Shown here piece by piece: positions 1 through 64,000 of a stretch of 64,000 bases of DNA. Positions within the stretch are counted from its first letter, which is position 1. Every line of letters begins with the position of its first letter. Source of the stretch: Halochromatium sp. GTDB lineage: Bacteria; Pseudomonadota; Gammaproteobacteria; Chromatiales; Chromatiaceae. The translations under genes and the position numbers were made by a program. Under the pieces are notes generated by a model that saw only the letters and a list, made by a program, of their open reading frames with translations, was not told the origin of the DNA and searched no databases. The stretch spans positions 1-64,000 of the forward strand of contig POWB01000007.1 of the NCBI GenBank assembly GCA_010912705.1. Reading direction: 5' to 3'.

Positions 1-16
1 CTGAGGCCATGCTCAT
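1..16 (-). CDS. Possible 5' end of a gene leaving the left edge
   Basis: On the minus strand an ATG at 16-14 is preceded, eight bases upstream, by a good Shine-Dalgarno sequence (AGGAGCGA). The frame stays open to the window edge, giving only Met-Ser-Met-Ala-Ser. No product can be named. It would lie downstream of the mobB remnant and in the same direction. Confidence 0.25.
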
Positions 17-50
17 GCTTCGCTCCTACTTCAAGGCCGGGCGTTGGAAT

Positions 51-185
51 TTACTGAAAACCATGGCAAATCCATCCGTCATGACGACCTCTACATGACA
101 CGGAAAATTGGGAATGCGCCCGAGTGGTCTTGCCGCTGCCGCTCGGCGCCACGAATCCGACGGCCGGGATCTGTTCTGCGCCCAT
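51..185 (-). pseudogene. mobB: mobB N-terminal remnant
   Basis: A 44-codon minus-strand frame starts at ATG 185, preceded by a TAGGAGAG ribosome site. It begins Met-Gly-Ala-Glu-Gln then IPAVGFVAPSGSGKTT. This closely resembles the N-terminal strand and P-loop of MobB, the GTP-binding adaptor of molybdopterin guanine dinucleotide synthesis, which is normally about 170 aa. Homology stops just after the P-loop and the frame ends within about 28 codons, so only the first sixteen or so residues survive. I read it as a truncated gene. A chance P-loop is possible but less likely, given the intact ribosome site and the IPVLGF-like lead-in. Confidence 0.45.
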
Positions 186-310
186 AACGATGGCTCTCCT
201 ACAGGTGCTGAGCTTGCGAATCTGCGCGCTCGCCTTGGACATTCTAGCCGAGAGGGGGCAGAATCGCGGCTCATTTCCTGACCAATATGGCTCAACGACA
301 TAGGACCGAG

Positions 311-1978
311 ATGGCGCAATACATCTACACCATGAACCGCGTCGGCAAGATCGTGCCGCCGAAACGCGTGATCCTGCGCGACATCTCCCTCTCGTTCTTT
401 CCCGGCGCCAAGATCGGCGTGCTCGGTCTCAACGGCTCCGGCAAGTCGACGCTGTTGCGCATCATGGCCGGCATCGACACCGAGATCGAGGGCGAAGCGC
501 GGCCGCAGCCGGGCATCAACATCGGCTATCTGTCGCAGGAGCCGCAGCTCGACGAGAGCAAGGACGTGCGCGGTAACGTCGAGGAGGCGGTCGCGCCGAT
601 CAAGCAGGCGCTGGAGCGGCTGGATGCGGTCTACGCCGCCTACGCCGAAGAATACGCCGACTTCGACGCACTGGCCAAGGAGCAGGCGGAGCTGGAAGAC
701 CTGATCGAGGCCACCGATGGCCATAACCTGGATCGCACCCTGGATCAGGCCGCTGATGCATTGCGTCTACCGCCCTGGGATGCGGATGTGAGCAAGCTCT
801 CTGGCGGCGAGCGCCGCCGCGTCGCCCTCTGCCGGCTGCTGCTGTCGAAGCCGGACATGCTGCTGCTCGACGAGCCGACCAACCATCTCGACGCCGAATC
901 GGTGGCCTGGCTTGAACGCTTCCTCAAGGATTACAGCGGCACCGTGGTCGCAGTGACTCATGATCGCTACTTCCTCGACAACGTCGCCGGCTGGATTCTC
1001 GAGCTCGACCGCGGTCATGGCATCCCTTGGGAAGGCAACTACTCGAGCTGGCTGGAGCAGAAGGAGAAGCGCCTGGAGCAGGAGGAGAAATCGGAGCAGG
1101 CGCGGATTAAGGCGATGAAGCACGAGCTGGAATGGGTGCGCACCAACCCTAAAGGACGGCAGTCGAAGAGCAAGGCACGTCTGGCGCGCTTCGAGGAGCT
1201 GCAATCGCAGGAGTTCCAGAGCCGCAACGAGACCAACGAGATCTACATCCCGCCTGGCCCCAGGCTTGGCGACCTGGTCATCGAAGCCAATGGGCTGCGC
1301 AAGGGTTATGGCGATCGGCTGCTCTATGACGATCTCTCATTCAACCTGCCTAGGGGTGGCATCGTCGGCGTCATCGGTCCGAACGGTGCCGGCAAGACGA
1401 CCATGTTTCGCATCATCACCGGCCAGGAGCAGCCCGACGGCGGCGAGATGCGCGTCGGCGAGACAGTCGAGATCGCCTATGTCGATCAGAGCCGTGATGC
1501 GCTTGATGGCAAGAAGACGGTCTGGGAGGAGATCTCCGACGGTCAGGACATCCTGGTCGTCGGCAAGTACGAGATGCCCTCGCGCGCCTATGTGAGCCGG
1601 TTCAATTTCAGAGGCTCCGATCAACAGAAGCGCATCGGCGATCTGTCCGGCGGTGAGCGCAACCGGGTGCATCTAGCCAAGCTGCTGAAGAGCGGTGGCA
1701 ATCTGCTGCTGCTCGACGAGCCGACCAATGATCTGGATGTCGAGACCCTGCGCGCGCTGGAAGAGGCGGTGCTCAACTTCCCCGGCTGCGTGGTGGTGAT
1801 CAGCCATGATCGCTGGTTCCTAGACCGCATCGCGACCCACATCCTCGCCTTTGAGGGTGAGTCGCAGGTGACCTGGTTCGAGGGCAACTATGCGGACTAT
1901 GAGGACGATCGCCATCGCCGCCTAGGCACCGAGGCCGATCAGCCGCATCGCATCCGTTACCGGCCGCTAAAGGCCTGA
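311..1978 (+). CDS. ettA: Energy-dependent translational throttle protein EttA (ABC-F)
   Basis: This cytosolic ABC-F ATPase (555 aa) binds the ribosomal E site and gates entry into the elongation cycle according to the ATP/ADP ratio. There are two nucleotide-binding domains. The first has Walker [10 protein letters not shown], signature LSGGERRR and DEPTNHLD. The second has GPNGAGKTT, signature LSGGERNR and DEPTNDLD. Between them lies a charged helical linker (about residues 240-310) typical of the P-site tRNA interaction motif. The family N-terminus is [13 protein letters not shown], so the ATG at 311 is preferred over the in-frame ATG at 287. Length matches E. coli EttA (555 aa). It is monocistronic here, with the AAA gene starting about 70 bp downstream. 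Confidence 0.95.
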
Positions 1979-2046
1979 GGCTGCGGTTTATGGCGGAAAC
2001 GCCGCACCCCTGGTCAGCTCAATAAAACGGTTCGCCTTGGTGACTG

Positions 2047-2961
2047 ATGAGCGTCAACCTCGAACAACTGCTGAGCCGCATCAATGCCCTGCTCGACCGC
2101 GTCGAGCCCTGGCTGCCGGCGCCGACCGAGACCGACTGGACGGCAGTCGCCTGGCGCTGGCGCAAGGATGGCGCCCAGGGACCGCGCGGCGGGGGCTGGC
2201 TGGAGCCGATCCGACGTCCGCATCAGTTGCGGCTCGAGGATCTGCGCTGCATCGATGCGCAGCGCGCGGAGATCGACCGCAATACGCGGCAGTTTCTGGC
2301 CGGGAAGAGCGCCAATAATGTGTTGCTGTCTGGCTCACGTGGTACCGGAAAATCGTCGCTGATCAAGGCGCTGCTGAGCCGCTATCAGGATCAGGGGCTG
2401 CGACTGATCGAGGTCGACAAGGATGATCTGATCGATCTGCCACGGATCATCGTCCAGGTCGCCGAGCGCCCGGAGCGCTTCATCCTGTTCTGCGATGACC
2501 TCTCGTTCGAGGCCTCGGAATCGAGCTACAAAGCGCTCAAGGCGGCGCTTGATGGCTCACTGAGCGCGCCGCCCGAGAACCTGCTGATCTATGCGACCTC
2601 TAACCGCCGCCATCTGCTGCCCGAGTATCAGCGCGACAACCAAGACGCACGGATGATCGATGGCGAGATCCATCAGGGTGAAGGCGTTGAGGAGAGGATC
2701 TCGCTCTCGGATCGCTTCGGCATCTGGCTCTCGTTCTACCCGTTCAGCCAGGAGCAGTATCTGGAAGTCGTGCGCCATTGGCTCGAGCGGCTCGGCGTCT
2801 GCGATCATGAAGCAGGGCCAAGATTAGCAGCCGATGCCGAGCGCGCCGCGCTCCAATGGGCGCTGCGCCGCGGCTCCCGCAGCGGCCGCACCGCCTGGCA
2901 GTTTGCCCGCGACTGGGCCGGGCGCCGCGACGATTCAGCCTTTGACTGGCAACGCAGCTGA
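2047..2961 (+). CDS. DUF815-family AAA ATPase
   Basis: A 304-aa cytosolic P-loop ATPase of the DUF815 family. Walker A is GSRGTGKSS (about residue 98). Walker B is FILFCDDLSFE (about 140), followed by the family-typical run ending ATSNRRHLLP (about 182), which contains the sensor-1 position. The N-terminal 80 residues are a helical region that may hold substrate or partner contacts. The family is widespread in proteobacteria and its cellular role is not established. The gene converges with the Uma2-type gene, leaving only nine bases between the two stops. Family assignment is firm; function is unknown. Confidence 0.85.
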   Translation: MSVNLEQLLSRINALLDRVEPWLPAPTETDWTAVAWRWRKDGAQGPRGGGWLEPIRRPHQLRLEDLRCIDAQRAEIDRNTRQFLAGKSANNVLLSGSRGTGKSSLIKALLSRYQDQGLRLIEVDKDDLIDLPRIIVQVAERPERFILFCDDLSFEASESSYKALKAALDGSLSAPPENLLIYATSNRRHLLPEYQRDNQDARMIDGEIHQGEGVEERISLSDRFGIWLSFYPFSQEQYLEVVRHWLERLGVCDHEAGPRLAADAERAALQWALRRGSRSGRTAWQFARDWAGRRDDSAFDWQRS

Positions 2962-2970
2962 GCAGCGCAG

Positions 2971-3891
2971 TTAAGCATCGCCGCGTAGGCGGGCAAGCTC
3001 CGCCAACAGCGCCTCTTTCTCGGCGCGTTCCCGCTGCGCGAACGCCTCGGCCTGTTGCCGTGCCTGCTCGGCTTGTTGCGTTTCCTGCTCCGCCTGCTGT
3101 CTTGCCTGCTCGGCCTGTTGCCGCTCCCGACGTTCGTCTTCCAACCGCTGCCGGTCCTGTTGCCAGGCTTGCTGATCCCGATCCCAGGCCGCGCGTTCGC
3201 GCTGCCACTTGGGCAACACAAAGGGTGCGTAGACCGCATCCTCGATCATCGCGGACGGACCGGGCTGGCGCAGCAGATCCTCGAGCCGAAAGCGCAGCCC
3301 CGGCACCACCTCGGACTGCAATATGCCGTCGTTGCTCGGAATCGGTTGGTAGCGACCGAAGGCGTTACGCCGGTAGAAGCGCTGCCAGCGCGGTTCATGG
3401 TGCAGGATGTAGTATTCGCGTACACCGGCGGCCTCGTATTCACGCCGCTTCTGCTCGGTGTCGCGGGCAATCTCAGCGGGGGTGCTGTCGGAGAGCGCCT
3501 CGACGCAGAGATCGAAGGTGCCCTTGTAGGAGCGATCGAGATCGGCGAGCGGGATCGGGTTGCTGTCGAGCACGACCCCGAGATCCGGCTTGCGAATCAC
3601 AACCTTATCGGCGAGGCGCAGGCGAAAGCCCATCTCCAGCGCGGTCAGCTGGGCGTTGTCGTGGGTCTCCAGATAGAATTGCAGCAGCAAGAGCAGCCAT
3701 TGATAGACCCGGAGGGTCAGGGCATCGGACACCGGCTTGACCTCCAGGACACCGTCGTTCCATTCGTAGCCGTTCTCATGCTCATAGTAGTAGGCCCAAT
3801 AATCGGCCTCACTGACCCGGGTGCCCGCGGGCGGATTGGGGTCGAGACCGATCGCCGGTGAATCGGTCAGGGCGATGACGGGTGGTGACAT
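2971..3891 (-). CDS. Uma2-family (DUF820) PD-(D/E)XK nuclease-like protein with coiled-coil tail
   Basis: A 306-aa protein. Residues about 20-200 form an Uma2 (DUF820) domain, a restriction-endonuclease-like fold common in cyanobacteria and purple sulfur bacteria. The visible core motifs are KPDLGVV (Asp of the PD motif), CVEALSDST (Glu) and EQKRREYEAAGVREYYI (the following Lys/Glu helix and strand). Residues about 225-300 are a low-complexity coiled coil rich in Gln, Ala, Arg and Glu with repeated QQAEQ units. Biological role is not established for the family; many copies per genome are usual. No partner gene is evident, and the convergent AAA gene is probably unrelated. Confidence 0.85.
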   Translation of the reverse strand: MSPPVIALTDSPAIGLDPNPPAGTRVSEADYWAYYYEHENGYEWNDGVLEVKPVSDALTLRVYQWLLLLLQFYLETHDNAQLTALEMGFRLRLADKVVIRKPDLGVVLDSNPIPLADLDRSYKGTFDLCVEALSDSTPAEIARDTEQKRREYEAAGVREYYILHHEPRWQRFYRRNAFGRYQPIPSNDGILQSEVVPGLRFRLEDLLRQPGPSAMIEDAVYAPFVLPKWQRERAAWDRDQQAWQQDRQRLEDERRERQQAEQARQQAEQETQQAEQARQQAEAFAQRERAEKEALLAELARLRGDA

Positions 3892-4011
3892 GCTCTCAGA
3901 CCTTCCTAAAACTCTCTTCGGCTCTCTTCAGCGCTTGAGCCGGCTAAGATAGCAAAAATTCGCCCGCGACTGGGCCGGGCGTAACGCGGGCATCACATCG
4001 ATGCAAATAGC

Positions 4012-4293
4012 CTAGCAGCACTCGACCTCAAGCGCTTCGAGCATGGCCTCCAGCTCGACCTCATCCCAACGCTCGAGCAGCTCGCGCAGGTGGTTCAGAT
4101 GGCAGTGGATGTGATAGAGCGCATCGTGCTTCGGGCCGTTGCGGCCCTCGAGCTTGGCCTCGAAGTAGCTCCAGAAGGGATCATCGCGCTCGCCGGTGCG
4201 CATCGCTGTGCCTAAGGCGGCGACGAAGCGCTCGGCGTTACCGTCGCAGTCGATATCGCGGAAGCTGATATAACGATCAGGACGCTCGAGCAC
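4012..4293 (-). CDS. cowN: N2-fixation sustaining protein CowN
   Basis: CowN lets nitrogenase keep reducing N2 in the presence of carbon monoxide by interacting with the enzyme. The GTG start at 4293 gives 93 aa, the usual family length. Visible family features are DRYISFRDIDCDGNAERF near the N-terminus, a central DPFWSYF, ALYHIHCHLNHLRELLE, and the diagnostic C-terminal Glu-Cys-Cys. A longer frame reaches back to 4371, but its extra residues do not look like CowN. The GTG is preceded by a GAGGCGGGG ribosome site and sits one base after the stop of the SIR2-like gene, so the two are probably translationally coupled. The pair is divergent from nifE and likely under NifA/sigma-54 control. Confidence 0.9.
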   Translation of the reverse strand: MLERPDRYISFRDIDCDGNAERFVAALGTAMRTGERDDPFWSYFEAKLEGRNGPKHDALYHIHCHLNHLRELLERWDEVELEAMLEALEVECC

Positions 4294-4294
4294 C

Positions 4295-5188
4295 TCAGCA
4301 CCCCGCCTCGGTCGCGCCCGCAACCGCTTCTGAAGTCGCCCTGTCATTGGCAGTAAAACCGTCGGCAGCAAGCAGATCCTCGATATCGGCCTCGATGAGC
4401 TGGATGTTCTTCTTCTCGCAGTAACGCCGCTCCTTGTCGGTCGGCGCCGGGATCAGCGCCCAGCCGGCGGGCTCGCCGGCGGCGTAGATCACATCCGAGA
4501 GCACCATGCGCTCGGTGTCGCGCGTTAGGCGCAGCCCAAGGAACAGATACTGACGCCCAACACGATACTCCTTGAGAAAGCGCGGTAGCCCGAAGCCGCC
4601 CATGAGTTCAGTCAGGTAGTCGACGAAATCGGCATCCGAGGCAATATAGGTCGCGTCCGGTCTTGGGCTACCGAGCGGCTTGAATAGGATCGGTAATGCT
4701 GGGTCGACCTGGTCTTGCTCGATCTCCTGATAACGGTTGCCATCGTAGGCATGGATGCGGAAGCGATAATCGGTTCCCGCGATGCGTGCAATCCCGCGGA
4801 TCAGGATATGCGGCTGATCTGCATAGGAATCTTGTAGCTGGGTATCGCGGTTGATGTCGATCACATAGTGCGGCGTCAGCTTGGCGAGCCAGTCATGCAG
4901 CGGGGCGCGGGTCCATTGGCGCTGGCCATAGGTGCTATCCAGGAACCGGGTCACCGCGCTGCGGCCGCGCTTTAGCTCCACATCCATAGCCGCGCGCGGG
5001 AACTCCCACATCAGCCGCTTCGACATCGGCCGGCCTTTGTTCATCGCCAGGATCAGGCTGTCGCTGTCGGCCGGCATCGCGGCACCGGTCTCGAGATCAA
5101 CGACGGGCGCCAGCACACCTGGGCCTAGATAAGGGATCAAGTCGCCGCGGCGCATGGCCTTAGCGAGATCGGAGAGTTCCACGGACAT
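4295..5188 (-). CDS. SIR2-like domain protein, nif-associated
   Basis: A 297-aa protein whose start at 5188 is set by a GAGGAA ribosome site six bases upstream; an in-frame ATG at 5293 lies beyond the likely promoter. Residues 10-250 resemble the SIR2-like fold used by NAD-hydrolysing enzymes. The N-terminal loop is [11 protein letters not shown] (dinucleotide-binding turn). VIDINRDTQ sits where the conserved Asn-Asp is expected, LFKPLGS where the Lys-Leu-His-Gly motif normally is, and [12 protein letters not shown] where the FLG strand lies. The usual catalytic His appears replaced by Leu, so it may bind NAD without hydrolysing it; this rests on eye alignment. It is the first gene of a likely sigma-54-driven operon with cowN. 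Its precise function is unknown. Confidence 0.75.
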
Positions 5189-5227
5189 CGTCTTCCTCGA
5201 ACAACGGCTACTGATCTCGAGCTTGCA

Positions 5228-5243
5228 TGCAAATCTAGCGCCA
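5228..5243 (-). promoter_or_regulatory. Sigma-54 promoter for the SIR2-like/cowN operon
   Basis: On the minus strand this reads TGGCGC-N5-TTGCA. That matches the -24/-12 consensus TGGCAC-N5-TTGCW with a single mismatch in the -24 element. The expected transcription start falls about 25 bases ahead of the ATG at 5188. It lies about 140 bp from the NifA-type site at 5384-5399, a usual distance for enhancer activation. Confidence 0.6.
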
Positions 5244-5383
5244 ATGAGAGAGAACCCACCCGCTGCCAGGCTCTGCAGGTCGGCATCAGGCATCAGGCAT
5301 CTGCCGCTGGCTGTTTGCGGCCTCGCTCGGCACCAGTGAGCGCCGTTCCAAAAGCTGTTGCAAAGGCTGCAACGCGATCGTCT

Positions 5384-5399
5384 TGTTCGCTTTGCGACA
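5384..5399. promoter_or_regulatory. NifA upstream activator sequence
   Basis: TGT-N10-ACA, the consensus NifA binding site. It is placed 92 bp upstream of the nifE -24 element and about 140 bp upstream of the oppositely directed sigma-54 promoter. Because the motif is a palindrome and lies between two divergent nif arms, it could serve both. Confidence 0.65.
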
Positions 5400-5491
5400 A
5401 TCGCGGCAGCGCGACAAGGTTCGGCAATCGATTCGCTAAGTCGCTGATCAATCGAAGAACCGCAGCGCGCATGCCGATCTTATTCGCTCGC

Positions 5492-5507
5492 TGGCACGGT
5501 CTCTGCT
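5492..5507 (+). promoter_or_regulatory. Sigma-54 promoter of nifENX
   Basis: TGGCAC-N5-CTGCT: a perfect -24 TGGCAC and a -12 TGC core with correct spacing; only the first base of the -12 box differs from TTGCW. It lies 86 bp ahead of the nifE start codon at 5594, with the NifA-type site 92 bp upstream. Confidence 0.75.
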
Positions 5508-5593
5508 TTAGGGTTATCCATCAGGTTATCCATCAGCATGCATTCATCCGCACGCCTTCGCAAACGCTCAAGCCATCGAGATCCTTAAAAGGC

Positions 5594-7075
5594 ATGAAGC
5601 AAAAAGACATCGCCGCGCTCCTGGACGAGCCCGCCTGCGAGCACAACAACAAGGCCAAGTCCGGCTGCGCCAAGCCCAAGCCAGGTGCCACCGCTGGCGG
5701 CTGCGCCTTTGATGGCGCCCAGATCGCACTACTGCCGATCGCCGATGTGGCGCACATCATCCACGGCTCGATCGCCTGCGCCGGCAGCGCCTGGGACAAC
5801 CGCGGCACGCGCTCCACCGGCCCGACCCTCTATAAGCTCGGCATGACCACCGACCTGACCGAACAGGATGTGATCATGGGTCGTGGCGAGAAACGGCTCT
5901 TCCATTCGATCAAGCAGGCCATCGACAGTTACGACCCAGCCGCGGTCTTCGTCTACAACACCTGCGTTCCGGCCTTGATCGGCGACGATGTCGATGCGGT
6001 CTGCAAGGCCGCGGCCGAGCGCTTTGGCAAGCCGGTGGTTTCGGTCGATGCGGCTGGCTTCTACGGCACCAAGAACCTCGGCAACCGTATCGCTGGCGAG
6101 ACCATGGTCAAGCAGGTCTGCGGTGGCCGCGAGCCAGATCCGGTCCCAGAAGGTATCGGACGGCCCGGTTTCAAGGTGCACGATGTCGCGCTGGTTGGCG
6201 AGTACAACATCGCCGGTGAGATGTGGCGCGTGATGCCACTGTTCGACGAGCTGGGCATCCGCGTGCTCTGCACCCTCTCCGGCGATGCGCGCTTCCACGA
6301 GGTGCAGACCATGCACCGCGCGGAGGTCAACATGATGGTCTGCTCAAAGGCGATGATCAACGTCGCCCGCAAGCTCGAGCAGGCCTTCGGCACGCCTTGG
6401 TTCGAGGGCAGCTTCTATGGGGTCGCAGACGTCTCGCGGGCGCTGCGCGACTTCGCCCGGCTGATCGGCGACCCCGACCTCAACACTCGCACCGAGGCGC
6501 TGATCGCCCGCGAGGAAGCGCGCATCGATGCCGAACTCGAGCCCTGGCGCGAGCGCCTGCGCGGTAAGCGCGTGCTGCTCTACACCGGTGGGGTGAAGTC
6601 TTGGTCTGTGGTCTCGGCGCTGCAGGATCTCGGCATGAGCGTGGTCGCCACCGGCACCCGCAAGTCGACCGAGGACGACAAAGCACGCATCCGCGAGCTG
6701 ATGGGCGAGGAGGCGGTGATGATCGAGGACGGCAACCCGCGCAATCTGCTCGACCTCTACCGGCAGCAAGGCGCTGACCTGCTCGTCGCCGGCGGACGCA
6801 ATCAGTACACCGCACTGAAGGCGCGCATCCCGTTCCTGGATATCAATCAGGAGCGCGAATTCGGCTACGCCGGCTACGACGGCATGCTCGAGCTGGCGCG
6901 GCAGATGTGTCTGACCATCGAGAGCCCAATCTGGGCCGCGGTGCGCAGCGCCCCGCCCTGGCGAAGTGCCGGCGACGGAGACTCAGCCGGTGCGCCGGTT
7001 GCGCAATCGCCAACGGCGAAGACTGGAGCTAGCGCCGTAGCCTCGCAAGTAGAAACGGAGGTGGCCCATGGCTGA
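5594..7075 (+). CDS. nifE: Nitrogenase FeMo-cofactor scaffold protein NifE
   Basis: NifE (493 aa) pairs with NifN to form the scaffold on which the NifB product is converted to FeMo-cofactor before transfer to NifDK. The start at 5594 matches the family N-terminus ([15 protein letters not shown]); upstream in-frame codons lie in the promoter region. Conserved features are [39 protein letters not shown], the [11 protein letters not shown] region, [10 protein letters not shown], a C-terminal TGGVKSW and [15 protein letters not shown]. It is first in the nif operon and overlaps nifN by eight bases (ATG at 7068, stop at 7075). The last 30 residues are a variable Ala/Ser-rich tail. Confidence 0.97.
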
Positions 7076-8615
7076 CTCAATACCAACCCTGGCGACCAGG
7101 ATTGCAGACCCGACCCCAATGATCGGTCCATACGGAACCGGCAAATCCCAAGATGCAGTTCGAGTTCAGGATCAGTTATTGAAAGATGGACCAACCATCA
7201 TCAAGCGCAACAAGGCGCTTTCGGTCGGCCCGCTCAAGGCCAGCTCGACGCTCGGCGCCACGCTCGCCTTCCTTGGCATGCGCCGGTCGATCCCGATGCT
7301 CCATGGCTCCCAAGGCTGCACTGCGTTCGGCAAGATCTTCTTCATCCAGCACTTTCGTGAGCCGATGCCGATGCAGACGACGGCGATGGATCAGGTCAGC
7401 ACCATCATGGGTGGCGATGAAAGCATCGTCGAAGGGCTGGCGACCATTTGCGCCAAGCATCAGCCGGCACTGATTGGCATCCCAACCACCGGCCTCGTCG
7501 AGACTCAGGGCGCCGACGTGCCGCGTGCGATCCAAATGTTCCGCGACCGGCATCCTGACTTTGCCGAGGTCGCCGTGGTCCCGGTCGCCTCACCGGACTA
7601 TAGCGGCTGCCTCGAGACCGGTTTCAACAGCGCCATCAAGGCCATCATCGATGCCCTAGTGCCCAAGGCCACCGCCGCCAACACCCGCCCCGGTCGGCGA
7701 CCGCGCCAAGTCAATCTGCTCACTGGCTCAGCACTCACTACTGGCGACCTCGAACATCTGAAGGATCTGCTCGAGCGCTTCCGGCTGCGACCTGTGCTGC
7801 TGCCTGATCTGGCCGACTCGCTCGATGGTCACCTCGTCGAGAGCGACTACAGCGCCCTGACCATCGGTGGCACCCCACTCGATGAGCTGGCGACCCTAGG
7901 CGACGCCGTCGCGACGCTGGTGATCGGTCGCTCGATGACCGGCGCCGCCGATCTGCTGGCCGAGCGCACCGGGGTTCCGGACCATCGTTTCGATCATCTG
8001 ATGGGACTTGAGGCGATGGACCGATTCATCAGTACCCTCGCCGAGATTAGCGCCGAGCCTGTACCCGAGCGTATCGAGCGCCAGCGCTCGCAGCTACAGG
8101 ATGCGATGCTCGACGCCCACTTCTCGATCGGCCAGGGCCGATTTGCGATCGCCGCCGATGCTGACCTGCTGGTGGCCTTCTCGCAGCTGCTGGCGGGCAT
8201 GGGCGCCGAGACCGTCGCCGCGGTCGCGCCGGTCAATGCACCAAGTCTGGCCCAGGTCAGCGCAGCCCAGGTCAAGATCGGCGACCTCGAAGACCTTGAG
8301 CAGCTCGCCCGTGCCAATGGCGCCGAGGTGCTGATCACCAATAGCCATGGCACGCATACCGCCAAGCGTCTGGGCATCCCGCTGCTGCGCGCCGGCTTCC
8401 CCCAATTCGACCATGTTGGCGGCTGGCAGCGGCAATGGATCGGCTATCAGGGCACCCGCCAGACCCTGTTCGACCTCGCCAATATCATGCTCGGTCTGCA
8501 TAAGGGCGAGATCGCGCCCTATCGCTCGCGGCTCAAGCAGTGGCCAGAAGGCGAGCGTCAGGGCAGCGCGCTTGACGCGCTCGATGCCAGCGTTGGCAAG
8601 GCTGTCGTGGTCTAG
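7068..8615 (+). CDS. nifN: Nitrogenase FeMo-cofactor scaffold protein NifN
   Basis: The beta-like partner of NifE in the cofactor-assembly scaffold. Conserved features are [38 protein letters not shown], the [11 protein letters not shown] region, [12 protein letters not shown] and the late [23 protein letters not shown] (given here in part). At 515 aa it is longer than usual (about 460 aa). Family similarity begins at [10 protein letters not shown] near residue 44, so the first 40 residues are an extension. The ATG at 7068 has a GGAGGTGG ribosome site and overlaps the nifE stop, which supports the long form. An alternative is a TTG near residue 38. Confidence 0.95.
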
Positions 8616-8684
8616 ACCCAGGGCCGCCTTAAGAGCCTTATTTGCCCATTTCTATCGCTCAGAGCGCGCATCACCACCCGGCAG

Positions 8685-9203
8685 ATGAGCCAGCCGATTC
8701 AGGGTAACCCAGTCCGAGCCAAGACGATGACGATGAAACGCCAGCTCAAGGTCGTCGGTCGCGACGACACCGACGCGACAGCGGTCAAGGTCGCTTTTGC
8801 CACCACCGACCGCAAGCGTGTTAACCAGCACTTCGGCGCCGCCGAGGGCTTCGCCATCTACCGGGTGTCGCCAGGTGGCTACGAGCTACTGGAGGTCGCC
8901 CAGTTCGGACGCCTCGACATGGATGGCAATGAAGACAAGCTCGGTGCCAAGATCGAGGCCCTCACGGGCTGTATTGCCGTCTACTGCCAAGCCGTTGGCG
9001 CCTCGGCCATCGGCAAGCTGCGCGCGCAGGGCATTCAGCCGATCAAGGTCACACCCGAGACCTTAGTCAGCAGTCTGCTGCATGCGCTCAAGCGCGAGCT
9101 ACGCGATGGCCCTAGCGCCTGGCTCAAACGCGCCATCGAGCAACAGAGCCCACGCAGTGAAAGCCGCTTCGACGCCATGGCGGCTGAAGCCTGGGAAGAA
9201 TGA
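8685..9203 (+). CDS. nifX: Nitrogen fixation protein NifX
   Basis: NifX binds the NifB cofactor and a NifEN-derived intermediate and acts as a carrier or reservoir during FeMo-cofactor synthesis. At 172 aa it is slightly longer than the Azotobacter protein. Visible motifs are KVAFATTDRKRVNQHFG (dinitrogenase iron-molybdenum cofactor domain start), FGRLDMDGNEDKL, CIAVYCQAVGASA, the QPIKV strand and the C-terminal RFDAMAAEAWEE shared with A. vinelandii NifX. The start is uncertain: ATGs at 8685, 8727 and 8733 are all in frame, and none has a strong ribosome site. It lies 69 bp after nifN in the same direction. Confidence 0.93.
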   Translation: MSQPIQGNPVRAKTMTMKRQLKVVGRDDTDATAVKVAFATTDRKRVNQHFGAAEGFAIYRVSPGGYELLEVAQFGRLDMDGNEDKLGAKIEALTGCIAVYCQAVGASAIGKLRAQGIQPIKVTPETLVSSLLHALKRELRDGPSAWLKRAIEQQSPRSESRFDAMAAEAWEE

Positions 9204-9266
9204 TGAGCCAATAACCATCCATCCCCAACAACAATCCATCTAAGAGCCACGACATCGGAGAAGACC

Positions 9267-9752
9267 ATGAGCACTGAGACCGCAACCGCCGAGCCAGCAA
9301 TCGATCCGAATGACCCCGTGCTAGGCACCGAGTTCGCAACCGAGATGGTCCGGCAGGTACGCGCTATTGATCCCTATGGCACCTATGACGAGCTCTCGGC
9401 TGCCGAGGTGCTCGAGCCCTATGTGCTGACCAAGGAGAAGAAGCGCGAGATCCCCATCGTCGGCGACCCCGATGAGATCATCGTCGCCCGCATCCAGGCC
9501 TTCTACAACGCCATCGCGGTGCTGATCGAAAAGGAATGTGGACTGCGCGCGGTGCCTCTGCTGCATCTGACCCACGAGGGCTTTGGGCGGGTGCTGATCA
9601 CCGTCGGCAAGCTCGTGGTCATGGATCGCTCGCTGCGTGACGTGCATCGCTTCGGCTTCGCCTCTCTGTCGAAGATGAAGGACGAAGGCGACAAGCTCCT
9701 TTCGGTTGCGCTCGAGCTGATTGGCGAGCACAGCCAGGTCGCCGGACTCTAA
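9267..9752 (+). CDS. NifX-associated nitrogen fixation protein (DUF269)
   Basis: A 161-aa protein of the DUF269 family, found almost always directly after nifX in diazotrophs. Visible family features are DPNDPVLGTEF, FATEMVRQVRAIDPYGTYD, KKREIPIVGDPDE, the GRVLITVGKLVV strand with DRSLRDVHRFGF, and SLSKMKDEGDKL. Its biochemical role is not well defined; it is thought to assist cofactor synthesis. The start has a GGAGAAG ribosome site six bases upstream. It is part of the nifE-to-fdxB transcription unit. Confidence 0.92.
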   Translation: MSTETATAEPAIDPNDPVLGTEFATEMVRQVRAIDPYGTYDELSAAEVLEPYVLTKEKKREIPIVGDPDEIIVARIQAFYNAIAVLIEKECGLRAVPLLHLTHEGFGRVLITVGKLVVMDRSLRDVHRFGFASLSKMKDEGDKLLSVALELIGEHSQVAGL

Positions 9753-9768
9753 ACAGGATGCGCATCTG

Positions 9769-9984
9769 ATGAGCGAAGACGAGATCAAGGCCCTCGAGAA
9801 GGCAATGAAGAAGGCCAAGCGCATCGCCAGTGAGCGCGCGAGCGAGCTCCACGATCTGGTCGAAGACCGCCTACCAGCGGCCTTCGATGAGATACCGGCG
9901 ATGGCACAGGCCACCTACGAGGCCTGTCAGGCCTGGGCCGAGGCCAAAGCACGCTTTGAGCAGGCACAGACGGCAGATGCCTGA
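9769..9984 (+). CDS. CCE_0567-family small nif protein (DUF683)
   Basis: A 71-aa soluble, highly helical protein beginning MSEDEIKALEKAMKKAK. It matches the small DUF683/CCE_0567 family encoded between the NifX-associated gene and ferredoxin in many nif clusters. The ATG at 9769 is preferred to one at 9721, which lies inside the previous gene. It starts 17 bases after the previous stop. Two helices with heptad-like Ala/Leu spacing are evident (residues 3-30 and 38-66). Known members are small helical oligomers; a role in metal or cofactor handling has been suggested but not proved. Confidence 0.88.
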   Translation: MSEDEIKALEKAMKKAKRIASERASELHDLVEDRLPAAFDEIPAMAQATYEACQAWAEAKARFEQAQTADA

Positions 9985-10025
9985 GCATGCCAGATTCACA
10001 GTCCCCAACCTAGCGGAGCAAGCCA

Positions 10026-10334
10026 ATGAGCACCATCACCGGACTCACCCGCGGCGGCGTCCAGTGGACGCCCGCCTTCATCACCGACCTGAACCAGACT
10101 AACTGCATCGGCTGTGGCCGCTGCTTCAAGGTCTGCCCGCGTGATGTCTTCGAGCTCATTGATCGTGAAGATCTCGATCTCGACGACGATGATGATTTCG
10201 ATGACGACTTCGACGAGGCGCCGGGGATGGTGATGAACCTCAAAGACGCCCTTGACTGCATTGGCTGTGAGGCTTGCTCACGCGTCTGCCCCAAGGGTTG
10301 CCTATCCCACGAGCCGCACGCGATCGCTGCCTGA
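10026..10334 (+). CDS. fdxB: Nif-specific ferredoxin III (2[4Fe-4S])
   Basis: A 102-aa ferredoxin carrying two cluster-binding motifs: CIGCGRCFKVCP (about residue 24) and CIGCEACSRVCPKGC (about 79). Between them is a very acidic stretch (residues 48-65, nearly all Asp), an exaggerated form of the acidic loop in FdxB proteins. It is thought to supply electrons for cofactor biosynthesis rather than directly to nitrogenase. The start MSTITGLTRGG matches the family N-terminus and has an AGCGGAGCAAG ribosome region. It is the last gene of the nif block in this window. Confidence 0.93.
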   Translation: MSTITGLTRGGVQWTPAFITDLNQTNCIGCGRCFKVCPRDVFELIDREDLDLDDDDDFDDDFDEAPGMVMNLKDALDCIGCEACSRVCPKGCLSHEPHAIAA

Positions 10335-10356
10335 GCCCTGTCCGACCGATGTCGCC

Positions 10357-10566
10357 TTAGCTGGCCGACAGAGTCGGATAGTCGGTGTAGCCTTCGGCCC
10401 CGCCGCCATAGAAGGTCTCCGGATTAGGTGGCGTCAGCGGCGCACCTTCGCGCAACCGTCGCACCAGATCCGGATTGCTGATGAACGGCCGGCCGAAGGC
10501 GATCAGATCGGCCTCTTCAGCAGCTAGCGACCTCTTGGCACTCAAATCCTTAACCGAGAGGATCAA
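10357..10566 (-). pseudogene. C-terminal fragment of an alkene reductase (Old Yellow Enzyme, nemA-like)
   Basis: About 69 codons encode [20 protein letters not shown], a Gly-Ala-Pro-Leu stretch, then [19 protein letters not shown]. This is the exact C-terminal signature of NemA/OYE-type flavin oxidoreductases (usually about 360 aa). The FMN-phosphate loop GRPFI is present, but the barrel that should precede it is absent. Upstream lies only the end of the RND permease gene. The only usable start is a TTG at 10566 overlapping that stop. I read it as a remnant left by a deletion or rearrangement that brought the RND gene next to it. Confidence 0.75.
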
Positions 10567-13500
10567 TCCTCGGCCGGCTTGTTTTGACCACTGCCTTCCG
10601 CCGAGCTTGAAGAGACGTCTGCCGACGAGGATTTTGAAGCGGTCTTACGCGTTGCCGCCTTCTTGGTCACTCTGCGCTTGGCAACCCCCTTCTCGCTCAG
10701 CGCTTTCTTAGCGGCGGGCTTCTCAGCCACCGGTGTCTTGGAAGCCGTCTTCTTGGCGGCTGGTTTCTTGGCCGCTGCTTTCTTCACGGCCGCCTTAGCC
10801 GTCGTCTTTCGGGTTGTCGACGTCCTCGCGACTGCCTTCTTCGCGACAGGCTTTTTTGCCAAGGGCTTTGCGGCCTTAGGGCGAGCAGGTCCAGGCTCTT
10901 CAGTCGCCGGTTGCGGTTGGCGTTGCTGCTGATCCTGCTTGGGGCCGCGCTCCTCAATTCCCCTATCCGCGGCCCGCTCGAGCATCCGCTGTATCGATGC
11001 AACGAGCCATTGCAATAGCCTCACCAGGACGATGACCCCATTGATCAGCGCCGAAATCACTGCCACCAACACCGACCAGGCAATCATCCATAAGGGTAGC
11101 CCTCCGCCAGAGGCCTGAGCGTCACGCGCATCTGGGGTACCAGTATCGCCGCCAACCCCGCCCTCGATCTCAGCATAGCCAGCCGACAGCATCCGTTCGC
11201 CGCTCTCGGTCTCGATCAGATAGAACCGCCGCGTCAGCGAGATACAGCCAAGAGGGATCACGATCACCGCCATCAGGGTCGCAACCCCGGCCCCAAACAG
11301 CAGGCTCACGGCCATGCCTTGGAAGATCGGATCATCGATAATCGCCCAAGCGCCCGCCATCAGCGTCAGCGAGGTTATCAGGATCGGCCGCATCCGAATC
11401 TCGGCACCATCCACCGCTGCATCATGCACCGGCTTGCCGCGTGCGACCTCGATCTTGACGAATTCGACGATCAGGATCGACTGGCGCACGATGATGCCGC
11501 CAAGTGCGATCATTCCGATCATCGAGGTCGCGGTAAACTCAGCGCCCATGATGAGATGGCCGGGGATGATGCCGATTAAGGTCAGCGGGATCGGCGACAT
11601 GATCAGCCCAGCGATCGCAAAGTCCCGGAACTCCCAGACGATCAGGCCATAGATCAGCAGCAGCGCCGCCATAAAGGCGATGCCCATATCGCGGAAGGTC
11701 TCATAGGTGACTGTCCACTCGCCGCTCCACTCGAAGTCGGCGACGGCATCACCCTTCGGCGGGCCGATCAGTCCATCCGGCATCCCGCTCATCGCCTCAC
11801 CCGGCCCGGGTGGATCATAACCCTCGAGCAGATCCTCGACCGCAAACATGCCATAGATCGGTGCCCCCAGTCGGCCCTCCATCTCGCCGACGACATACTC
11901 CATCGGCCGCAGATCCTTATGGTAGATGGTCTGATCTTCTGATTGACGCACGAAGCGCCCAAGCTCGGCCAGCGGCACCATGCTGCCATCTGGCCCTCCG
12001 ATCGGCAGACTGCCCAGCGCAGTGATCTCGGAGCGATAGGAGAGCGGCACCTGAATGACGATAAAGGTCGGCTCCTGCACCGTACCGCGCTTGACATCGC
12101 CTACCTTGGTCGCACCCAGGGCCATCGCCAGATTGCGGTTGATGGTATCAACCGAGATCCCGCGCCGCACCGCCTTCTCGGTATCAACCTCAAAGCGCCA
12201 AGAGTCATAGGGCTGGATCAGGTAGTTATCGACATCGACCACGCCCTCGGCCTGCTCAAATATGGCCGTCAGATCATGCGCGACCTGACGGCGAACCTCG
12301 CTGGTTGGGCCATAGATCTCGGCGACCAGGGTCTGCAGCACCGGCGGCCCCGGCGGCATCTCGACGACGGCGATACGGGCACCAAGACGCTGCGCCATTG
12401 GTTGGAGCAGCGTCCGTGCGGCAACGGCGATCTCATGACTGCCACGCTGACGCTCTTGCTTATCCTTGAGCAGCACCAGCAGATCGCCCTCCCAAGCCTG
12501 CTCACGTAGATAGTAGTGCCGCACCATGCCATTAAAATTGAATGGCTGTGCGGTACCAGCATAGGTCTGGATCGCCACCACTTCGGGCAGCTCCTTGAGC
12601 TTCTCGGCGAGCTGCCGCACCACGTTCGCGGTCTCCGGTAGCGCCGTGCCCTCCGGCATATTGACGACGACGCTAAACTCCGGCTTGTTGTCGAACGGCA
12701 GCATCTTTACCGGCACGACCTTGAAGTAGAACAGCGTGCAGACCAATGCCGTGATGGCGATGGTGCCGATCAGGAAGACCTTGCCCAGGGTCCGGCTCTC
12801 GATCAACGGCATCACCAACGGCCGATAGAAGCGGCTGACGATCTCGCGCGTGCGCTGCTCGCGGCGCTCGGCGCGCTCCAGGGCCTTCAGCCGCGGGCGT
12901 ACGCGCAGCGCAAACCAAGGGGTGAAGACAAAGGCCGCGATCAACGAGAAGAACATCGCCGAGGAGCCAAGCACTGGGATCGGACGCATATAGGGCCCCA
13001 TCAGGCCACTGACCCAGCCCATCGGCAAGAGCGCAGCGATGATGGTGAAGGTGGCGAGGATGGTCGGGTTGCCGACCTCATCGACCGCGGCAACGGCTTC
13101 GGCAATACTGGTCTTGCCCTGCTCCAGCCAGTGCCGAAAGATGTTCTCGACCACCACGGTGGCATCATCGACCAGGATACCGATGGCGAAGATCAACGCA
13201 AACAGACTCACCCGGTCGATGCTGTAGTCGACCATCCAGGCCCACCAGATGGTCAGCAGGATGACGACCGGAATCACTGAGATGACGACGATCGCGGCGC
13301 GCAGCCCCAGCCCGATCAGGCAGAGGATTGAGACGATCACCGCCGCCTCGAACATCGCCTGCAGCAGCTCATTGACCTTATCGTTGGCACTCTGGCCGTA
13401 ATTGCGCGTGACCTCAACCTGCACATTGGTCGGGATCATGCGCTGCTCCAAGCTGGCCAGCTTCTCGAGCAGGGCCTCGGCAACGGTGACGCCATTTGAG

Positions 13501-14504
13501 CCTTCCTTCTTGGCAATCGCCAGGGTAACGGCCTGCGCACCATTGGCCGGATGCTCTCCCGCATAGGCAGGACCGGTCAGATGGGTCACGACCTGATCGG
13601 TCTCCTGCGGCAGCGGCAGCACGCGCGCGACATCGCGGATATAGATCGGCTGACCGCCCTGACTACCAACCACCAGGCGGGCAATATCATCGGCGTTCTG
13701 CAGGAAGGCGCCGGAATAGACCTTGTACGCGGTGCCACCGCCTTCGGTGCCGCCGGTCTGGGTTTCGGCATTGGCGCTACGGATGGTCTGCGCGATACGA
13801 TCGAGCGTGATGCCATAACCGGCTAGACGCTCCATCATCACCTCAACCCGGATCTGCTCCTCTCGCCCGCCAACCACGAAGCCCTTGCCGGTATCCGGCA
13901 CGGAGCCAAGCTCCTGCAAGATATCCAAGGCCAAGGTGCGCAGCTGGCTGTCCTCAACCTCATCAGACCAGAGCGTCAGCGTAACGATGGGCACGTCATC
14001 GATGCTCACCGGCTTCACCAGCGGTGACTTCACATCAGGCGGCATGCGATCCATGTTTGCCTGCAGCTTGTCGTGGATCTTGACCACCGACTCGCCCATG
14101 TCCTCGCCGACCTTAAAGCGCACAGTGACGACGGCACCACCGCGCTGCGTGGCGGAGTAGACATGGCGTACCCCGGTCAGCTCCATCATTAATTGCTCGA
14201 GCGGTTCGGTCACCATGCTCTCGACTTGAACCGCGGAGGCTCCCGGGTACTGCATGAAGACATCGATCATCGGCACCGAGATCTTCGGATCTTCCTGCCG
14301 CGGCGTGAACAGCAGCCCGAGCAGACCAATGCAGAGCGCCCCAATCAAGAGCATCGGGGTCACTGGGGTATTGATAAAGGTGCGCGCGATGCGCCCAGAC
14401 AGACCGAGCGAGGCCTGGGCGTCTGCCGTAGGCCCCTGCCCCAGCGGGCTATTCGGGCTATTGCTTGCGGGCTGCGACGGGCCGGTGTGGGTCGATTCAG
14501 TCAT
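10563..14504 (-). CDS. RND efflux permease with a C-terminal histone-H1-like Lys/Ala tail
   Basis: An inner-membrane proton-driven resistance-nodulation-division transporter of the AcrB/HAE type, 1313 aa. N-terminal [14 protein letters not shown] opens TM1. The porter domain follows, with [20 protein letters not shown] and [13 protein letters not shown]4 carries the paired acidic residues [16 protein letters not shown] needed for proton relay, and a second TM block is at about 950-1080. Normal family length ends near residue 1090. Then come a Gly-rich linker, an extra hydrophobic stretch (about 1135-1172), and a strongly basic tail (about 1210-1295) of AAKK/PAAKK repeats like histone H1. No membrane-fusion partner gene adjoins it. 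Substrate unknown. Confidence 0.9.
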
Positions 14505-14853
14505 GCGGTGCGCTCGCTATCACGAAGCCGGGCACTGCATAAGCCCGATCAGTAGCTTTCACCTGTCAATACAGGGGATATAACTATAACCGACCACGCC
14601 AGTACGACAAGCAGAAACTGTGATCCAATCGACTTGTTAGGTATTTAAGTATTTAGTAATATTTAAGCATCTTTAACGACCGCCTAGCACCGAGGATGGA
14701 TAGATCGATGACCATCGACACCCTGACAATCGCCGGTTTTATGAGTGCTGCGAGCTTCATGCTGATGCCAATGCTCATGAAACGAGAATTCATTCGCGTT
14801 GAGACCCTGGCGGCTAACAGGGTAGACCATCAGCCCAGTTTGCTGAGGTCGAG
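14505..14853. other. Intergenic region with an AT-rich segment
   Basis: Between the RND gene start and the antiporter gene end. The part at 14570-14690 is clearly AT-richer than its surroundings and probably holds the RND promoter. A plus-strand frame at 14696-14899 (67 codons) has a hydrophobic start but overlaps the antiporter 3' end, and I do not recognise it. No other feature seen. Confidence 0.4.
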
Positions 14854-16443
14854 TCAAGGTAGGTCAGCGACGGATTTCTGCCCAGAGCAGACATGCTGAG
14901 CAAAACCAGCCCCAGCCTCGGCATAGAGATTAAAGACCAGCTGCACCCCAGCGGCCCGCAGCACTTGCTCGTCATCCGGATATTTGGCAATGGCGCCAAT
15001 GGTGCCGGTAAAGCCCTCCTTGACCAGGTGCTCTGCCGCGAACAGGTTCTCTGAGACCCGCGGCATGGCCAAGAGCACCAGGCGCATGTGGCCATCATCG
15101 AGATGCAGCCGATGCCAGAAATCGGCGTCGGTGGCACTGCCCTGAACCACATAACGCCCTTGCCGCTGATGGCGCTGAATGGTGTCCGGGTCAGCATCGA
15201 CGCCGACCGGACGCAGACCACGCTCATGGGCTAGCTCATCGTAGGCACCACAGCCGATCCGTCCCATGCCCACCACCATGGCATTGGCATCACCAGGGTC
15301 GATCTCAGCTTCTTCGGGTAAGCGCTTGGTCCGCTCACGTCGCCGCAGCCAATCGCTCATGGCCTCGTGCCAGCTGTGCGAGCGGCTCGTCGCCGGCGCA
15401 GCCGCAATAAAGGAGAAGGCCAGGGCCAGCGCAACCACCGCCAGCCATTGCGGCGCAAGCCAGCCATTCTCAACCCCAACTGCCGCCACGATGAGCCCAA
15501 ACTCGCTGTAGTTGGCAAGCGTGAGACCGCCGAGAAAGGCGGTGCGTCCGCGCAGTCCAAACCAGAGCATCAAACGTTGGAATAGATACCACTTATAGGG
15601 CAGCACTAGCACCAGACCCAGCGCAAACAGGATCATCGCCGGACTCGGTGCCCCTTGGAGCCCAATGCTGAGGAAAAATCCAACGAGTAACAGGTCTTTG
15701 AGATCCAACAGCGATTTGGCCAGCTCACTCGCCTTGGGATGAGTGGCGACCATCACACCGATCAGAATCGCACCCAGATCACCCTTCATGTGAACCAGCT
15801 CGAACAGCTCCGAGGTGCCAATCGCCAGCGTTAGCCCAAATAGCAACAGCAGCTCGCCATGCCCCGCCCGGCTCAGCAGCCAGAGCAAGAGCCGTCGCGC
15901 CGGGATCAGCAACAACAGCAGCAAGGCCCAGAGGGTTGGGATCTTGCCCGCCGAGAAGGCCAGGAACAGCACCGCCGCCAGATCCTGAATGATCAGGATG
16001 CCGATCGCAACCGTCCCGTAGAGCGAGCCCATCTCACCCTTCTCTTCCAGCACTTTGACCGCAAAGACAGTGCTCGAAAAGCTCAACGCGAAAGCGACCA
16101 AGGCGGCCGTTCCAAGATCTGCTCCGGCAAGCAGTGGTAGCCCGAGCCCCGCCAGCGCAAGCAGCAACGGCACTAGCAACGCCATGACCGCAACCATGTG
16201 TAGGGCTGCAGTGCCCCAGACATGGGGCTGCGCCAGACTCTTTAGCTTCAGCTTCAGGCCAATGGTAAACAGCAGCAGCGTGATGCCGATATTGGACAGC
16301 TCCGCGATCAGCGCATCCTCGCGCGCACCAAAGGCGTGCAGCATGAATCCGCCGACTAAATAGCCCACCAACGGCGGCAGGCCGATCTGACGAGCGCCCA
16401 GACCGAGGGCGAAGGCTAGCGCGATCCAAACGATGTCGAACAT
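14854..16443 (-). CDS. CPA2 monovalent cation:proton antiporter with TrkA-N domain
   Basis: An inner-membrane antiporter of the KefB/YbaL type (529 aa). Residues 1-370 form the Na/H-exchanger domain, with about 12 membrane segments. The first includes GLPPLVGYLVGGFML, and the conserved ALSFSSTVFAVKVL and ILIIQDLAAV segments are clear. Residues about 400-505 form a TrkA-N (RCK) NAD-binding domain: AMVVGMGRIGCGAYDEL, GVDADPDTI, VVQGSATDADF. Such proteins couple K+ or Na+ efflux to proton uptake and are gated by nucleotide binding. ATG 16443 is chosen for its AGGAG site ten bases upstream; an in-frame ATG at 16500 is less likely. Monocistronic. Confidence 0.9.
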   Translation of the reverse strand: MFDIVWIALAFALGLGARQIGLPPLVGYLVGGFMLHAFGAREDALIAELSNIGITLLLFTIGLKLKLKSLAQPHVWGTAALHMVAVMALLVPLLLALAGLGLPLLAGADLGTAALVAFALSFSSTVFAVKVLEEKGEMGSLYGTVAIGILIIQDLAAVLFLAFSAGKIPTLWALLLLLLIPARRLLLWLLSRAGHGELLLLFGLTLAIGTSELFELVHMKGDLGAILIGVMVATHPKASELAKSLLDLKDLLLVGFFLSIGLQGAPSPAMILFALGLVLVLPYKWYLFQRLMLWFGLRGRTAFLGGLTLANYSEFGLIVAAVGVENGWLAPQWLAVVALALAFSFIAAAPATSRSHSWHEAMSDWLRRRERTKRLPEEAEIDPGDANAMVVGMGRIGCGAYDELAHERGLRPVGVDADPDTIQRHQRQGRYVVQGSATDADFWHRLHLDDGHMRLVLLAMPRVSENLFAAEHLVKEGFTGTIGAIAKYPDDEQVLRAAGVQLVFNLYAEAGAGFAQHVCSGQKSVADLP

Positions 16444-16677
16444 CCTGGGCGTTCTCCTGAAAACCGGCAGATCCGGACGATAAGCTGAAGCGGTATGCAC
16501 CTGCGCATAGTACGAGGTGAATTGATCTAACGCACACTAAAGCACAGCGCGTGCCGTCGGAATCGAGCAGCAGTCCTAAATGACCGCTTGGTTACGCTAT
16601 ACTCGCGGCGCTAATCTTCGGTCGCCACCGCTGCGCCGACTCCTGCCAACCACTGATAGCGCGAGAAGGGTTCCTGC

Positions 16678-18726
16678 ATGTCTGACTATAATGCCGAGGA
16701 CGTCCGCAACATCGCCCTCGTCGGCCACGCCGGTTCCGGCAAGACCAGGCTGGTCGAGGCTCTGCTAGCAAGCGCCGGCGCCATCGCCGAGCCCGGCAGC
16801 ATCGCCAAGGGCACGACGGTCTGCGATTACGACGACATGGAGAAGGAGCTACAGCATTCGCTCGACGTCGGCATCACTGGCTTCAGCGCCCACGGCAAGC
16901 ATATCAATCTGCTTGATACGCCCGGCTATCCGGATTTCCTTGGTCGCACCCTCTCGGTGCTCAACGCCGTCGAGACCGCCGCGATCGTCGTCAACGCCGA
17001 GAACGGGATCGAGCCACTCACACAGCGCGCCTGGAAGGCGGCCGACAACCGCAATCTGTGCCGCATTATCATCGTCAACCGGATCGACGGCACTGGTATC
17101 GATCTCGCCGATCTGACCGCACAGCTGCGCGACACCTTTGGCGCCGAATGCCTACCGATCAACTTGCCGGCCGAAGGTGGTAAGCGCGTCATCGACTGCT
17201 TCTTCAATCCCGCCGGCGACAGCACAGACTTCTCCTCCGTCGAAGAGGCCCACGGCCAGATCATTGATCAGGTGGTTGAGGTCGACGAAGAATTGATGGA
17301 GGTCTACCTAGAGCAAGGCTCGGAGCTGAAGCCAGAGCAGCTGCACGATCCCTTCGAGGAGGCACTGCGCGAAGGCCATCTGGTCCCGATCTGCTTCTGC
17401 TCCGCTGAGACCGGCGCCGGCATCTCCGAGCTGATGGAGATCTTAGTCCGACTGATGCCGAATCCGTCCGAGGGCAATGCGCCACCCTTTATGCGTGGCG
17501 AAGGCGCAGAGATGAAGCCGGTCTTGGTCGACCCAGACCCGAGCAAACATGCGATTGCCCACGTCTTCAAGGTGATCAACGACCCGTTCCGCGGCAAGAT
17601 TGGCATCTTCCGTGTGCATCAGGGCCGCATCCTGCCGAATAGCCAGCTCTTTATCGGCGACGCACGCAAGCCGTTCAAGGTTACCCATCTCTATCGGGTG
17701 CATGGCAGCGAGCTGATCGAAGCCGACGAGGGCGTGCCAGGCGACATCCTCGCCGTCTCGCGGGTCGACGACATCCATTTCGACGCCGTGCTGCACGATT
17801 CGCACGACGAAGATCATTTCCATCTGCGCAGCATCGAATGCCCGGTGCCACTGTTCGGTCTCGCCATCAATGTCGCCAAGCGCGGCGACGAGCAGAAGCT
17901 CAACGACGCCCTGCATAAGCTCGAATCTGAAGACCCCTGCTTCCATATTGAGCACAACGCTGCCGCTAACGAGACCGTGATGCGTGGGCTCGGCGAGGTG
18001 CACCTGAAGGTGCTGCTGCGAAGGCTCTCGGAGCAGTTCCATGTCGAGGTCGAGACCAAGCCACCGAGCATCCCCTACCGCGAGACCATCACCGCCAAGG
18101 CTGAGGGCCATCACCGGCACAAGAAGCAGACCGGCGGCGCTGGTCAATTTGGCGAGGTCTACCTGCGCATCGAGCCACGCGAGCAAGGCAGCGGCTTCGA
18201 GTTCGCCGACGAGACCGTGGGCGGCTGCATCCCGAATCAGTTCATCCCGTCGATCGAAAAGGGCGTGCGCCAGGTGCTCGAGGAAGGCGCCATTGCTGGC
18301 TACCCAATGGATGATGTCCGTGTCGCGGTCTACGACGGCAAATCACATCCGGTCGATTCCAAGGATATCGCCTTCGCTACCGCTGGCAAGAAGGCCTTTA
18401 TCGAGGCCGTGCTCAAGGCCAAGCCGGCGATCCTGGAGCCGATCGTCAAGATCCGCATCACCGCCCCCGACAGCAATATGGGTGACCTCGCCGGCGATCT
18501 GTCCGGGCGCCGTGGTCGCATCAATGGCAGTGAGTCGAAGAGTCTCGGGCGCATCGTCATCGAGGGTGAAGCGCCGCTGGCCGAGCTCGAAGGCTATGAA
18601 TCGCGGCTGAAATCGATCACCGGCGGCGAAGGCTCCTACAGCATCGAGCTCAGCCACTACGCACCGGTGCCTGGCAACATCCAGAAGCAGCTCGCCGATG
18701 CCTATCAGCGCACTAGCGACGACTAG
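16678..18726 (+). CDS. Elongation factor G-like translational GTPase
   Basis: A 682-aa EF-G-like GTPase. G-domain motifs are GHAGSGKT (G1, about residue 16), LLDTPGYPDF (G3, about 77) and IIVNRID (G4). The usual Lys of the NKxD motif is Arg in G4. Domain II, domain IV (KKQTGGAGQFGEVYLRI) and domain V (ITAPDSNMGDLAGDLSGRRGR) are complete. Canonical fusA sits in the str operon with rpsL, rpsG and tuf; this gene stands alone, so it is probably the second EF-G-like paralogue (FusA2 type). Its role in translocation, recycling or stress is open. A strong hairpin follows at 18763. Confidence 0.85.
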   Translation: MSDYNAEDVRNIALVGHAGSGKTRLVEALLASAGAIAEPGSIAKGTTVCDYDDMEKELQHSLDVGITGFSAHGKHINLLDTPGYPDFLGRTLSVLNAVETAAIVVNAENGIEPLTQRAWKAADNRNLCRIIIVNRIDGTGIDLADLTAQLRDTFGAECLPINLPAEGGKRVIDCFFNPAGDSTDFSSVEEAHGQIIDQVVEVDEELMEVYLEQGSELKPEQLHDPFEEALREGHLVPICFCSAETGAGISELMEILVRLMPNPSEGNAPPFMRGEGAEMKPVLVDPDPSKHAIAHVFKVINDPFRGKIGIFRVHQGRILPNSQLFIGDARKPFKVTHLYRVHGSELIEADEGVPGDILAVSRVDDIHFDAVLHDSHDEDHFHLRSIECPVPLFGLAINVAKRGDEQKLNDALHKLESEDPCFHIEHNAAANETVMRGLGEVHLKVLLRRLSEQFHVEVETKPPSIPYRETITAKAEGHHRHKKQTGGAGQFGEVYLRIEPREQGSGFEFADETVGGCIPNQFIPSIEKGVRQVLEEGAIAGYPMDDVRVAVYDGKSHPVDSKDIAFATAGKKAFIEAVLKAKPAILEPIVKIRITAPDSNMGDLAGDLSGRRGRINGSESKSLGRIVIEGEAPLAELEGYESRLKSITGGEGSYSIELSHYAPVPGNIQKQLADAYQRTSDD

Positions 18727-18762
18727 AGAAAGATAAACCGAGCGCATAAAGCATAACTCTGA

Positions 18763-18788
18763 CCACCGGCGGCCAGGCCCGCCGGTGG
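18763..18788. terminator. Hairpin after the EF-G-like gene
   Basis: A perfect 10-bp stem (CCACCGGCGG / CCGCCGGTGG) with a 6-base loop lies 37 bp after the EF-G-like stop. No T-tract follows, so it may act with Rho or simply stabilise the mRNA end. Confidence 0.5.
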
Positions 18789-18910
18789 CTGGTGCGTTCG
18801 CAGCTGCTCGCATTGGATACGCCCTTCGAGGTCGGGGGCGACCGACCAAAAGCAAGCGCCACGGCATCGATAGGTTAAGTACAAGACCAGGCTTTGTCGG
18901 CAATCATGGA

Positions 18911-20491
18911 ATGCGCTATCTCAACGAGCTTCCCTACCGCACCGATTCAGCAAGCCTGTTCACCCACCTGAGTAGACAGCCCTGGGCGATGTTCCTTGAT
19001 AGCGCAGCGGCCTACGGAGGCGGCGGACGCTGGGACATCTTGGTCGCCGACCCGAGCGCGACCCTGGTCACCCGCGGTACGACCACCGAGGTCTGTGATG
19101 CAAAGGGTTGCCGCCACACTGATGATGATCCCTTCAGGCTACTGCGCCAGGCCATCAGCCCAAGCAACGAGGTTCCTACCGACCACTCTAGCGCTGGTCT
19201 ACCCTTCGCCGGCGGTGCCATCGGCTGGCTTGGCTATGATCTCGCGCGACGCATCGAACGCCTGCCGGTGCAGGCCACCGACGCTGAAGGGCTCCCGGAG
19301 ATGGCGATCGGCATCTTCGACTGGGCATTCGTCGTCGATCATGCCGAGCAGCGTAGCTGGCTGGTTGGTGCCGGCCGGGATGCACGAACCTATGCACGCT
19401 GGCCGCATCTGGTGAGGCAGTTCTCCCGCATCCTCTCCAGCACGCAGACGGAAGCATCAATCGCCCTCGCCGCCGGGCCGCGCTCGGCATGGCCCTCAAT
19501 CCCGGCAAGCGCCGACCAGATCCAGTGTAGCCCAATCACGCGCCTGGCATGCCTGCCGCTGGGGGCAAACAGATCCCGGCGTGCAGACGAACTCCTGCAT
19601 GCGAGCGAGAACCTGCACGCGAACAAGCCCCTGCGCGCCAGCGAACCTCTGCGCTCGAACCTCTCGCCGGCCGACTATGCCGCCGCCTTCGCGCGCATCA
19701 AGGGCTATATCCGTGCCGGCGATTGTTACCAGATCAATCTCGCCCAGCGCTTCGCCGCTCGCGCCACGGGCGACCCCTGGAGCGCCTACTGTCGCCTGCG
19801 GCAATTGAATCCAGCCCCCTTCTCCGCCTATCTACAGACCCCCTTCGGCCAGATCCTGAGCTCATCACCGGAACGCTTCCTCGCGCTGCGCGAGGGGCGT
19901 GTCGAGACGCGGCCGATCAAGGGTACTCGACCGCGCAGCACTGATCCCCAAGCAGACGCAGCACTGAAGCTCGCGCTCGCCGAGAGCCCCAAAGATCGCG
20001 CCGAGAATTTGATGATCGTCGACCTCTTGCGCAACGATCTTGGCCGTGTCTGCCGCCCCGGCAGCATTCAGGTCCCTGCCTTGTTCGCGATCGAGTCCTA
20101 TGCCTCGGTGCATCACCTAGTCAGTACCATCACCGGAGAGTTGCGCGCGGATGAGGACGCCACCTCGCTACTGCGCGCCTGCTTTCCCGGCGGCTCGATC
20201 ACTGGTGCACCGAAGATCCGCGCCATGGAGATCATCGAGGCGCTCGAGCCAGATCGACGCGGCGTCTACTGCGGCGCCATCGGCTACCTGGGGTTTGATG
20301 GCGCCATGGACACCAATATCGCCATTCGCACCATCGTGCATAGCGCCGGACAGGTCCGCTTCTGGTCCGGGGGCGGCCTGGTGCATGACTCGGATTGTGA
20401 GCAGGAATACCGTGAAACCTTCGATAAGGCCACACGTCTGATCGAACTGATCTCACCTGACTCCGCGGGACGCCTTGGTTGCGATCGATGA
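18911..20491 (+). CDS. pabB: Aminodeoxychorismate synthase component I
   Basis: PabB converts chorismate and ammonia to 4-amino-4-deoxychorismate in the folate (p-aminobenzoate) pathway. The N-terminal domain spans residues 1-190 and the chorismate-binding domain about 255-520. Motifs are PIKGTRPRS (the Lys marks PabB rather than TrpE), DLLRNDLGRVC, FPGGSITGAPKIRAMEII and FWSGGGLVHDSDCEQEY. The start MRYLNELPY at 18911 is preferred to upstream in-frame ATGs. At 526 aa it is about 60 residues longer than E. coli PabB. Most of the excess is a linker (about residues 215-255) containing short repeated Leu-(His/Arg)-Ala-Ser/Asn-Glu/Lys units. Confidence 0.92.
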   Translation: MRYLNELPYRTDSASLFTHLSRQPWAMFLDSAAAYGGGGRWDILVADPSATLVTRGTTTEVCDAKGCRHTDDDPFRLLRQAISPSNEVPTDHSSAGLPFAGGAIGWLGYDLARRIERLPVQATDAEGLPEMAIGIFDWAFVVDHAEQRSWLVGAGRDARTYARWPHLVRQFSRILSSTQTEASIALAAGPRSAWPSIPASADQIQCSPITRLACLPLGANRSRRADELLHASENLHANKPLRASEPLRSNLSPADYAAAFARIKGYIRAGDCYQINLAQRFAARATGDPWSAYCRLRQLNPAPFSAYLQTPFGQILSSSPERFLALREGRVETRPIKGTRPRSTDPQADAALKLALAESPKDRAENLMIVDLLRNDLGRVCRPGSIQVPALFAIESYASVHHLVSTITGELRADEDATSLLRACFPGGSITGAPKIRAMEIIEALEPDRRGVYCGAIGYLGFDGAMDTNIAIRTIVHSAGQVRFWSGGGLVHDSDCEQEYRETFDKATRLIELISPDSAGRLGCDR

Positions 20492-20682
20492 AGCGCGAAG
20501 CTGCTCGCGCCTGAATTCGTCAAGATGATGATTTAGGCACATTTGTCATTGCCGAATCTGTACGCGCTTGCGGCACCCACCGGCATTGAGGAGTATCCTG
20601 ATCAGTTTTACCAGCCCCGCTTACGGCCCTGACCGATTGATCGGCAGTGCCACTTCGACGTTTGAGCTTTGGAGATGATTCA

Positions 20683-21210
20683 ATGCAAGCAACCCTGCAG
20701 CTAGCCCACCCCCCATCGGCCCCAGGGGCTGAGAAACGACGGCAGCCTCAACCTCTATTGATACGCCTCACCCTCGGCTTAGCTCTGGGCCTCGTCCTGC
20801 CAACGATCGCCGTTGCTGAGGGCATCAGCATCGAAGACGCCTATGTGCGCGCCGTGCCACCCGGCCAGACCAACAGTGCCGCCTTCATGACTCTAACCAA
20901 TCAGGGCAACCAAGATCGCGCCTTGCTCGCCGCAGAGAGTGATGCCGCTGAGGTTGTGGAGTTGCATACACACCGGATGGAAGACGGCATGATGCGGATG
21001 CGCCAGGTCGAGCAGATCGATCTGCCCGTTGGCGAGGTGGTGACCCTAGCGCCCGGCGGTCTACACCTGATGCTGATCGGCCTCACTAAGACGCTCGCGC
21101 CAGGCGACCAAATCGATCTCACACTCGGCTTCGATAACGGCAGTCAGCAATCGCTCAGTCTGCCCGTAAAGCGCATCGAGCATGGTATGGGGGCGATGCC
21201 CCATCATTAG
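20683..21210 (+). CDS. Periplasmic PCu(A)C copper chaperone
   Basis: A 175-aa exported copper(I) chaperone of the DUF461/PCu(A)C family, which delivers copper to the CuA site of cytochrome oxidase or to other periplasmic copper proteins. The start at 20683 has a GGAG site about ten bases upstream. The N-terminus is long and basic, followed by a hydrophobic core (LTLGLALGLVLPTIAVAEG). The copper-binding pattern is present: LHTHRMEDGMMRMRQV, then about 21 residues later GLHLMLIGL (His-X-Met). It ends with Gly-Met-Gly-Ala-Met-Pro-His-His, which may add metal ligands. No SCO or oxidase gene is nearby. Confidence 0.9.
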   Translation: MQATLQLAHPPSAPGAEKRRQPQPLLIRLTLGLALGLVLPTIAVAEGISIEDAYVRAVPPGQTNSAAFMTLTNQGNQDRALLAAESDAAEVVELHTHRMEDGMMRMRQVEQIDLPVGEVVTLAPGGLHLMLIGLTKTLAPGDQIDLTLGFDNGSQQSLSLPVKRIEHGMGAMPHH

Positions 21211-21418
21211 CGAGGGGTCTAGCCCAAGCTAACCCCAATCTGGGCGAACGCGATATTCTCGAACTCGACCATGGTGCGAAGACGCGAGCGCCGGGCGCTG
21301 GCAAGTGTTGCTCGTCGAGATCTGTCCCGGCTGTCCCGAGCGGAAGCCGAACGCTTCAGGATGACTGAAGTCGGCGCGAGCAAGTGCACAAAACGCCGCT
21401 TTACCGCTGCCGACCGAC

Positions 21419-21724
21419 ATGGAAGCTACAGTGCGCGGACAGTTAGACGCCTTGGACACCACGCTCGCCGAAGACATCGACGGCGCGCGGGAGATTCTGA
21501 TGGATCGACTGGGCGAGGTCCGCATCAGGCATGCGGAACAAGGCATGGTCGCTGAAGTGCAAGGACTTGATGCCTTGCACTACGTCGTCGAATTGTCGCG
21601 CCATGACCGGACTGCCACGGCAGATGCAGCCAAGACAGTTGGCGTCTCGCCTCGCACCGTCGAGCAAGCCGTTTACGTCAGACAACCTCGCGCAGCACCT
21701 CTGGATGACGCTCAGCCACCTTGA
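21419..21724 (+). pseudogene. Possible serine-recombinase C-terminal remnant
   Basis: A 101-codon plus-strand frame without a convincing start. It encodes LDTTLAEDIDGAREILMDRL, then GEVRIRHAEQGMVAEVQG. This resembles the C-terminal part of large serine recombinases (a helix ending in a short beta segment of the type LGxVxL...GxVAEVxG). No catalytic domain is present upstream, so at most a fragment remains. The last part overlaps the antitoxin gene on the other strand. The assignment is tentative, but it fits the relic-island context next to the tRNA. Confidence 0.3.
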
Positions 21725-21986
21725 ACAAGGTCCGCGCCGCACCGCTCGGCTGGCGCCGCCCTTGCTCCCACTCCTGGAGTGTTCGCACTGAGACGCCCAG
21801 CAACTCGGCAAAGCGGGACTGAGACAGCCCTGTGCGCTGCCGTGCAACGATCGCGGGCGAGTGAACAACCGTACCTTCCCCTGCCTTCATTTGGCGAATT
21901 GACTCAAGCAAATCCTCGCCGAGATCGCGCCCGGCTTCAAAGGCATCCAGTTCTTCATCAGTCATGGGTCGTGTGTTCAATGGCAT
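21678..21986 (-). CDS. HigA/NadS-like XRE antitoxin
   Basis: A 102-aa DNA-binding antitoxin. Residues about 45-100 form a Cro/CI helix-turn-helix (ARQRTGLSQSRFAELLGVS, VRTLQEWEQGRRQP), as in HigA and NadS-type antitoxins. The N-terminal acidic arm would contact the toxin. ATG 21986 is chosen because a GGAG site lies seven bases upstream. It begins inside the toxin gene and overlaps its last 29 bases, so the pair is co-transcribed and probably coupled. The toxin-first order is the HigBA arrangement. It probably represses its own operon at the inverted repeat near 22276. Confidence 0.85.
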   Translation of the reverse strand: MPLNTRPMTDEELDAFEAGRDLGEDLLESIRQMKAGEGTVVHSPAIVARQRTGLSQSRFAELLGVSVRTLQEWEQGRRQPSGAARTLFKVAERHPEVLREVV

Positions 21987-22299
21987 GTCGAATCTCCAGC
22001 AGTTGCTTGGCGGACAGATTCCCCCGTTTGGACTTGGCGTACAGCACCAGCAGCACCAGTTCACCGGCGCCCCGCTGGGTGTAGTAGATCACCCGTACCC
22101 CAGCGGACTTCCCGGAACCCGCGCGACTCCAGCGCACCTTGCGCAAGCCTTCCGTGCCGGGGATCACATCGCCCGACAGGGGGTGCTCGGACAAAAACGC
22201 TGCGAAAGCCCCGCGTTCATCTTCCTGCCAGTAGCGCGGCCAGAGCTTTGTGAACAGCGGTGTTTCGATGATCGTGTACACAGTCAAAGTGTACGTCAT
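21958..22299 (-). CDS. RelE/HigB-type toxin
   Basis: A 113-aa toxin of the RelE/ParE superfamily, HigB-like: likely a translation-dependent mRNA interferase. Typical features are an N-terminal strand and helix (IIETPLFTKLWPRYW), LSEHPLSGDVIPGTEGLRKVRW, the basic SGKSAGVRVIYY strand carrying likely catalytic Arg/Lys, and LVLLVLYAKSKRGNLS near the end. It is followed directly by its antitoxin. The start is uncertain: ATG 22299 lacks a clear ribosome site and a GTG at 22281 is possible. The inverted repeat at 22274-22294 overlaps the start region. Confidence 0.85.
   Translation of the reverse strand: MTYTLTVYTIIETPLFTKLWPRYWQEDERGAFAAFLSEHPLSGDVIPGTEGLRKVRWSRAGSGKSAGVRVIYYTQRGAGELVLLVLYAKSKRGNLSAKQLLEIRHAIEHTTHD
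22274..22294. promoter_or_regulatory. Inverted-repeat operator candidate of the toxin/antitoxin operon
   Basis: GTACAC (22276-22281) and GTGTAC (22289-22294) form six-base arms around a seven-base spacer; the left arm is itself part of the palindrome GTGTACAC. It overlaps the toxin start codons. This is where an XRE antitoxin would be expected to bind for autoregulation. Confidence 0.4.
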
Positions 22300-22728
22300 A
22301 GACGGGCATCATGGTAGTCCTGATACCTGGGATCGGGGTGGAGATCACCATGGTTGATTACCCCTGCTGAGGGCAATTGCCGCAGCCGATCGGTGAACAT
22401 GGTGAACGTTGTGAACGTTGTTTCAGACTTTTTCTTTGCGGAAAGGGGCTTCAGGGTCGAGCCCGGTAACAGCAAGGGCTTGTCCCGCCTGTCCCGGTAA
22501 AAAACAGGGCTAGCGAGATTTTCAGCCCGGTCCACCTGGTCCACCTTGGGTTTCCGCATGGTGGACCGCCTCCAGGCCGCGCCGTTACTGGCGCGGTCCA
22601 CCCGGTCCAGCAAAAAAACAGTGTTAGCGAGAAAATCAGGACCGGGACAGGCACGCTCGAGGCTGATCTACATGGCCCACCAAGGGTGCGCACAACGGCG
22701 ACGTAGCGGCGACATGAAGCGGCACAAA
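22300..22728. repeat. Non-coding relic with short tandem motifs and a 28-bp direct repeat
   Basis: No convincing gene. Three kinds of tandem octa/nonamer motifs follow one another: GTGAAC units at about 22395-22420, TGTCCCG units at about 22480-22497, and GGTCCACC units at about 22528-22545 and 22594-22610. A near-identical 28-bp direct repeat (core AAAAAACAG, then TAGCGAGA) occurs at 22498-22525 and 22611-22639. In translation these give runs such as TFTTFTMFT. I recall such runs from the tails of phage/plasmid primase genes (DUF3987 type), so this may be the end of a lost element. Confidence 0.5.
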
Positions 22729-22763
22729 CAAAAAGGGCCTAGGTCGCGAAAACCTAAGCCCTT
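22729..22763 (-). terminator. Intrinsic terminator of the tRNA gene
   Basis: Read on the minus strand, a 12-bp stem (AAGGGCTTAGGT paired with ACCTAGGCCCTT, one mismatch) is followed by a run of T residues. It starts nine bases beyond the tRNA 3' end, as expected for a monocistronic tRNA transcript. Confidence 0.75.
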
Positions 22764-22771
22764 GTTTTATT

Positions 22772-22848
22772 TGGTAGCGGGGGCAGGATTTGAACCTGCG
22801 ACCTTCGGGTTATGAGCCCGACGAGCTGCCTGACTGCTCCACCCCGCA
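22772..22848 (-). tRNA. Initiator tRNA-fMet (CAT anticodon)
   Basis: A 77-nt tRNA on the minus strand with CCA encoded. The anticodon stem GTCGGGCTCATAACCCGA has the three G-C pairs and CAT anticodon typical of initiator tRNA. The D-arm GTGGAGCAG and T-arm TTCAAAT are also present. The first and 72nd bases (T and T) do not pair, a hallmark of the bacterial initiator. Its 3' end faces the relic region at 21.2-22.7 kb, the side on which integrases insert elements. Confidence 0.95.
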
Positions 22849-23076
22849 ACTGAGCCGCCTAATATAGACACACTTTCTGGTTTGCGCAAGTGTTTTTTCG
22901 TCAGCGACCAAAGCGAGACCCATGCAACACCCGGCGGCATCGCCTATGACGTCTCGATGAGCCCAGCGAAAGCGCTGCGGATAGGGGTTCTCACGTTGTG
23001 CTCGATGACGATGTATGGACGATGCACGCCACCGATGGGCAGGCTTACAGCCTTCGAGAGCAGCTCGTCTGGGTGC

Positions 23077-24582
23077 TTACAGCGTCTTCAGATATTCCAG
23101 TAGCGCGCGGCGCTCCTCGTCACTGAGTAGATCACCGAAATCGTGCCCTTGGTTTCCATAGCCGCGACGGCTGCTGTCATAAACCCATTTCTGCTCATCC
23201 AGGCTCGCGAATTGCTCGCGCCCCTGCTCTAGGCGTTCGTAGCGCCAGCCTAGGGCGTCTTGGTCATAGTCCGGAGAGGCACTCTGGAAGCGCCAATAGG
23301 TTGGCCTTTCGCGGCTGTTGAGCAGCGCTGCCAGCGTCGGAACGGAGCCGTTGTGCAAGTAAGGCGCCGTCGCCCAGATGCCATCCAGCGGTGGTGCCAC
23401 ATAGCCCAGCCCCGGCTGTGCCTCGGCATTGCGACCATAAAAGGACGCATTGAACCAGCGTGCGTATCGGTCCGCATGCCGATACGCCTGCTCAGCCATT
23501 GCCGGGTCGGTTCCCACCTCGTCGAGGGCAACCAGTTCGTTCGGGTAACGCGCTTGCTCACCGTAACGGCCGTGGCACTCGGTGCACTCGGCCTTGAACA
23601 GGCGCTCGCCTTCAGCCGCAAGCTCGGCATCGATCGGGTACGGATAGCGGGGGGCCTCGAGCGTGGCCAGATAGGCGCGCACGTCCTTGAACCAGGCATC
23701 GATGGCGCGTGCCTCGGCGACCGAATCGGTACAGGTTGTCGAGGCTAGCATCATGTAGCCGACATGATCTCCACGCCCCTCGCCGTTGTAGAACATCGCG
23801 TGCTTCTTGCCAACGTTCCACCAAGGCGGAACACTCGCCGGCAAGATCTCGGCCGGTGGCAGCGGCAGAAGGGGCTCTGCTGACCAGGACAGGGTTTCCG
23901 GATCGCGATGTGCCATCAAGGCGAGCGTGATGGCCTGAGCTGGGTTTGCACCGATCGTATCGGTCATCGCCCAGGGCGCGATCGCCCCGATACGATCCGC
24001 CCAGCGCTGCCATTCGAGCGCCTCCGCCTCGCCGTCGACATAGGCGCCAGCGCCCTCGACGGCCATCACCGGATCGGCCGTGAAATCGAGAAATTCGTTG
24101 CCAAGGCCGATCACTAATTCGCCGTTCAGAGGCGCGGCATGACAGCCGAGACAGTTGCTCGTCACCAGTTCCACGCCACTCTCGGCGGTGAAGGCGGTGA
24201 GCGCATAAGGCAGCTCAGCGTTGCGGCCACGCCGACCCGCTATAGTCAGCTTGGACAGGGGCTCGCCAGCACGTTCGGACCTAGATTCCGATGTTGACGA
24301 CACCGATCGCTCTGGTGCTGACCCGAGCGTTGCCGCGTCGGTGCTAGCGATATAGGCGTCATAAGGCAGGCCGCAGGTCACCACCGCGCGATTGACCAAG
24401 GCGTCGTAGCCAGCCTGCGGATCACCCGGGCGTTGTGGCGTCTCAGGAATCGGCCCGGGCTCTGCCTTGGTGACCGTAACGGGCTTGCCGCGATCACAGC
24501 CGGTCAGAGACGCCAGACAAACAAGGATGGCAACACCAAGCAGCCATCGGCAATGAGACCCTGAACACCGCTTAATGATCAT
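23077..24582 (-). CDS. Di-heme c-type cytochrome lipoprotein
   Basis: A 501-aa exported protein. The N-terminus has basic residues, a hydrophobic core and a lipobox ending LTGC (Cys about 29), so it is probably a lipoprotein anchored in a periplasm-facing membrane. There are two haem c motifs: CLGCH (about residue 144) and CTECH (about 335). The C-terminal domain, with APPLDGIWATAPYLHNGSVPTL, is typical of cytochrome c peroxidase-like or di-haem oxidase-like proteins and supplies a likely Met/His axial-ligand region. Start 24582 is chosen by a GGAAGGA site and the signal peptide. Substrate unknown. The lipocalin-like gene ends 57 bp upstream, suggesting one transcript. Confidence 0.85.
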   Translation of the reverse strand: MIIKRCSGSHCRWLLGVAILVCLASLTGCDRGKPVTVTKAEPGPIPETPQRPGDPQAGYDALVNRAVVTCGLPYDAYIASTDAATLGSAPERSVSSTSESRSERAGEPLSKLTIAGRRGRNAELPYALTAFTAESGVELVTSNCLGCHAAPLNGELVIGLGNEFLDFTADPVMAVEGAGAYVDGEAEALEWQRWADRIGAIAPWAMTDTIGANPAQAITLALMAHRDPETLSWSAEPLLPLPPAEILPASVPPWWNVGKKHAMFYNGEGRGDHVGYMMLASTTCTDSVAEARAIDAWFKDVRAYLATLEAPRYPYPIDAELAAEGERLFKAECTECHGRYGEQARYPNELVALDEVGTDPAMAEQAYRHADRYARWFNASFYGRNAEAQPGLGYVAPPLDGIWATAPYLHNGSVPTLAALLNSRERPTYWRFQSASPDYDQDALGWRYERLEQGREQFASLDEQKWVYDSSRRGYGNQGHDFGDLLSDEERRALLEYLKTL

Positions 24583-24639
24583 AGAAGACGATCCTTCCGT
24601 AACAGCTCGAACCTCCAACACCGACAAGCAAGGCGTGGC

Positions 24640-26112
24640 TCAGGTTCCAAGCGGCACACCCTCAGCGTAGCCATTAAGGTCCATCTGCCCGCTACCGCGG
24701 ATCGCATCCGAGCCACGCCAACCCTTGACCTTGACCGCACCTCGCCAGGTTGGAGTGGAGTCGGCGACAGGCACCGTGGCTGTCTTGGCAGCCGAGGCCC
24801 AGTCATCGAACAGCGGCTCGATGTCCAATGCCAGCTCATGCGCGGGAATCAGGAGCCGCCAATGCAACGGATACTCCACCCTGCCCTGGCGCTGCCATCC
24901 ATCTTCAGTTGGCGTCAGCCTCAGCTCTCGCCGCTGCAACAGCCGTTGTTCGCCATCAACCCCAATCAGCAGGCAGCTCGGCAGCGGGGTGCCACCGCCA
25001 CCGCGCCGACGCAGATGCAGGCAAGCAAGCTCTGAGCCATCGTCCAACTGCAATTGAAACCGGTTCGCCACCAATTGTCCCCGCCCACCGGCCAGCGCCT
25101 CTGCGAGGGCGCCCCAGCCATGATCCAGCCAGCCCAAGCCATTCAGCCTCAGCTCAACATCTCCGACCCGCAGCCAGCCCGACGCCGCCAGACGCGACTG
25201 GCTGTAGAAACGCATCGATGCCGTCTCAGGTTGCGCTGGCGCCCCAGCCAAGGCCTGCTGATCCAGCACTACAGGGGGCTTCATGGGCGACAAACCCAGC
25301 TCCAGCTCAACCCCATCGGCCTCTGCGCGCAGCGCCAATGCCCCGCCATCCTCGGTTGACAGCGCCCACTGCTCAATCCAGACGCGCTCGACGCCGGCCT
25401 CATCCATCCCGGCCCCTGCCAACCCAAGCGCGGCGCGGCTGACGCGCTGTGCCCGCAGGGTGCCAGCGTTCTGATCACTTTGGTCCATCATCACCACAAG
25501 CTCGCCGGCGAACACCGCATCCGCCGCTAGCGCCGACGCACGCGGCTGCAACCCTTGCTTCAGCTCAGACTTAAGCCCCAGCCGCGCCAAGCTAAGTCGC
25601 ACCGCAATCGGCTCCCCGTCTGCATCCCGTAGCAGTGCAGACAGCTCCCAGAGCTCCATCCGCGCCGCCGGATGCGCGCCATGATCTCGCGGAAATAGAA
25701 TCGGCCTGTCAGTCGAGCCTATAGCGTCAGCGTCAGTGCCAGTGTAGGCATCAGCGTCAGCGCCAGTGTAGGCATCAGCGTCAGCGCCAGCGCCAGCGCC
25801 AGCGCCAGCGCCAGCGCCAGTATCAGCTTCGGCTTCGGCTTCGGCATTAGCTATAGATGCAGCATCATCTTTAGGTCCAATCTCAGCGACAGGTGAAGCA
25901 TCTGTAGGCCCAACCTCAGCTTTAGGTACTACGGTCTCAGCTCTAGGTCCAAGCCAAGCGTTAGCCCCAGGCTTGCTATCCAGCTCAGCCACTGCCGCGG
26001 CTACCGCGGCCGCATCCAAGCCTCCCCCAGCAAGCATCGGCTCCCGTGGCCAAAGCCCATAGGCCAAACCGGCCAGGACGAACAACGCTAAGGGCAGCCC
26101 CAACCAACGCAT
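24640..26112 (-). CDS. AttH/CrtC-like lipocalin-domain protein with low-complexity linker
   Basis: A 490-aa protein anchored by one N-terminal segment (MRWLGLPLALFVLAGLAYGL). Residues about 90-140 are a repeat-coded linker of Ala, Gly, Asp, Thr and Tyr. From about 155 on it resembles the carotenoid 1,2-hydratase/AttH lipocalin pair: DHGAHPAARMELWEL near the first strand, then MRFYSQSRLAASGWL and GLGWLDHGWG, matching the family's YYSxTRL and W(M/L)D.(E/H)WG motifs. It is divergent from characterised members; it may bind a lipid or isoprenoid in the periplasm. Start 26112 is chosen for GGGGA seven bases upstream. It overlaps the stop of a small upstream frame (TGATG). Confidence 0.7.
   Translation of the reverse strand: MRWLGLPLALFVLAGLAYGLWPREPMLAGGGLDAAAVAAAVAELDSKPGANAWLGPRAETVVPKAEVGPTDASPVAEIGPKDDAASIANAEAEAEADTGAGAGAGAGAGADADAYTGADADAYTGTDADAIGSTDRPILFPRDHGAHPAARMELWELSALLRDADGEPIAVRLSLARLGLKSELKQGLQPRASALAADAVFAGELVVMMDQSDQNAGTLRAQRVSRAALGLAGAGMDEAGVERVWIEQWALSTEDGGALALRAEADGVELELGLSPMKPPVVLDQQALAGAPAQPETASMRFYSQSRLAASGWLRVGDVELRLNGLGWLDHGWGALAEALAGGRGQLVANRFQLQLDDGSELACLHLRRRGGGGTPLPSCLLIGVDGEQRLLQRRELRLTPTEDGWQRQGRVEYPLHWRLLIPAHELALDIEPLFDDWASAAKTATVPVADSTPTWRGAVKVKGWRGSDAIRGSGQMDLNGYAEGVPLGT
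25725..25850. repeat. Tandem repeats inside the lipocalin-like gene
   Basis: Two copies of a 24-bp unit (beginning GCCAGTGTAGGC) are followed by about seven copies of the hexamer GCCAGC and then TTCGGC hexamers. All units are multiples of three, so the frame is kept; they encode Asp-Ala-Tyr-Thr-Gly and Ala-Gly runs. Length differences between strains are likely through slippage. Confidence 0.85.
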
Positions 26113-26294
26113 CAATGAATCCCCACCGCGTATGACTCGATGTCGAGCCGAAGCCCGTACCCATTCAACTTCAGCTCCAACTCCAACTCCAGCTCCAGGT
26201 CCAACTCCAGCTCCAGCTCCAGGCCCAGCCGACAATCCGGCGAGCTGATCAGTCTAAGCGCTGGAACGTTCGTCCAAACAGGCCTTTCAGTCAT
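26112..26294 (-). CDS. Possible small protein with a Leu-Glu repeat
   Basis: A 60-codon frame with ATG 26294 preceded by a GATGAGGT ribosome-like site. Its stop overlaps the next gene's ATG by one base (TGATG), an arrangement typical of translational coupling. The middle is a LELELELDLELELELEL run coded by a CCAGCT/CCAACT hexamer repeat at 26170-26225. There are no homologues that I recognise. It may be a genuine leader or coupling frame, or only repeat-generated open frame. Confidence 0.25.
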   Translation of the reverse strand: MTERPVWTNVPALRLISSPDCRLGLELELELDLELELELELKLNGYGLRLDIESYAVGIH

Positions 26295-26322
26295 GCTTGA
26301 CCTCATCCTCATACCCATCCGG

Positions 26323-26901
26323 TTAAGGTTGAATTTCGATCGGCGTGCCGTTGAGCGTATAGCGCCAGATCTCATCGATCGCGAGATTCGAGACGGCAAT
26401 ACAACCTTCGGTCCAATCCTCATAACGCACGAGATCCCGCAGCGCAGGGTCAAGCGATCGGCGCGGCTCACCATGGATCATGATCGCCCCGCCAGGCCGA
26501 TCGCCACGCGCAGCCGCACGCGCGCGATCCTGTACATTGGGATAGGAGATATTGATCGCCTTGGTGAAGCGGCTACTCGGATTGCGCCAATCGAGCAGGT
26601 AACGCCCCTCCGGCGTGCGGCCATCGCCCTCGCGCTCTTTGTGACCCTCAGGCGTGAAGCCGAGCGCGATGCGGTAGGTGCGAAACGGCTTGCCATCGCG
26701 GATCAAATAGAGCCGCCGTTGACCCTTCTTGACCAAGACCGCGTCGGCTAGCAACGGGGGCGATCTAACCGCTGCCGCGGACGGCACATCCTGGGCCTGT
26801 TGCAACGCGCAGCCAGGCAAGAACGACATTGCCGCCACCGAGGCACTGAGGCCCAGCAGGGCGAAAAGGGACAGCACAGACCGGGACAGCAAACCCAGCA
26901 T
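26323..26901 (-). CDS. L,D-transpeptidase (ErfK/YkuD family)
   Basis: A periplasmic YkuD-domain enzyme, 192 aa from ATG 26901. It would cross-link peptidoglycan stems or attach proteins to them through a catalytic cysteine. The signal region is hydrophobic, followed by SFLPGCALQ, possibly a weak lipobox. The YkuD domain spans about residues 55-190: RLYLIRDGKPFRTYRIALGF, GDGRTPEGRYLLDWRN, IMIHGEPR and the catalytic DWTEGCIAVSN (Cys/His/Ser set complete). An in-frame ATG at 26982 would add 27 non-signal residues and lies only five bases beyond the upstream stop. It is probably co-transcribed with the DUF2237 gene. Confidence 0.9.
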   Translation of the reverse strand: MLGLLSRSVLSLFALLGLSASVAAMSFLPGCALQQAQDVPSAAAVRSPPLLADAVLVKKGQRRLYLIRDGKPFRTYRIALGFTPEGHKEREGDGRTPEGRYLLDWRNPSSRFTKAINISYPNVQDRARAAARGDRPGGAIMIHGEPRRSLDPALRDLVRYEDWTEGCIAVSNLAIDEIWRYTLNGTPIEIQP

Positions 26902-26987
26902 AGGGTTCAAGGCTCGCTGGCGGGAGCCACTGCGCTCTCTGAGAGAGCAGCTGCTCCAGCCTTGTGCTGGTCTTGTTTGCATCTTGA

Positions 26988-27359
26988 CTAAGAGAGATCG
27001 ACCGCATGCCGCTTTAAGTCACCGAGATCGCAGACTTCGAGTGCACGCTCATGGGTACTGCGTAGCGCCACCCGCGGCGCACAGCCCGCCTCTAGCGCCT
27101 CCTGCCAGCGCGCGGCACAGAGACACCAGCGATCGCCAGGCTTAAGCCCCGGAAAGCCGAATGCTGGCAGCGGCGTCATCAGGTCGTTTCCTCGTGCCTT
27201 GGAATACTCCAAGAATTCACGCGTGACTCGTGCGCAAACGGTATGCGAGCCGAGGTCTTCAGGCCCCGTCTCACAGTCACCGCTGCGCGTAAAGCCGGTC
27301 ATCGGCTCGGTCGAGCAGGTCTCCAGGGGCTCACCTAGCACATTACGAACGTCGGACAT
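26988..27359 (-). CDS. DUF2237 family protein
   Basis: A 123-aa cytosolic protein of the DUF2237 family. Visible hallmarks are NVLGEPLETCS, TGFTRSGDCETGPEDLGSH (in part), HTVCARVTREFLEYSKARGNDL and FGFPGLKPGDRWCLCAARW. The many conserved cysteines suggest metal or redox chemistry, but function is unknown. Some homologues are annotated as DUF2237 proteins linked to salt stress. Start ATG 27359. It precedes the L,D-transpeptidase by five bases. Confidence 0.9.
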   Translation of the reverse strand: MSDVRNVLGEPLETCSTEPMTGFTRSGDCETGPEDLGSHTVCARVTREFLEYSKARGNDLMTPLPAFGFPGLKPGDRWCLCAARWQEALEAGCAPRVALRSTHERALEVCDLGDLKRHAVDLS

Positions 27360-27600
27360 CGATGCTTACCTGTTTTCTGATCGCCGGACGAAACAAACCG
27401 GAAAGCCTTGCCTGCTTAGGCTCGCTGTAGCCGGACGTCTGAGGGAGTGGCCTTCACTGATCGCTGATATGACAGCCCTTGCCCGGAAGACAAGGCAGGG
27501 TGCAGAGGTGATGGCCAGCCGGCCTCAGCCCCCTAGCCGGCACGAGCCAGGCCAGCGATGGTAATATCCTGATCATTAGAGCAACAGGAGCATTTTAGCC

Positions 27601-28860
<1,260 letters not shown>

Positions 28861-28922
28861 AGGCTAGCTGAGGCATGGTGCCAGTTAGACAAGGTAGACG
28901 AGGCATCATGACTCCTTGTCTC

Positions 28923-28956
28923 GAAGCCACCTGGCTAACACTAGCCGGGCGGCTTC
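28923..28956. terminator. Bidirectional hairpin between icd and the cold-shock gene
   Basis: GAAGCC/GGCTTC outer arms enclose an inner TGGCTA/TAGCCG stem. It lies between two convergent genes, 60-80 bp from each stop. It has no clear T-tract on either strand, so efficiency is unsure. Confidence 0.4.
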
Positions 28957-29038
28957 AAGTGAGCCATGTCTCAATCTTGGTGAAATCGCGCGTGATGACT
29001 TGTTTGCGATTCCTCGCCTCGCAATTCCTCGCTCGCCG

Positions 29039-29248
29039 CTACTGCATCGCGCGCTGCACCGTCGCAGCATGCAGGCCCTTCGGCCCTTGCGACACCTCAA
29101 ACTGGACCTTCTGCCCCTCTTTCAGCGTCTTGTAGCCATCCATGTCGATCGACGAGAAGTGCACGAAGACATCTTCATCGCGACCATCAGGTTTGACGAA
29201 GCCATAGCCCTTGGCGTTGTTAAACCATTTGACGATACCTGTGATCAT
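29039..29248 (-). CDS. Cold-shock domain protein (CspA family)
   Basis: A 69-aa single-stranded nucleic-acid-binding protein with an OB fold that acts as an RNA chaperone. RNP1 is [10 protein letters not shown] and RNP2 is DVFVHFSSI. The start [11 protein letters not shown] has a GGAGGAG site nine bases upstream, so ATG 29248 is preferred over 29263. The roughly 100 bases upstream probably form the usual long cold-shock leader, but no cold box can be named with confidence. Confidence 0.95.
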
Positions 29249-29639
29249 CGGAAACTCCTCCACAACGTCATTCTTTCTTCGGTTGGTTTTCAGCTTGTTG
29301 TAGTCGGCGGGGCCGCCGCTGAACGGCCCAGCTCTCGATACACCCCGATAGCACAGATGAACGGGTGCTGCTGAGAAAGTATAGTTGTCTAGCCTACTTG
29401 GTCAATCTTGAGGCGACAAAGTGACCATCTGCACTCGGCTAGACAGTACCGGCGCAAGGCTGATGCGGCAACACTCCGGCAAAGAATCTGGCCGCCGAAG
29501 GCATAGACGTGACCACTGCAGGGCTGTATTTTTCATTCAATGACCCCTACTCAGGGTAAAGCGCAGGAAGCGTCTTGATCACCAACCTTGCGCCGCACGG
29601 GCAACTCCCGACGGCACAGACAACAGACTCATCAGGTCG
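29249..29639. other. Intergenic region between the cold-shock gene and clpS
   Basis: About 390 bp holding the cold-shock leader (right half of the minus-strand unit) and the clpS promoter region. No open frame that looks like a gene is present, and no repeat or hairpin worth naming was seen. Confidence 0.4.
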
Positions 29640-30020
29640 ATGCCGTACCGATTCACCGCAGACTCGCCCTTCCACGCCAACCGCAGCGCTCTGATTCGCT
29701 TGTCGAGCCAAGAGGATCAAGACCATGGCGCTGGACTCTCGGTCGAAGAGGCCAAGCCCGCACTCAAGCGCCCGCCGCTCTACAAGGTGTTGCTCGTCAA
29801 CGACGACTACACGCCGATGGAGTTCGTTGTGCATGTGCTCGAGACCTTCTTCACCATGTCGCCGGAAAAGGCGACCCAGGTCATGCTGCATGTGCACACG
29901 CGCGGCGTCGGTGTCTGCGGCGTCTTCACGCGCGACATCGCCGAGACCAAGGTCTCGCAAGTGAACGATTTTTCGCGCCAGAACCACCATCCGCTGCTGT
30001 GCACGATGGAGGAGGCATGA
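29640..30020 (+). CDS. clpS: ATP-dependent Clp protease adaptor ClpS
   Basis: ClpS binds N-terminal destabilising residues (Leu, Phe, Tyr, Trp) and hands the protein to ClpAP. The core, from about residue 40, is complete. [20 protein letters not shown] contains the Asn-Asp pair and Met of the N-degron pocket, followed by [18 protein letters not shown] with the conserved His region just before it. At 126 aa it is about 20 residues longer than E. coli ClpS; the first 35 residues are unlike family members, so a TTG start near 29700 is possible. It is 54 bp upstream of clpA. Confidence 0.95.
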
Positions 30021-30074
30021 AATGCGCCTTGAATACCATTCCGTCTATTCCGACAGGTCCCGGGGTCACAGTCC

Positions 30075-32339
30075 ATGTTGAGCAAAGAGCTTGAATTCAC
30101 GCTGAACCAGGCGTTCAAAGAGGCGCGGGCGAAGCGACACGAGTACATGACCGTTGAGCACCTGCTGCTCTGCCTGATCGACAACCCAGCCGCAGCCAAG
30201 GTGCTGCGCGCCTGCGCTGCCGATAATGACAAACTGCGCGGTGACGTCAGCACCTTTATCGAGGAGACGACACCACTAATCGCTGAGAACGATGAGCGCG
30301 AGACCCAGCCAACGCTCGGCTTCCAGCGCGTACTGCAGCGCGCCGTGTTCCATGTGCAGTCGGCCGGCAAGAAAGAGGTGACTGGCGCTAATGTCCTGGT
30401 GGCCTTGTTCAGCGAGCAGGACAGCCAGGCGGTTTACCTACTCAATCAGCAGGATGTCTCGCGACTGGATGTGGTCAACTACATCTCCCATGGCATTTCC
30501 AAGGTGCCCGGTGAGGATCAGGACGATGAGGTGCACGCCGAGCCGGATGAACCCCGCGGCGACGACAAAGAGGCACCGAGCGCCCTTGAGAACTTCGCCA
30601 CCAATCTTAACGAGATGGCCCGTCAAGGCCGCATCGATCCGCTGATCGGCCGCGCAGGCGAGGTCGAGCGCACCGCGCAGATCCTCTGCCGACGGCGCAA
30701 GAACAACCCGCTGCTGGTCGGTGAGGCCGGTGTCGGCAAGACCGCCATTGCCGAAGGCCTAGCGAAGAAGATCGTCGATGGCGAGGTACCCGAGATCCTC
30801 AACGACGCGGTGATCTACGCCCTCGACCTCGGCTCGCTGGTGGCCGGCACCAAGTACCGCGGCGACTTCGAAAAGCGCCTGAAAGCGGTGCTCGCCGAGC
30901 TGAAGCGCAAGCCACACGCCATCCTATTCATCGACGAGATCCACACCATCATCGGCGCTGGCGCCGCCTCCGGTGGCGTGATGGACGCCTCCAACCTGAT
31001 CAAACCGGTACTCGCCTCGGGTGATCTGCGCTGCATTGGCTCCACGACCTATCAGGAGTATCGCGGCATCTTCGAGAAGGATCGCGCACTAGCGCGGCGG
31101 TTCCAGAAGATCGATGTCAACGAGCCATCGGTCGAAGAGACCATCGAGATCCTCAAGGGCCTCAAGAGCCGCTTCGAGGAGCATCATCAGGTCAGCTACA
31201 CGGCGCCGGCATTACGGGCCGCCGCTGAGCTCTCGGCCAAGTACATCAACGACCGCCATCTGCCGGATAAGGCCATCGATGTGATCGACGAGGCCGGCGC
31301 CAACGTGCAGCTACGTCCCGCGGCCAAGCGCAAGAAGCGCATCGATGTGACCGATGTCGAGACCATCGTCGCCAAGATCGCACGCATCCCGACGCGCAAG
31401 GTGTCCAGCTCGGATACCGAGTCGCTGCGCCATCTCGATCGCGACCTGAAGATGGTGGTCTACGGTCAGGAAGAGGCCATCGACGCCCTCACTTCAGCGA
31501 TCCGAATGAATCGCTCCGGCCTCGGCACCGAAGACAAGCCGATCGGCTCCTTCCTGTTTACCGGCCCCACCGGCGTCGGCAAGACCGAGGTCACGCGCCA
31601 ACTGGCACGCATCATGGGCCTCGAGCTGATCCGCTTCGATATGTCCGAGTACATGGAGCGGCATACCGTCTCAAGGCTGATTGGTGCCCCGCCCGGTTAT
31701 GTTGGCTTTGATCAGGGCGGCCTACTGACCGAAGAGATCACCAAGCATCCACATTCGGTGTTGCTGCTCGATGAGATCGAAAAGGCCCATCCCGACGTCT
31801 TCAATCTGCTGCTGCAGGTGATGGACCATGGCAGCCTGACCGACAACAACGGTCGCAAGGCGGATTTCCGCAACGTGGTGCTGGTGATGACCACCAATGC
31901 CGGCGCCGAGGAGACCAGCCGCCGCTCGATTGGCTTTACCGAACAGGATCACGCCACCGACGGCATGGAGGCGCTGAAGAAATACTTCACGCCCGAGTTC
32001 CGCAATCGGCTCGACGCCACCGTGCAATTCGGCGCCCTCGACGCCAAGACCATCGGCAGCGTCGTCGATAAGTTCCTGTTCGAGCTCGAGGCACAGCTGG
32101 CGGAGAAGAAGGTCGCCCTGCTGGTTGAGCCAGAAGCCCGCGCCTGGCTGGCCGAGAAGGGTTACGACCCGAAGATGGGTGCCCGTCCGATGGCGCGTGT
32201 GATCAAGGACCACATCAAGAAGCCGCTCGCGAACGAACTACTGTTTGGCGAACTCAGTGGTGGTGGAACCGTGGTGGTGCGTCTCGGTGAGGACGACGAG
32301 CTGACCTTCAGCTTCGAGACCGAGAAGACGGCCGCTTGA
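30075..32339 (+). CDS. clpA: ATP-dependent Clp protease ATP-binding subunit ClpA
   Basis: A hexameric AAA+ unfoldase that feeds substrates into ClpP (encoded elsewhere). At 754 aa it matches E. coli ClpA (758). The N-domain (1-145) binds ClpS. AAA module 1 has GEAGVGKT (about 221) and [13 protein letters not shown]. Module 2 has GPTGVGKTE (about 497) and [13 protein letters not shown]. The C-terminal small domain includes the [11 protein letters not shown] sensor-2 region. A short acidic linker occupies 150-165. It is paired with clpS as in most gammaproteobacteria. Confidence 0.97.
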
Positions 32340-32478
32340 GCGAGGCCAAGGCCCAACGCAAGGTTCCCATCAATTTTAGCGCCAGCGTCTAAGCATGAGC
32401 CAGGAATCAAGGATGATCCGCTCGCTCAAGGCTGGACAGGGAGAGGATGCTTGCCACGGTTGACCGGGCGAAGCAAGC

Positions 32479-32697
32479 TTAGCGAACGCGGTAGGTGATA
32501 CGACCCTTGGTCAGGTCATAAGGGGTCAACTCCACCGTCACCTTATCGCCGGTGAGGATGCGGATGTAATGCTTGCGCATCTTGCCGGAGATATGCGCGG
32601 TGACCGTATGACCGTTCTCGAGCTCAACTCGAAATACGGTATTTGGCAGGGTCTCGGTGACCACGCCTTCCATCTGGATTACGTCTTCTTTTGCCAT
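32479..32697 (-). CDS. infA: Translation initiation factor IF-1
   Basis: A 72-aa S1/OB-fold protein that binds the ribosomal A site during initiation. The sequence is typical throughout: [19 protein letters not shown], then [29 protein letters not shown]. The length is exactly the family norm. It lies between convergent clpA and the bpt/aat pair, the standard gammaproteobacterial neighbourhood. Start ATG 32697. Confidence 0.97.
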
Positions 32698-32832
32698 GTA
32701 TCTGAAATCTATGTCGTGATAGCGCCTGCGGACTGAAGATCAGCCAAGGGCGACCTGCCCTCGCGAATCGCCGCCGTAAAACCGCGCGAGTATATCACAG
32801 GCCAGCCTGATCCTTGAGATCGGGAAATGTCC

Positions 32833-33588
32833 TCAAGCGGCGAAACGGATCGGCTCACCGCGCTCGAAACGCTGCCACTGTTGTCCATCCCAGGCCTCGA
32901 TGGGCCGAAAGCGATCCTTGTAGACCATCTTTGGGCTCTCTTCGATCCAGTAGCCCAAATAGAGATAGCTCAGGCCCAGCCGCGCTGCCTCGCGCGCCTG
33001 CGTCAGCACCGCATAAGTGCCGGGTGCGCGGGCCGCCAGGTCAGGGTCGAAGAAGGTGTAGAGTGCGGACAGGCCGTCAGGGAAGATATCAGTGACCGCC
33101 ACCGACATCAACCGCTCGTCCAAGTAGGCCTCGATGAACCAGGTCTGCCCACCCCAGGGGCTGAGCAGAAAGCGCATATAGGTCTCGACCGAGACCTCGT
33201 CAGCCATGTCGCCATCGCCATGTCGCGCCAGCACGTAGCGCTCATAGAGTTGGTAATGCGCCGGCCTCAATTGTGCCGGCTTGAAGGCGATGCGCACATC
33301 GGCGTCGTTCAAGGCGGCATTGCGGCGCTGCGAGCGGTCCCACAGCAGCTCAGCGGCCGGCACCCGCACCGGGATACAACGCTGACAGCCGCGACAGGCC
33401 GGCCGATAGAAGTGCATGCCGCTGCGCCGAAAGCCGATCTGTTGCAGCCACTGCGCACGCTCCCGATCGATGCGTGCCATGGGGTCAACAAAGAGGGTTC
33501 GCGCGCGCAGGCCGTCGACGTAGGAGCAATCGTGCTCGCCGGTCAAATAGAGCTGCAAATGGCCCGGAATGGTCCGATTCGCGGTCAT
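32833..33588 (-). CDS. bpt: Aspartate/glutamate leucyltransferase (Bpt)
   Basis: Bpt transfers leucine from Leu-tRNA to proteins with N-terminal Asp or Glu, making them ClpS substrates. 251 aa from ATG 33588, which fits the family N-terminus better than the in-frame ATG at 33690. Conserved features are LQLYLTGEHDCSYVDGLRA, YRPACRGCQRCIPVRVP (Cys cluster), the SVAVTDIFPDGLSALYTFFDP core and LYLGYWIEESPKMVYK. It starts 34 bases after aat ends, in the same direction, forming a two-gene N-degron operon. Confidence 0.94.
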   Translation of the reverse strand: MTANRTIPGHLQLYLTGEHDCSYVDGLRARTLFVDPMARIDRERAQWLQQIGFRRSGMHFYRPACRGCQRCIPVRVPAAELLWDRSQRRNAALNDADVRIAFKPAQLRPAHYQLYERYVLARHGDGDMADEVSVETYMRFLLSPWGGQTWFIEAYLDERLMSVAVTDIFPDGLSALYTFFDPDLAARAPGTYAVLTQAREAARLGLSYLYLGYWIEESPKMVYKDRFRPIEAWDGQQWQRFERGEPIRFAA

Positions 33589-33622
33589 CGCCAATACTTG
33601 CTCCCTGGAGCTTTCGCGGCTG

Positions 33623-34378
33623 TCAGTCTGAACGAATGAGCGCGTCTGAGCAACGTTCGGGGCAACCCGGATAATGGTAGCGACCATCATCCCAGGTACC
33701 GACCGACGACGGCCGATCGCGAAGCGCCTGCAGCCGGGCTAGGAACTGCGCTCGTGGCACCAGCTCTGCCCCCATGCGTTGAAGATGCCCGGTCAGAACC
33801 TGACAATCGACCAGCTCAACGCCGCGACCAATCAAGTGCTCACACAGATGCACTAGGGCCACCTTTGAAGCATTGTCGACCCGACTGAACATCGACTCAC
33901 CAAAGAAGGCGCCACCGATGGCCACCCCATAGAGCCCGCCGACCAGCTGCTCCTCTTGCCAGACCTCGATGGAATGGGCGATGCCATGCACATGCAGCCC
34001 GCAGTAGGCGCTGATCATCTCCGGCAAGAGCCAAGTCCCCTGACTGCCAGTGCGCGGGCCAGCGCAGGCCCGAATGACCGCCAGAAAGTCACGATCCATG
34101 GTCACCGCGAACGCACGCCGGCGTAGCAGCTTGCGCAAGCTGCGCGAGCAATGCAGTTGGCTCGGGATCAGCACCGTCCGCGGGTCGGGCGACCACCAGA
34201 GGATCGGGTCGCCTTCGCTGTACCAGGGGAAGATCCCATGCCGATAGGCATTGATCAGACGCCCACTGCTGAGATCACCGCCCACCGCCAGCAGACCATC
34301 TGGATCACGCATGGCCTCAGCGGGATCGGGGAAGGACCCGCTCGGATCATTCGGTGCTAGGAGATAGGGCATCAACAT
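33623..34378 (-). CDS. aat: Leucyl/phenylalanyl-tRNA--protein transferase
   Basis: Aat adds Leu or Phe to proteins with N-terminal Arg or Lys, creating N-degrons for ClpS/ClpAP. ATG 34378 gives 251 aa beginning MLMPYLLAPNDPSGSFPDP. An in-frame ATG at 34420 arises from a 17-bp duplication and is unlikely. Signature elements are GLLAVGGDLSSGRLINAY, the GIFPWYSEGDPILWWSPDPR block (in part), VHGIAHSIEVW and GGLYGVAIGGAFFGESMFS (in part). It is cotranscribed with bpt downstream. Confidence 0.95.
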   Translation of the reverse strand: MLMPYLLAPNDPSGSFPDPAEAMRDPDGLLAVGGDLSSGRLINAYRHGIFPWYSEGDPILWWSPDPRTVLIPSQLHCSRSLRKLLRRRAFAVTMDRDFLAVIRACAGPRTGSQGTWLLPEMISAYCGLHVHGIAHSIEVWQEEQLVGGLYGVAIGGAFFGESMFSRVDNASKVALVHLCEHLIGRGVELVDCQVLTGHLQRMGAELVPRAQFLARLQALRDRPSSVGTWDDGRYHYPGCPERCSDALIRSD

Positions 34379-34406
34379 GGCTGACCCGAGCCGTGATTGC
34401 TCACTC

Positions 34407-34440
34407 AGCTCTTTAATCAATCCAGCTCTTTAATCAATCC
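34407..34440. repeat. 17-bp tandem duplication at the GNAT/aat junction
   Basis: AGCTCTTTAATCAATCC occurs twice head to tail (34407-34423 and 34424-34440). The second copy contains the stop of the FemAB-like gene. A recent slippage product with no evident function. Confidence 0.9.
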
Positions 34441-35579
34441 AGATCGCGCCGGTACGGGCTGCGCTCGCTCATCTCAGCGATATAGTCCTCAACCGCTTCG
34501 ACCTCCTGTTCGAGAAAGGCGCCGATCGGTTTGCGGAATCCGGGCTCGGCGATCCAATGCGCAGACCAGGTGCGGGTGGGCAAGAAGCCGCGTGCAACCT
34601 TATGCTCACCCTGGGCGCCAGGCTCAAACGCACTCAGCCCCAAGGCAATACAGTGTTCGAGGCCCTGATAGTAGCAAGCCTCGAAGTGGAGGCTATGGAA
34701 CGCTTTGGAACAGCCCCAATGACGCCCATACAGGGTGCGCGCGCCAACCAAGCAGAAGGCGGCAGCGACGATCTCGCCGGCATGCTCGGCCAGCACCAGC
34801 AGTGTGTTATCCCCCATGCGCTCACCCAGCTCGCGAAAGAAGGGTAACGATAGGGTCGGAATGCCGCCGCGTTTATCGAAGGTATCCTCATAGAGTTGAT
34901 GAAAGATTGCCCACTCCTCGGCGCTCGCCTCGCTGCCTGACAGACGACGGATGTTGACCCCGGCCTCTGCTACCCGACGTCGCTCGCGCTTGATCTTCTT
35001 GCGCTTCTCGGCGCTGAAGCTCGCCAGCAAGGCATCGAAATCCGCATAGCCAGGATTCTGCCAGTGGAACTGGCAGCCGAGCCGCGGCATCAGCCCCTCG
35101 GCGCGCATCCAGTCGGTCTCTTCGTCACTGCTGAAAAGCCAGTGGATTCCGGAAACGCCGGTCTGCTTGGCGACCTCGATCGAGCCCCTGACCAGGGCCG
35201 CGGCCAGCTCGGCCCGATTCGGTGCATCCCCGGTCAGCACCCGCTGCCCGGTGGCAGGGGTATAGGGGGAGGCAATCACCAGCTTGGGATAGTACTCGAG
35301 TCCCGCGCGCCGATAGGCATCGGCCCAGGCCCAGTCGAAGACGAACTCGCCGTAGGAATTGAACTTCAGGTAGCAGGGCGCGGCCGCAACCAGCTGATCG
35401 GCCTGATCGTAGAGGCCTAGGTGGCGAGGCAGCCAGCCAAAGCGCTCGCCAACACAGCCGTGGCGTTCCATCGCCGCCAAGAACTCAAAACGCAGATGTG
35501 GCAGGTCGTCACCAGCGAGCCGATTCCAGTCGGCAGCAGTGAACTGATCGATCGCTGAGTGAACGCGGAGCTGATACAT
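34434..35579 (-). CDS. FemAB-like (DUF482) GNAT-fold protein
   Basis: A 381-aa cytosolic protein of the FemAB-like family (PF04339), tandem GNAT folds related to peptidoglycan-bridge aminoacyltransferases. Recognisable are LRFEFLAAMERHGCVG, YLKFNSYGEFVFDWAWADAY (in part), the KRKKIKRERR basic helix, and YGRHWGCSKAFHSLHFEACYYQG (in part) with EPGAQGEHKVARGF near the end. The substrate is not established. Start ATG 35579. It lies between aat and a small membrane protein on the same strand, possibly one operon with trxB at its head. Confidence 0.88.
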   Translation of the reverse strand: MYQLRVHSAIDQFTAADWNRLAGDDLPHLRFEFLAAMERHGCVGERFGWLPRHLGLYDQADQLVAAAPCYLKFNSYGEFVFDWAWADAYRRAGLEYYPKLVIASPYTPATGQRVLTGDAPNRAELAAALVRGSIEVAKQTGVSGIHWLFSSDEETDWMRAEGLMPRLGCQFHWQNPGYADFDALLASFSAEKRKKIKRERRRVAEAGVNIRRLSGSEASAEEWAIFHQLYEDTFDKRGGIPTLSLPFFRELGERMGDNTLLVLAEHAGEIVAAAFCLVGARTLYGRHWGCSKAFHSLHFEACYYQGLEHCIALGLSAFEPGAQGEHKVARGFLPTRTWSAHWIAEPGFRKPIGAFLEQEVEAVEDYIAEMSERSPYRRDLD

Positions 35580-35585
35580 CGCCCC

Positions 35586-35912
35586 TTAGAGTGGCCACCA
35601 TCGGATCAGTTGCAAGAGGAAGGCCAGCGCAGCCAGTGCACAACCGACCGTCATCAGCAGATGACGGCCAGTCCAGCCTTGGTGCCGGCCATGTTGAAAC
35701 CCAAGCACAACAGCGACCAGACAGAGGATCAAGCCGAACTCGCTGATCATCAGCAGCGTCAGCAAGGGTAACAGCGGCCCCGACTCGGCCTCGCCTGCTG
35801 GGCTACTGCCCCCGATCCAGAGTGCCCCCAACAAGGGGACTGCCAGGGTCAGTGCAATGGCTGGGAACTGCTGCCGCTTCATCAGCCGCTTACCCCATGC
35901 TGTGAGCGACAT
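35586..35912 (-). CDS. Small three-helix membrane protein
   Basis: About 108 aa, with three hydrophobic segments: IALTLAVPLLGALWIGG, LLTLLMISEFGLILCLVAVVLGF (in part) and LLMTVGCALAALAFLLQLI. It has a short acidic loop after the first and an arginine- and histidine-rich loop after the second. I do not recognise a family. The start is uncertain: ATG 35912 follows the trxB stop by ten bases; ATG 35882 has a GGGGT site. The position between trxB and the FemAB-like gene suggests co-transcription. Confidence 0.65.
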   Translation of the reverse strand: MSLTAWGKRLMKRQQFPAIALTLAVPLLGALWIGGSSPAGEAESGPLLPLLTLLMISEFGLILCLVAVVLGFQHGRHQGWTGRHLLMTVGCALAALAFLLQLIRWWPL

Positions 35913-35922
35913 GAGCGCATGC

Positions 35923-36903
<981 letters not shown>

Positions 36904-37049
36904 TCAAACCGAGGATGGTACGCAGGCACCCGAGTCCGGTAAAGCAGCGCAACCTGATCAAACGACCGAGACCGGCCATCCTCATATAATAGAAACACGA
37001 CGAAGTTCCCCATCTAAGGCTATAATCCGCCAAACGTTAGGAGGATCAC

Positions 37050-39986
37050 GTGGAACAAGCGACTCGACTCGGACACCCTCGTCTCGGTGACTATCTAGAG
37101 CGCGCCTGGCGCGAAGGTGCACTCTGGATCGTCGTCATCATCTCAGTCTATCTGGTGCTGGCACTCGCCACCTATTCACCAGACGACCCCGGCTGGTCCT
37201 TCGCCGGTGAGCCGACCTCCGTCACCAACGCGGGCGGCCGGTTTGGCGCCTGGTTTGCCGACCTGTCACTGTTCTTGTTTGGCGCCTTCGCCTACCTGAT
37301 CCCGGTCGGGCTGGCCGCAAGCGCCTTCTTGATCTTTCGCGAGCGCGAGCCGGAGCCTGAGACCAAGCTCTACTGGCTGGCGTTACGCTGGAGCGGCCTG
37401 CTCGTCACGCTCTGCGCTGGCGCGGGACTCGCCAGCCTGCAGCTTGGTGGCCAGATCGGCGACCTCCCGAATGGGATCGGCGGCGGCCTCGGCCAGCTCG
37501 TCGCCGGCATCGCCAGCGGCACCTTTGGTCCTGGCGGCGGCTCACTGGCGCTGCTTGGACTGCTGCTGATGGGCCTCTCGCTGTTTACCGGACTCTCGCC
37601 GCTGCTCATCGTCGATGGCATCGGCGACCTGACCCTGATGATACTGCGGTTCCCCGCCAAGCTCTATCGCCTTGTGCATGCCGGCATTGCCGAGCGCCGG
37701 CAGTATCAGGATTGGGAGCCTGAGTGGGATGGCGATCTCGAACAAGACGAGTTCGAGCAGGACGAGCTCGACGATGAGGCCGATGAGAATGCGCTGGACC
37801 TCGCGGCAGAAGCGACCGAGCAGCGACCTAGCAGCGCGAGCCGTTACGACGAGGTCGGCCTTCCCGAGGCGACGAATCCCCGACAGACCACCAAGAATGC
37901 GATTCAGCATCTAGCAACAGGCGCGGGCCGCGAAACCCGATCGACCGTCGGATCAGCCACAGGAGCGACAATCGGCTCAACGCCAGGTCAGGCCATCGAG
38001 CCAACCCTCCAGATCAGGATCGGCGCTGGCTTTGATCCCGCGTCAACGTTCGATCAAGCAGCGGCGAGCGCTCGAGCAAGCGGCCTCGCATCAGCCTCAG
38101 GTGCCGAGCGCGCATCCGAGCGCGCATCAACGAAGGGCGCCAATCTAAACGCCGCGTCGATCGCAGACACAGATGCTGACACCGCCGAACTGTCGCCGCC
38201 GCCGATGCACCATCAGGTGCCGGCGCCGGAGCCAGAGCTAGACATGGCGGGCGCGATGAGCCGATGGTCTACCGAGCCAGACCAACCGACCCCAGCCGGG
38301 GCCTCCAGCGCAACCCTGCCACCGAGCCGCCCGATCACGCCCGTGGCGCCACCACCCCCGATCGTCGAGCCGGCCTGGGCTGATGCAACGGCATCTGCTC
38401 AAGCCCCCACAGCGCAAGCTATGACAACGCAGCAGCCAGCGAGCGGATCAACCAGGCCCCGCGGCGACTTCAGCCAACGCCCGCCGCTCGACCTCCTCGA
38501 TCCACCCCGGCGCAGCGGCAATGCCGCCACGCCGGAGCAGATCGAGACCATGTCGCACGAACTCGAGGCGCGATTGGCTGAGTTTGGCGTCGTCGCCGAG
38601 GTGGTCGAGGTGCATCCCGGCCCGGTCGTCGCCCTCTTCGAGCTTGAGCTCGCCCCAGGTGTCAAAGTCAGCAAGATCACCGGCCTGAGCAAGGACATCG
38701 CGCGCGCCCTGTCGAAGATTAGCGTGCGTGTGGTCGAGGTCATCCCCGGCAAGTCAGTGATCGGCATCGAGGTGCCAAACGATCAACGCGAGATGGTCAC
38801 CCTGAGTGAGATCATCGGCTCGCGCGCCTATCACGAGGCCAAGTCGCCGCTGACCATCAGTATGGGCACCAATATCTCTGGCGAGCCAGTGGTCGCTGAC
38901 TTAGGCCGGATGCCGCATGCGCTGATCGCCGGCACCACCGGCTCCGGTAAATCGGTTGCCATCAACGCCATGATCCTGAGCCTGGTCTACAAGGCCGGAC
39001 CGGATGATGTGCGCCTGATCATGGTCGACCCGAAGATGCTCGAGCTCTCGGTCTACGAGGGCATTCCGCATCTGCTGACGCCGGTGGTCACCGACATGAA
39101 GGAGGCTGCCAACGCGCTGCGCTGGTGTGTCGGCGAGATGGAGCGCCGCTACAAGCTGATGGCCGCGCTTGGCGTGCGCAATATCGCCGGCTACAACCGC
39201 AAGGTGCTCGATGCCATCGCCGCCGGCGAGCCGATCTCGGACCCGACCTATGCGCCGCTAGTCAACGCCGCCATCGCCCAGGGTTTCGAGCCGCCCGAGG
39301 TACCCACGCTCGAGAAACTGCCGAACATCGTCGTCATCATCGACGAGCTCGCCGACATGATGATGGTGGTCGGCAAGAAGGTCGAAGAGCTGATCGCCCG
39401 CTTGGCGCAGAAGGCCCGTGCCTCGGGCATCCATCTGCTACTGGCGACCCAGCGCCCGTCGGTCGATGTGCTCACCGGCCTGATCAAGGCCAACATCCCG
39501 ACCCGGATGGCGTTCAAGGTCTCGGCCCGCGTCGACTCGCGTACCGTGCTTGATCAGATGGGTGCTGAGCACCTGCTGGGCCATGGCGATATGCTCTATC
39601 TACCGCCCGGCGGTAGCATCTCGCAGCGCGTCCACGGCGCCTTTGTTGACGACCATGAGGTCCATAAGGTTGTCGACTTCCTCAAGCAACAGGGCAAGCC
39701 TGACTACATCGAGAATATCCTGCAGGAGCCGTCCGACCATCTACCCGGCATCGATCCGGAACCCAAAGGCGGTGGCGATGTCGAGGATCAAGACCCACTG
39801 TTCGACGAGGCGGTGCAGATCGTCGTCGAGAGTCGCCGCGCCTCGATCTCCGGCGTGCAGCGGCGGCTGAAGATCGGCTACAACCGCGCCGCGCGTATGA
39901 TCGAGGAGATGGAACGCATCGGCGTCGTCGGCCCCGCCGAGACCAACGGTAACCGCGAAGTGCTCGCGCCCCCACCAGAAGATTGA
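37050..39986 (+). CDS. ftsK: DNA translocase FtsK
   Basis: A septum-anchored DNA pump that clears the chromosome terminus and activates XerCD at dif. The GTG start at 37050 has a perfect AGGAGG site. At 978 aa it has four membrane segments in the first 190 residues and a variable acidic then Ala/Ser/Pro-rich linker (about 220-490). The motor domain carries [12 protein letters not shown] (about 627), [15 protein letters not shown] and [16 protein letters not shown] winged-helix gamma domain (about 905-970, [19 protein letters not shown]) recognises KOPS sites. The linker is shorter than in E. coli (1329 aa). lolA follows. Confidence 0.97.
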
Positions 39987-40168
39987 ATCGCGTGATCGCT
40001 AGCGATCGAATCGACCGCTCTAACCAGTCTTAAGGCTCCAACATGGCTCTCACAATCCTTCGTCAGCGGCCCCTCCTGCCCCAGCAGACGTCCCGCTGCG
40101 GTGCCAGTCCAGCCGCTCCCCGCTGCAGCAGGCACCAGCACAATGGCTATTCGCTAACGTCACCCTCG

Positions 40169-40831
40169 ATGCCAAATCGCCCTTTTCGGACATGCCGGGC
40201 TGTTGCAAGCGGTCTCGTTCTGATGCTCTTCACGCTCCTGCTGACCGCTCTCTGGACACCTGCAGCGCTAGCCGATGGCATCGATGAGCTAAAGTCTTAT
40301 CTACGCGGACTGAATAGCTTGAGCGCCGACTTCCGCCAGATCACCATCAGCGCCGATGGCGGCCAGATGATCGAATCAACCGGCACCTTCTACCTGCTGC
40401 GGCCAAACCGTTTTCGCTGGGATTACACGACCCCCAATGAGCAGGAGATCGTCGCCGACGGCTCACGCATCTACGTCCACGACAAGGAGCTCGAGCAGGT
40501 CACCCACAGTAGCCAAAAGAAGATCCTCGACGGCACCCCGGCCCAGCTCTTAGCCAGTGAGCAACCGGTCGAGGACTACTTCCGGCTGAGCAACCTAGAT
40601 GAAGGCGACGGCCGCACCTGGGTCGAGCTGATCCCAAAGACCGAAGACACCGAGGTCGTTAAGCTGCGCATCGCCTTCAACAACGGGCAGCTTGACAACC
40701 TATTGATGGAAGACCGCTTCGGCCAGCTCACCCGTTTCATCTTCACCAACCTCAAGCGCAACCCACAGCTCGACTACGCCATGTTTCGCTTCGTGCAACC
40801 GGCGGGTAGTGATTTCTTGCAGGTGGACTGA
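40169..40831 (+). CDS. lolA: Outer-membrane lipoprotein carrier protein LolA
   Basis: A periplasmic chaperone that ferries lipoproteins from LolCDE to LolB. ATG 40169 gives 220 aa with a clear signal peptide ending ALADGI. An in-frame ATG at 40043 would place 42 residues ahead of it and is unlikely. The mature part has LNSLSADFRQITISADG, STGTFYLLRPNRFRWDY, EIVADGSRIYVHDKEL and FIFTNLKRNP, all typical. The ftsK-lolA order is standard in gammaproteobacteria; the usual rarA gene does not follow here. Confidence 0.95.
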   Translation: MPNRPFRTCRAVASGLVLMLFTLLLTALWTPAALADGIDELKSYLRGLNSLSADFRQITISADGGQMIESTGTFYLLRPNRFRWDYTTPNEQEIVADGSRIYVHDKELEQVTHSSQKKILDGTPAQLLASEQPVEDYFRLSNLDEGDGRTWVELIPKTEDTEVVKLRIAFNNGQLDNLLMEDRFGQLTRFIFTNLKRNPQLDYAMFRFVQPAGSDFLQVD

Positions 40832-40846
40832 CAATTGACAATCCCC

Positions 40847-41971
40847 TTAACGATCAAGCACGTCATTCAGTGCAATCCCGATCGAGATCGTATTCTGCTT
40901 AAAGTTGTAATCGATCAGCGTATCGCCGTAGCCACTAAAGCCGACCAGATAGCCACGCAACGGCCCGATGAGCTTTGGTGTCATCCAACTCGCTCTAACC
41001 GCTCCCTTCGCTTCGGCCGGATTGCCCCGCGCCATCAGCGTGAAGCTGTGGCCGCGCCATTTGTAGACGGCCGTGATGTCGCCATAGCCATAGTAGTCGG
41101 TGATGTCAGGGTTATCCTTATCCGAGCTTGAATCATCGATCCTGATCCAAGGCCGGATCAGGAGCGCAAAGTTGTCTTTCTCGAGCCCGATCTCGGCCAC
41201 CAGACGATCCCAGCTGCGCGAGATCGGATCGGATCGACCGTTGGATTCATGCGTATAGCCCAAGCTCAGCAGGCGCCAATCGAAGCCCCCGAAGGACCAT
41301 TGCGGCTGCCAGGCCATTTTGAGTTCCGGCATGTAGTTGGTGTCGCGAAACGGGCTCGAGATATCGCCGTTGTAGACCTGCCAGAAGCTCTGCTGGGTAT
41401 AGGCGAACCAGAATCCGAGGCGCCGATCATTGGTCGCCCAGACGCGGGTCTTGAAGCTGATCTGAAACGCGGCCTCAACCTTATCGAGATCGCCGTCGGC
41501 GGTATCAAAGGCGTTGAACAGCGGATCAAAAGGCTTGTCGTTGGTACGGCTCTGATAGCGCACTGGATTGAGATAATTGGGATGGTAGAACTTGATCAGA
41601 TAGCGATCGCTATCGGGCTCAAAGCTCCAGGCTCGATCGAGCATCGATGCTGATGGCACGGATGCTGTCAATGCTGCCTCGCTGAAGTCCCCTTGTTTCG
41701 GTCCCGAGGTGGTCATCTGCATCGGCTTGCGAGCCGCTGTGTCAGCTTCAACAGGCTTCGCTGTCGCAAGCGGAGCGAGCGCCGGTGTACGGCCACTGAT
41801 CTGGTCATAACAGGCCAGACGGCGTTGATCATCGCGAATCTCGGCACAGGATTGCATTCCTGCCGCAGCATTGGCCAGGGCGGGTAACGCCACGCACGAG
41901 GTTGCGAGCAGCATTGCAAGCAGCATTGTAGGCAAACCACGCTGGCGCAACGGATTGATTGGTTGAAACAC
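40847..41971 (-). CDS. pldA: Outer-membrane phospholipase A
   Basis: OMPLA is a dimeric beta-barrel enzyme that hydrolyses misplaced phospholipids in the outer leaflet. I choose GTG 41971, because AGGAGG lies nine bases upstream and the resulting N-terminus is a signal peptide ending ALANA; an in-frame ATG at 41992 lies before that ribosome site. 374 aa. The catalytic motif YTHESNGRSDP contains His and Ser, with an Asn-containing strand before it. A preceding SCAEIRDDQRRLACYD segment is common in gammaproteobacterial PldA homologues. It converges with lolA, leaving 15 bases between the stops. Confidence 0.92.
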   Translation of the reverse strand: MFQPINPLRQRGLPTMLLAMLLATSCVALPALANAAAGMQSCAEIRDDQRRLACYDQISGRTPALAPLATAKPVEADTAARKPMQMTTSGPKQGDFSEAALTASVPSASMLDRAWSFEPDSDRYLIKFYHPNYLNPVRYQSRTNDKPFDPLFNAFDTADGDLDKVEAAFQISFKTRVWATNDRRLGFWFAYTQQSFWQVYNGDISSPFRDTNYMPELKMAWQPQWSFGGFDWRLLSLGYTHESNGRSDPISRSWDRLVAEIGLEKDNFALLIRPWIRIDDSSSDKDNPDITDYYGYGDITAVYKWRGHSFTLMARGNPAEAKGAVRASWMTPKLIGPLRGYLVGFSGYGDTLIDYNFKQNTISIGIALNDVLDR

Positions 41972-42267
41972 GATTACTCGCCTCCTGCACATGAATGATG
42001 GGTCATCAATGAGACTCCTAGAGTCTCCGGAAATGCGATTTGGCCTTTTTATTCACAACACATGATCGCAGCCCAAGATTTCAGGCTGCGCTCGATGAGA
42101 AGCGAATTGGCGAATTGACAAATCGATCGTTTGCTGATTTCAGTGGTGCGACGATCAAAGACCGAAAGTGTAGCATCATCATCGGCAGCTCTCGGCGGCG
42201 AGAGCGCGACCTAGCCGTTGCTGCTGAGAACGAGATTCTGAAACCTCTTTTTCCACATCCAAGCCGA

Positions 42268-44331
42268 GTGTTGAGAGGTCGCCCAACAGGCGTCCGCTAT
42301 CTTCTGCTCTGCGGCATTGTCACGAGACCTGTTTGGCTGCTGTTCTTCGCCCTGTTGCTCCTCGCGTCCAACGGCCAGGCATCCAATAGCCAGGCGTCCA
42401 ACAGCCATGCATCAAACGATCACCCGGAAGGTGCCTGGATAGCTGCGCTCGGGAGCAGCCCGGCAAGCACCCCGGAAGGCAGGACAACGGATGATCTGCA
42501 GAGCGGCATTGATCAGGCTGTGCCTGATAGCCTGCCCTACCAGCTGAGCATCGAATCACTCCCGAATCCCTTGCTGGAGCGCAGCATCATCGAGACTTCG
42601 ATGCTCGAGCGCCTGCGCGAGTCGGCGCCGGTCGGCGCTTTTGGGCTGATCTCCCGCGCCAACAGCGACATCGATCGCATCGATCAAGTCCTGCGGAGCT
42701 TTGGCTACTACGATGCGCTGATCAGTATCCGCATCGACGGCCGCGATCTCAGTGATCCCGGCTTGCTGCCACAGCTCAAGCAGCGGCAGCCAGCGACCAG
42801 CGTGACAGTCGACCTGCGTATCGATCCTGGCCCACTCTATCGGATCGATCGCGTGCAGCTCGAGGGTCAGGTGCCACCCGCCGCCCACGCTGCCTTCACG
42901 CTGGAGCCCGGTGAGCCGGCCACCGCACCCGAGGTGCTCGCCGCAGGCATAGCAGTGCTCGACGCACTGCAAGAAGACGGCTTCCCGCTCGCACGCGTGC
43001 CAGCGCCCACAGTGATCGTCAACCATTGGACAAGGACCATGGCGGTGACCTACCAGATCGATCCCGGCGAACGCCTCCCCCTCGGCGAGATCGAGATCAT
43101 TGGACTCGAGCGTTTGCGCGAGGGCTATGTACGGCGCCGGCTTGGCCTGATGCCGGGTGAGCCGTTCAGCCCGAACCGCCTCGAGGCCGCGCGGCGGGCC
43201 TTGATCGCGAGCGATGCCCTAGCCTCGGCGCGCCTGACCCCAGCGACTAAGCCGGACGCCAGCGGTCGCCTACCACTCCGACTCGAGGTCGTTGAGCGCC
43301 CACTGCGGGTGCTCAGACTCGCCGGCGCCTACTCGAGCGATGAAGGCGGCAGCATCTCGGTGTCCTGGAGCCATCGCAACCTCTTTGGTGGCGCCGAGCG
43401 CCTGACCCTGGGCGGCGAGATCAGCCAGCTCTCCGCGGGGTCGATCGGCGATATCAACGATTTTGCCCGCGCCAGTCTGCGGATTCCCGATCTCTGGCGC
43501 CGCGATCTCGATCTGCAGCTCGAGCTGGGTGCGGTCAGCGAGCGCCTCGATGCCTACGACCGCGATGCGCTCACTGCATCGGCCCTGTTCGAGCAGCGGG
43601 TCTCAGAACGGCTGAGCCTGGGCGCCGGTATCGGTGTCGAGCATGCGCGCATCGTCCAGGACGGGCCGGCTCAGGACTTTCGACTGCTGTCGCTCCCGAT
43701 CACGGCCGGTTGGGATTCGAGCGATGATCCACTCGATCCGCGCCGCGGCTTGCGGCTGGCGGCACAGCTGACACCGACCCCCTGGGTGCAAGGCGATGAT
43801 GGTGACAACTTCGTACGCACTCGCCTGGTCGGCGCGACCTATCTCGATCTCTCGGAGCGGACAGCCGACAGCGAATCGCAGACCGACGGGGCCACTCCCA
43901 AGCTGCTTGGGCGCCGGGTCTTAGCGCTGCGACTCGCAATCGGCCGCATCCTCGGCGCCAACTCGAGCGCCATCCCGCCCGACTGGCGTTTCTATGCCGG
44001 CGGCGGTGGCTCGGTGCGCGGCTATCCCTACCAGTCGATCGGCCCGCGTACCGCCAACGGCTCGCCGGCAGGCGGTGATGCCCTGTTCGAAGGCAGCCTG
44101 GAGCTGCGTCAGCGGATCGGCGCACGCTGGGGGATCGCGACCTTCGTCGATATCGGCGACGTCTCCGCGGACGGCTTCCGCGGGTTCGGCAACCTCGCAG
44201 CGGGCGTCGGACTCGGTGCGCGTTTTCATACCCCGATTGGTCCGATACGCGTCGATCTGGCGAGCCCACTGACCGAGGCCGAAGGCGATGCCTCGGTTCA
44301 GCTCTACATCGGCATTGGTCAGGCCTTCTGA
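42268..44331 (+). CDS. tamA: Translocation and assembly module subunit TamA
   Basis: An Omp85-family outer-membrane barrel that works with TamB in inserting autotransporters and in phospholipid transport. About 687 aa. Three POTRA-like repeats occupy residues 80-330 (for example PLYRIDRVQLEGQV and PLGEIEIIGLERLREGYVRRRL). A 16-strand barrel follows with SWSHRNLFGGAERLTLGGE (in part), FYAGGGGSVRGYPYQS (the Arg-Gly-Tyr lock in loop 6), and a terminal Phe. No ATG exists upstream in frame. GTG 42268 is chosen because a signal peptide (residues about 19-38) follows; the frame is open from a TTG at 42040. tamB follows 85 bp downstream. Confidence 0.9.
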   Translation: MLRGRPTGVRYLLLCGIVTRPVWLLFFALLLLASNGQASNSQASNSHASNDHPEGAWIAALGSSPASTPEGRTTDDLQSGIDQAVPDSLPYQLSIESLPNPLLERSIIETSMLERLRESAPVGAFGLISRANSDIDRIDQVLRSFGYYDALISIRIDGRDLSDPGLLPQLKQRQPATSVTVDLRIDPGPLYRIDRVQLEGQVPPAAHAAFTLEPGEPATAPEVLAAGIAVLDALQEDGFPLARVPAPTVIVNHWTRTMAVTYQIDPGERLPLGEIEIIGLERLREGYVRRRLGLMPGEPFSPNRLEAARRALIASDALASARLTPATKPDASGRLPLRLEVVERPLRVLRLAGAYSSDEGGSISVSWSHRNLFGGAERLTLGGEISQLSAGSIGDINDFARASLRIPDLWRRDLDLQLELGAVSERLDAYDRDALTASALFEQRVSERLSLGAGIGVEHARIVQDGPAQDFRLLSLPITAGWDSSDDPLDPRRGLRLAAQLTPTPWVQGDDGDNFVRTRLVGATYLDLSERTADSESQTDGATPKLLGRRVLALRLAIGRILGANSSAIPPDWRFYAGGGGSVRGYPYQSIGPRTANGSPAGGDALFEGSLELRQRIGARWGIATFVDIGDVSADGFRGFGNLAAGVGLGARFHTPIGPIRVDLASPLTEAEGDASVQLYIGIGQAF

Positions 44332-44416
44332 GAAACTGTCTGGAAATGCAGCATTTCACGCTCCAAGAGCCATTGATGCACCGCCCTTGTCCACAGCAAT
44401 CTGTGCGGCCTCAAGG

Positions 44417-47400
44417 ATGACCCGCAAGAAACTGCTGCAACAGAAACGGATGCGCCAGCATCAGAAGCGCCAACGCCAGCTGCGTCAGAAGCGGTATTGG
44501 ATATGGCTAAGAGTGGCTATAGGCCCATCCCTAGCACTCGTGCTTGGCGTTGGCCTAGCGATCGGCCTAACGATCGGCCTCAACAGCAAGACCGGTCGCG
44601 ACCTGATCGCGAGCGCGATCACCACGGCCACCGTCGGTCGGGTCCAAGTCCAGGGTCTCGGCGGCAGGCTTCCGTTCGCACCGCAGATTGAGTCGCTGGA
44701 GCTCGCTGACGCGGAGGGCCCCTGGCTGCGCATCGAGCACGCCAAGCTGGAGATCAATCCCGCCGCATTCTTGGCCGGCAAGATCGAGATACCAGTCCTC
44801 AAAGCAGGCGCCGTTGACCTACTGCGTCGGCCGCAGGGCAACAATGGTCCCAGCCGCGATTGGCCGCCCCCCATAGCACTCAGCCTGCAGCGACTCGAGA
44901 TCGACCGTCTGCGCCTGAATGGACTGATCGAAGCAGCGCCGACGCTGTCGATTCAGGGCTCGGCTAGGCTATCACGAGAAGGCTTGCTAACGACCAAGCT
45001 CGCGGTCAGGTCGCTCGAGTTCGTCGATACCGATACCGATACCGATGTCGACGGCCAATCGCTGCACCTGGATCTGTCGGGCTTGGTCCAGCCTGACACC
45101 TTCGCACTCTCGCTCGACAGCCGCTGGTCCGGAATCCGCCTCTCGGGTCAGCTGCGATGGCCAGCCAACGCGCCCTTCCCCTTCGGCGCGATCCGGCTCA
45201 AAGTGGCACGACTGGAAGCGCTGAATAGACTGGTCGCTCCCTGGCTCCCTGATTTAGAGCCACCTGCGCTAGCTGGACATCTGACGGCGAAACTGACCTC
45301 AGACCCAAGCGGCTTGCTCAGTGTCGATCTGAATGGCAACGGCTTGCAGCTGCCCCGACAACTCGGCCTCGAGCGCTTGACGCTGCAGGCCGAGATCGCG
45401 GATCTGCTCAACCAGCCTCGGATTCAGTCAAGGATGCAGCTCAGTGGCCTGAGGTTGCCCAAGGTTGAGGCGAACCTCAATGCGCAAGTTAGCGGACCGA
45501 TCACTCGATTGATGCTGACAACCGAGAGCAAATTGCAGTTGAAACAGACCGCTCATGCTGGCGAGATTCAGCTCAGCGCAGCCGGCGAGCTCGAGCCGTT
45601 CGACCGGCGGCTAGGCCTCAGCGCACTCTCGCTCGAGTACGAACGAGCTTTGAGATCAGAAACAGGCGAGGGTCTCGGACTGCGACTCCTCGAGCCGGGG
45701 CGGATCGATTTCAGCGCTGGCTTGAGCGTCGACAGACTGGCATTCGAGTTCTTGGCACCGACGGCGACAGGAACGTCGACAGGGACCGCGACTCGAGGCG
45801 CCAGTGGCCGTATCGGAATCAGCGGGCAACTCGCGCCGGTCCTTGCGCTCGATGCGCGCGCCATCGACGTGCCGCTCGCAACCCTGATCAGCCTGCTGCC
45901 GAGCACCGCCCAGCTGCCCGCGCCGTTCCGGACCATCAACGGCCTGATCGACGTTGAGACAGGTCTTGAGGGTGAGCAGCGCGCACCGATCGGTCGCCTG
46001 GATCTGCTCGCGCGCGAGATCCGATCGGACGAGGGAACCGCACGCGGCTTGCCCGCCGGCGAGCTGCGACTGGCATTGCGCATCGGCCCGCAAGCGACCA
46101 GTATCGACGCTGCAGCCTCGGTCGGCAACCGCGCCAACCTGGACCTCCGCGGTCAGATCGAGGGCTCACCATTCACGACGCTCGGAACCCTCTCGCTGCG
46201 CTCAAGCGGCCGGATCGACACGGGATTATTGAACCCACAACTTGCCGCCAGTGGCCGAACACTGGACGGCCAGCTCGCGCTGAATCTCGGCATCGGTGGC
46301 CAGCTCAACCAGCCGCGGCTGGATGGCATCGTCCGATTCAGCGATGGCGCCTGGAAGGATCAACTCATCGGTCTGGTGCTGACTCAGATCGATGGCGAGA
46401 TCGCCCTCTCCGGCGACAGCCTCAAACTGACCCGACTGAGCGCGCAGGCGGACCCAGGAACGATCCTCATGAGCGGCAGCCTCGGATGGCTCGCGCCCAG
46501 GCAGCCCGTTGACCTCAGAGTCAGCGCCCGCGCGGCAAGCCCACTGCGGCTCGACCAACTACAGCTCCAAGCCGATGCCGATCTTCGGCTAAGCGGCGAG
46601 CTCACTGGCAACCTCGACCTCATAGGCAGCCTCCGTTTCGATCAGATCGCACTCCGCATCCCAGAGCGCTTCCCGGCGACGGTTGCGACACTGGAGGTGA
46701 AGGAGATCGGGCCGCGTCGGCAACCTCGACGAGACCAGCAGCGCCGGGGCGGCCTTAACCTTGGCTCGCCAGCAAGGATCACACTCGACCTGCGCATCGA
46801 CGCCCCACGCGCCATCACCCTGACCGGCCGCGGCATCGATGCCGAACTCGGCGGCGAGATCAACGCCCGCGGCACCCTGGCCAACCCGGCCGTCATCGGC
46901 GACTTCCGGCTCCTGCGTGGCGAGTACGAGCTGCTCGGTCAGCCGCTGCGCTTCACCCGCGGACGCATTGGTTTCAACGGCGCCTCGGTGCTCGATCCGA
47001 CGCTCGACCTCGAGGCGCGGGTCAATGCCGAAGGTGCCACCGCCATCCTCAGCGTCGAAGGCACGGCAGGCCGACCAGAGATCCGGCTCTCCGGCGAGCC
47101 GGAGATGCCCGAGGACGAGGTGCTCGCGCGTCTCCTGTTCGGCCTTTCTCGCTCCCGGCTGTCGACACTCCAGGTCGCCCGTCTCGGGCTTGCCGCAACG
47201 TCCATAGCAGGTATCGATAATCCCGCGATCGAACTGCTTGAGCGCACCCGCAGCGGACTCGGGCTCGACCGCTTTCGCCTCGATGGCGGCGCCGAACGTC
47301 AAGGCCGCGGCGACGCGATCCTCGAGGGCGGCCGTTACCTCAGCGAGCGCGTCTATCTCGGCGCTCGTCAGGGCACCCGAGCCGGCGACACCCAAGGCAT

Positions 47401-47497
47401 CCTGCGCATGGAGGTCAGCCCACGGGTTCGCCTAGAGACCGATGTCGGCGCCAATGGCGGCGCACGTGCCGGCGCGGCCTTCGAGCTCGAGTATTAG
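44417..47497 (+). CDS. tamB: Translocation and assembly module subunit TamB
   Basis: An inner-membrane-anchored periplasmic bridge protein of the AsmA/DUF490 family, the partner of TamA. About 1026 aa. There is a very basic N-terminus (residues 1-28, rich in Lys, Gln and Arg), one membrane segment (about 31-50), then long beta-groove repeats. The C-terminal DUF490 domain starts near 690, with LARLLFGLSRSRLSTLQVARL (in part) and RDLLRGEYELLG-like strands. It ends with Glu-Leu-Glu-Tyr. A short DTDTDTDVD repeat is coded by GATACC hexamers near 45030. ATG 44417 is chosen because the preceding in-frame stretch overlaps tamA. Confidence 0.92.
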   Translation: MTRKKLLQQKRMRQHQKRQRQLRQKRYWIWLRVAIGPSLALVLGVGLAIGLTIGLNSKTGRDLIASAITTATVGRVQVQGLGGRLPFAPQIESLELADAEGPWLRIEHAKLEINPAAFLAGKIEIPVLKAGAVDLLRRPQGNNGPSRDWPPPIALSLQRLEIDRLRLNGLIEAAPTLSIQGSARLSREGLLTTKLAVRSLEFVDTDTDTDVDGQSLHLDLSGLVQPDTFALSLDSRWSGIRLSGQLRWPANAPFPFGAIRLKVARLEALNRLVAPWLPDLEPPALAGHLTAKLTSDPSGLLSVDLNGNGLQLPRQLGLERLTLQAEIADLLNQPRIQSRMQLSGLRLPKVEANLNAQVSGPITRLMLTTESKLQLKQTAHAGEIQLSAAGELEPFDRRLGLSALSLEYERALRSETGEGLGLRLLEPGRIDFSAGLSVDRLAFEFLAPTATGTSTGTATRGASGRIGISGQLAPVLALDARAIDVPLATLISLLPSTAQLPAPFRTINGLIDVETGLEGEQRAPIGRLDLLAREIRSDEGTARGLPAGELRLALRIGPQATSIDAAASVGNRANLDLRGQIEGSPFTTLGTLSLRSSGRIDTGLLNPQLAASGRTLDGQLALNLGIGGQLNQPRLDGIVRFSDGAWKDQLIGLVLTQIDGEIALSGDSLKLTRLSAQADPGTILMSGSLGWLAPRQPVDLRVSARAASPLRLDQLQLQADADLRLSGELTGNLDLIGSLRFDQIALRIPERFPATVATLEVKEIGPRRQPRRDQQRRGGLNLGSPARITLDLRIDAPRAITLTGRGIDAELGGEINARGTLANPAVIGDFRLLRGEYELLGQPLRFTRGRIGFNGASVLDPTLDLEARVNAEGATAILSVEGTAGRPEIRLSGEPEMPEDEVLARLLFGLSRSRLSTLQVARLGLAATSIAGIDNPAIELLERTRSGLGLDRFRLDGGAERQGRGDAILEGGRYLSERVYLGARQGTRAGDTQGILRMEVSPRVRLETDVGANGGARAGAAFELEY

Positions 47498-47636
47498 CCA
47501 GGCTTTGCCGACTCAAACGTCAGCGGTATGATCAAGATGAGCTGCGGCCCAGAAGCTGAGGTTATCCTGGTCGAGCTTGCACATGGCGGCGGCATGCAGC
47601 TCTGGCAGCTCCAACACGGGAGCGGCCGGGGCGTCA

Positions 47637-48302
47637 TCAGCGCGCTTGCCTGTGCCCAACGGCCGTGCGGCCTGGGTCTGACACCCCGGGTGCTTCGACA
47701 AGCTTGATGTGCCAGAGGTTTGGCCAGTTCTTCCCGGTGACCAAGAGCGTGCCCGGCTCACCGTTGTAGGCCACGCCGTTGAGCACATGCGGGTAAACGA
47801 GCCTAGTCGGATTCGGGTTCAGCCCGGAGAGATCGACCCAACCATTGACAGCGCCCGTCTCAGCGGAAAAGCGCACCAGGTAGTCGGTCTGCCAAACATT
47901 AGCAAAGATGTTGCCATCGACGTACTCCAGCTCGTTGAGAAAGCCAACCTCGCCGTAGCCATCGCGAACCATAAAGTAACGCGCTTCGAGCTCGCGGACG
48001 CTCTTCACCTCGCCGGTGGCGAGATTCCATTTCTTGAGGCGAGAGCGACCGTACTGACCGGTCCATTCGTACAAGAAGCCATCGTGCATGAACAATGCCT
48101 CGGTATAATCGGCGGTATCATGCGGATAGATTTGTTGGATCTCGTAGCGATAGACGGGAATCTCAGATTGATCGTAGAGGCGAGCATGGCCGACCTGAGG
48201 CGCCTCGCCGCCATGCAAGATGGGCAGCGAATCAGCAACGCCGACGGACATTCACAGCAACGTCGCCGTGGCAAGCAGCAGGACTGGGTAACTCGATTTC
48301 AT
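47637..48302 (-). pseudogene. Glutaminyl-peptide cyclotransferase, decayed
   Basis: A periplasmic beta-propeller glutaminyl cyclase gene with two lesions. ATG 48302 has a perfect GGAG site and begins a signal peptide (MKSSYPVLLLATATLL), but codon 17 is an in-frame TGA (48254-48252). The frame then continues at once with ATG 48251. Second, between ELEARYF and MVRDGYGEVGFLNELEY roughly 58 residues usual in the family are missing, which removes one or two propeller blades. Family motifs still present are YTEALFMHDGFLYEWTGQYG, ANVWQTDYLVRF, DLSGLNP, VLNGVAYN and VTGKNWPNLWHI. A shortened cytosolic product from 48251 could be made but is unlikely to fold as the enzyme. Confidence 0.8.
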
Positions 48303-48482
48303 CGGTCTTGACTCCTGATGGAGAATGGCGGAAAGGTCGGCTCGGCTGATAGCCGAGCATTGGCTGGATAGAAGCGTACGCGCTGGTCGCCTTAGCTGAT
48401 CGGCGGCATCAGACAGGTCGCGAAGGCGCCATAGCTAAGCGCAGCAGCCGAGCCTGCGTCCCCAATCTGGCGCTCAATCAGC

Positions 48483-49706
48483 TCATTCGCCTCCAGGCTT
48501 GAAACGCGCCAAGAGCTTAGACAGCTTGGTGTAGACCTCCTCGAGCTCGATCTTGCTGGAGAGGTCGTCGATGACCAATGACGCGTCTTGACCAATCAGC
48601 AGCAGCAAGGGGCGCGGCTCGTAGAGCAGCAGAACCTGCTCGATATCCTGGGTTGACAGCCGTCGCACCAGGCCATTCTGAGCGCCTTGCAGACGCACTT
48701 CGGCGGCATCGACACTGATGGCTCGCGACCGCGCGACCCGGAACATCGCCGACGCGATGGCGATTAGGGCGATCCCGATGGCAATGCTTGCAGCGAGATC
48801 GACGGAGGGGGTGAAGAACCCGATGATTCCGCTGACGGAGAAATCCAGTGGTAATGTGGTCGGCTCAGTCAGCCCAAGCTTAGGCCCCATCATCCAGCTC
48901 AGGAAGGCACCGTAGCGCTCCATGACCCCGGCCATGATCGCCAGAAACAGGAAGTAACCGCTTTGCCGCATCAGCTCAGCGCCAAGCGCCCTCCAGCGCA
49001 GGGTGCGAAAGCACCGCTCAAGGCGCCAGCCTCGGCTGTTACCGACGGCCTGCCACATCCAATCACGCACCTCCACCTCGTCTTCCCATTCAAACTCGGC
49101 CGCCGCGGTATGGCCGACGCTATCCTGCACTTTTAGCGGTTGGTTTAGCTCATCGGACCACTGCAATCCCGTGCGCCAGGCAGCGCCAAAGTTGTCTTTG
49201 AAGGCCAGTGGGTAGGCGGCTGAGGTATCCGTCATCAGCATCAGCATCCAGCCCTGGGCTCCTGCTCCGCAGGTCCAAGCGCAGATGAAGAGGCCTCGCA
49301 TCTCTTCGCTAGACAGCCGAATCGAGCGCGATACTGACCCTGGTGTCAGGCGCCGCCATTCAAGCTCGGTCTGCTGCGACTGGACGCTAATCACCGACTG
49401 TCGCGTGCGCAGACCAAGATGGTCATTTAGAAACTTGTCTAACAGTGGCAACAGGGCCAGAACGACGATCAGGTAGGGGATTGCTTGCGAATGGTAGGCG
49501 AACAGGCAAAAACCAGAGAACACCAGAAACGCGAGCAGGTTGATCCAGAAGATGTCGGTGGTTTCGTTTTCGATCAGTTCCGACCAGATCATCCCAACAA
49601 TGGCCTCCTCGAGCCCATCGAGGTAGCGTTTTGGCCAGAAGAGGGGCGCCAGATACCGCGCAAGCCAGGTGCGGTGACATTCCGGAATGCGAGCAGTAAA
49701 CGACAC
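48483..49706 (-). CDS. Membrane protein of unknown function
   Basis: A 407-aa protein that I cannot place. Two membrane segments lie near residues 55-90 (INLLAFLVFSGFCLFAYH and AIPYLIVVLALLPLL). A soluble region runs about 95-240 with several Trp and acidic residues. Two more hydrophobic stretches are at about 248-270 and 298-322. A C-terminal cytosolic part (330-407) resembles a small PH-like/photosystem-assembly-type strand pattern (VRRLSTQDIEQVLLLYEPRPLLLLIG). Start ATG 49706. It is divergent from the V-ATPase subunit I homologue, with 274 bp between. Confidence 0.6.
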   Translation of the reverse strand: MSFTARIPECHRTWLARYLAPLFWPKRYLDGLEEAIVGMIWSELIENETTDIFWINLLAFLVFSGFCLFAYHSQAIPYLIVVLALLPLLDKFLNDHLGLRTRQSVISVQSQQTELEWRRLTPGSVSRSIRLSSEEMRGLFICAWTCGAGAQGWMLMLMTDTSAAYPLAFKDNFGAAWRTGLQWSDELNQPLKVQDSVGHTAAAEFEWEDEVEVRDWMWQAVGNSRGWRLERCFRTLRWRALGAELMRQSGYFLFLAIMAGVMERYGAFLSWMMGPKLGLTEPTTLPLDFSVSGIIGFFTPSVDLAASIAIGIALIAIASAMFRVARSRAISVDAAEVRLQGAQNGLVRRLSTQDIEQVLLLYEPRPLLLLIGQDASLVIDDLSSKIELEEVYTKLSKLLARFKPGGE

Positions 49707-49980
49707 GCTCAGGCCAATATCCTAGGCTGGATGGATTGTTTTCAACCAAGCTTTTTACCGCAATCCGCCCTGGGTGCCAATAAAAATGCGCAGGCACCTT
49801 TAAGTGCTTATCCAGACAATCCACAGCCAACCAAGACCCACTGCGGCATCTTGACCGCAACGGGAAGCGTCGAATTGCTGCAGCGCCGAAGAGTGGGCAT
49901 GATTTGTCGAGCTTGGGCACCGATGCCGCGACTGGGCTAGGCTTGAAGGAGACACCAGCACGAGCGAGAGGCCATCCGTC
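49707..49980. other. Divergent intergenic region
   Basis: The region between the unknown membrane protein and the V-ATPase subunit I homologue. It should hold both promoters. No palindrome, sigma-54 element or small gene could be supported. Confidence 0.35.
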
Positions 49981-52071
49981 ATGCTCAGACTGCGTCCGAT
50001 CCAAGCCCATTGGTTCGAGACCTATGTTCCACGCGAGCAGACCCTGCTCGCCACGGAGCTCCTGGCCAGCTCTGGGGCGGTTCAGCTCGAGCTCGACCCA
50101 CGGATACCAGAGCAGGTCGATACCCACAAGCTGCACGACTACATCCAAGGCTTTCAGGATCTCGCTGAGGCCCACCGCGAAGATCTCCCCAGCAGCCAAT
50201 CCAAGCCGACCGCGCTCGTCGGCAGCCCCCTGCATCTGGCCAGCACCGCCTTGCGTCAGCTGCAGGTCTGGGCCAAGCGCATCGATTATCTGCACCAGCA
50301 CCAGGATCAATTGCAGGCCGAACTCGACTATCTCGCATTGCTGGATGAAGGCCTCGCGACCCTGCATGCAGCAGGCATCGACCTAGATGGCCTGACGCAT
50401 CACAGCCACTTCCTGTGCAAATGCCTGTTCGCCTGCCCGCAAGATGACAGCGACTGTGATGGCGACAGCGACAGCGATGGCGACAGCGATGGCGATGGCG
50501 ATTGCCATAACGACAGCGAGCGCGATGGCGTTAGCGATAACTTTAGTGTTAGCGACAAAGACCGCGACCGCGAACGCGAACGCGAACGCGAGAGCGACCG
50601 CAAGCCCGCGCTGCAAGCGCTGGTGCACCGGGTCGCCCGCGGCTCCAGGCACAACTTTGCGCTACTGCTTGGCGAGCACGAAGACGGCGACATCGTGCGC
50701 CGCATGGTCTTGGAACAGGGCTGCGAGCCAGTCGGCCTCCCCGCCTGGCTGAGCACAGGCCGTGGCCAACAACGTCGAGACATCGACTCGCTGCGCCGAC
50801 GCAAACAGGCGCGCCTCGAGGAGATCAAGGGCGAGCTTATGCGGCTGCGCGCTGACCCGAAGATCGCCACCGCCCACGCCAACCTTGAGACCCTCGCCTG
50901 GTACCTGGAGCATGCAGCGCATCAGCTCGGCTCGCACGATCTCTGTCACATCACGGGCTGGACCATCGCACCCGAACCGACCCAGCTCCAGCAGCGCTTA
51001 TGGGATGCCGATATCCGCGCGATCATGCGCTTCCCCGAGCCGCCAGCCTCGGTCAGCTCGCCGGTGATGACCCTCAATACCTGGTGGGCGCAGCCGTTTC
51101 AGCCACTGCTGCTGATGTGGGGCACACCAGGCCAGGCGGAGGTCGACCCCAGTGGCGTGCTCGCGCTCGTCGTGCCGCTGCTGTTCGGTTACATGTTTCC
51201 CGATGTTGGTCACGGCTTGATGCTGGTCGCGTTCGCGATGCTCTTCTGGTGGCGCTGGCCAGCGATCCGCTTCCTACTGCCCTGCGGCCTCTCGGCGATG
51301 CTCTTCGGCCTGCTGTTCGGTGACCTCTTCGGCATTGACGATCTCATCCCCGCGCTCTGGCTAAAGCCGCTCGAGGCGCCGATGATCGTGCTCGGCGTGC
51401 CGCTGCTGTTCGGCGTCCTGCTGCTCCTGCTCGGGCTCGTCTTTGCCGGTCTTGAGGCACAGTGGCGAGGCACCTTGCGTCAATGGCTTCAGGTGGATGC
51501 GGCGGTGCTGCTGCTGTACCTGCTGCTCCTGCTCGCCCCTTTCGTGCCCGAGAGCCTCTGGCTAACGCCCTTGGCGCTGCTGCACTACCTCATCGGCAGC
51601 GCCCTGCAGGCCAGTGCACGACTGCTGACGGCGTTCGGCGAAGCACTTGGCAGGCTGCTGCTGAGTCTCTTCGAGCTCGCGCTGAACACCCTCTCCTTTC
51701 TACGGGTCGGCGCCTTTGCACTCGCCCACGCGGCGCTCTCCCACGCCATCATGGCGATCGCCGACACGACACAGCATCCCATTGTCTGGCTGCTGATTCT
51801 AGTCCTCGGCAATCTCTTCGCCGTCGTACTCGAGGCGCTGATCGTCTTCGTGCAGACCACACGACTGGTGCTCTTCGAGTTCTTCATCCGCTTCCTCCAT
51901 GCCGATGGCCGCATCTATCAACCACTCCAGCAACCGCCCGACACCCCCTCACTCACCACTCACCACATCAAGATTCTCATGCAAGATCCGGATCAGCTCC
52001 TGCACCGCCAGCGGATGTGCAAACCCGCCATGACCAGTCGGCACGATCAGCTCAGACTCGGCGCTCGGTAG
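49981..52071 (+). CDS. V-type ATPase subunit I (a-subunit) homologue
   Basis: A 696-aa homologue of the membrane stator/proton-channel subunit of V/A-type ATPases. N-terminal 1-385 is the cytosolic arm with coiled coils (98-130 and 265-320). The C-terminal part has about seven membrane segments. FGYMFPDVGHGLML and GLLFGDLFGIDD are conserved, and NTLSFLRVGAFALAHAALS contains the essential Arg of the proton path. Residues about 154-207 are a low-complexity insertion of Asp/Ser/Gly then Asp/Arg/Glu, coded by hexamer repeats. No other V-ATPase gene occurs in the window. The 3' end overlaps the convergent hydrolase gene by 123 bases. Confidence 0.88.
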   Translation: MLRLRPIQAHWFETYVPREQTLLATELLASSGAVQLELDPRIPEQVDTHKLHDYIQGFQDLAEAHREDLPSSQSKPTALVGSPLHLASTALRQLQVWAKRIDYLHQHQDQLQAELDYLALLDEGLATLHAAGIDLDGLTHHSHFLCKCLFACPQDDSDCDGDSDSDGDSDGDGDCHNDSERDGVSDNFSVSDKDRDRERERERESDRKPALQALVHRVARGSRHNFALLLGEHEDGDIVRRMVLEQGCEPVGLPAWLSTGRGQQRRDIDSLRRRKQARLEEIKGELMRLRADPKIATAHANLETLAWYLEHAAHQLGSHDLCHITGWTIAPEPTQLQQRLWDADIRAIMRFPEPPASVSSPVMTLNTWWAQPFQPLLLMWGTPGQAEVDPSGVLALVVPLLFGYMFPDVGHGLMLVAFAMLFWWRWPAIRFLLPCGLSAMLFGLLFGDLFGIDDLIPALWLKPLEAPMIVLGVPLLFGVLLLLLGLVFAGLEAQWRGTLRQWLQVDAAVLLLYLLLLLAPFVPESLWLTPLALLHYLIGSALQASARLLTAFGEALGRLLLSLFELALNTLSFLRVGAFALAHAALSHAIMAIADTTQHPIVWLLILVLGNLFAVVLEALIVFVQTTRLVLFEFFIRFLHADGRIYQPLQQPPDTPSLTTHHIKILMQDPDQLLHRQRMCKPAMTSRHDQLRLGAR
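50441..50601. repeat. Hexanucleotide-expanded stretch in the subunit I gene
   Basis: Units such as GATGGC and GACAGC, then CGCGAA, are repeated many times. They encode an Asp/Ser/Gly run followed by Arg/Glu dipeptides. The frame is preserved. It sits in the cytosolic arm between two coiled coils. Confidence 0.85.
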
Positions 52072-53523
52072 ATGGGCGCTCCAATAGGGCACGACCCCAT
52101 CAGAGCTGCGGCTGAGTTCACCAGGCCGACCACGATTACCAATCACCGAATGCGTCGGGACCTTGACCTCGGCCTGATCGAGCAGTGCCAGGAACGGAGA
52201 ATCGGGCGAGAGCCCTTGAATGCTGGTGGGAATCTGTTCTGCGTCGAGACCCGCGAGACGATCGGCCACCGCCTCCAGCTCATTGCGCACCCAGCTCGGC
52301 AGCCGGATCAAGCGTGAGACCCAGAGTGCCAGATTGAAGGTTGCCAGCCGACTGCCGCGATGCGGCGTGAACATGAAGATGGCACGGCTGATATCATCGC
52401 GCGGCTCGAAGATCAGCGCCTGCCGCACCGGGCTGTCAGCCGGCAGCTGCGAGACTCCAGGCAGGATCTGCTCCGCCGCGGCGGTGTCCAACCCGGTAAT
52501 CTGAGCACGCGACAGCACCCCGCCCATGCTGTAGCCGACCAAGACCATCGGTTTGATCGGCCCATGCACCGCCACCGCCTGATCGAGTTCCTCGCGGAGC
52601 TGCATCGCCGCAAGCGGCACCGGCTGTGCGGTTGGGTAATAGAAGAACCAGAATTGGTAGTGCTCGCGCACCTTCGGGTCCGCCATCAGCGCGCGTACCA
52701 GCCGGTTCCACATCTGCGGCGTGGTCATCAGGCCGTGTACCAAGATCAACGGACGTTTGTCAGGGTCGAACGGCTGCAGAAAGGTGATCCGCGACTGACC
52801 GGTAAAGCGGTCGGCACGAAGCAGATAGCGCAGACCAGCGAGTGGCCCGGGACCCAAGGAGCGCGTTGCGTCTAACGGCGCCTCAAGGTCCATGGCCAGC
52901 GGCAATGAGAAGCGCGGAGATTCGGAGACTGGAACGAAAGGCTCAGCGGGACCAAGCTCGACCGACGTGACGCGCACTGGATCGGCCAGCGCGACCTGAA
53001 GCTGGCCATCGTCAGCGACCTCCACCGGGGCCGGCAAGGCCAACGCGGTGATCGGCACATGGTAGCCACGTCGCGGTGCGTTGGCGCCACCTGGAACGAT
53101 ACGCCCAACCGCGGGCGCACCGAGCCCAGGTCGCTGCAAACCGGAATCGGGCCTGGGTGGCCGTCGTACCGGCTCGATCTCGGCGAGCTGCCGCGGATCA
53201 CGCCAGTCCGGTGGATCAGCTGGCGCCCACTCGAGCTGGGGCACCGGCTCGCCGGCCTTCAGCGCCGGCAGAGCAGAGCCTAGGGTGCGCCGATAGTCAG
53301 CCTGAGCACGACGCCGCTCGGACTCTGCCGCCTGCGCCGATCCGATGAGTGCGAGCGACTGCTGAAGCCGCTCGCTCGCCGCCTCGGTCTTGGGCGGAGC
53401 CAGCGACTGGCAACCGCCCAGCATCAGGAGCACAAGCGGCAACAGCAGGCCGCGGCGCCATCCTCGCTGCTGCTCGATCAATACCGGCTGCCTTCGGGTC
53501 TGAAAGCGCCGAAGGCTTGGCAC
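51949..53523 (-). CDS. Alpha/beta-hydrolase lipoprotein
   Basis: A 524-aa exported lipoprotein. GTG 53523 is chosen: it lies one base after the upstream stop (TGAGGTG), and the resulting N-terminus has a basic start, a hydrophobic core and the lipobox LGGC (Cys about 38). An in-frame ATG at 53613 lies inside the upstream gene. The alpha/beta-hydrolase core spans about 270-500: RPLILVHGLMTTPQMW (oxyanion loop), VLVGYSMGGVLSR (nucleophile Ser about 332), MFTPHRGSRLATF, and a late GHGGFAHP His. A lipase or esterase acting in the envelope is likely. Its 3' 123 bases overlap the subunit I gene on the other strand. Confidence 0.85.
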   Translation of the reverse strand: MPSLRRFQTRRQPVLIEQQRGWRRGLLLPLVLLMLGGCQSLAPPKTEAASERLQQSLALIGSAQAAESERRRAQADYRRTLGSALPALKAGEPVPQLEWAPADPPDWRDPRQLAEIEPVRRPPRPDSGLQRPGLGAPAVGRIVPGGANAPRRGYHVPITALALPAPVEVADDGQLQVALADPVRVTSVELGPAEPFVPVSESPRFSLPLAMDLEAPLDATRSLGPGPLAGLRYLLRADRFTGQSRITFLQPFDPDKRPLILVHGLMTTPQMWNRLVRALMADPKVREHYQFWFFYYPTAQPVPLAAMQLREELDQAVAVHGPIKPMVLVGYSMGGVLSRAQITGLDTAAAEQILPGVSQLPADSPVRQALIFEPRDDISRAIFMFTPHRGSRLATFNLALWVSRLIRLPSWVRNELEAVADRLAGLDAEQIPTSIQGLSPDSPFLALLDQAEVKVPTHSVIGNRGRPGELSRSSDGVVPYWSAHLPSAESELIVPTGHGGFAHPLAVQELIRILHENLDVVSGE

Positions 53524-53524
53524 C

Positions 53525-53758
53525 TCAATCGATATTGCCGCGACGATGCTGATCGAACAGATAGCCGCCCAGCAAGCCAGCACCGGCACCGATCGCGGCA
53601 CCGCGGCCGGCATTGCCGCTGAGCGAGCCGAACGCCGCCCCGGTGGCAGCGCCCATCATTGCACCACTACCAGCGCGGCTCGTGGTGGTCTCACCACAGC
53701 CAGCTAAGACGAGCATCGCGATGAGCAGCAACGAGATCGAAAAACCTTTACGGATCAT
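53525..53758 (-). CDS. Glycine-zipper outer-membrane lipoprotein
   Basis: A 77-aa lipoprotein. The signal peptide ends in LAGC (Cys about 21). The mature part is a glycine-zipper (GSGAMMGAATGAAFGSLSG, then RGAAIGAGAGLLGGYLFD) like the SlyB/OsmB group. ATG 53758 has a GGAGG site seven bases upstream. It precedes the hydrolase lipoprotein, its stop lying one base before that gene's GTG. The two are therefore probably coupled and may act together in the envelope. Confidence 0.85.
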   Translation of the reverse strand: MIRKGFSISLLLIAMLVLAGCGETTTSRAGSGAMMGAATGAAFGSLSGNAGRGAAIGAGAGLLGGYLFDQHRRGNID

Positions 53759-53824
53759 TTGAAAGCCTCCAACAGGGATGATGCACGCCAGTGAAGCGTA
53801 CAAAGTTAGATGAAACCTGCAGCC

Positions 53825-54223
53825 TCAGCGGCAGGGATAGGCCTCAGCGAGGGCACGCACCAGCCCAACCACCGGCTGCTCGCCCATTAGGGTCGCATCG
53901 CCCTTATTGGCCTCGGCCCAGGTCACAAAGGCGGCGCGGCCATCACCAATGGTGGTCCCTTCCGAGTAGCAGATCAGACGTTTCATGTCGCGCTTATTGG
54001 CAATGCCATCGTGATATTGCACGGTGGCTTCGATAAAACCGGTGCAGGCCAGCTGTGCAGGGGACGCCGGGTCAGCGGCACACACCTGATAGAGATCTTC
54101 GGTGGTATCAAAGCGCAGATCTTCGGCATCGATAGCAAGGGCCGAGCCCGCGAGCGCGGCGAGGAGAGCAGCAACGAGCAACTGGGTTGTGGTCAAGCGA
54201 CCAGCGCGAAGGATTGATGACAC
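53825..54223 (-). CDS. Rap1a/Tai-like periplasmic protein
   Basis: A 132-aa secreted protein. The GTG start at 54223 has an AGGAG site eight bases upstream. A signal peptide (LLVAALLAALAGSALA) is followed by a compact helical domain with four cysteines: LYQVCAAD, LACTGFIEATVQYHDGI, RLICYSEGTTIGDGRAAFVTW, then VVGLVRALAEAYPC. This is the Rap1a/Tai4 fold known from type VI amidase immunity proteins, although many members occur without an effector. No amidase effector is adjacent; the neighbours are lipase-like. Role uncertain. Confidence 0.75.
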   Translation of the reverse strand: MSSILRAGRLTTTQLLVAALLAALAGSALAIDAEDLRFDTTEDLYQVCAADPASPAQLACTGFIEATVQYHDGIANKRDMKRLICYSEGTTIGDGRAAFVTWAEANKGDATLMGEQPVVGLVRALAEAYPCR

Positions 54224-54420
54224 GACGGAGCTCCTTGGATAAGGGATTAGGATAGGATCTGCATGAAATGCAGCAGCGGATCATACAACGATGATAGTAA
54301 GCGATATGAGATAGCGATTGTGAGATGGAAAGATGCGCAAGGGCGCTACATCGCCCTAGATACTGCGCCGACCTGCGGTTAGTCTCTCACCTGAGGCATC
54401 AAGACGTCAGACGATAGACG

Positions 54421-55617
54421 ATGAAAACATCAACCAAACGCACCCTTTGGATCAGCGGCTTCGTGCTAGCCCTGCTCGTCGCCATCGGTGCCTATCTGTT
54501 TTTCATCGCGACGAACCGAGCCTTGAGCCGAGCTGAGTCCTTCGAGTTTCGCCGCATGCAGGTCGCGCGCGTCGACGACAGCAATATCTTTCGCTTCTTC
54601 TTCGCCACCAATCGACACGCGATCGACGCTGATCAGCCCTTGCTGGAGCGGCTCGGCAACGCGCGCTCGCCGGCGCTAACCTTCGGCTCCTTCGACACCG
54701 AGATCGAGCCCACCCTGGGGCTTGGCATGTGGCTGGATGCAAGCAGTTGGCTCCTCGATGAAGAGATCAGAATCACCAATCTGACGCGCCTTGACCGCAC
54801 CGCCTTTATCCATCAGCTGCGCGGCATGGTCTCGGCCTCGCCGCATCGTGGCTTGCTGTTATTGGTCCATGGACTGCGCACCGATCTCGATTATGCGATG
54901 CGCGGTACTGCCTTCCTTGCACACATCCTCGACATCAATGTGCCGGTAATGGTGTTCGACTGGCCAGCAAACCAGGGCAATACCTTGCGCGGTTATCGCC
55001 AAGCGCGTCGGGTCGCGACGGCCTCCGGGGCCGAGCTGGCGGCCACACTGCGCCTGCTGATCGACGAGGTCCGCCCAGAGCAGTTGTGGGTGGCGGCCAA
55101 TAGCTTGGGCGCCCAGGTTGTCGTCGATGCCATCTCCCTACTCGCGCAGGAGCCAGCCTTCGCTGACGCCGAGCGCGAGATCAGCGATGTCGTGCTGACC
55201 GCCCCGGATGTCAGCTACAGCCAGTTCAGCGCGCAGTTCAAGCACCAGCTGGCGGCGCTGGTCGATGACACCACCCTCTATGTCTCCTCCAACGACCGCG
55301 CGCTGCTGTTGAGTCGGTTCGTGAATCTGCAGCGCCGACTCGGGCAGAGCACGCTCGATAAGACCGATGCCGAGCTGATCGACGAGATCGAGCAGCTGCT
55401 GGAGTTCGTCGATAGCGAGGATGGCCGAGTCGCACTGGTCGACGTCACACCGGTCAACCGCACCCGCAATTTCCACAACTTCAGTCTCGAAGTGCCGGAA
55501 TATTTCGACGATATGTTCTTGCGCCTCACCAACAGCGGTAGCCCACTGAACCGGCAGCGGTATCAATTCCGCACCCCAGACGGCAAACTTTACTCGGTCC
55601 TCACCCGCGGGCGCTGA
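54421..55617 (+). CDS. DUF900-family alpha/beta hydrolase, membrane-anchored
   Basis: A 398-aa protein with an N-terminal membrane anchor (TLWISGFVLALLVAIGAYLFF). Residues 140-390 form a DUF900-type alpha/beta hydrolase: LLLLVHGLRTDLDYAMRG, VMVFDWPANQGNTLRGY, WVAANSLGAQVVVDA (nucleophile Ser about 228), LTAPDVSYSQF, with a late catalytic His in RNFHNFSLEVPEYF. It probably faces the periplasm. Start ATG 54421. The second hydrolase gene begins 37 bases downstream on the same strand, so they are likely co-transcribed. Confidence 0.85.
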   Translation: MKTSTKRTLWISGFVLALLVAIGAYLFFIATNRALSRAESFEFRRMQVARVDDSNIFRFFFATNRHAIDADQPLLERLGNARSPALTFGSFDTEIEPTLGLGMWLDASSWLLDEEIRITNLTRLDRTAFIHQLRGMVSASPHRGLLLLVHGLRTDLDYAMRGTAFLAHILDINVPVMVFDWPANQGNTLRGYRQARRVATASGAELAATLRLLIDEVRPEQLWVAANSLGAQVVVDAISLLAQEPAFADAEREISDVVLTAPDVSYSQFSAQFKHQLAALVDDTTLYVSSNDRALLLSRFVNLQRRLGQSTLDKTDAELIDEIEQLLEFVDSEDGRVALVDVTPVNRTRNFHNFSLEVPEYFDDMFLRLTNSGSPLNRQRYQFRTPDGKLYSVLTRGR

Positions 55618-55654
55618 CACCCAATCGTTGCCACAGGGCACATAGGCACAAACG

Positions 55655-57199
55655 ATGATGAATCTTGCTCGACTGACGAAACGCCTCGGCCTCTGGGCAC
55701 TGATCGCGACACTCGGATTCCTCACGGGCGTCATTGTCCTCTATGTACTTTGGGTGCGCAGCGGTCCACCAGTGCAGCGCTGGCATACCATCGAGCTGAA
55801 ACAAGAGCTCAGCGCCGACCAGATTGAGGAGATCAGGACCTTCGCTGATTACCTAGCCTTGGAAGCGAGGCTCTTCCAAGAGTTGGAGGACAAGGTCTAC
55901 GCCCTCACCCCCAGGGGGCCGGAGCAAACGCTAAATCGCTTCAGTAGCGGCAGCGCCGCTGACCCAAGGGATCGCGATCCGAACTGGAACCACAGCTTCG
56001 AGCTGCTGCCCGCAGAACAGCCGATCGGTGGCGTCTTGCTGTTGCACGGTATGTCCGACGGTCCCTACAGCCTGCGCGCGATTGGACTGGCCCTCGCTGA
56101 GCAAGGCTATCAGGTGCTGGGTCTGCGCATGCCTGGACATGGCACGGCTCCAGCCGGATTGCTCTCAGTGACCTGGGAGGACATGGCGGCCGCTACTCGC
56201 TTGGGGATGGCGCATCTGGCCGATCAGCTCGGCGGCAAGCCATTACATATCATTGGCTATTCAACCGGCGCAGCGCTCGCGCTCGACTACACGTTAGACG
56301 CCATGGCTGGGGACGCCGTCGCGACAAAGAAGGCTGTTGGCCTTAATCGGCAGGCTGCAGCAGGCCCTGGAAACGCCTCATTGTCGGCACCAGCCAGTCT
56401 CGTGCTGGTCTCACCAGCAATCGGCATTACCAAAGCCGCGGCGGTGACACCTTGGCTGATTCGCTTGTCGAAGCTACCGGGGCTGGAGCAAGTCGCTTGG
56501 ACCACACTGCTACCTGAATTCGATCCATTCAATTACAACGCCTTCACCGCCAATGCAAGCCTGCAGGTGCACCGGATGACGCGCTCCGCCACCGCACGGC
56601 TGCAGCAGCTCGCCCGCCAGGGCTCGCTCACCGATTTTCCAGCCACCTTGGTGCTGCTCAGCGTCGTGGATGCGACCGTCTCGCCGAACGCTGCCGTCAA
56701 CAATCTGCTCGGACACCTCAGGGAGGGTAGCCACGCGCTCCTGCTCTATGACATCAACCGGGTTGCAGTCACCTCCCCGCTCCTCGTGACCGATCGCGCC
56801 GCCCTCTCCGAGCAACTCCTAGCCGATGCCAACCTACCCTTCGAGCTGACGCTCATCACTAACGCCAGTCCTGAGACGCGCAGGGTCGTCGCCCTTCGCA
56901 AGCCGCCCTTCAGCGCCGAGCCGACGGCAACGGAAACCCTGAGCGAGCCCTGGCCGCAGGATGCGCTCTCTCTCTCGCATGTCGACCTGCCGTTTCCGAT
57001 CGATGACCCGCTTTACGGGCGCTATCCACCAGAGCAGAGCAGCGAGCTGTTCCTAGGCCAGCTTGCCGTGCGCGGCGAGCGCGGCGTACTCAAGATCCCC
57101 GCCCAATGGCTGCTGCGCCTGCGCCATAACCCATTCTACGACTATCAGGAGCAGCGGGTTCTCGATTGGATCGATGAGGCGAATGCTGATCAGTTATAG
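55655..57199 (+). CDS. Alpha/beta hydrolase, lysophospholipase-like
   Basis: A 514-aa protein with an N-terminal anchor (LWALIATLGFLTGVIVLYVLW). The hydrolase core starts near residue 120: GVLLLHGMSDGPYSLRAIG (in part), VLGLRMPGHGTAPAGLLSVTWEDM (in part), and IIGYSTGAALALDY (nucleophile Ser about 203). A candidate acid and His lie further on (VVDATVSPNAAV and SLSHVDLPFPIDDP, in the order of serine esterases). A long C-terminal part ends in RHNPFYDYQEQRVLDWI. Substrate unknown. It follows the DUF900 gene by 37 bases. Confidence 0.85.
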   Translation: MMNLARLTKRLGLWALIATLGFLTGVIVLYVLWVRSGPPVQRWHTIELKQELSADQIEEIRTFADYLALEARLFQELEDKVYALTPRGPEQTLNRFSSGSAADPRDRDPNWNHSFELLPAEQPIGGVLLLHGMSDGPYSLRAIGLALAEQGYQVLGLRMPGHGTAPAGLLSVTWEDMAAATRLGMAHLADQLGGKPLHIIGYSTGAALALDYTLDAMAGDAVATKKAVGLNRQAAAGPGNASLSAPASLVLVSPAIGITKAAAVTPWLIRLSKLPGLEQVAWTTLLPEFDPFNYNAFTANASLQVHRMTRSATARLQQLARQGSLTDFPATLVLLSVVDATVSPNAAVNNLLGHLREGSHALLLYDINRVAVTSPLLVTDRAALSEQLLADANLPFELTLITNASPETRRVVALRKPPFSAEPTATETLSEPWPQDALSLSHVDLPFPIDDPLYGRYPPEQSSELFLGQLAVRGERGVLKIPAQWLLRLRHNPFYDYQEQRVLDWIDEANADQL

Positions 57200-57304
57200 A
57201 CGGCAGTCCGGGAAGCGCGGCGACTCAGCAGGTGAGCCCTGATCATGAGAGACGAAGCGTCGAGCGATGAGCTTGAGTCTATGCCGATGTCGGCGCTGCA
57301 CTCG

Positions 57305-58975
57305 CTATGGCGATTGCCGAGGGCTACCAGCGGCATGGATGGCATCGACTGTTGGCGTCAGACAGGCATGGAGCACGGCTGAGAGCTTCGCAGCGCGGAT
57401 CGGCTTGGTGATGAAGTCATTCATCCCGGCCTCGATACAGATACGTCGATCCTCTTCAGTGGCGTTAGCGGTTAGTGCGATGATCTGCGGCTGTTGATGG
57501 GGTGGAAAACGGTGGCGGATCTCACGGCTGGCGCTGATCCCGTCGAGCTCTGGCATCTGGATGTCCATGAGTATGACATCGTAGACGCCCCGCTCCACCG
57601 CCTCGATGGCTTCGAGGCCGTTGCTCGCCAGGTTGGCCCTGACGCCAATCGACTCCAACAGCTTCAGCACTACCTTCTGATTGACCAGGTTATCCTCGGC
57701 TAAGAGCACGCGCAGAGACGCCAGTGGATTATCGATTGCGGCTGCCGTCTCTGGCTTCCGGTCATCGACATCGGGCGGACCCGGCAGGGCCTGACATCTG
57801 GCCGAGCATCCAGGCATCACCAGGGTACAGTGGAAGGTACTGCCCTCACCCTGCACACCACTGCTGTCAACCCAGATATCGCCCCCGAGCAGTTGGCACA
57901 AATGCCGACTAATGGCAAGCCCTAATCCGGTACCGCCATAGCGTCGGGTCACGGAGGCATCGACCTGGCTGAATTTGTCGAACAGTCGCGCCTGCTGCCC
58001 AGGAGGAATGCCGATCCCCGTATCCCGCACGAGCAGGTGCAGACGATAGGCTGTCGCATCCTCGTCAGCGGCACGCATAAAGGGTACCGGCACCGGGTCG
58101 GTCGTTGGTGCGCCCCTGAACTCCACGTCGATCTGCCCCCGCTCGGTGAACTTGATGGCATTAGTGACCAGATTGACAAGGATCTGGCGCAGCCGATAGT
58201 CGTCGCCGATGAACCAGCATGGCAGCTTTGGATCGAGCTGAATCCGCAAAGCCAACCCTTTCTCGTCGGCGCGATGACGCACCATGCCGACAGCGCCTTC
58301 AATGCAGCTAGCCAGCACAAAGCGCAGTGCATTCAGCTCTAGCATCCCAGCCTCGATCTTGGAGTAATCGAGGATATCGTTGATCAGATAGAGCAGCGTG
58401 TTACCGCTGCTCTCGATGGTCGAGAGATAGTCGCGCTGCACAGCATCGAGGTTGGTGGCCGCGAGCAGCTCGCTGATACCAATAATGGCATTCAGCGGAT
58501 TGCGGATCTCATGGCTCATATTGGCCAAGAACTCACTCTTGGCACGATTCGCTGCTTCCGCCTCCTGCTTGGCTTGCCTAAGCTCGGCATCGATCCGCTG
58601 CAAGCGCATCTGGGTATCGATCCGCGCCACCAGCTCGCCACGATTGAATGGCTTTTCGATGTAATCGACGGCGCCGACCGCGAATGCCTTCACCTTGCTA
58701 TCCGTATCGGTCCGGGCGCTAAACATGATGACCCGCGGCTTAGGTAGCTCGGGACTCGATTTGAGGATCTCGAGCACCTCAAAGCCGTCGAGCCCCGGCA
58801 TCATCACGTCGAGTAGGATCAGATCGACCTCGGGCTCGGCCTCGAGCAGCACCAGCACATCGGCCCCATCAGCCGCCTCCAACAGTTGGTAGCGGTCACC
58901 GAGCAAGCCCGCGACATATTGTCGCGTACTCGGCTCGTCGTCGACGACCAGCAGCCGTTGGCGCCTGTCGCTCAC
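57305..58975 (-). CDS. Hybrid histidine kinase (REC-HisKA-HATPase-REC)
   Basis: A 556-aa cytosolic signalling protein. The N-terminal receiver (residues 1-120) has phospho-acceptor Asp in [10 protein letters not shown] (about 55). The HisKA domain carries [18 protein letters not shown] (His about 152). HATPase motifs are [18 protein letters not shown] and [11 protein letters not shown] second receiver (about 415-540) has Asp in [12 protein letters not shown] (about 468). There is no membrane segment, so it is probably driven by its neighbour. Its ATG overlaps the stop of the upstream sensor kinase (ATGA, 58972-58975), indicating a coupled two-gene phosphorelay. Output unknown. Confidence 0.92.
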
Positions 58976-61770
58976 AGGTGTTTGCGGAAGCTATCGATGA
59001 GCGCAATCATCTGATCGCGCCGGAACGGCTTGGTGACGAAGCCATCGGCGCCGGCCTCGCGCGCGCGCTCTTCGTCGATCTTCTGAGTCGCAGCGGTAAA
59101 GATGATGATGGGCGTTTCACGGGTATTGCTATTGCGTTTGAGGGTGCGGCAGACATCATAGCCTGAGATCCCCGGCATCCAAGCATCGAGCAGGACCAAA
59201 TCCGGCTTCTGGCTGATCGCCTCCTTGATCGCCGTCGCACTGGTCTGCGCACTGTAGATCTCGTACTGCTCCTCAAGCATCTCGCGGGTGAAGGTGATGA
59301 CATCGGGCTCATCATCGACCACCAGCACCGACAGCCGCTGCTCCTCCGGGCGATCGATCTTCAGCAGATGGCCGGTCTCGAACTGGATCACCTTGAAGGC
59401 TGCCCGCTCATCTTCCACAGTCTTTGCGGCATCTGCAGCCACCGGTGCTGCCTGGACTTGGGCGACGGCCCTGCTAGCGGCCGCAGTATCCAGTGCTGGC
59501 AGCACAACATGAAAGGTGCTGCCCTTGCCGTAGACACTTTCAACCCAGATGCGGCCATCGTGAGCCTGGACAATGCCCTGGACGATAGAGAGACCGAGCC
59601 CGGTACCGCCGGCCATGAAGGCGTTCTTATCGGTGCGGTGTTTGGTGATGTCGCCTAGGGTCGAGAAACGCTGAAAGAGCTTCCCTAAATCCTCCTGCTT
59701 GATCCCGATGCCGTTGTCGCTGACCTCTAGGTGCACCCAATGCTGCTCAGGCTTGGTGCTCGCACCTGTCTTTGTCTGAGGGCTGGCATCCTGCTCGGGC
59801 AAGGGCTTAGATTCAGCATAAAGACGGATGACGAGCTGACCATTGTCTGGGGTGTATTTGATGGCATTGCCAAGCAGGTTGATCGTCACCTGAGCAAGTC
59901 GATCGCGATCACCTTCCACTAAAGGGATATCGTCAGCCAGCTGCAACTGCAGGTGATGGCCACGGCTGTCGAGATAGGGCTGCTGCTCATCAGCGATCTC
60001 GTGCAGGATCTCGGCCATCGAGACCGGCGTTCGATGCAAGACCAGCTTGTTCTCTTCGATCCGCGAGATGTCGAGCAGCTCGGCGATGATGCGCGCTAGG
60101 CGAGTGGCGTTGCGCGACACGGTATCGAGCATCTTACGCTGCGCCTCGGAGATCATCCCACCCTTGCCCTCGCGGATCAGGTCGACATAGCCCTGGATCG
60201 CGATCAGCGGCGTGCGCAGCTCATGCGAGGCCATGGAAATGAACTTAGACTTGAGCTGGTCGAGCTGGGTCAGCTCACGATTGGCACGCTCGGTCTCGTC
60301 GATCTTGGTCTGAAGATCACTCGCCATCTGATTGAAGGTCTTGGCCAAGGCCTCGATCTCATCACCAGAGCGGAGACGAATACGATGCTCGAGCTCACCA
60401 GCACCAACCCGGCGCGCACCATCGGCCAGCGCCGAGATCGGCCGCGAGATCGTCCGCGCAAAGAGCACGGCCAGCGGCACTAGAATCAGCACGCTGGCGA
60501 ACAGCAGCCAAAGGAAGGTCTGCAGGAGTGATTGGGTGCGCGCATTCAGCGCCTCGGCGGTACGCTCCCGACTCTGCTCGATCTTGGCGTTGGTGCGCAG
60601 CGCCGGGGCAATCACCTCTTGCACCGGAACAACGATTCCCACACTCCAGCCAGTGACGGGAATCGGATGGTAGGCAAAGAAGAATTCCTCGCCGGTATCG
60701 GGATCAACATAGGTACGCAAACCCTGCTCACCGCCCCCCATGCGCTCGATGAGTCGCTGAAAGTCTAGGTCGCGTACCTCGCGCAACGAATGCTTGAAGG
60801 CCTCGTTCTCTTTGAACTCCCCTTCGAAGCTGCCACGAAATTGCAAGAATTCGGCGGCACGCTCCGGAAAGGCGATGGCCTGTCCGCTGTCTGACATCAG
60901 AAAGGCGAAACCAGTCTGCTCTACCTGGAGACCGACGATGCCTTCGACAATGCGCTTGAGGGTGATGTCGATGCCAGTCACCGCCATCAGCTGATCGTCA
61001 CGATAGACAGGCGCAATGCTCGAGACCATCCAACCCAGACCAGCCGGGTCCCAGTAGAGCTCGGTCCATTCCAGACCACGATCGGGATTGTGTTCCGCAT
61101 CGGCCAAATAGTAAAAATCGAAGGCGGTCACATCGGGCAGATGAGCGAACTGTTCAGTGGCATCCACCCACTCGTACTGACCGTCGACGAACGGCATGCC
61201 GCGCGACAACTGCCCGGCAGTATTGATGTACATCTGCACCGCGTAGGGATTGGTCGCCGCCACGCTGTTGAACAGGATATCCATGTACTCGGTGAGCTCG
61301 ATCTCACGCAGCGTCTCGGCACTGACCCGTCCCTGCGCATCGACCTGATTGCCGAACACGCCGAGCCAGGAGCTACGGCTCGGCTGACGACTGCCGAACA
61401 TAGCATTCGCCGGAGCCGGCTCATACTCGCTTGGAAAGGCATAACGCTTGAGCGTTTCGGGGTGGGCGTAAAGATAAGTGGCAAAATCGGCCAGCTTGGC
61501 CGTATCGGACTGCACCCGAGTCAGGATCTCATCGATATCACCAGCATGGCGCTCGATCAACGCCAACAAGCGAGCTTCGAGCTCAGCAGAGAGTGCCGCG
61601 CTGCTATCCGACATCGCCAGCTGTGCCACCTCGCGGTTGGCCTGGGAGGCGATCGCGTTGATCTTTTGCGCGTTGTAATAGCCGACCCAGCCGACGATGA
61701 ACAGCGGTGTCAGCGCGGTCAGGATAAGAACAATCAGCAGCTTGGTAGCAATCGGGAGCTTGAGTGGCAT
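58972..61770 (-). CDS. Membrane sensor histidine kinase with dCache, HAMP and REC
   Basis: A 932-aa inner-membrane kinase. TM1 is at residues 9-30, followed by a large periplasmic sensor (about 31-410) of the dCache type with [27 protein letters not shown] and [12 protein letters not shown] strands. TM2 is near 415-432, then HAMP ([20 protein letters not shown]). HisKA has [19 protein letters not shown] (His about 516). HATPase has [15 protein letters not shown] and [14 protein letters not shown]-terminal receiver has Asp in [16 protein letters not shown] (about 858). The extra receiver and the coupled hybrid kinase downstream suggest a multi-step relay. The ligand is unknown, possibly a small molecule as in other dCache sensors. 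Confidence 0.92.
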
Positions 61771-61940
61771 AGACGCGTCTTCGATAGGCGCAAAGCGGAG
61801 GCCTCAAGGCCAACCTGAATTGGCAAAGTCAAAAGTCCAAGGTGAACACCGGGTTTAGGACATCCCTTTACCATGAAACAGAGGCTTCAGCAGATCGCCC
61901 TACTCTGGTGTCCAAATCGGGACGCAAAAGCAGTGATGCA
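61771..61940. other. Upstream region of the sensor kinase
   Basis: Promoter region for the two-kinase operon on the minus strand. Nothing else recognisable precedes the remnant that begins at 61941. Confidence 0.3.
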
Positions 61941-62063
61941 CCCACCGGCGTCGGCGAGCCCGGCACCCCACCATCGAAACCGGCGCTGGCCAATGCCATC
62001 TACGCGGCAACCGGCCAACGCCTCCGCGATTATCCGTTCAATGAGTACATCCGGTTCGTTTGA
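61941..62063 (+). pseudogene. C-terminal remnant of a molybdopterin-binding hydroxylase subunit
   Basis: An open frame ends with [20 protein letters not shown], then [19 protein letters not shown]. This is the hallmark C-terminus of the large molybdenum subunit of the xanthine dehydrogenase/isoquinoline 1-oxidoreductase family, including the GVGEPG loop with its catalytic Glu. The roughly 700 residues that should precede it are absent; upstream is the sensor kinase gene in the opposite direction. It is a small leftover of a deleted gene. It lies convergent with the GH57 gene, with 21 bases between the stops. Confidence 0.75.
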
Positions 62064-62084
62064 GACACCGGCGACGACCTTGAA

Positions 62085-63551
62085 TCAGGCGAAGTCGTGC
62101 TTGACGATCTCCGTCACCCGCCGACAGATCTCACGGCCGTAGTCGGTCCACTGGCCCTGCCCCCAATAGCGATAGCAGCTGGTCTGCGACGCCATCAGAT
62201 GGTAGAGCGCGTTGCGGTAGTTCGGATCATCGGTCGGGGTCTTTGGCTTCAGCACCTTTTCATGAAAGGCTGAGCTAGCCTCCTCCATCGGCCCGAGCAC
62301 GTTGTCGTAACCCTTGACCCAGGACAGATCATTAGTCCAGCTCGCACCATCCATGTGGAACTGATGGTCTGATTGCTTCAGCTCCTCGATCACCTTCGCC
62401 AGCTTCTCGGGGCCATCGCCGGGCTGCATCTGCGCCCAGATCTTGCCCTGCTGCACGGGCCGGATCTCGGTGAAGTCACTCTCCTTGATACCCATCGCGA
62501 ACAGATGCTCCAGGTACTCACTGCCGTTCATCAGCGGCACATCAGAGCCTGAGGCGTTGCGCGCGGCCTCGAAGAACTTGTCCGGGAACTCGTTCATCAT
62601 CACACCGCCGTTCTCGCCGTCGGCGATCTGGGTCACCAGCGGCGGCACTTGCTTGCCCGCCAGCTCCCAGCGCTGCAGGCTCTGCGCCTCATACCAGGGC
62701 TGCATCTGCGCAACCAGCTTGGTATCCGAGCCCTGGGTCTTGACCAGTGCGATGATGCTAGCGGTCTCGCCCTTGGAGTTGGTGCAGACGAGGCGATGCG
62801 GCAGATGCGGGCGCTGTGGATGCCAGCCGTTGTCGGTCTGCTCGACGCTGTGCTCCTGCACCAACACCCATTGGAAACCACAGTCGTTGAGGGTCTTGAC
62901 GAACTCATAGGCGACATCGGGATGGTTCGGCAGCGCCATCTCAGAGGGCGAGAAGCCGCGCACGCGCTCGAGCGCTTCGGTACCAAACAGCGCCGCGAAA
63001 TGGTGCTGGAAGGCCTTGACGTGCAGCCTGTAGTCCTGCACCGGGGTCGAGGGCGCAACCGCGTGGCCCCAAGGCATGCCGAGCCATTCGACGGCCCAGT
63101 TGTAATCGGGGTTCATGGTCATGCCTTTGAGGGCGTCGAGGACGTGGTCCTCGCCCATCTGGCGCAGGCCGTAGAGCAGCGTGCCGGAGTATTCGAGCAT
63201 GACCCGCGGTGATTTGCCCTCATGGATCAGCTGCGGGATGAACTCGCCCATGCGCTTGTAGCACCAGGCAAAGGCCGGCGCATTGTAGTTATCGCCAATG
63301 TCCTGGTGGTCCATCATGTATTTGAGGTTGCTGATGATCGCAGCGGTGTGCAGGTCATCACCGCCGGCCGGGATCAGCGGTTGGTGCTGATGCAGCGCGA
63401 TCGCGCAGGCGGCGCGGATGTTGCCGAAGTCGACCGCGCCTGGAGATTGACTGAGCGTCTTATCCTGACCGGATTTAACGGCTTGCTCGATGGTAGATTC
63501 TTGGCCGCAGATGTTGGGAAGGCCGTCGATGAGCTCAGGGAGGTCTGCCAT
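62085..63551 (-). CDS. Glycoside hydrolase family 57 protein
   Basis: A 488-aa cytosolic GH57-like alpha-glucan enzyme. The N-terminal strand ACAIALHQHQPLIPAG carries the family's His-Gln-Pro. MLEYSGTLLYGL and the GFSPSEMALP segment (Glu in the nucleophile position) follow, then WVLVQEHSVEQ and ENGGVMMNEFPDKF with the probable acid region. The C-terminus has TSCYRYWGQGQWTDYG. The start at 63551 is set by an AGGAG site nine bases upstream; the frame is open much further but without family similarity. Members act on glycogen-like polymers; the exact activity is not determinable. A second GH57-like gene lies immediately upstream. Confidence 0.85.
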   Translation of the reverse strand: MADLPELIDGLPNICGQESTIEQAVKSGQDKTLSQSPGAVDFGNIRAACAIALHQHQPLIPAGGDDLHTAAIISNLKYMMDHQDIGDNYNAPAFAWCYKRMGEFIPQLIHEGKSPRVMLEYSGTLLYGLRQMGEDHVLDALKGMTMNPDYNWAVEWLGMPWGHAVAPSTPVQDYRLHVKAFQHHFAALFGTEALERVRGFSPSEMALPNHPDVAYEFVKTLNDCGFQWVLVQEHSVEQTDNGWHPQRPHLPHRLVCTNSKGETASIIALVKTQGSDTKLVAQMQPWYEAQSLQRWELAGKQVPPLVTQIADGENGGVMMNEFPDKFFEAARNASGSDVPLMNGSEYLEHLFAMGIKESDFTEIRPVQQGKIWAQMQPGDGPEKLAKVIEELKQSDHQFHMDGASWTNDLSWVKGYDNVLGPMEEASSAFHEKVLKPKTPTDDPNYRNALYHLMASQTSCYRYWGQGQWTDYGREICRRVTEIVKHDFA

Positions 63552-63696
63552 GGGTTTGGCTCCTGTTAGGTTGCTGGTTTGAGTGTGCAGTTGCTTGAGG
63601 TGGTACGTAGATGCTCTAGTTTTATGGCGATCGACGCCCCCGGCAGCCGCTGCCCGAACCCCTTGCGACGGTGGCACCGGGCTTTGAGCAGGGCGT

Positions 63697-64000
63697 TTAA
63701 GCCTGAGGGCTCGCCTCAGCATCGAGCTGGGTGAGGAGATCCTCGGTGACGTCCAAATCGGCCGCGGCACGATAGCACCAGGCCTCGCCCCAAAAAATGT
63801 TGCAGCTAGTTTCGGCGCGAAGCAGATGCCATTGTGCGTCTTCCAAGCGCCGTGAGAGTGCCCTGGGAAGCGCATCGATCGTCGATGGTAGAGCCGCGGA
63901 AACAACCGCGGAAGCGTCCGACTGACTTGAGGATGCTCGGCTTGCAAAACCCTCCATTGCCGGGGTCAGCCTGCTCATTTCCGCGCTTTGTGAGGCTGAG
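63697..64000 (-). CDS. 3' end of a second GH57-like gene, cut by the window edge
   Basis: About 100 codons on the minus strand are open to the right edge; an internal ATG at 63978 is probably not the start. The last part reads AQWHLLRAETSCNIFWGEAW, then CYRAAADLDVTEDLL. This parallels the C-terminus of the neighbouring GH57 protein (LMASQTSCYRYWGQGQW). It also matches the HLLRAETSCNFxWG pattern seen at the end of GH57 proteins. The gene stops 145 bp before the downstream GH57 start, in the same direction, so the two may be a tandem pair. The part before about residue 50 looks low-complexity (Ser/Ala-rich). Confidence 0.65.
   Translation of the reverse strand, partial: SASQSAEMSRLTPAMEGFASRASSSQSDASAVVSAALPSTIDALPRALSRRLEDAQWHLLRAETSCNIFWGEAWCYRAAADLDVTEDLLTQLDAEASPQA

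Follow-up and report, generated by a model that had tools for sequence, protein, structure and literature searches.

The window, the 64,000-nucleotide stretch of Halochromatium sp. DNA analysed here, contains an open reading frame (10563-14504 (-)) that stays open to its stop codon and encodes a 1313-residue RND permease (Table 1). The Pfam model ACR_tran matches residues 39-878 with 478 bits against a cut-off of 28 (E 6.6e-143), full-length RND models align to about residue 1100, and Foldseek assigns the core an RND fold, with 8gjj, 7cz9 and 8f3e as the best matches (TM by target 0.84-0.87), which together place the protein among the RND efflux permeases. The full permease core and its fold are common to the window protein and the RND/HAE1 permeases AcrB, MexB, MexK, OqxB and CmeB. 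The solved RND/HAE1 relatives listed (60 of 83 by sequence and 50 by fold) are 1007-1069 residues long and end at about query residue 1100, whereas the window protein continues past the core for about 218 residues (1096-1313), made up of a linker, then a helix, then a tail rich in K, A and T; the helix and the tail are additions absent from those listed relatives.

Table 1. Features of the window in and around the RND permease gene.
Feature	Residues	Position	Strand	Basis
RND permease core	40-1095	11220..14387	(-)	ACR_tran; Foldseek RND folds
Variable linker	1096-1137	11094..11219	(-)	AF2 pLDDT block means <=65; intra-genus amino-acid identity 27-70% (residues 1105-1137, pairwise)
Single hydrophobic-to-amphipathic helix (the 'hairpin' of the earlier note)	1138-1184	10953..11093	(-)	Unbroken in AF2; single helix also in own-genome paralogue
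K/A/T-rich low-complexity tail	1206-1300	10605..10889	(-)	Composition; HC2 37 bits, below cut-off; orthologues
C-terminal end, without RRGI.L. motif	1301-1313	10566..10604	(-)	Sequence and motif scan
Remnant: C-terminal end of an Old-Yellow-Enzyme-type oxidoreductase		10352..10524	(-)	85.5% identity over 173 bp to L033; Oxidored_FMN in L033
Nitrogenase cofactor genes: two Oxidored_nitro, Nitro_FeMo-Co protein, DUF269, ferredoxin		5315-10334	(+)	Converge on RND gene

The gene sits next to nif genes, with neither a membrane-fusion protein gene nor an ATPase gene beside it. Homologues of the nitrogenase cofactor genes also adjoin the RND gene in four related loci (L032-L035), and the oxidoreductase remnant abuts the RND stop codon, at the place where in G002 and G005 a full-length open reading frame immediately follows the orthologue. 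In the stretches examined, no match to a c1-type (HlyD) membrane-fusion protein, as expected of a tripartite pump, adjoins the window gene or its closest orthologues (clade A); such a partner may be encoded elsewhere in the genome.

The final 118 residues comprise 28 Ala, 25 Lys, 12 Ser, 11 Pro, 11 Thr, 6 Arg, 6 Glu and 2 Asp, a net charge of +23. The histone-family Pfam model HC2 gives 39.9 bits for the entire protein and 37.0 bits for the tail alone, with a gathering cut-off of 40, and it hits none of five shuffled versions of the tail, so that the score depends on the order of the repeats as well as on composition. Judged by the encoded residues, the resemblance to histone H1 is real in composition and repeat style; membership of the histone family does not follow, and with a score just under the cut-off we rejected it. 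To this extent the claim of an earlier note on this DNA, that an RND permease carries a long H1-like cationic tail, is borne out by the intact reading frame, the ACR_tran match, the tail composition and the tailed orthologues described below. A second Pfam model, ASFV_J13L, reaches 25.7 bits on the last 195 residues (cut-off 23.6) and 19 on the whole protein; its match spans linker, helix and tail and is taken as compositional.

In an AlphaFold2 model of residues 34-1200 (mean pLDDT 81) the extension forms one unbroken helix of 47 residues, predicted with moderate confidence (pLDDT block means 57-83). A model of a paralogue from the same genome (mean pLDDT 72) likewise has a single unbroken helix, of 38 residues. 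The earlier note had read this segment as an extra hydrophobic hairpin that crosses the membrane twice, and the single helix in both models leads us to reject that as the best reading. An extra hydrophobic helix is also associated with the RND permease in AcrZ-AcrB, as described in excerpts of PMC7267776; the window helix differs in being fused to the permease C-terminus.

Orthologues were sought in 55 genomes, comprising the window's own genome (G000) and related ones. Six same-genus orthologues (G001, G002, G003, G005, G006 and G007) are 81-93% identical over the matched parts, and three more distant ones (G029, G017 and G016) are 72-76% identical. K-rich tails with net charges of +14 to +31 are found at the complete C-termini of G000, G001, G002, G003, G005, G007 and G029. 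The G017 orthologue (L039/L073) retains the hydrophobic segment and ends just past it, with no tail, and those of G006 and G016 are interrupted by a contig end; cationic composition is therefore retained in seven of the eight clade-A proteins with a complete C-terminus. Because orthologues in six other genomes have the same architecture with a K-rich tail, the tail is no assembly or sequencing artefact, and the join that the earlier note named as a refutation is rejected. Six genomes of the window genus differ in the length of the stretch beyond the helix, from 85 to 272 residues. In intra-genus comparisons the K-rich part is only 31-52% identical in amino acids, its dN/dS is 0.24-0.32 compared with 0.05-0.09 for the core, and its non-synonymous sites change at about nine to thirteen times the rate of those in the core, rates that are rough since the repeats are hard to align. 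The predicted proteins of this clade thus conserve charge, not sequence.

The window's own genome also encodes a paralogue of the window gene (L041, on G000:C13). In the operon of this paralogue and its relatives we found a membrane-fusion protein (HlyD_D23, c1), the RND permease, a ParA/MinD-family ATPase (c2) and a one-helix, coiled-coil-like protein (c4), often with a DUF4412 protein (c8) and sometimes with a DUF302 protein (c16) or a 5'-nucleotidase. The ATPase carries the deviant Walker A motif KGGSGKST; KGG.GKST is invariant in 11 aligned sequences. Among known structures it is closest to ParF, ParA and McdA (ParF 4dzz, E 6.6e-11), and by motif and structural relatives it is a ParA/MinD-family ATPase. 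The c4 protein (L041:10535-11128 (+) and homologues) is strongly conserved, has one hydrophobic segment and a DUF948 similarity below cut-off, and occurs in many operons; it is possibly a further component of the pump-ATPase system. A dynamin-family GTPase (Dynamin_N; for example L042:1688-3265 (-) and homologues) repeatedly adjoins the operon. Tail-less pump relatives at L069:1345-3682 and L070:3856-4845 (+) adjoin proteins that by eye resemble pentapeptide repeats, and no membrane-fusion protein match lies beside them.

The tails of the paralogous permeases share the plan of the window protein, a linker, a hydrophobic helix and a low-complexity stretch, and terminate in RRGI(R/Q/K)L(K/R/N) with 0-21 residues beyond it. 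By chance this pattern arises in only 7 of 11400 shuffled extensions. Of 67 long tails in the subfamily 65 are net positive, the other two (L199 and L059) having net charges of -14 and -24, and some relatives' tails are acidic or rich in Pro and Ala. In three loci (L067, L264 and L279) the RND tails consist of lengthy EKAAA repeats cut off by contig ends; assembly seems to break down in low-complexity tails. A helix, a low-complexity, mostly cationic tail and a terminal motif are the usual plan of this RND subfamily in Gammaproteobacteria; the basic motif is conserved, lies at a disordered terminus, and belongs to a gene that neighbours the ATPase gene. A motif scan found no RRGI.L. motif, and hence no candidate docking motif for a ParA/MinD partner, in the window protein, and the motif is likewise present in none of its clade-A orthologues with a complete C-terminus.

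Motif and ATPase gene are inherited together. In a first set of loci the motif is present in all 27 RND genes that share a stretch with the ATPase gene. An ATPase profile searched against 369 gammaproteobacterial genomes matched 70 of them at E<=1e-30, 65 with more than 180 bits, and from these a second set (L188-L245) was picked for holding the gene; the resulting tables bear on whether the motif is present and not on how common the gene is. L207 of this set is apparently a duplicate of the L077 record in the first. Its 58 ATPase stretches include 35 with a readable RND C-terminus (the others have no RND gene, many ending at a contig edge), and 34 of the 35, from 22 families, carry the motif. 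The pattern was drawn from the first set and one position was widened for the second (L or I, for L204); by our reading the unwidened pattern is found in 33 of 35, and L052 and L059 count as motif-bearing once the last position admits R. The remaining C-terminus (L195:10313-11512 (+)) has a frameshift just past the helix, with a K-rich tail and the RRGI.L. motif in another frame, which is either a sequencing error or real decay.

For a joint table we dropped RND genes that were less than 48% identical to the core of the window protein, that stopped matching short of its residue 1080 or that had no stop codon in the stretch. Of the 110 retained, 23 had less than 4.2 kb downstream and were then dropped, leaving 87 non-redundant genes, among which close relatives of one genus are entered separately. 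Motif and ATPase gene are both present in 55, the motif only in 2, the ATPase gene only in 1 (the frameshifted L195) and neither in 29; both thus occur in 55 of the 58 genes that have either. In the two motif-only cases, G025 and G048, the ATPase gene is present at another place in the genome. With a slightly narrower motif pattern, the tables in the same order are 40/15/8/24 for c4, which is far less tied to the motif than the ATPase gene is, and 26/29/7/25 for c8. Loci of the ATPase-less class (L262-L272) were picked for having no listed ATPase match, and one of them (L263) turned out to bear the motif. Eleven genomes were searched for RND genes, ten of them selected because their ATPase stretch held none, and in six (G127, G326, G274, G075, G219 and G372) a motif-bearing RND gene was found away from the ATPase stretch; the ATPases of G274 and G372 share only 37-40% identity with the L041 protein.

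Motif and ATPase gene are also lost together. Four lineages keep other operon genes and lack both: G015 (c1, c4 and c5 kept; tail kept, its end altered), L082 with G123 and G247 (c1, c3, c4 and c8 kept; no tail), G145 with G261 (c1, c4, c5 and c8 kept; no tail) and G220 (c1, c3, c4, c5 and c8 kept; K-rich tail kept). All four keep c4 and three also c8. G220 and G015, with the motif gone and the tail retained, are most like the window copy. The ATPase profile detected no ATPase gene in the loci of these lineages. Across whole genomes, G015 gave only a ParA-like match of 30% identity (52 bits) and G055, the genome of L082, one of 21 bits; the 70 matches from the 369 genomes include none from G123, G145, G220 (a genome 72% complete), G247 or G261, whose place among the 369 is inferred from handle numbers.

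In trees from quick searches with SH-aLRT support only, the co-loss lineages fall in separate places, G015 being sister to a genome with both motif and ATPase gene, although two neighbouring ATPase-less branches may represent one event; the 'no ATPase' labels were set by hand, and that of L156, whose contig ends 468 bp downstream, is uncertain. The window clade (L001, L032, L038 and L073) is sister to five motif-bearing rows, four of which have the ATPase gene, so loss of the motif in the window clade appears secondary. A tail-less paralogue from Halochromatium glycolicum clusters tightly with the paralogues of the window genus.

According to excerpts of PMC10241942 and PMC12204374, the widely differing partners of ParA/MinD ATPases are bound by way of N-termini that are short, disordered and positively charged. 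As in the McdA-McdB and ParF-ParG systems, the relatives of the window gene pair a small ATPase with a deviant Walker A motif with a neighbouring protein whose basic terminus is disordered; the differences are that the putative partner is here the pump itself and that the basic peptide is C-terminal, whereas the cited docking peptides are N-terminal. From these partner peptides and the similarity of c2 to ParF, ParA and McdA, we propose that RRGI.L. would be a docking peptide for the co-encoded ATPase. The tail belongs to a C-terminal extension of one HAE1-type subfamily, in which the core is followed by a linker, one putatively membrane-associated helix, a long disordered linker and a basic RRGI(R/Q/K)L(K/R/N) end. 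On this proposal the disordered, low-complexity stretch would serve as a cytosolic tether and the pump, or its complex, would be positioned in the cell as ParA cargo.

The window copy has neither the basic docking peptide nor a neighbouring ATPase gene, and for lack of the motif it is not directly covered by the docking reading. On our reading it is a relocated paralogue that lost both and kept the helix and the strongly cationic tail; an ATPase gene persists in its genome, within the L041 operon. If active, the window tail would most likely be a non-specific electrostatic tether to cytosolic polyanions, in the manner of AlgP and PhaF, or else it may be a relic of the docking tether. We judge this explanation as a whole, including the window copy as a motif-less relocated paralogue, to be somewhat more probable than its negation. 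Several observations count against it. In three motif-bearing genomes, G024 (L056), G063 (L079) and G131 (L263), the ATPase gene was not found (G063 has one 22-bit match), but only 2.0, 2.8 and 0.7 kb of contig follow the RND gene, so the ATPase gene may be missing from the assemblies. Conversely, G275 and G085 have the ATPase gene and no RND match at E<=1e-150, and G159 has only a 42% RND match. Another RND permease in G127 and one in G250 have variant ends, RRGIRADKK or RRGIRADRK, a second RND gene in G250 being cut off; positive tail charge is not universal, and G017 is tail-less.

For the window clade itself, the tail may instead be a low-complexity left-over of the docking tether that drifts freely and is now functionless, a possibility we regard as real if on the unlikely side. 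The absence of motif and neighbouring ATPase gene, the variable length and low identity of the K-rich part and the loss of the tail in G017 all point this way, but net charge is maintained in seven of seven clade-A tails and the dN/dS of the K-rich part, by the rough estimate above, is below 1.

We consider it unlikely that the K/A-rich tail is chiefly a direct tether that binds DNA or RNA non-specifically, as AlgP, PhaF and histone H1 do, and so keeps the pump near the nucleoid. Its K/A composition and near-threshold HC2 score, lost on shuffling, favour such a role, as do the cationic, motif-less tails of clade A and the net positive charge of most long tails in the family. There is also a precedent: in excerpts of PMC9239181 and PMC13052382, a role in linking granules to the nucleoid is reported or supposed for the H1-like tails of AlgP and PhaF from Pseudomonas, and these tails, like that of the window protein, are C-terminal, disordered and rich in K, A and P. 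However, AlgP and PhaF are granule proteins, not transporters, and DNA binding is reported for their KPAA repeats, whereas the window tail is likened to them by composition only. Moreover, relatives' tails are sometimes acidic or Pro/Ala-rich, the G017 protein has no tail though it keeps the hydrophobic segment, the K-rich part evolves far faster than the core, and DNA or RNA binding by the tail is a prediction from sequence. The suggestion of the earlier note that DNA or RNA is tethered to a transporter is not supported, by way of direct binding, as the main function of the family: tail charge is not strictly conserved, whereas the terminal motif is conserved and accompanies the ATPase gene. 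For the window copy itself, direct binding of polyanions may apply.

It is improbable, in our view, that RRGI.L. serves another partner, such as the membrane surface, c4, c8 or another pump subunit, and follows the ATPase gene only as a marker of an intact operon. Operon genes are in general co-inherited, and the proposed contact between motif and ATPase is drawn from comparing sequences. Against this, the four co-loss lineages retain c4, and three of them c8, and have lost the ATPase gene and the motif together, and G025 and G048 retain the motif though the ATPase gene lies elsewhere in their genomes.

The C-terminus of RND permeases is known from AcrB to be cytosolic, and cationic sequence after a membrane helix favours the cytosolic side (the positive-inside rule). 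With a helix that does not cross the membrane, the tail would stay cytosolic, in agreement with its cationic character and with the cytosolic ATPase of the relatives. A cytosolic tail, as the earlier note had it, is thus the likely arrangement, though not by the route of two crossings. Very improbable is a single membrane crossing by the extra helix that would place the tail in the periplasm, perhaps in contact with lipopolysaccharide or peptidoglycan: the window protein and the four orthologues nearest to it have an uncharged run of 26-27 residues, long enough for one crossing, and AlphaFold2 gives one helix rather than two, but a strongly cationic stretch follows the helix, the inferred ATPase partner is cytosolic, and the longest uncharged run is at most 16 residues in 35 of the 46 extensions surveyed, including those of G001 (12) and G017 (16) of the same clade.

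Positioning by an ATPase through a basic terminal peptide is already known, and a transporter as the partner would be new. PMC10241942 contains neither the word 'transporter' nor the word 'efflux', and we found no paper linking an RND pump to a ParA-type ATPase in the open-licence PMC literature, as judged from search listings. If docking to the ParA-like ATPase holds, a pump tail with its own docking peptide would be a new class of cargo, the puzzling tail would be explained, and the tether between DNA and transporter would hold for the family indirectly, through the nucleoid-bound ATPase. More tentatively, in many families of Gammaproteobacteria RND permeases might themselves be the cargo adaptors for a ParA/MinD-type ATPase dedicated to them, docking by the C-terminal RRGIRLK peptide at the end of a long disordered tether and so being actively positioned over the nucleoid; the window clade would have given up the link to the ATPase, with its remaining polycation gripping the nucleoid directly. 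The motif is short, testable and present in at least 22 families, and the window copy without the motif and the lineages without the ATPase gene lend themselves to comparison.
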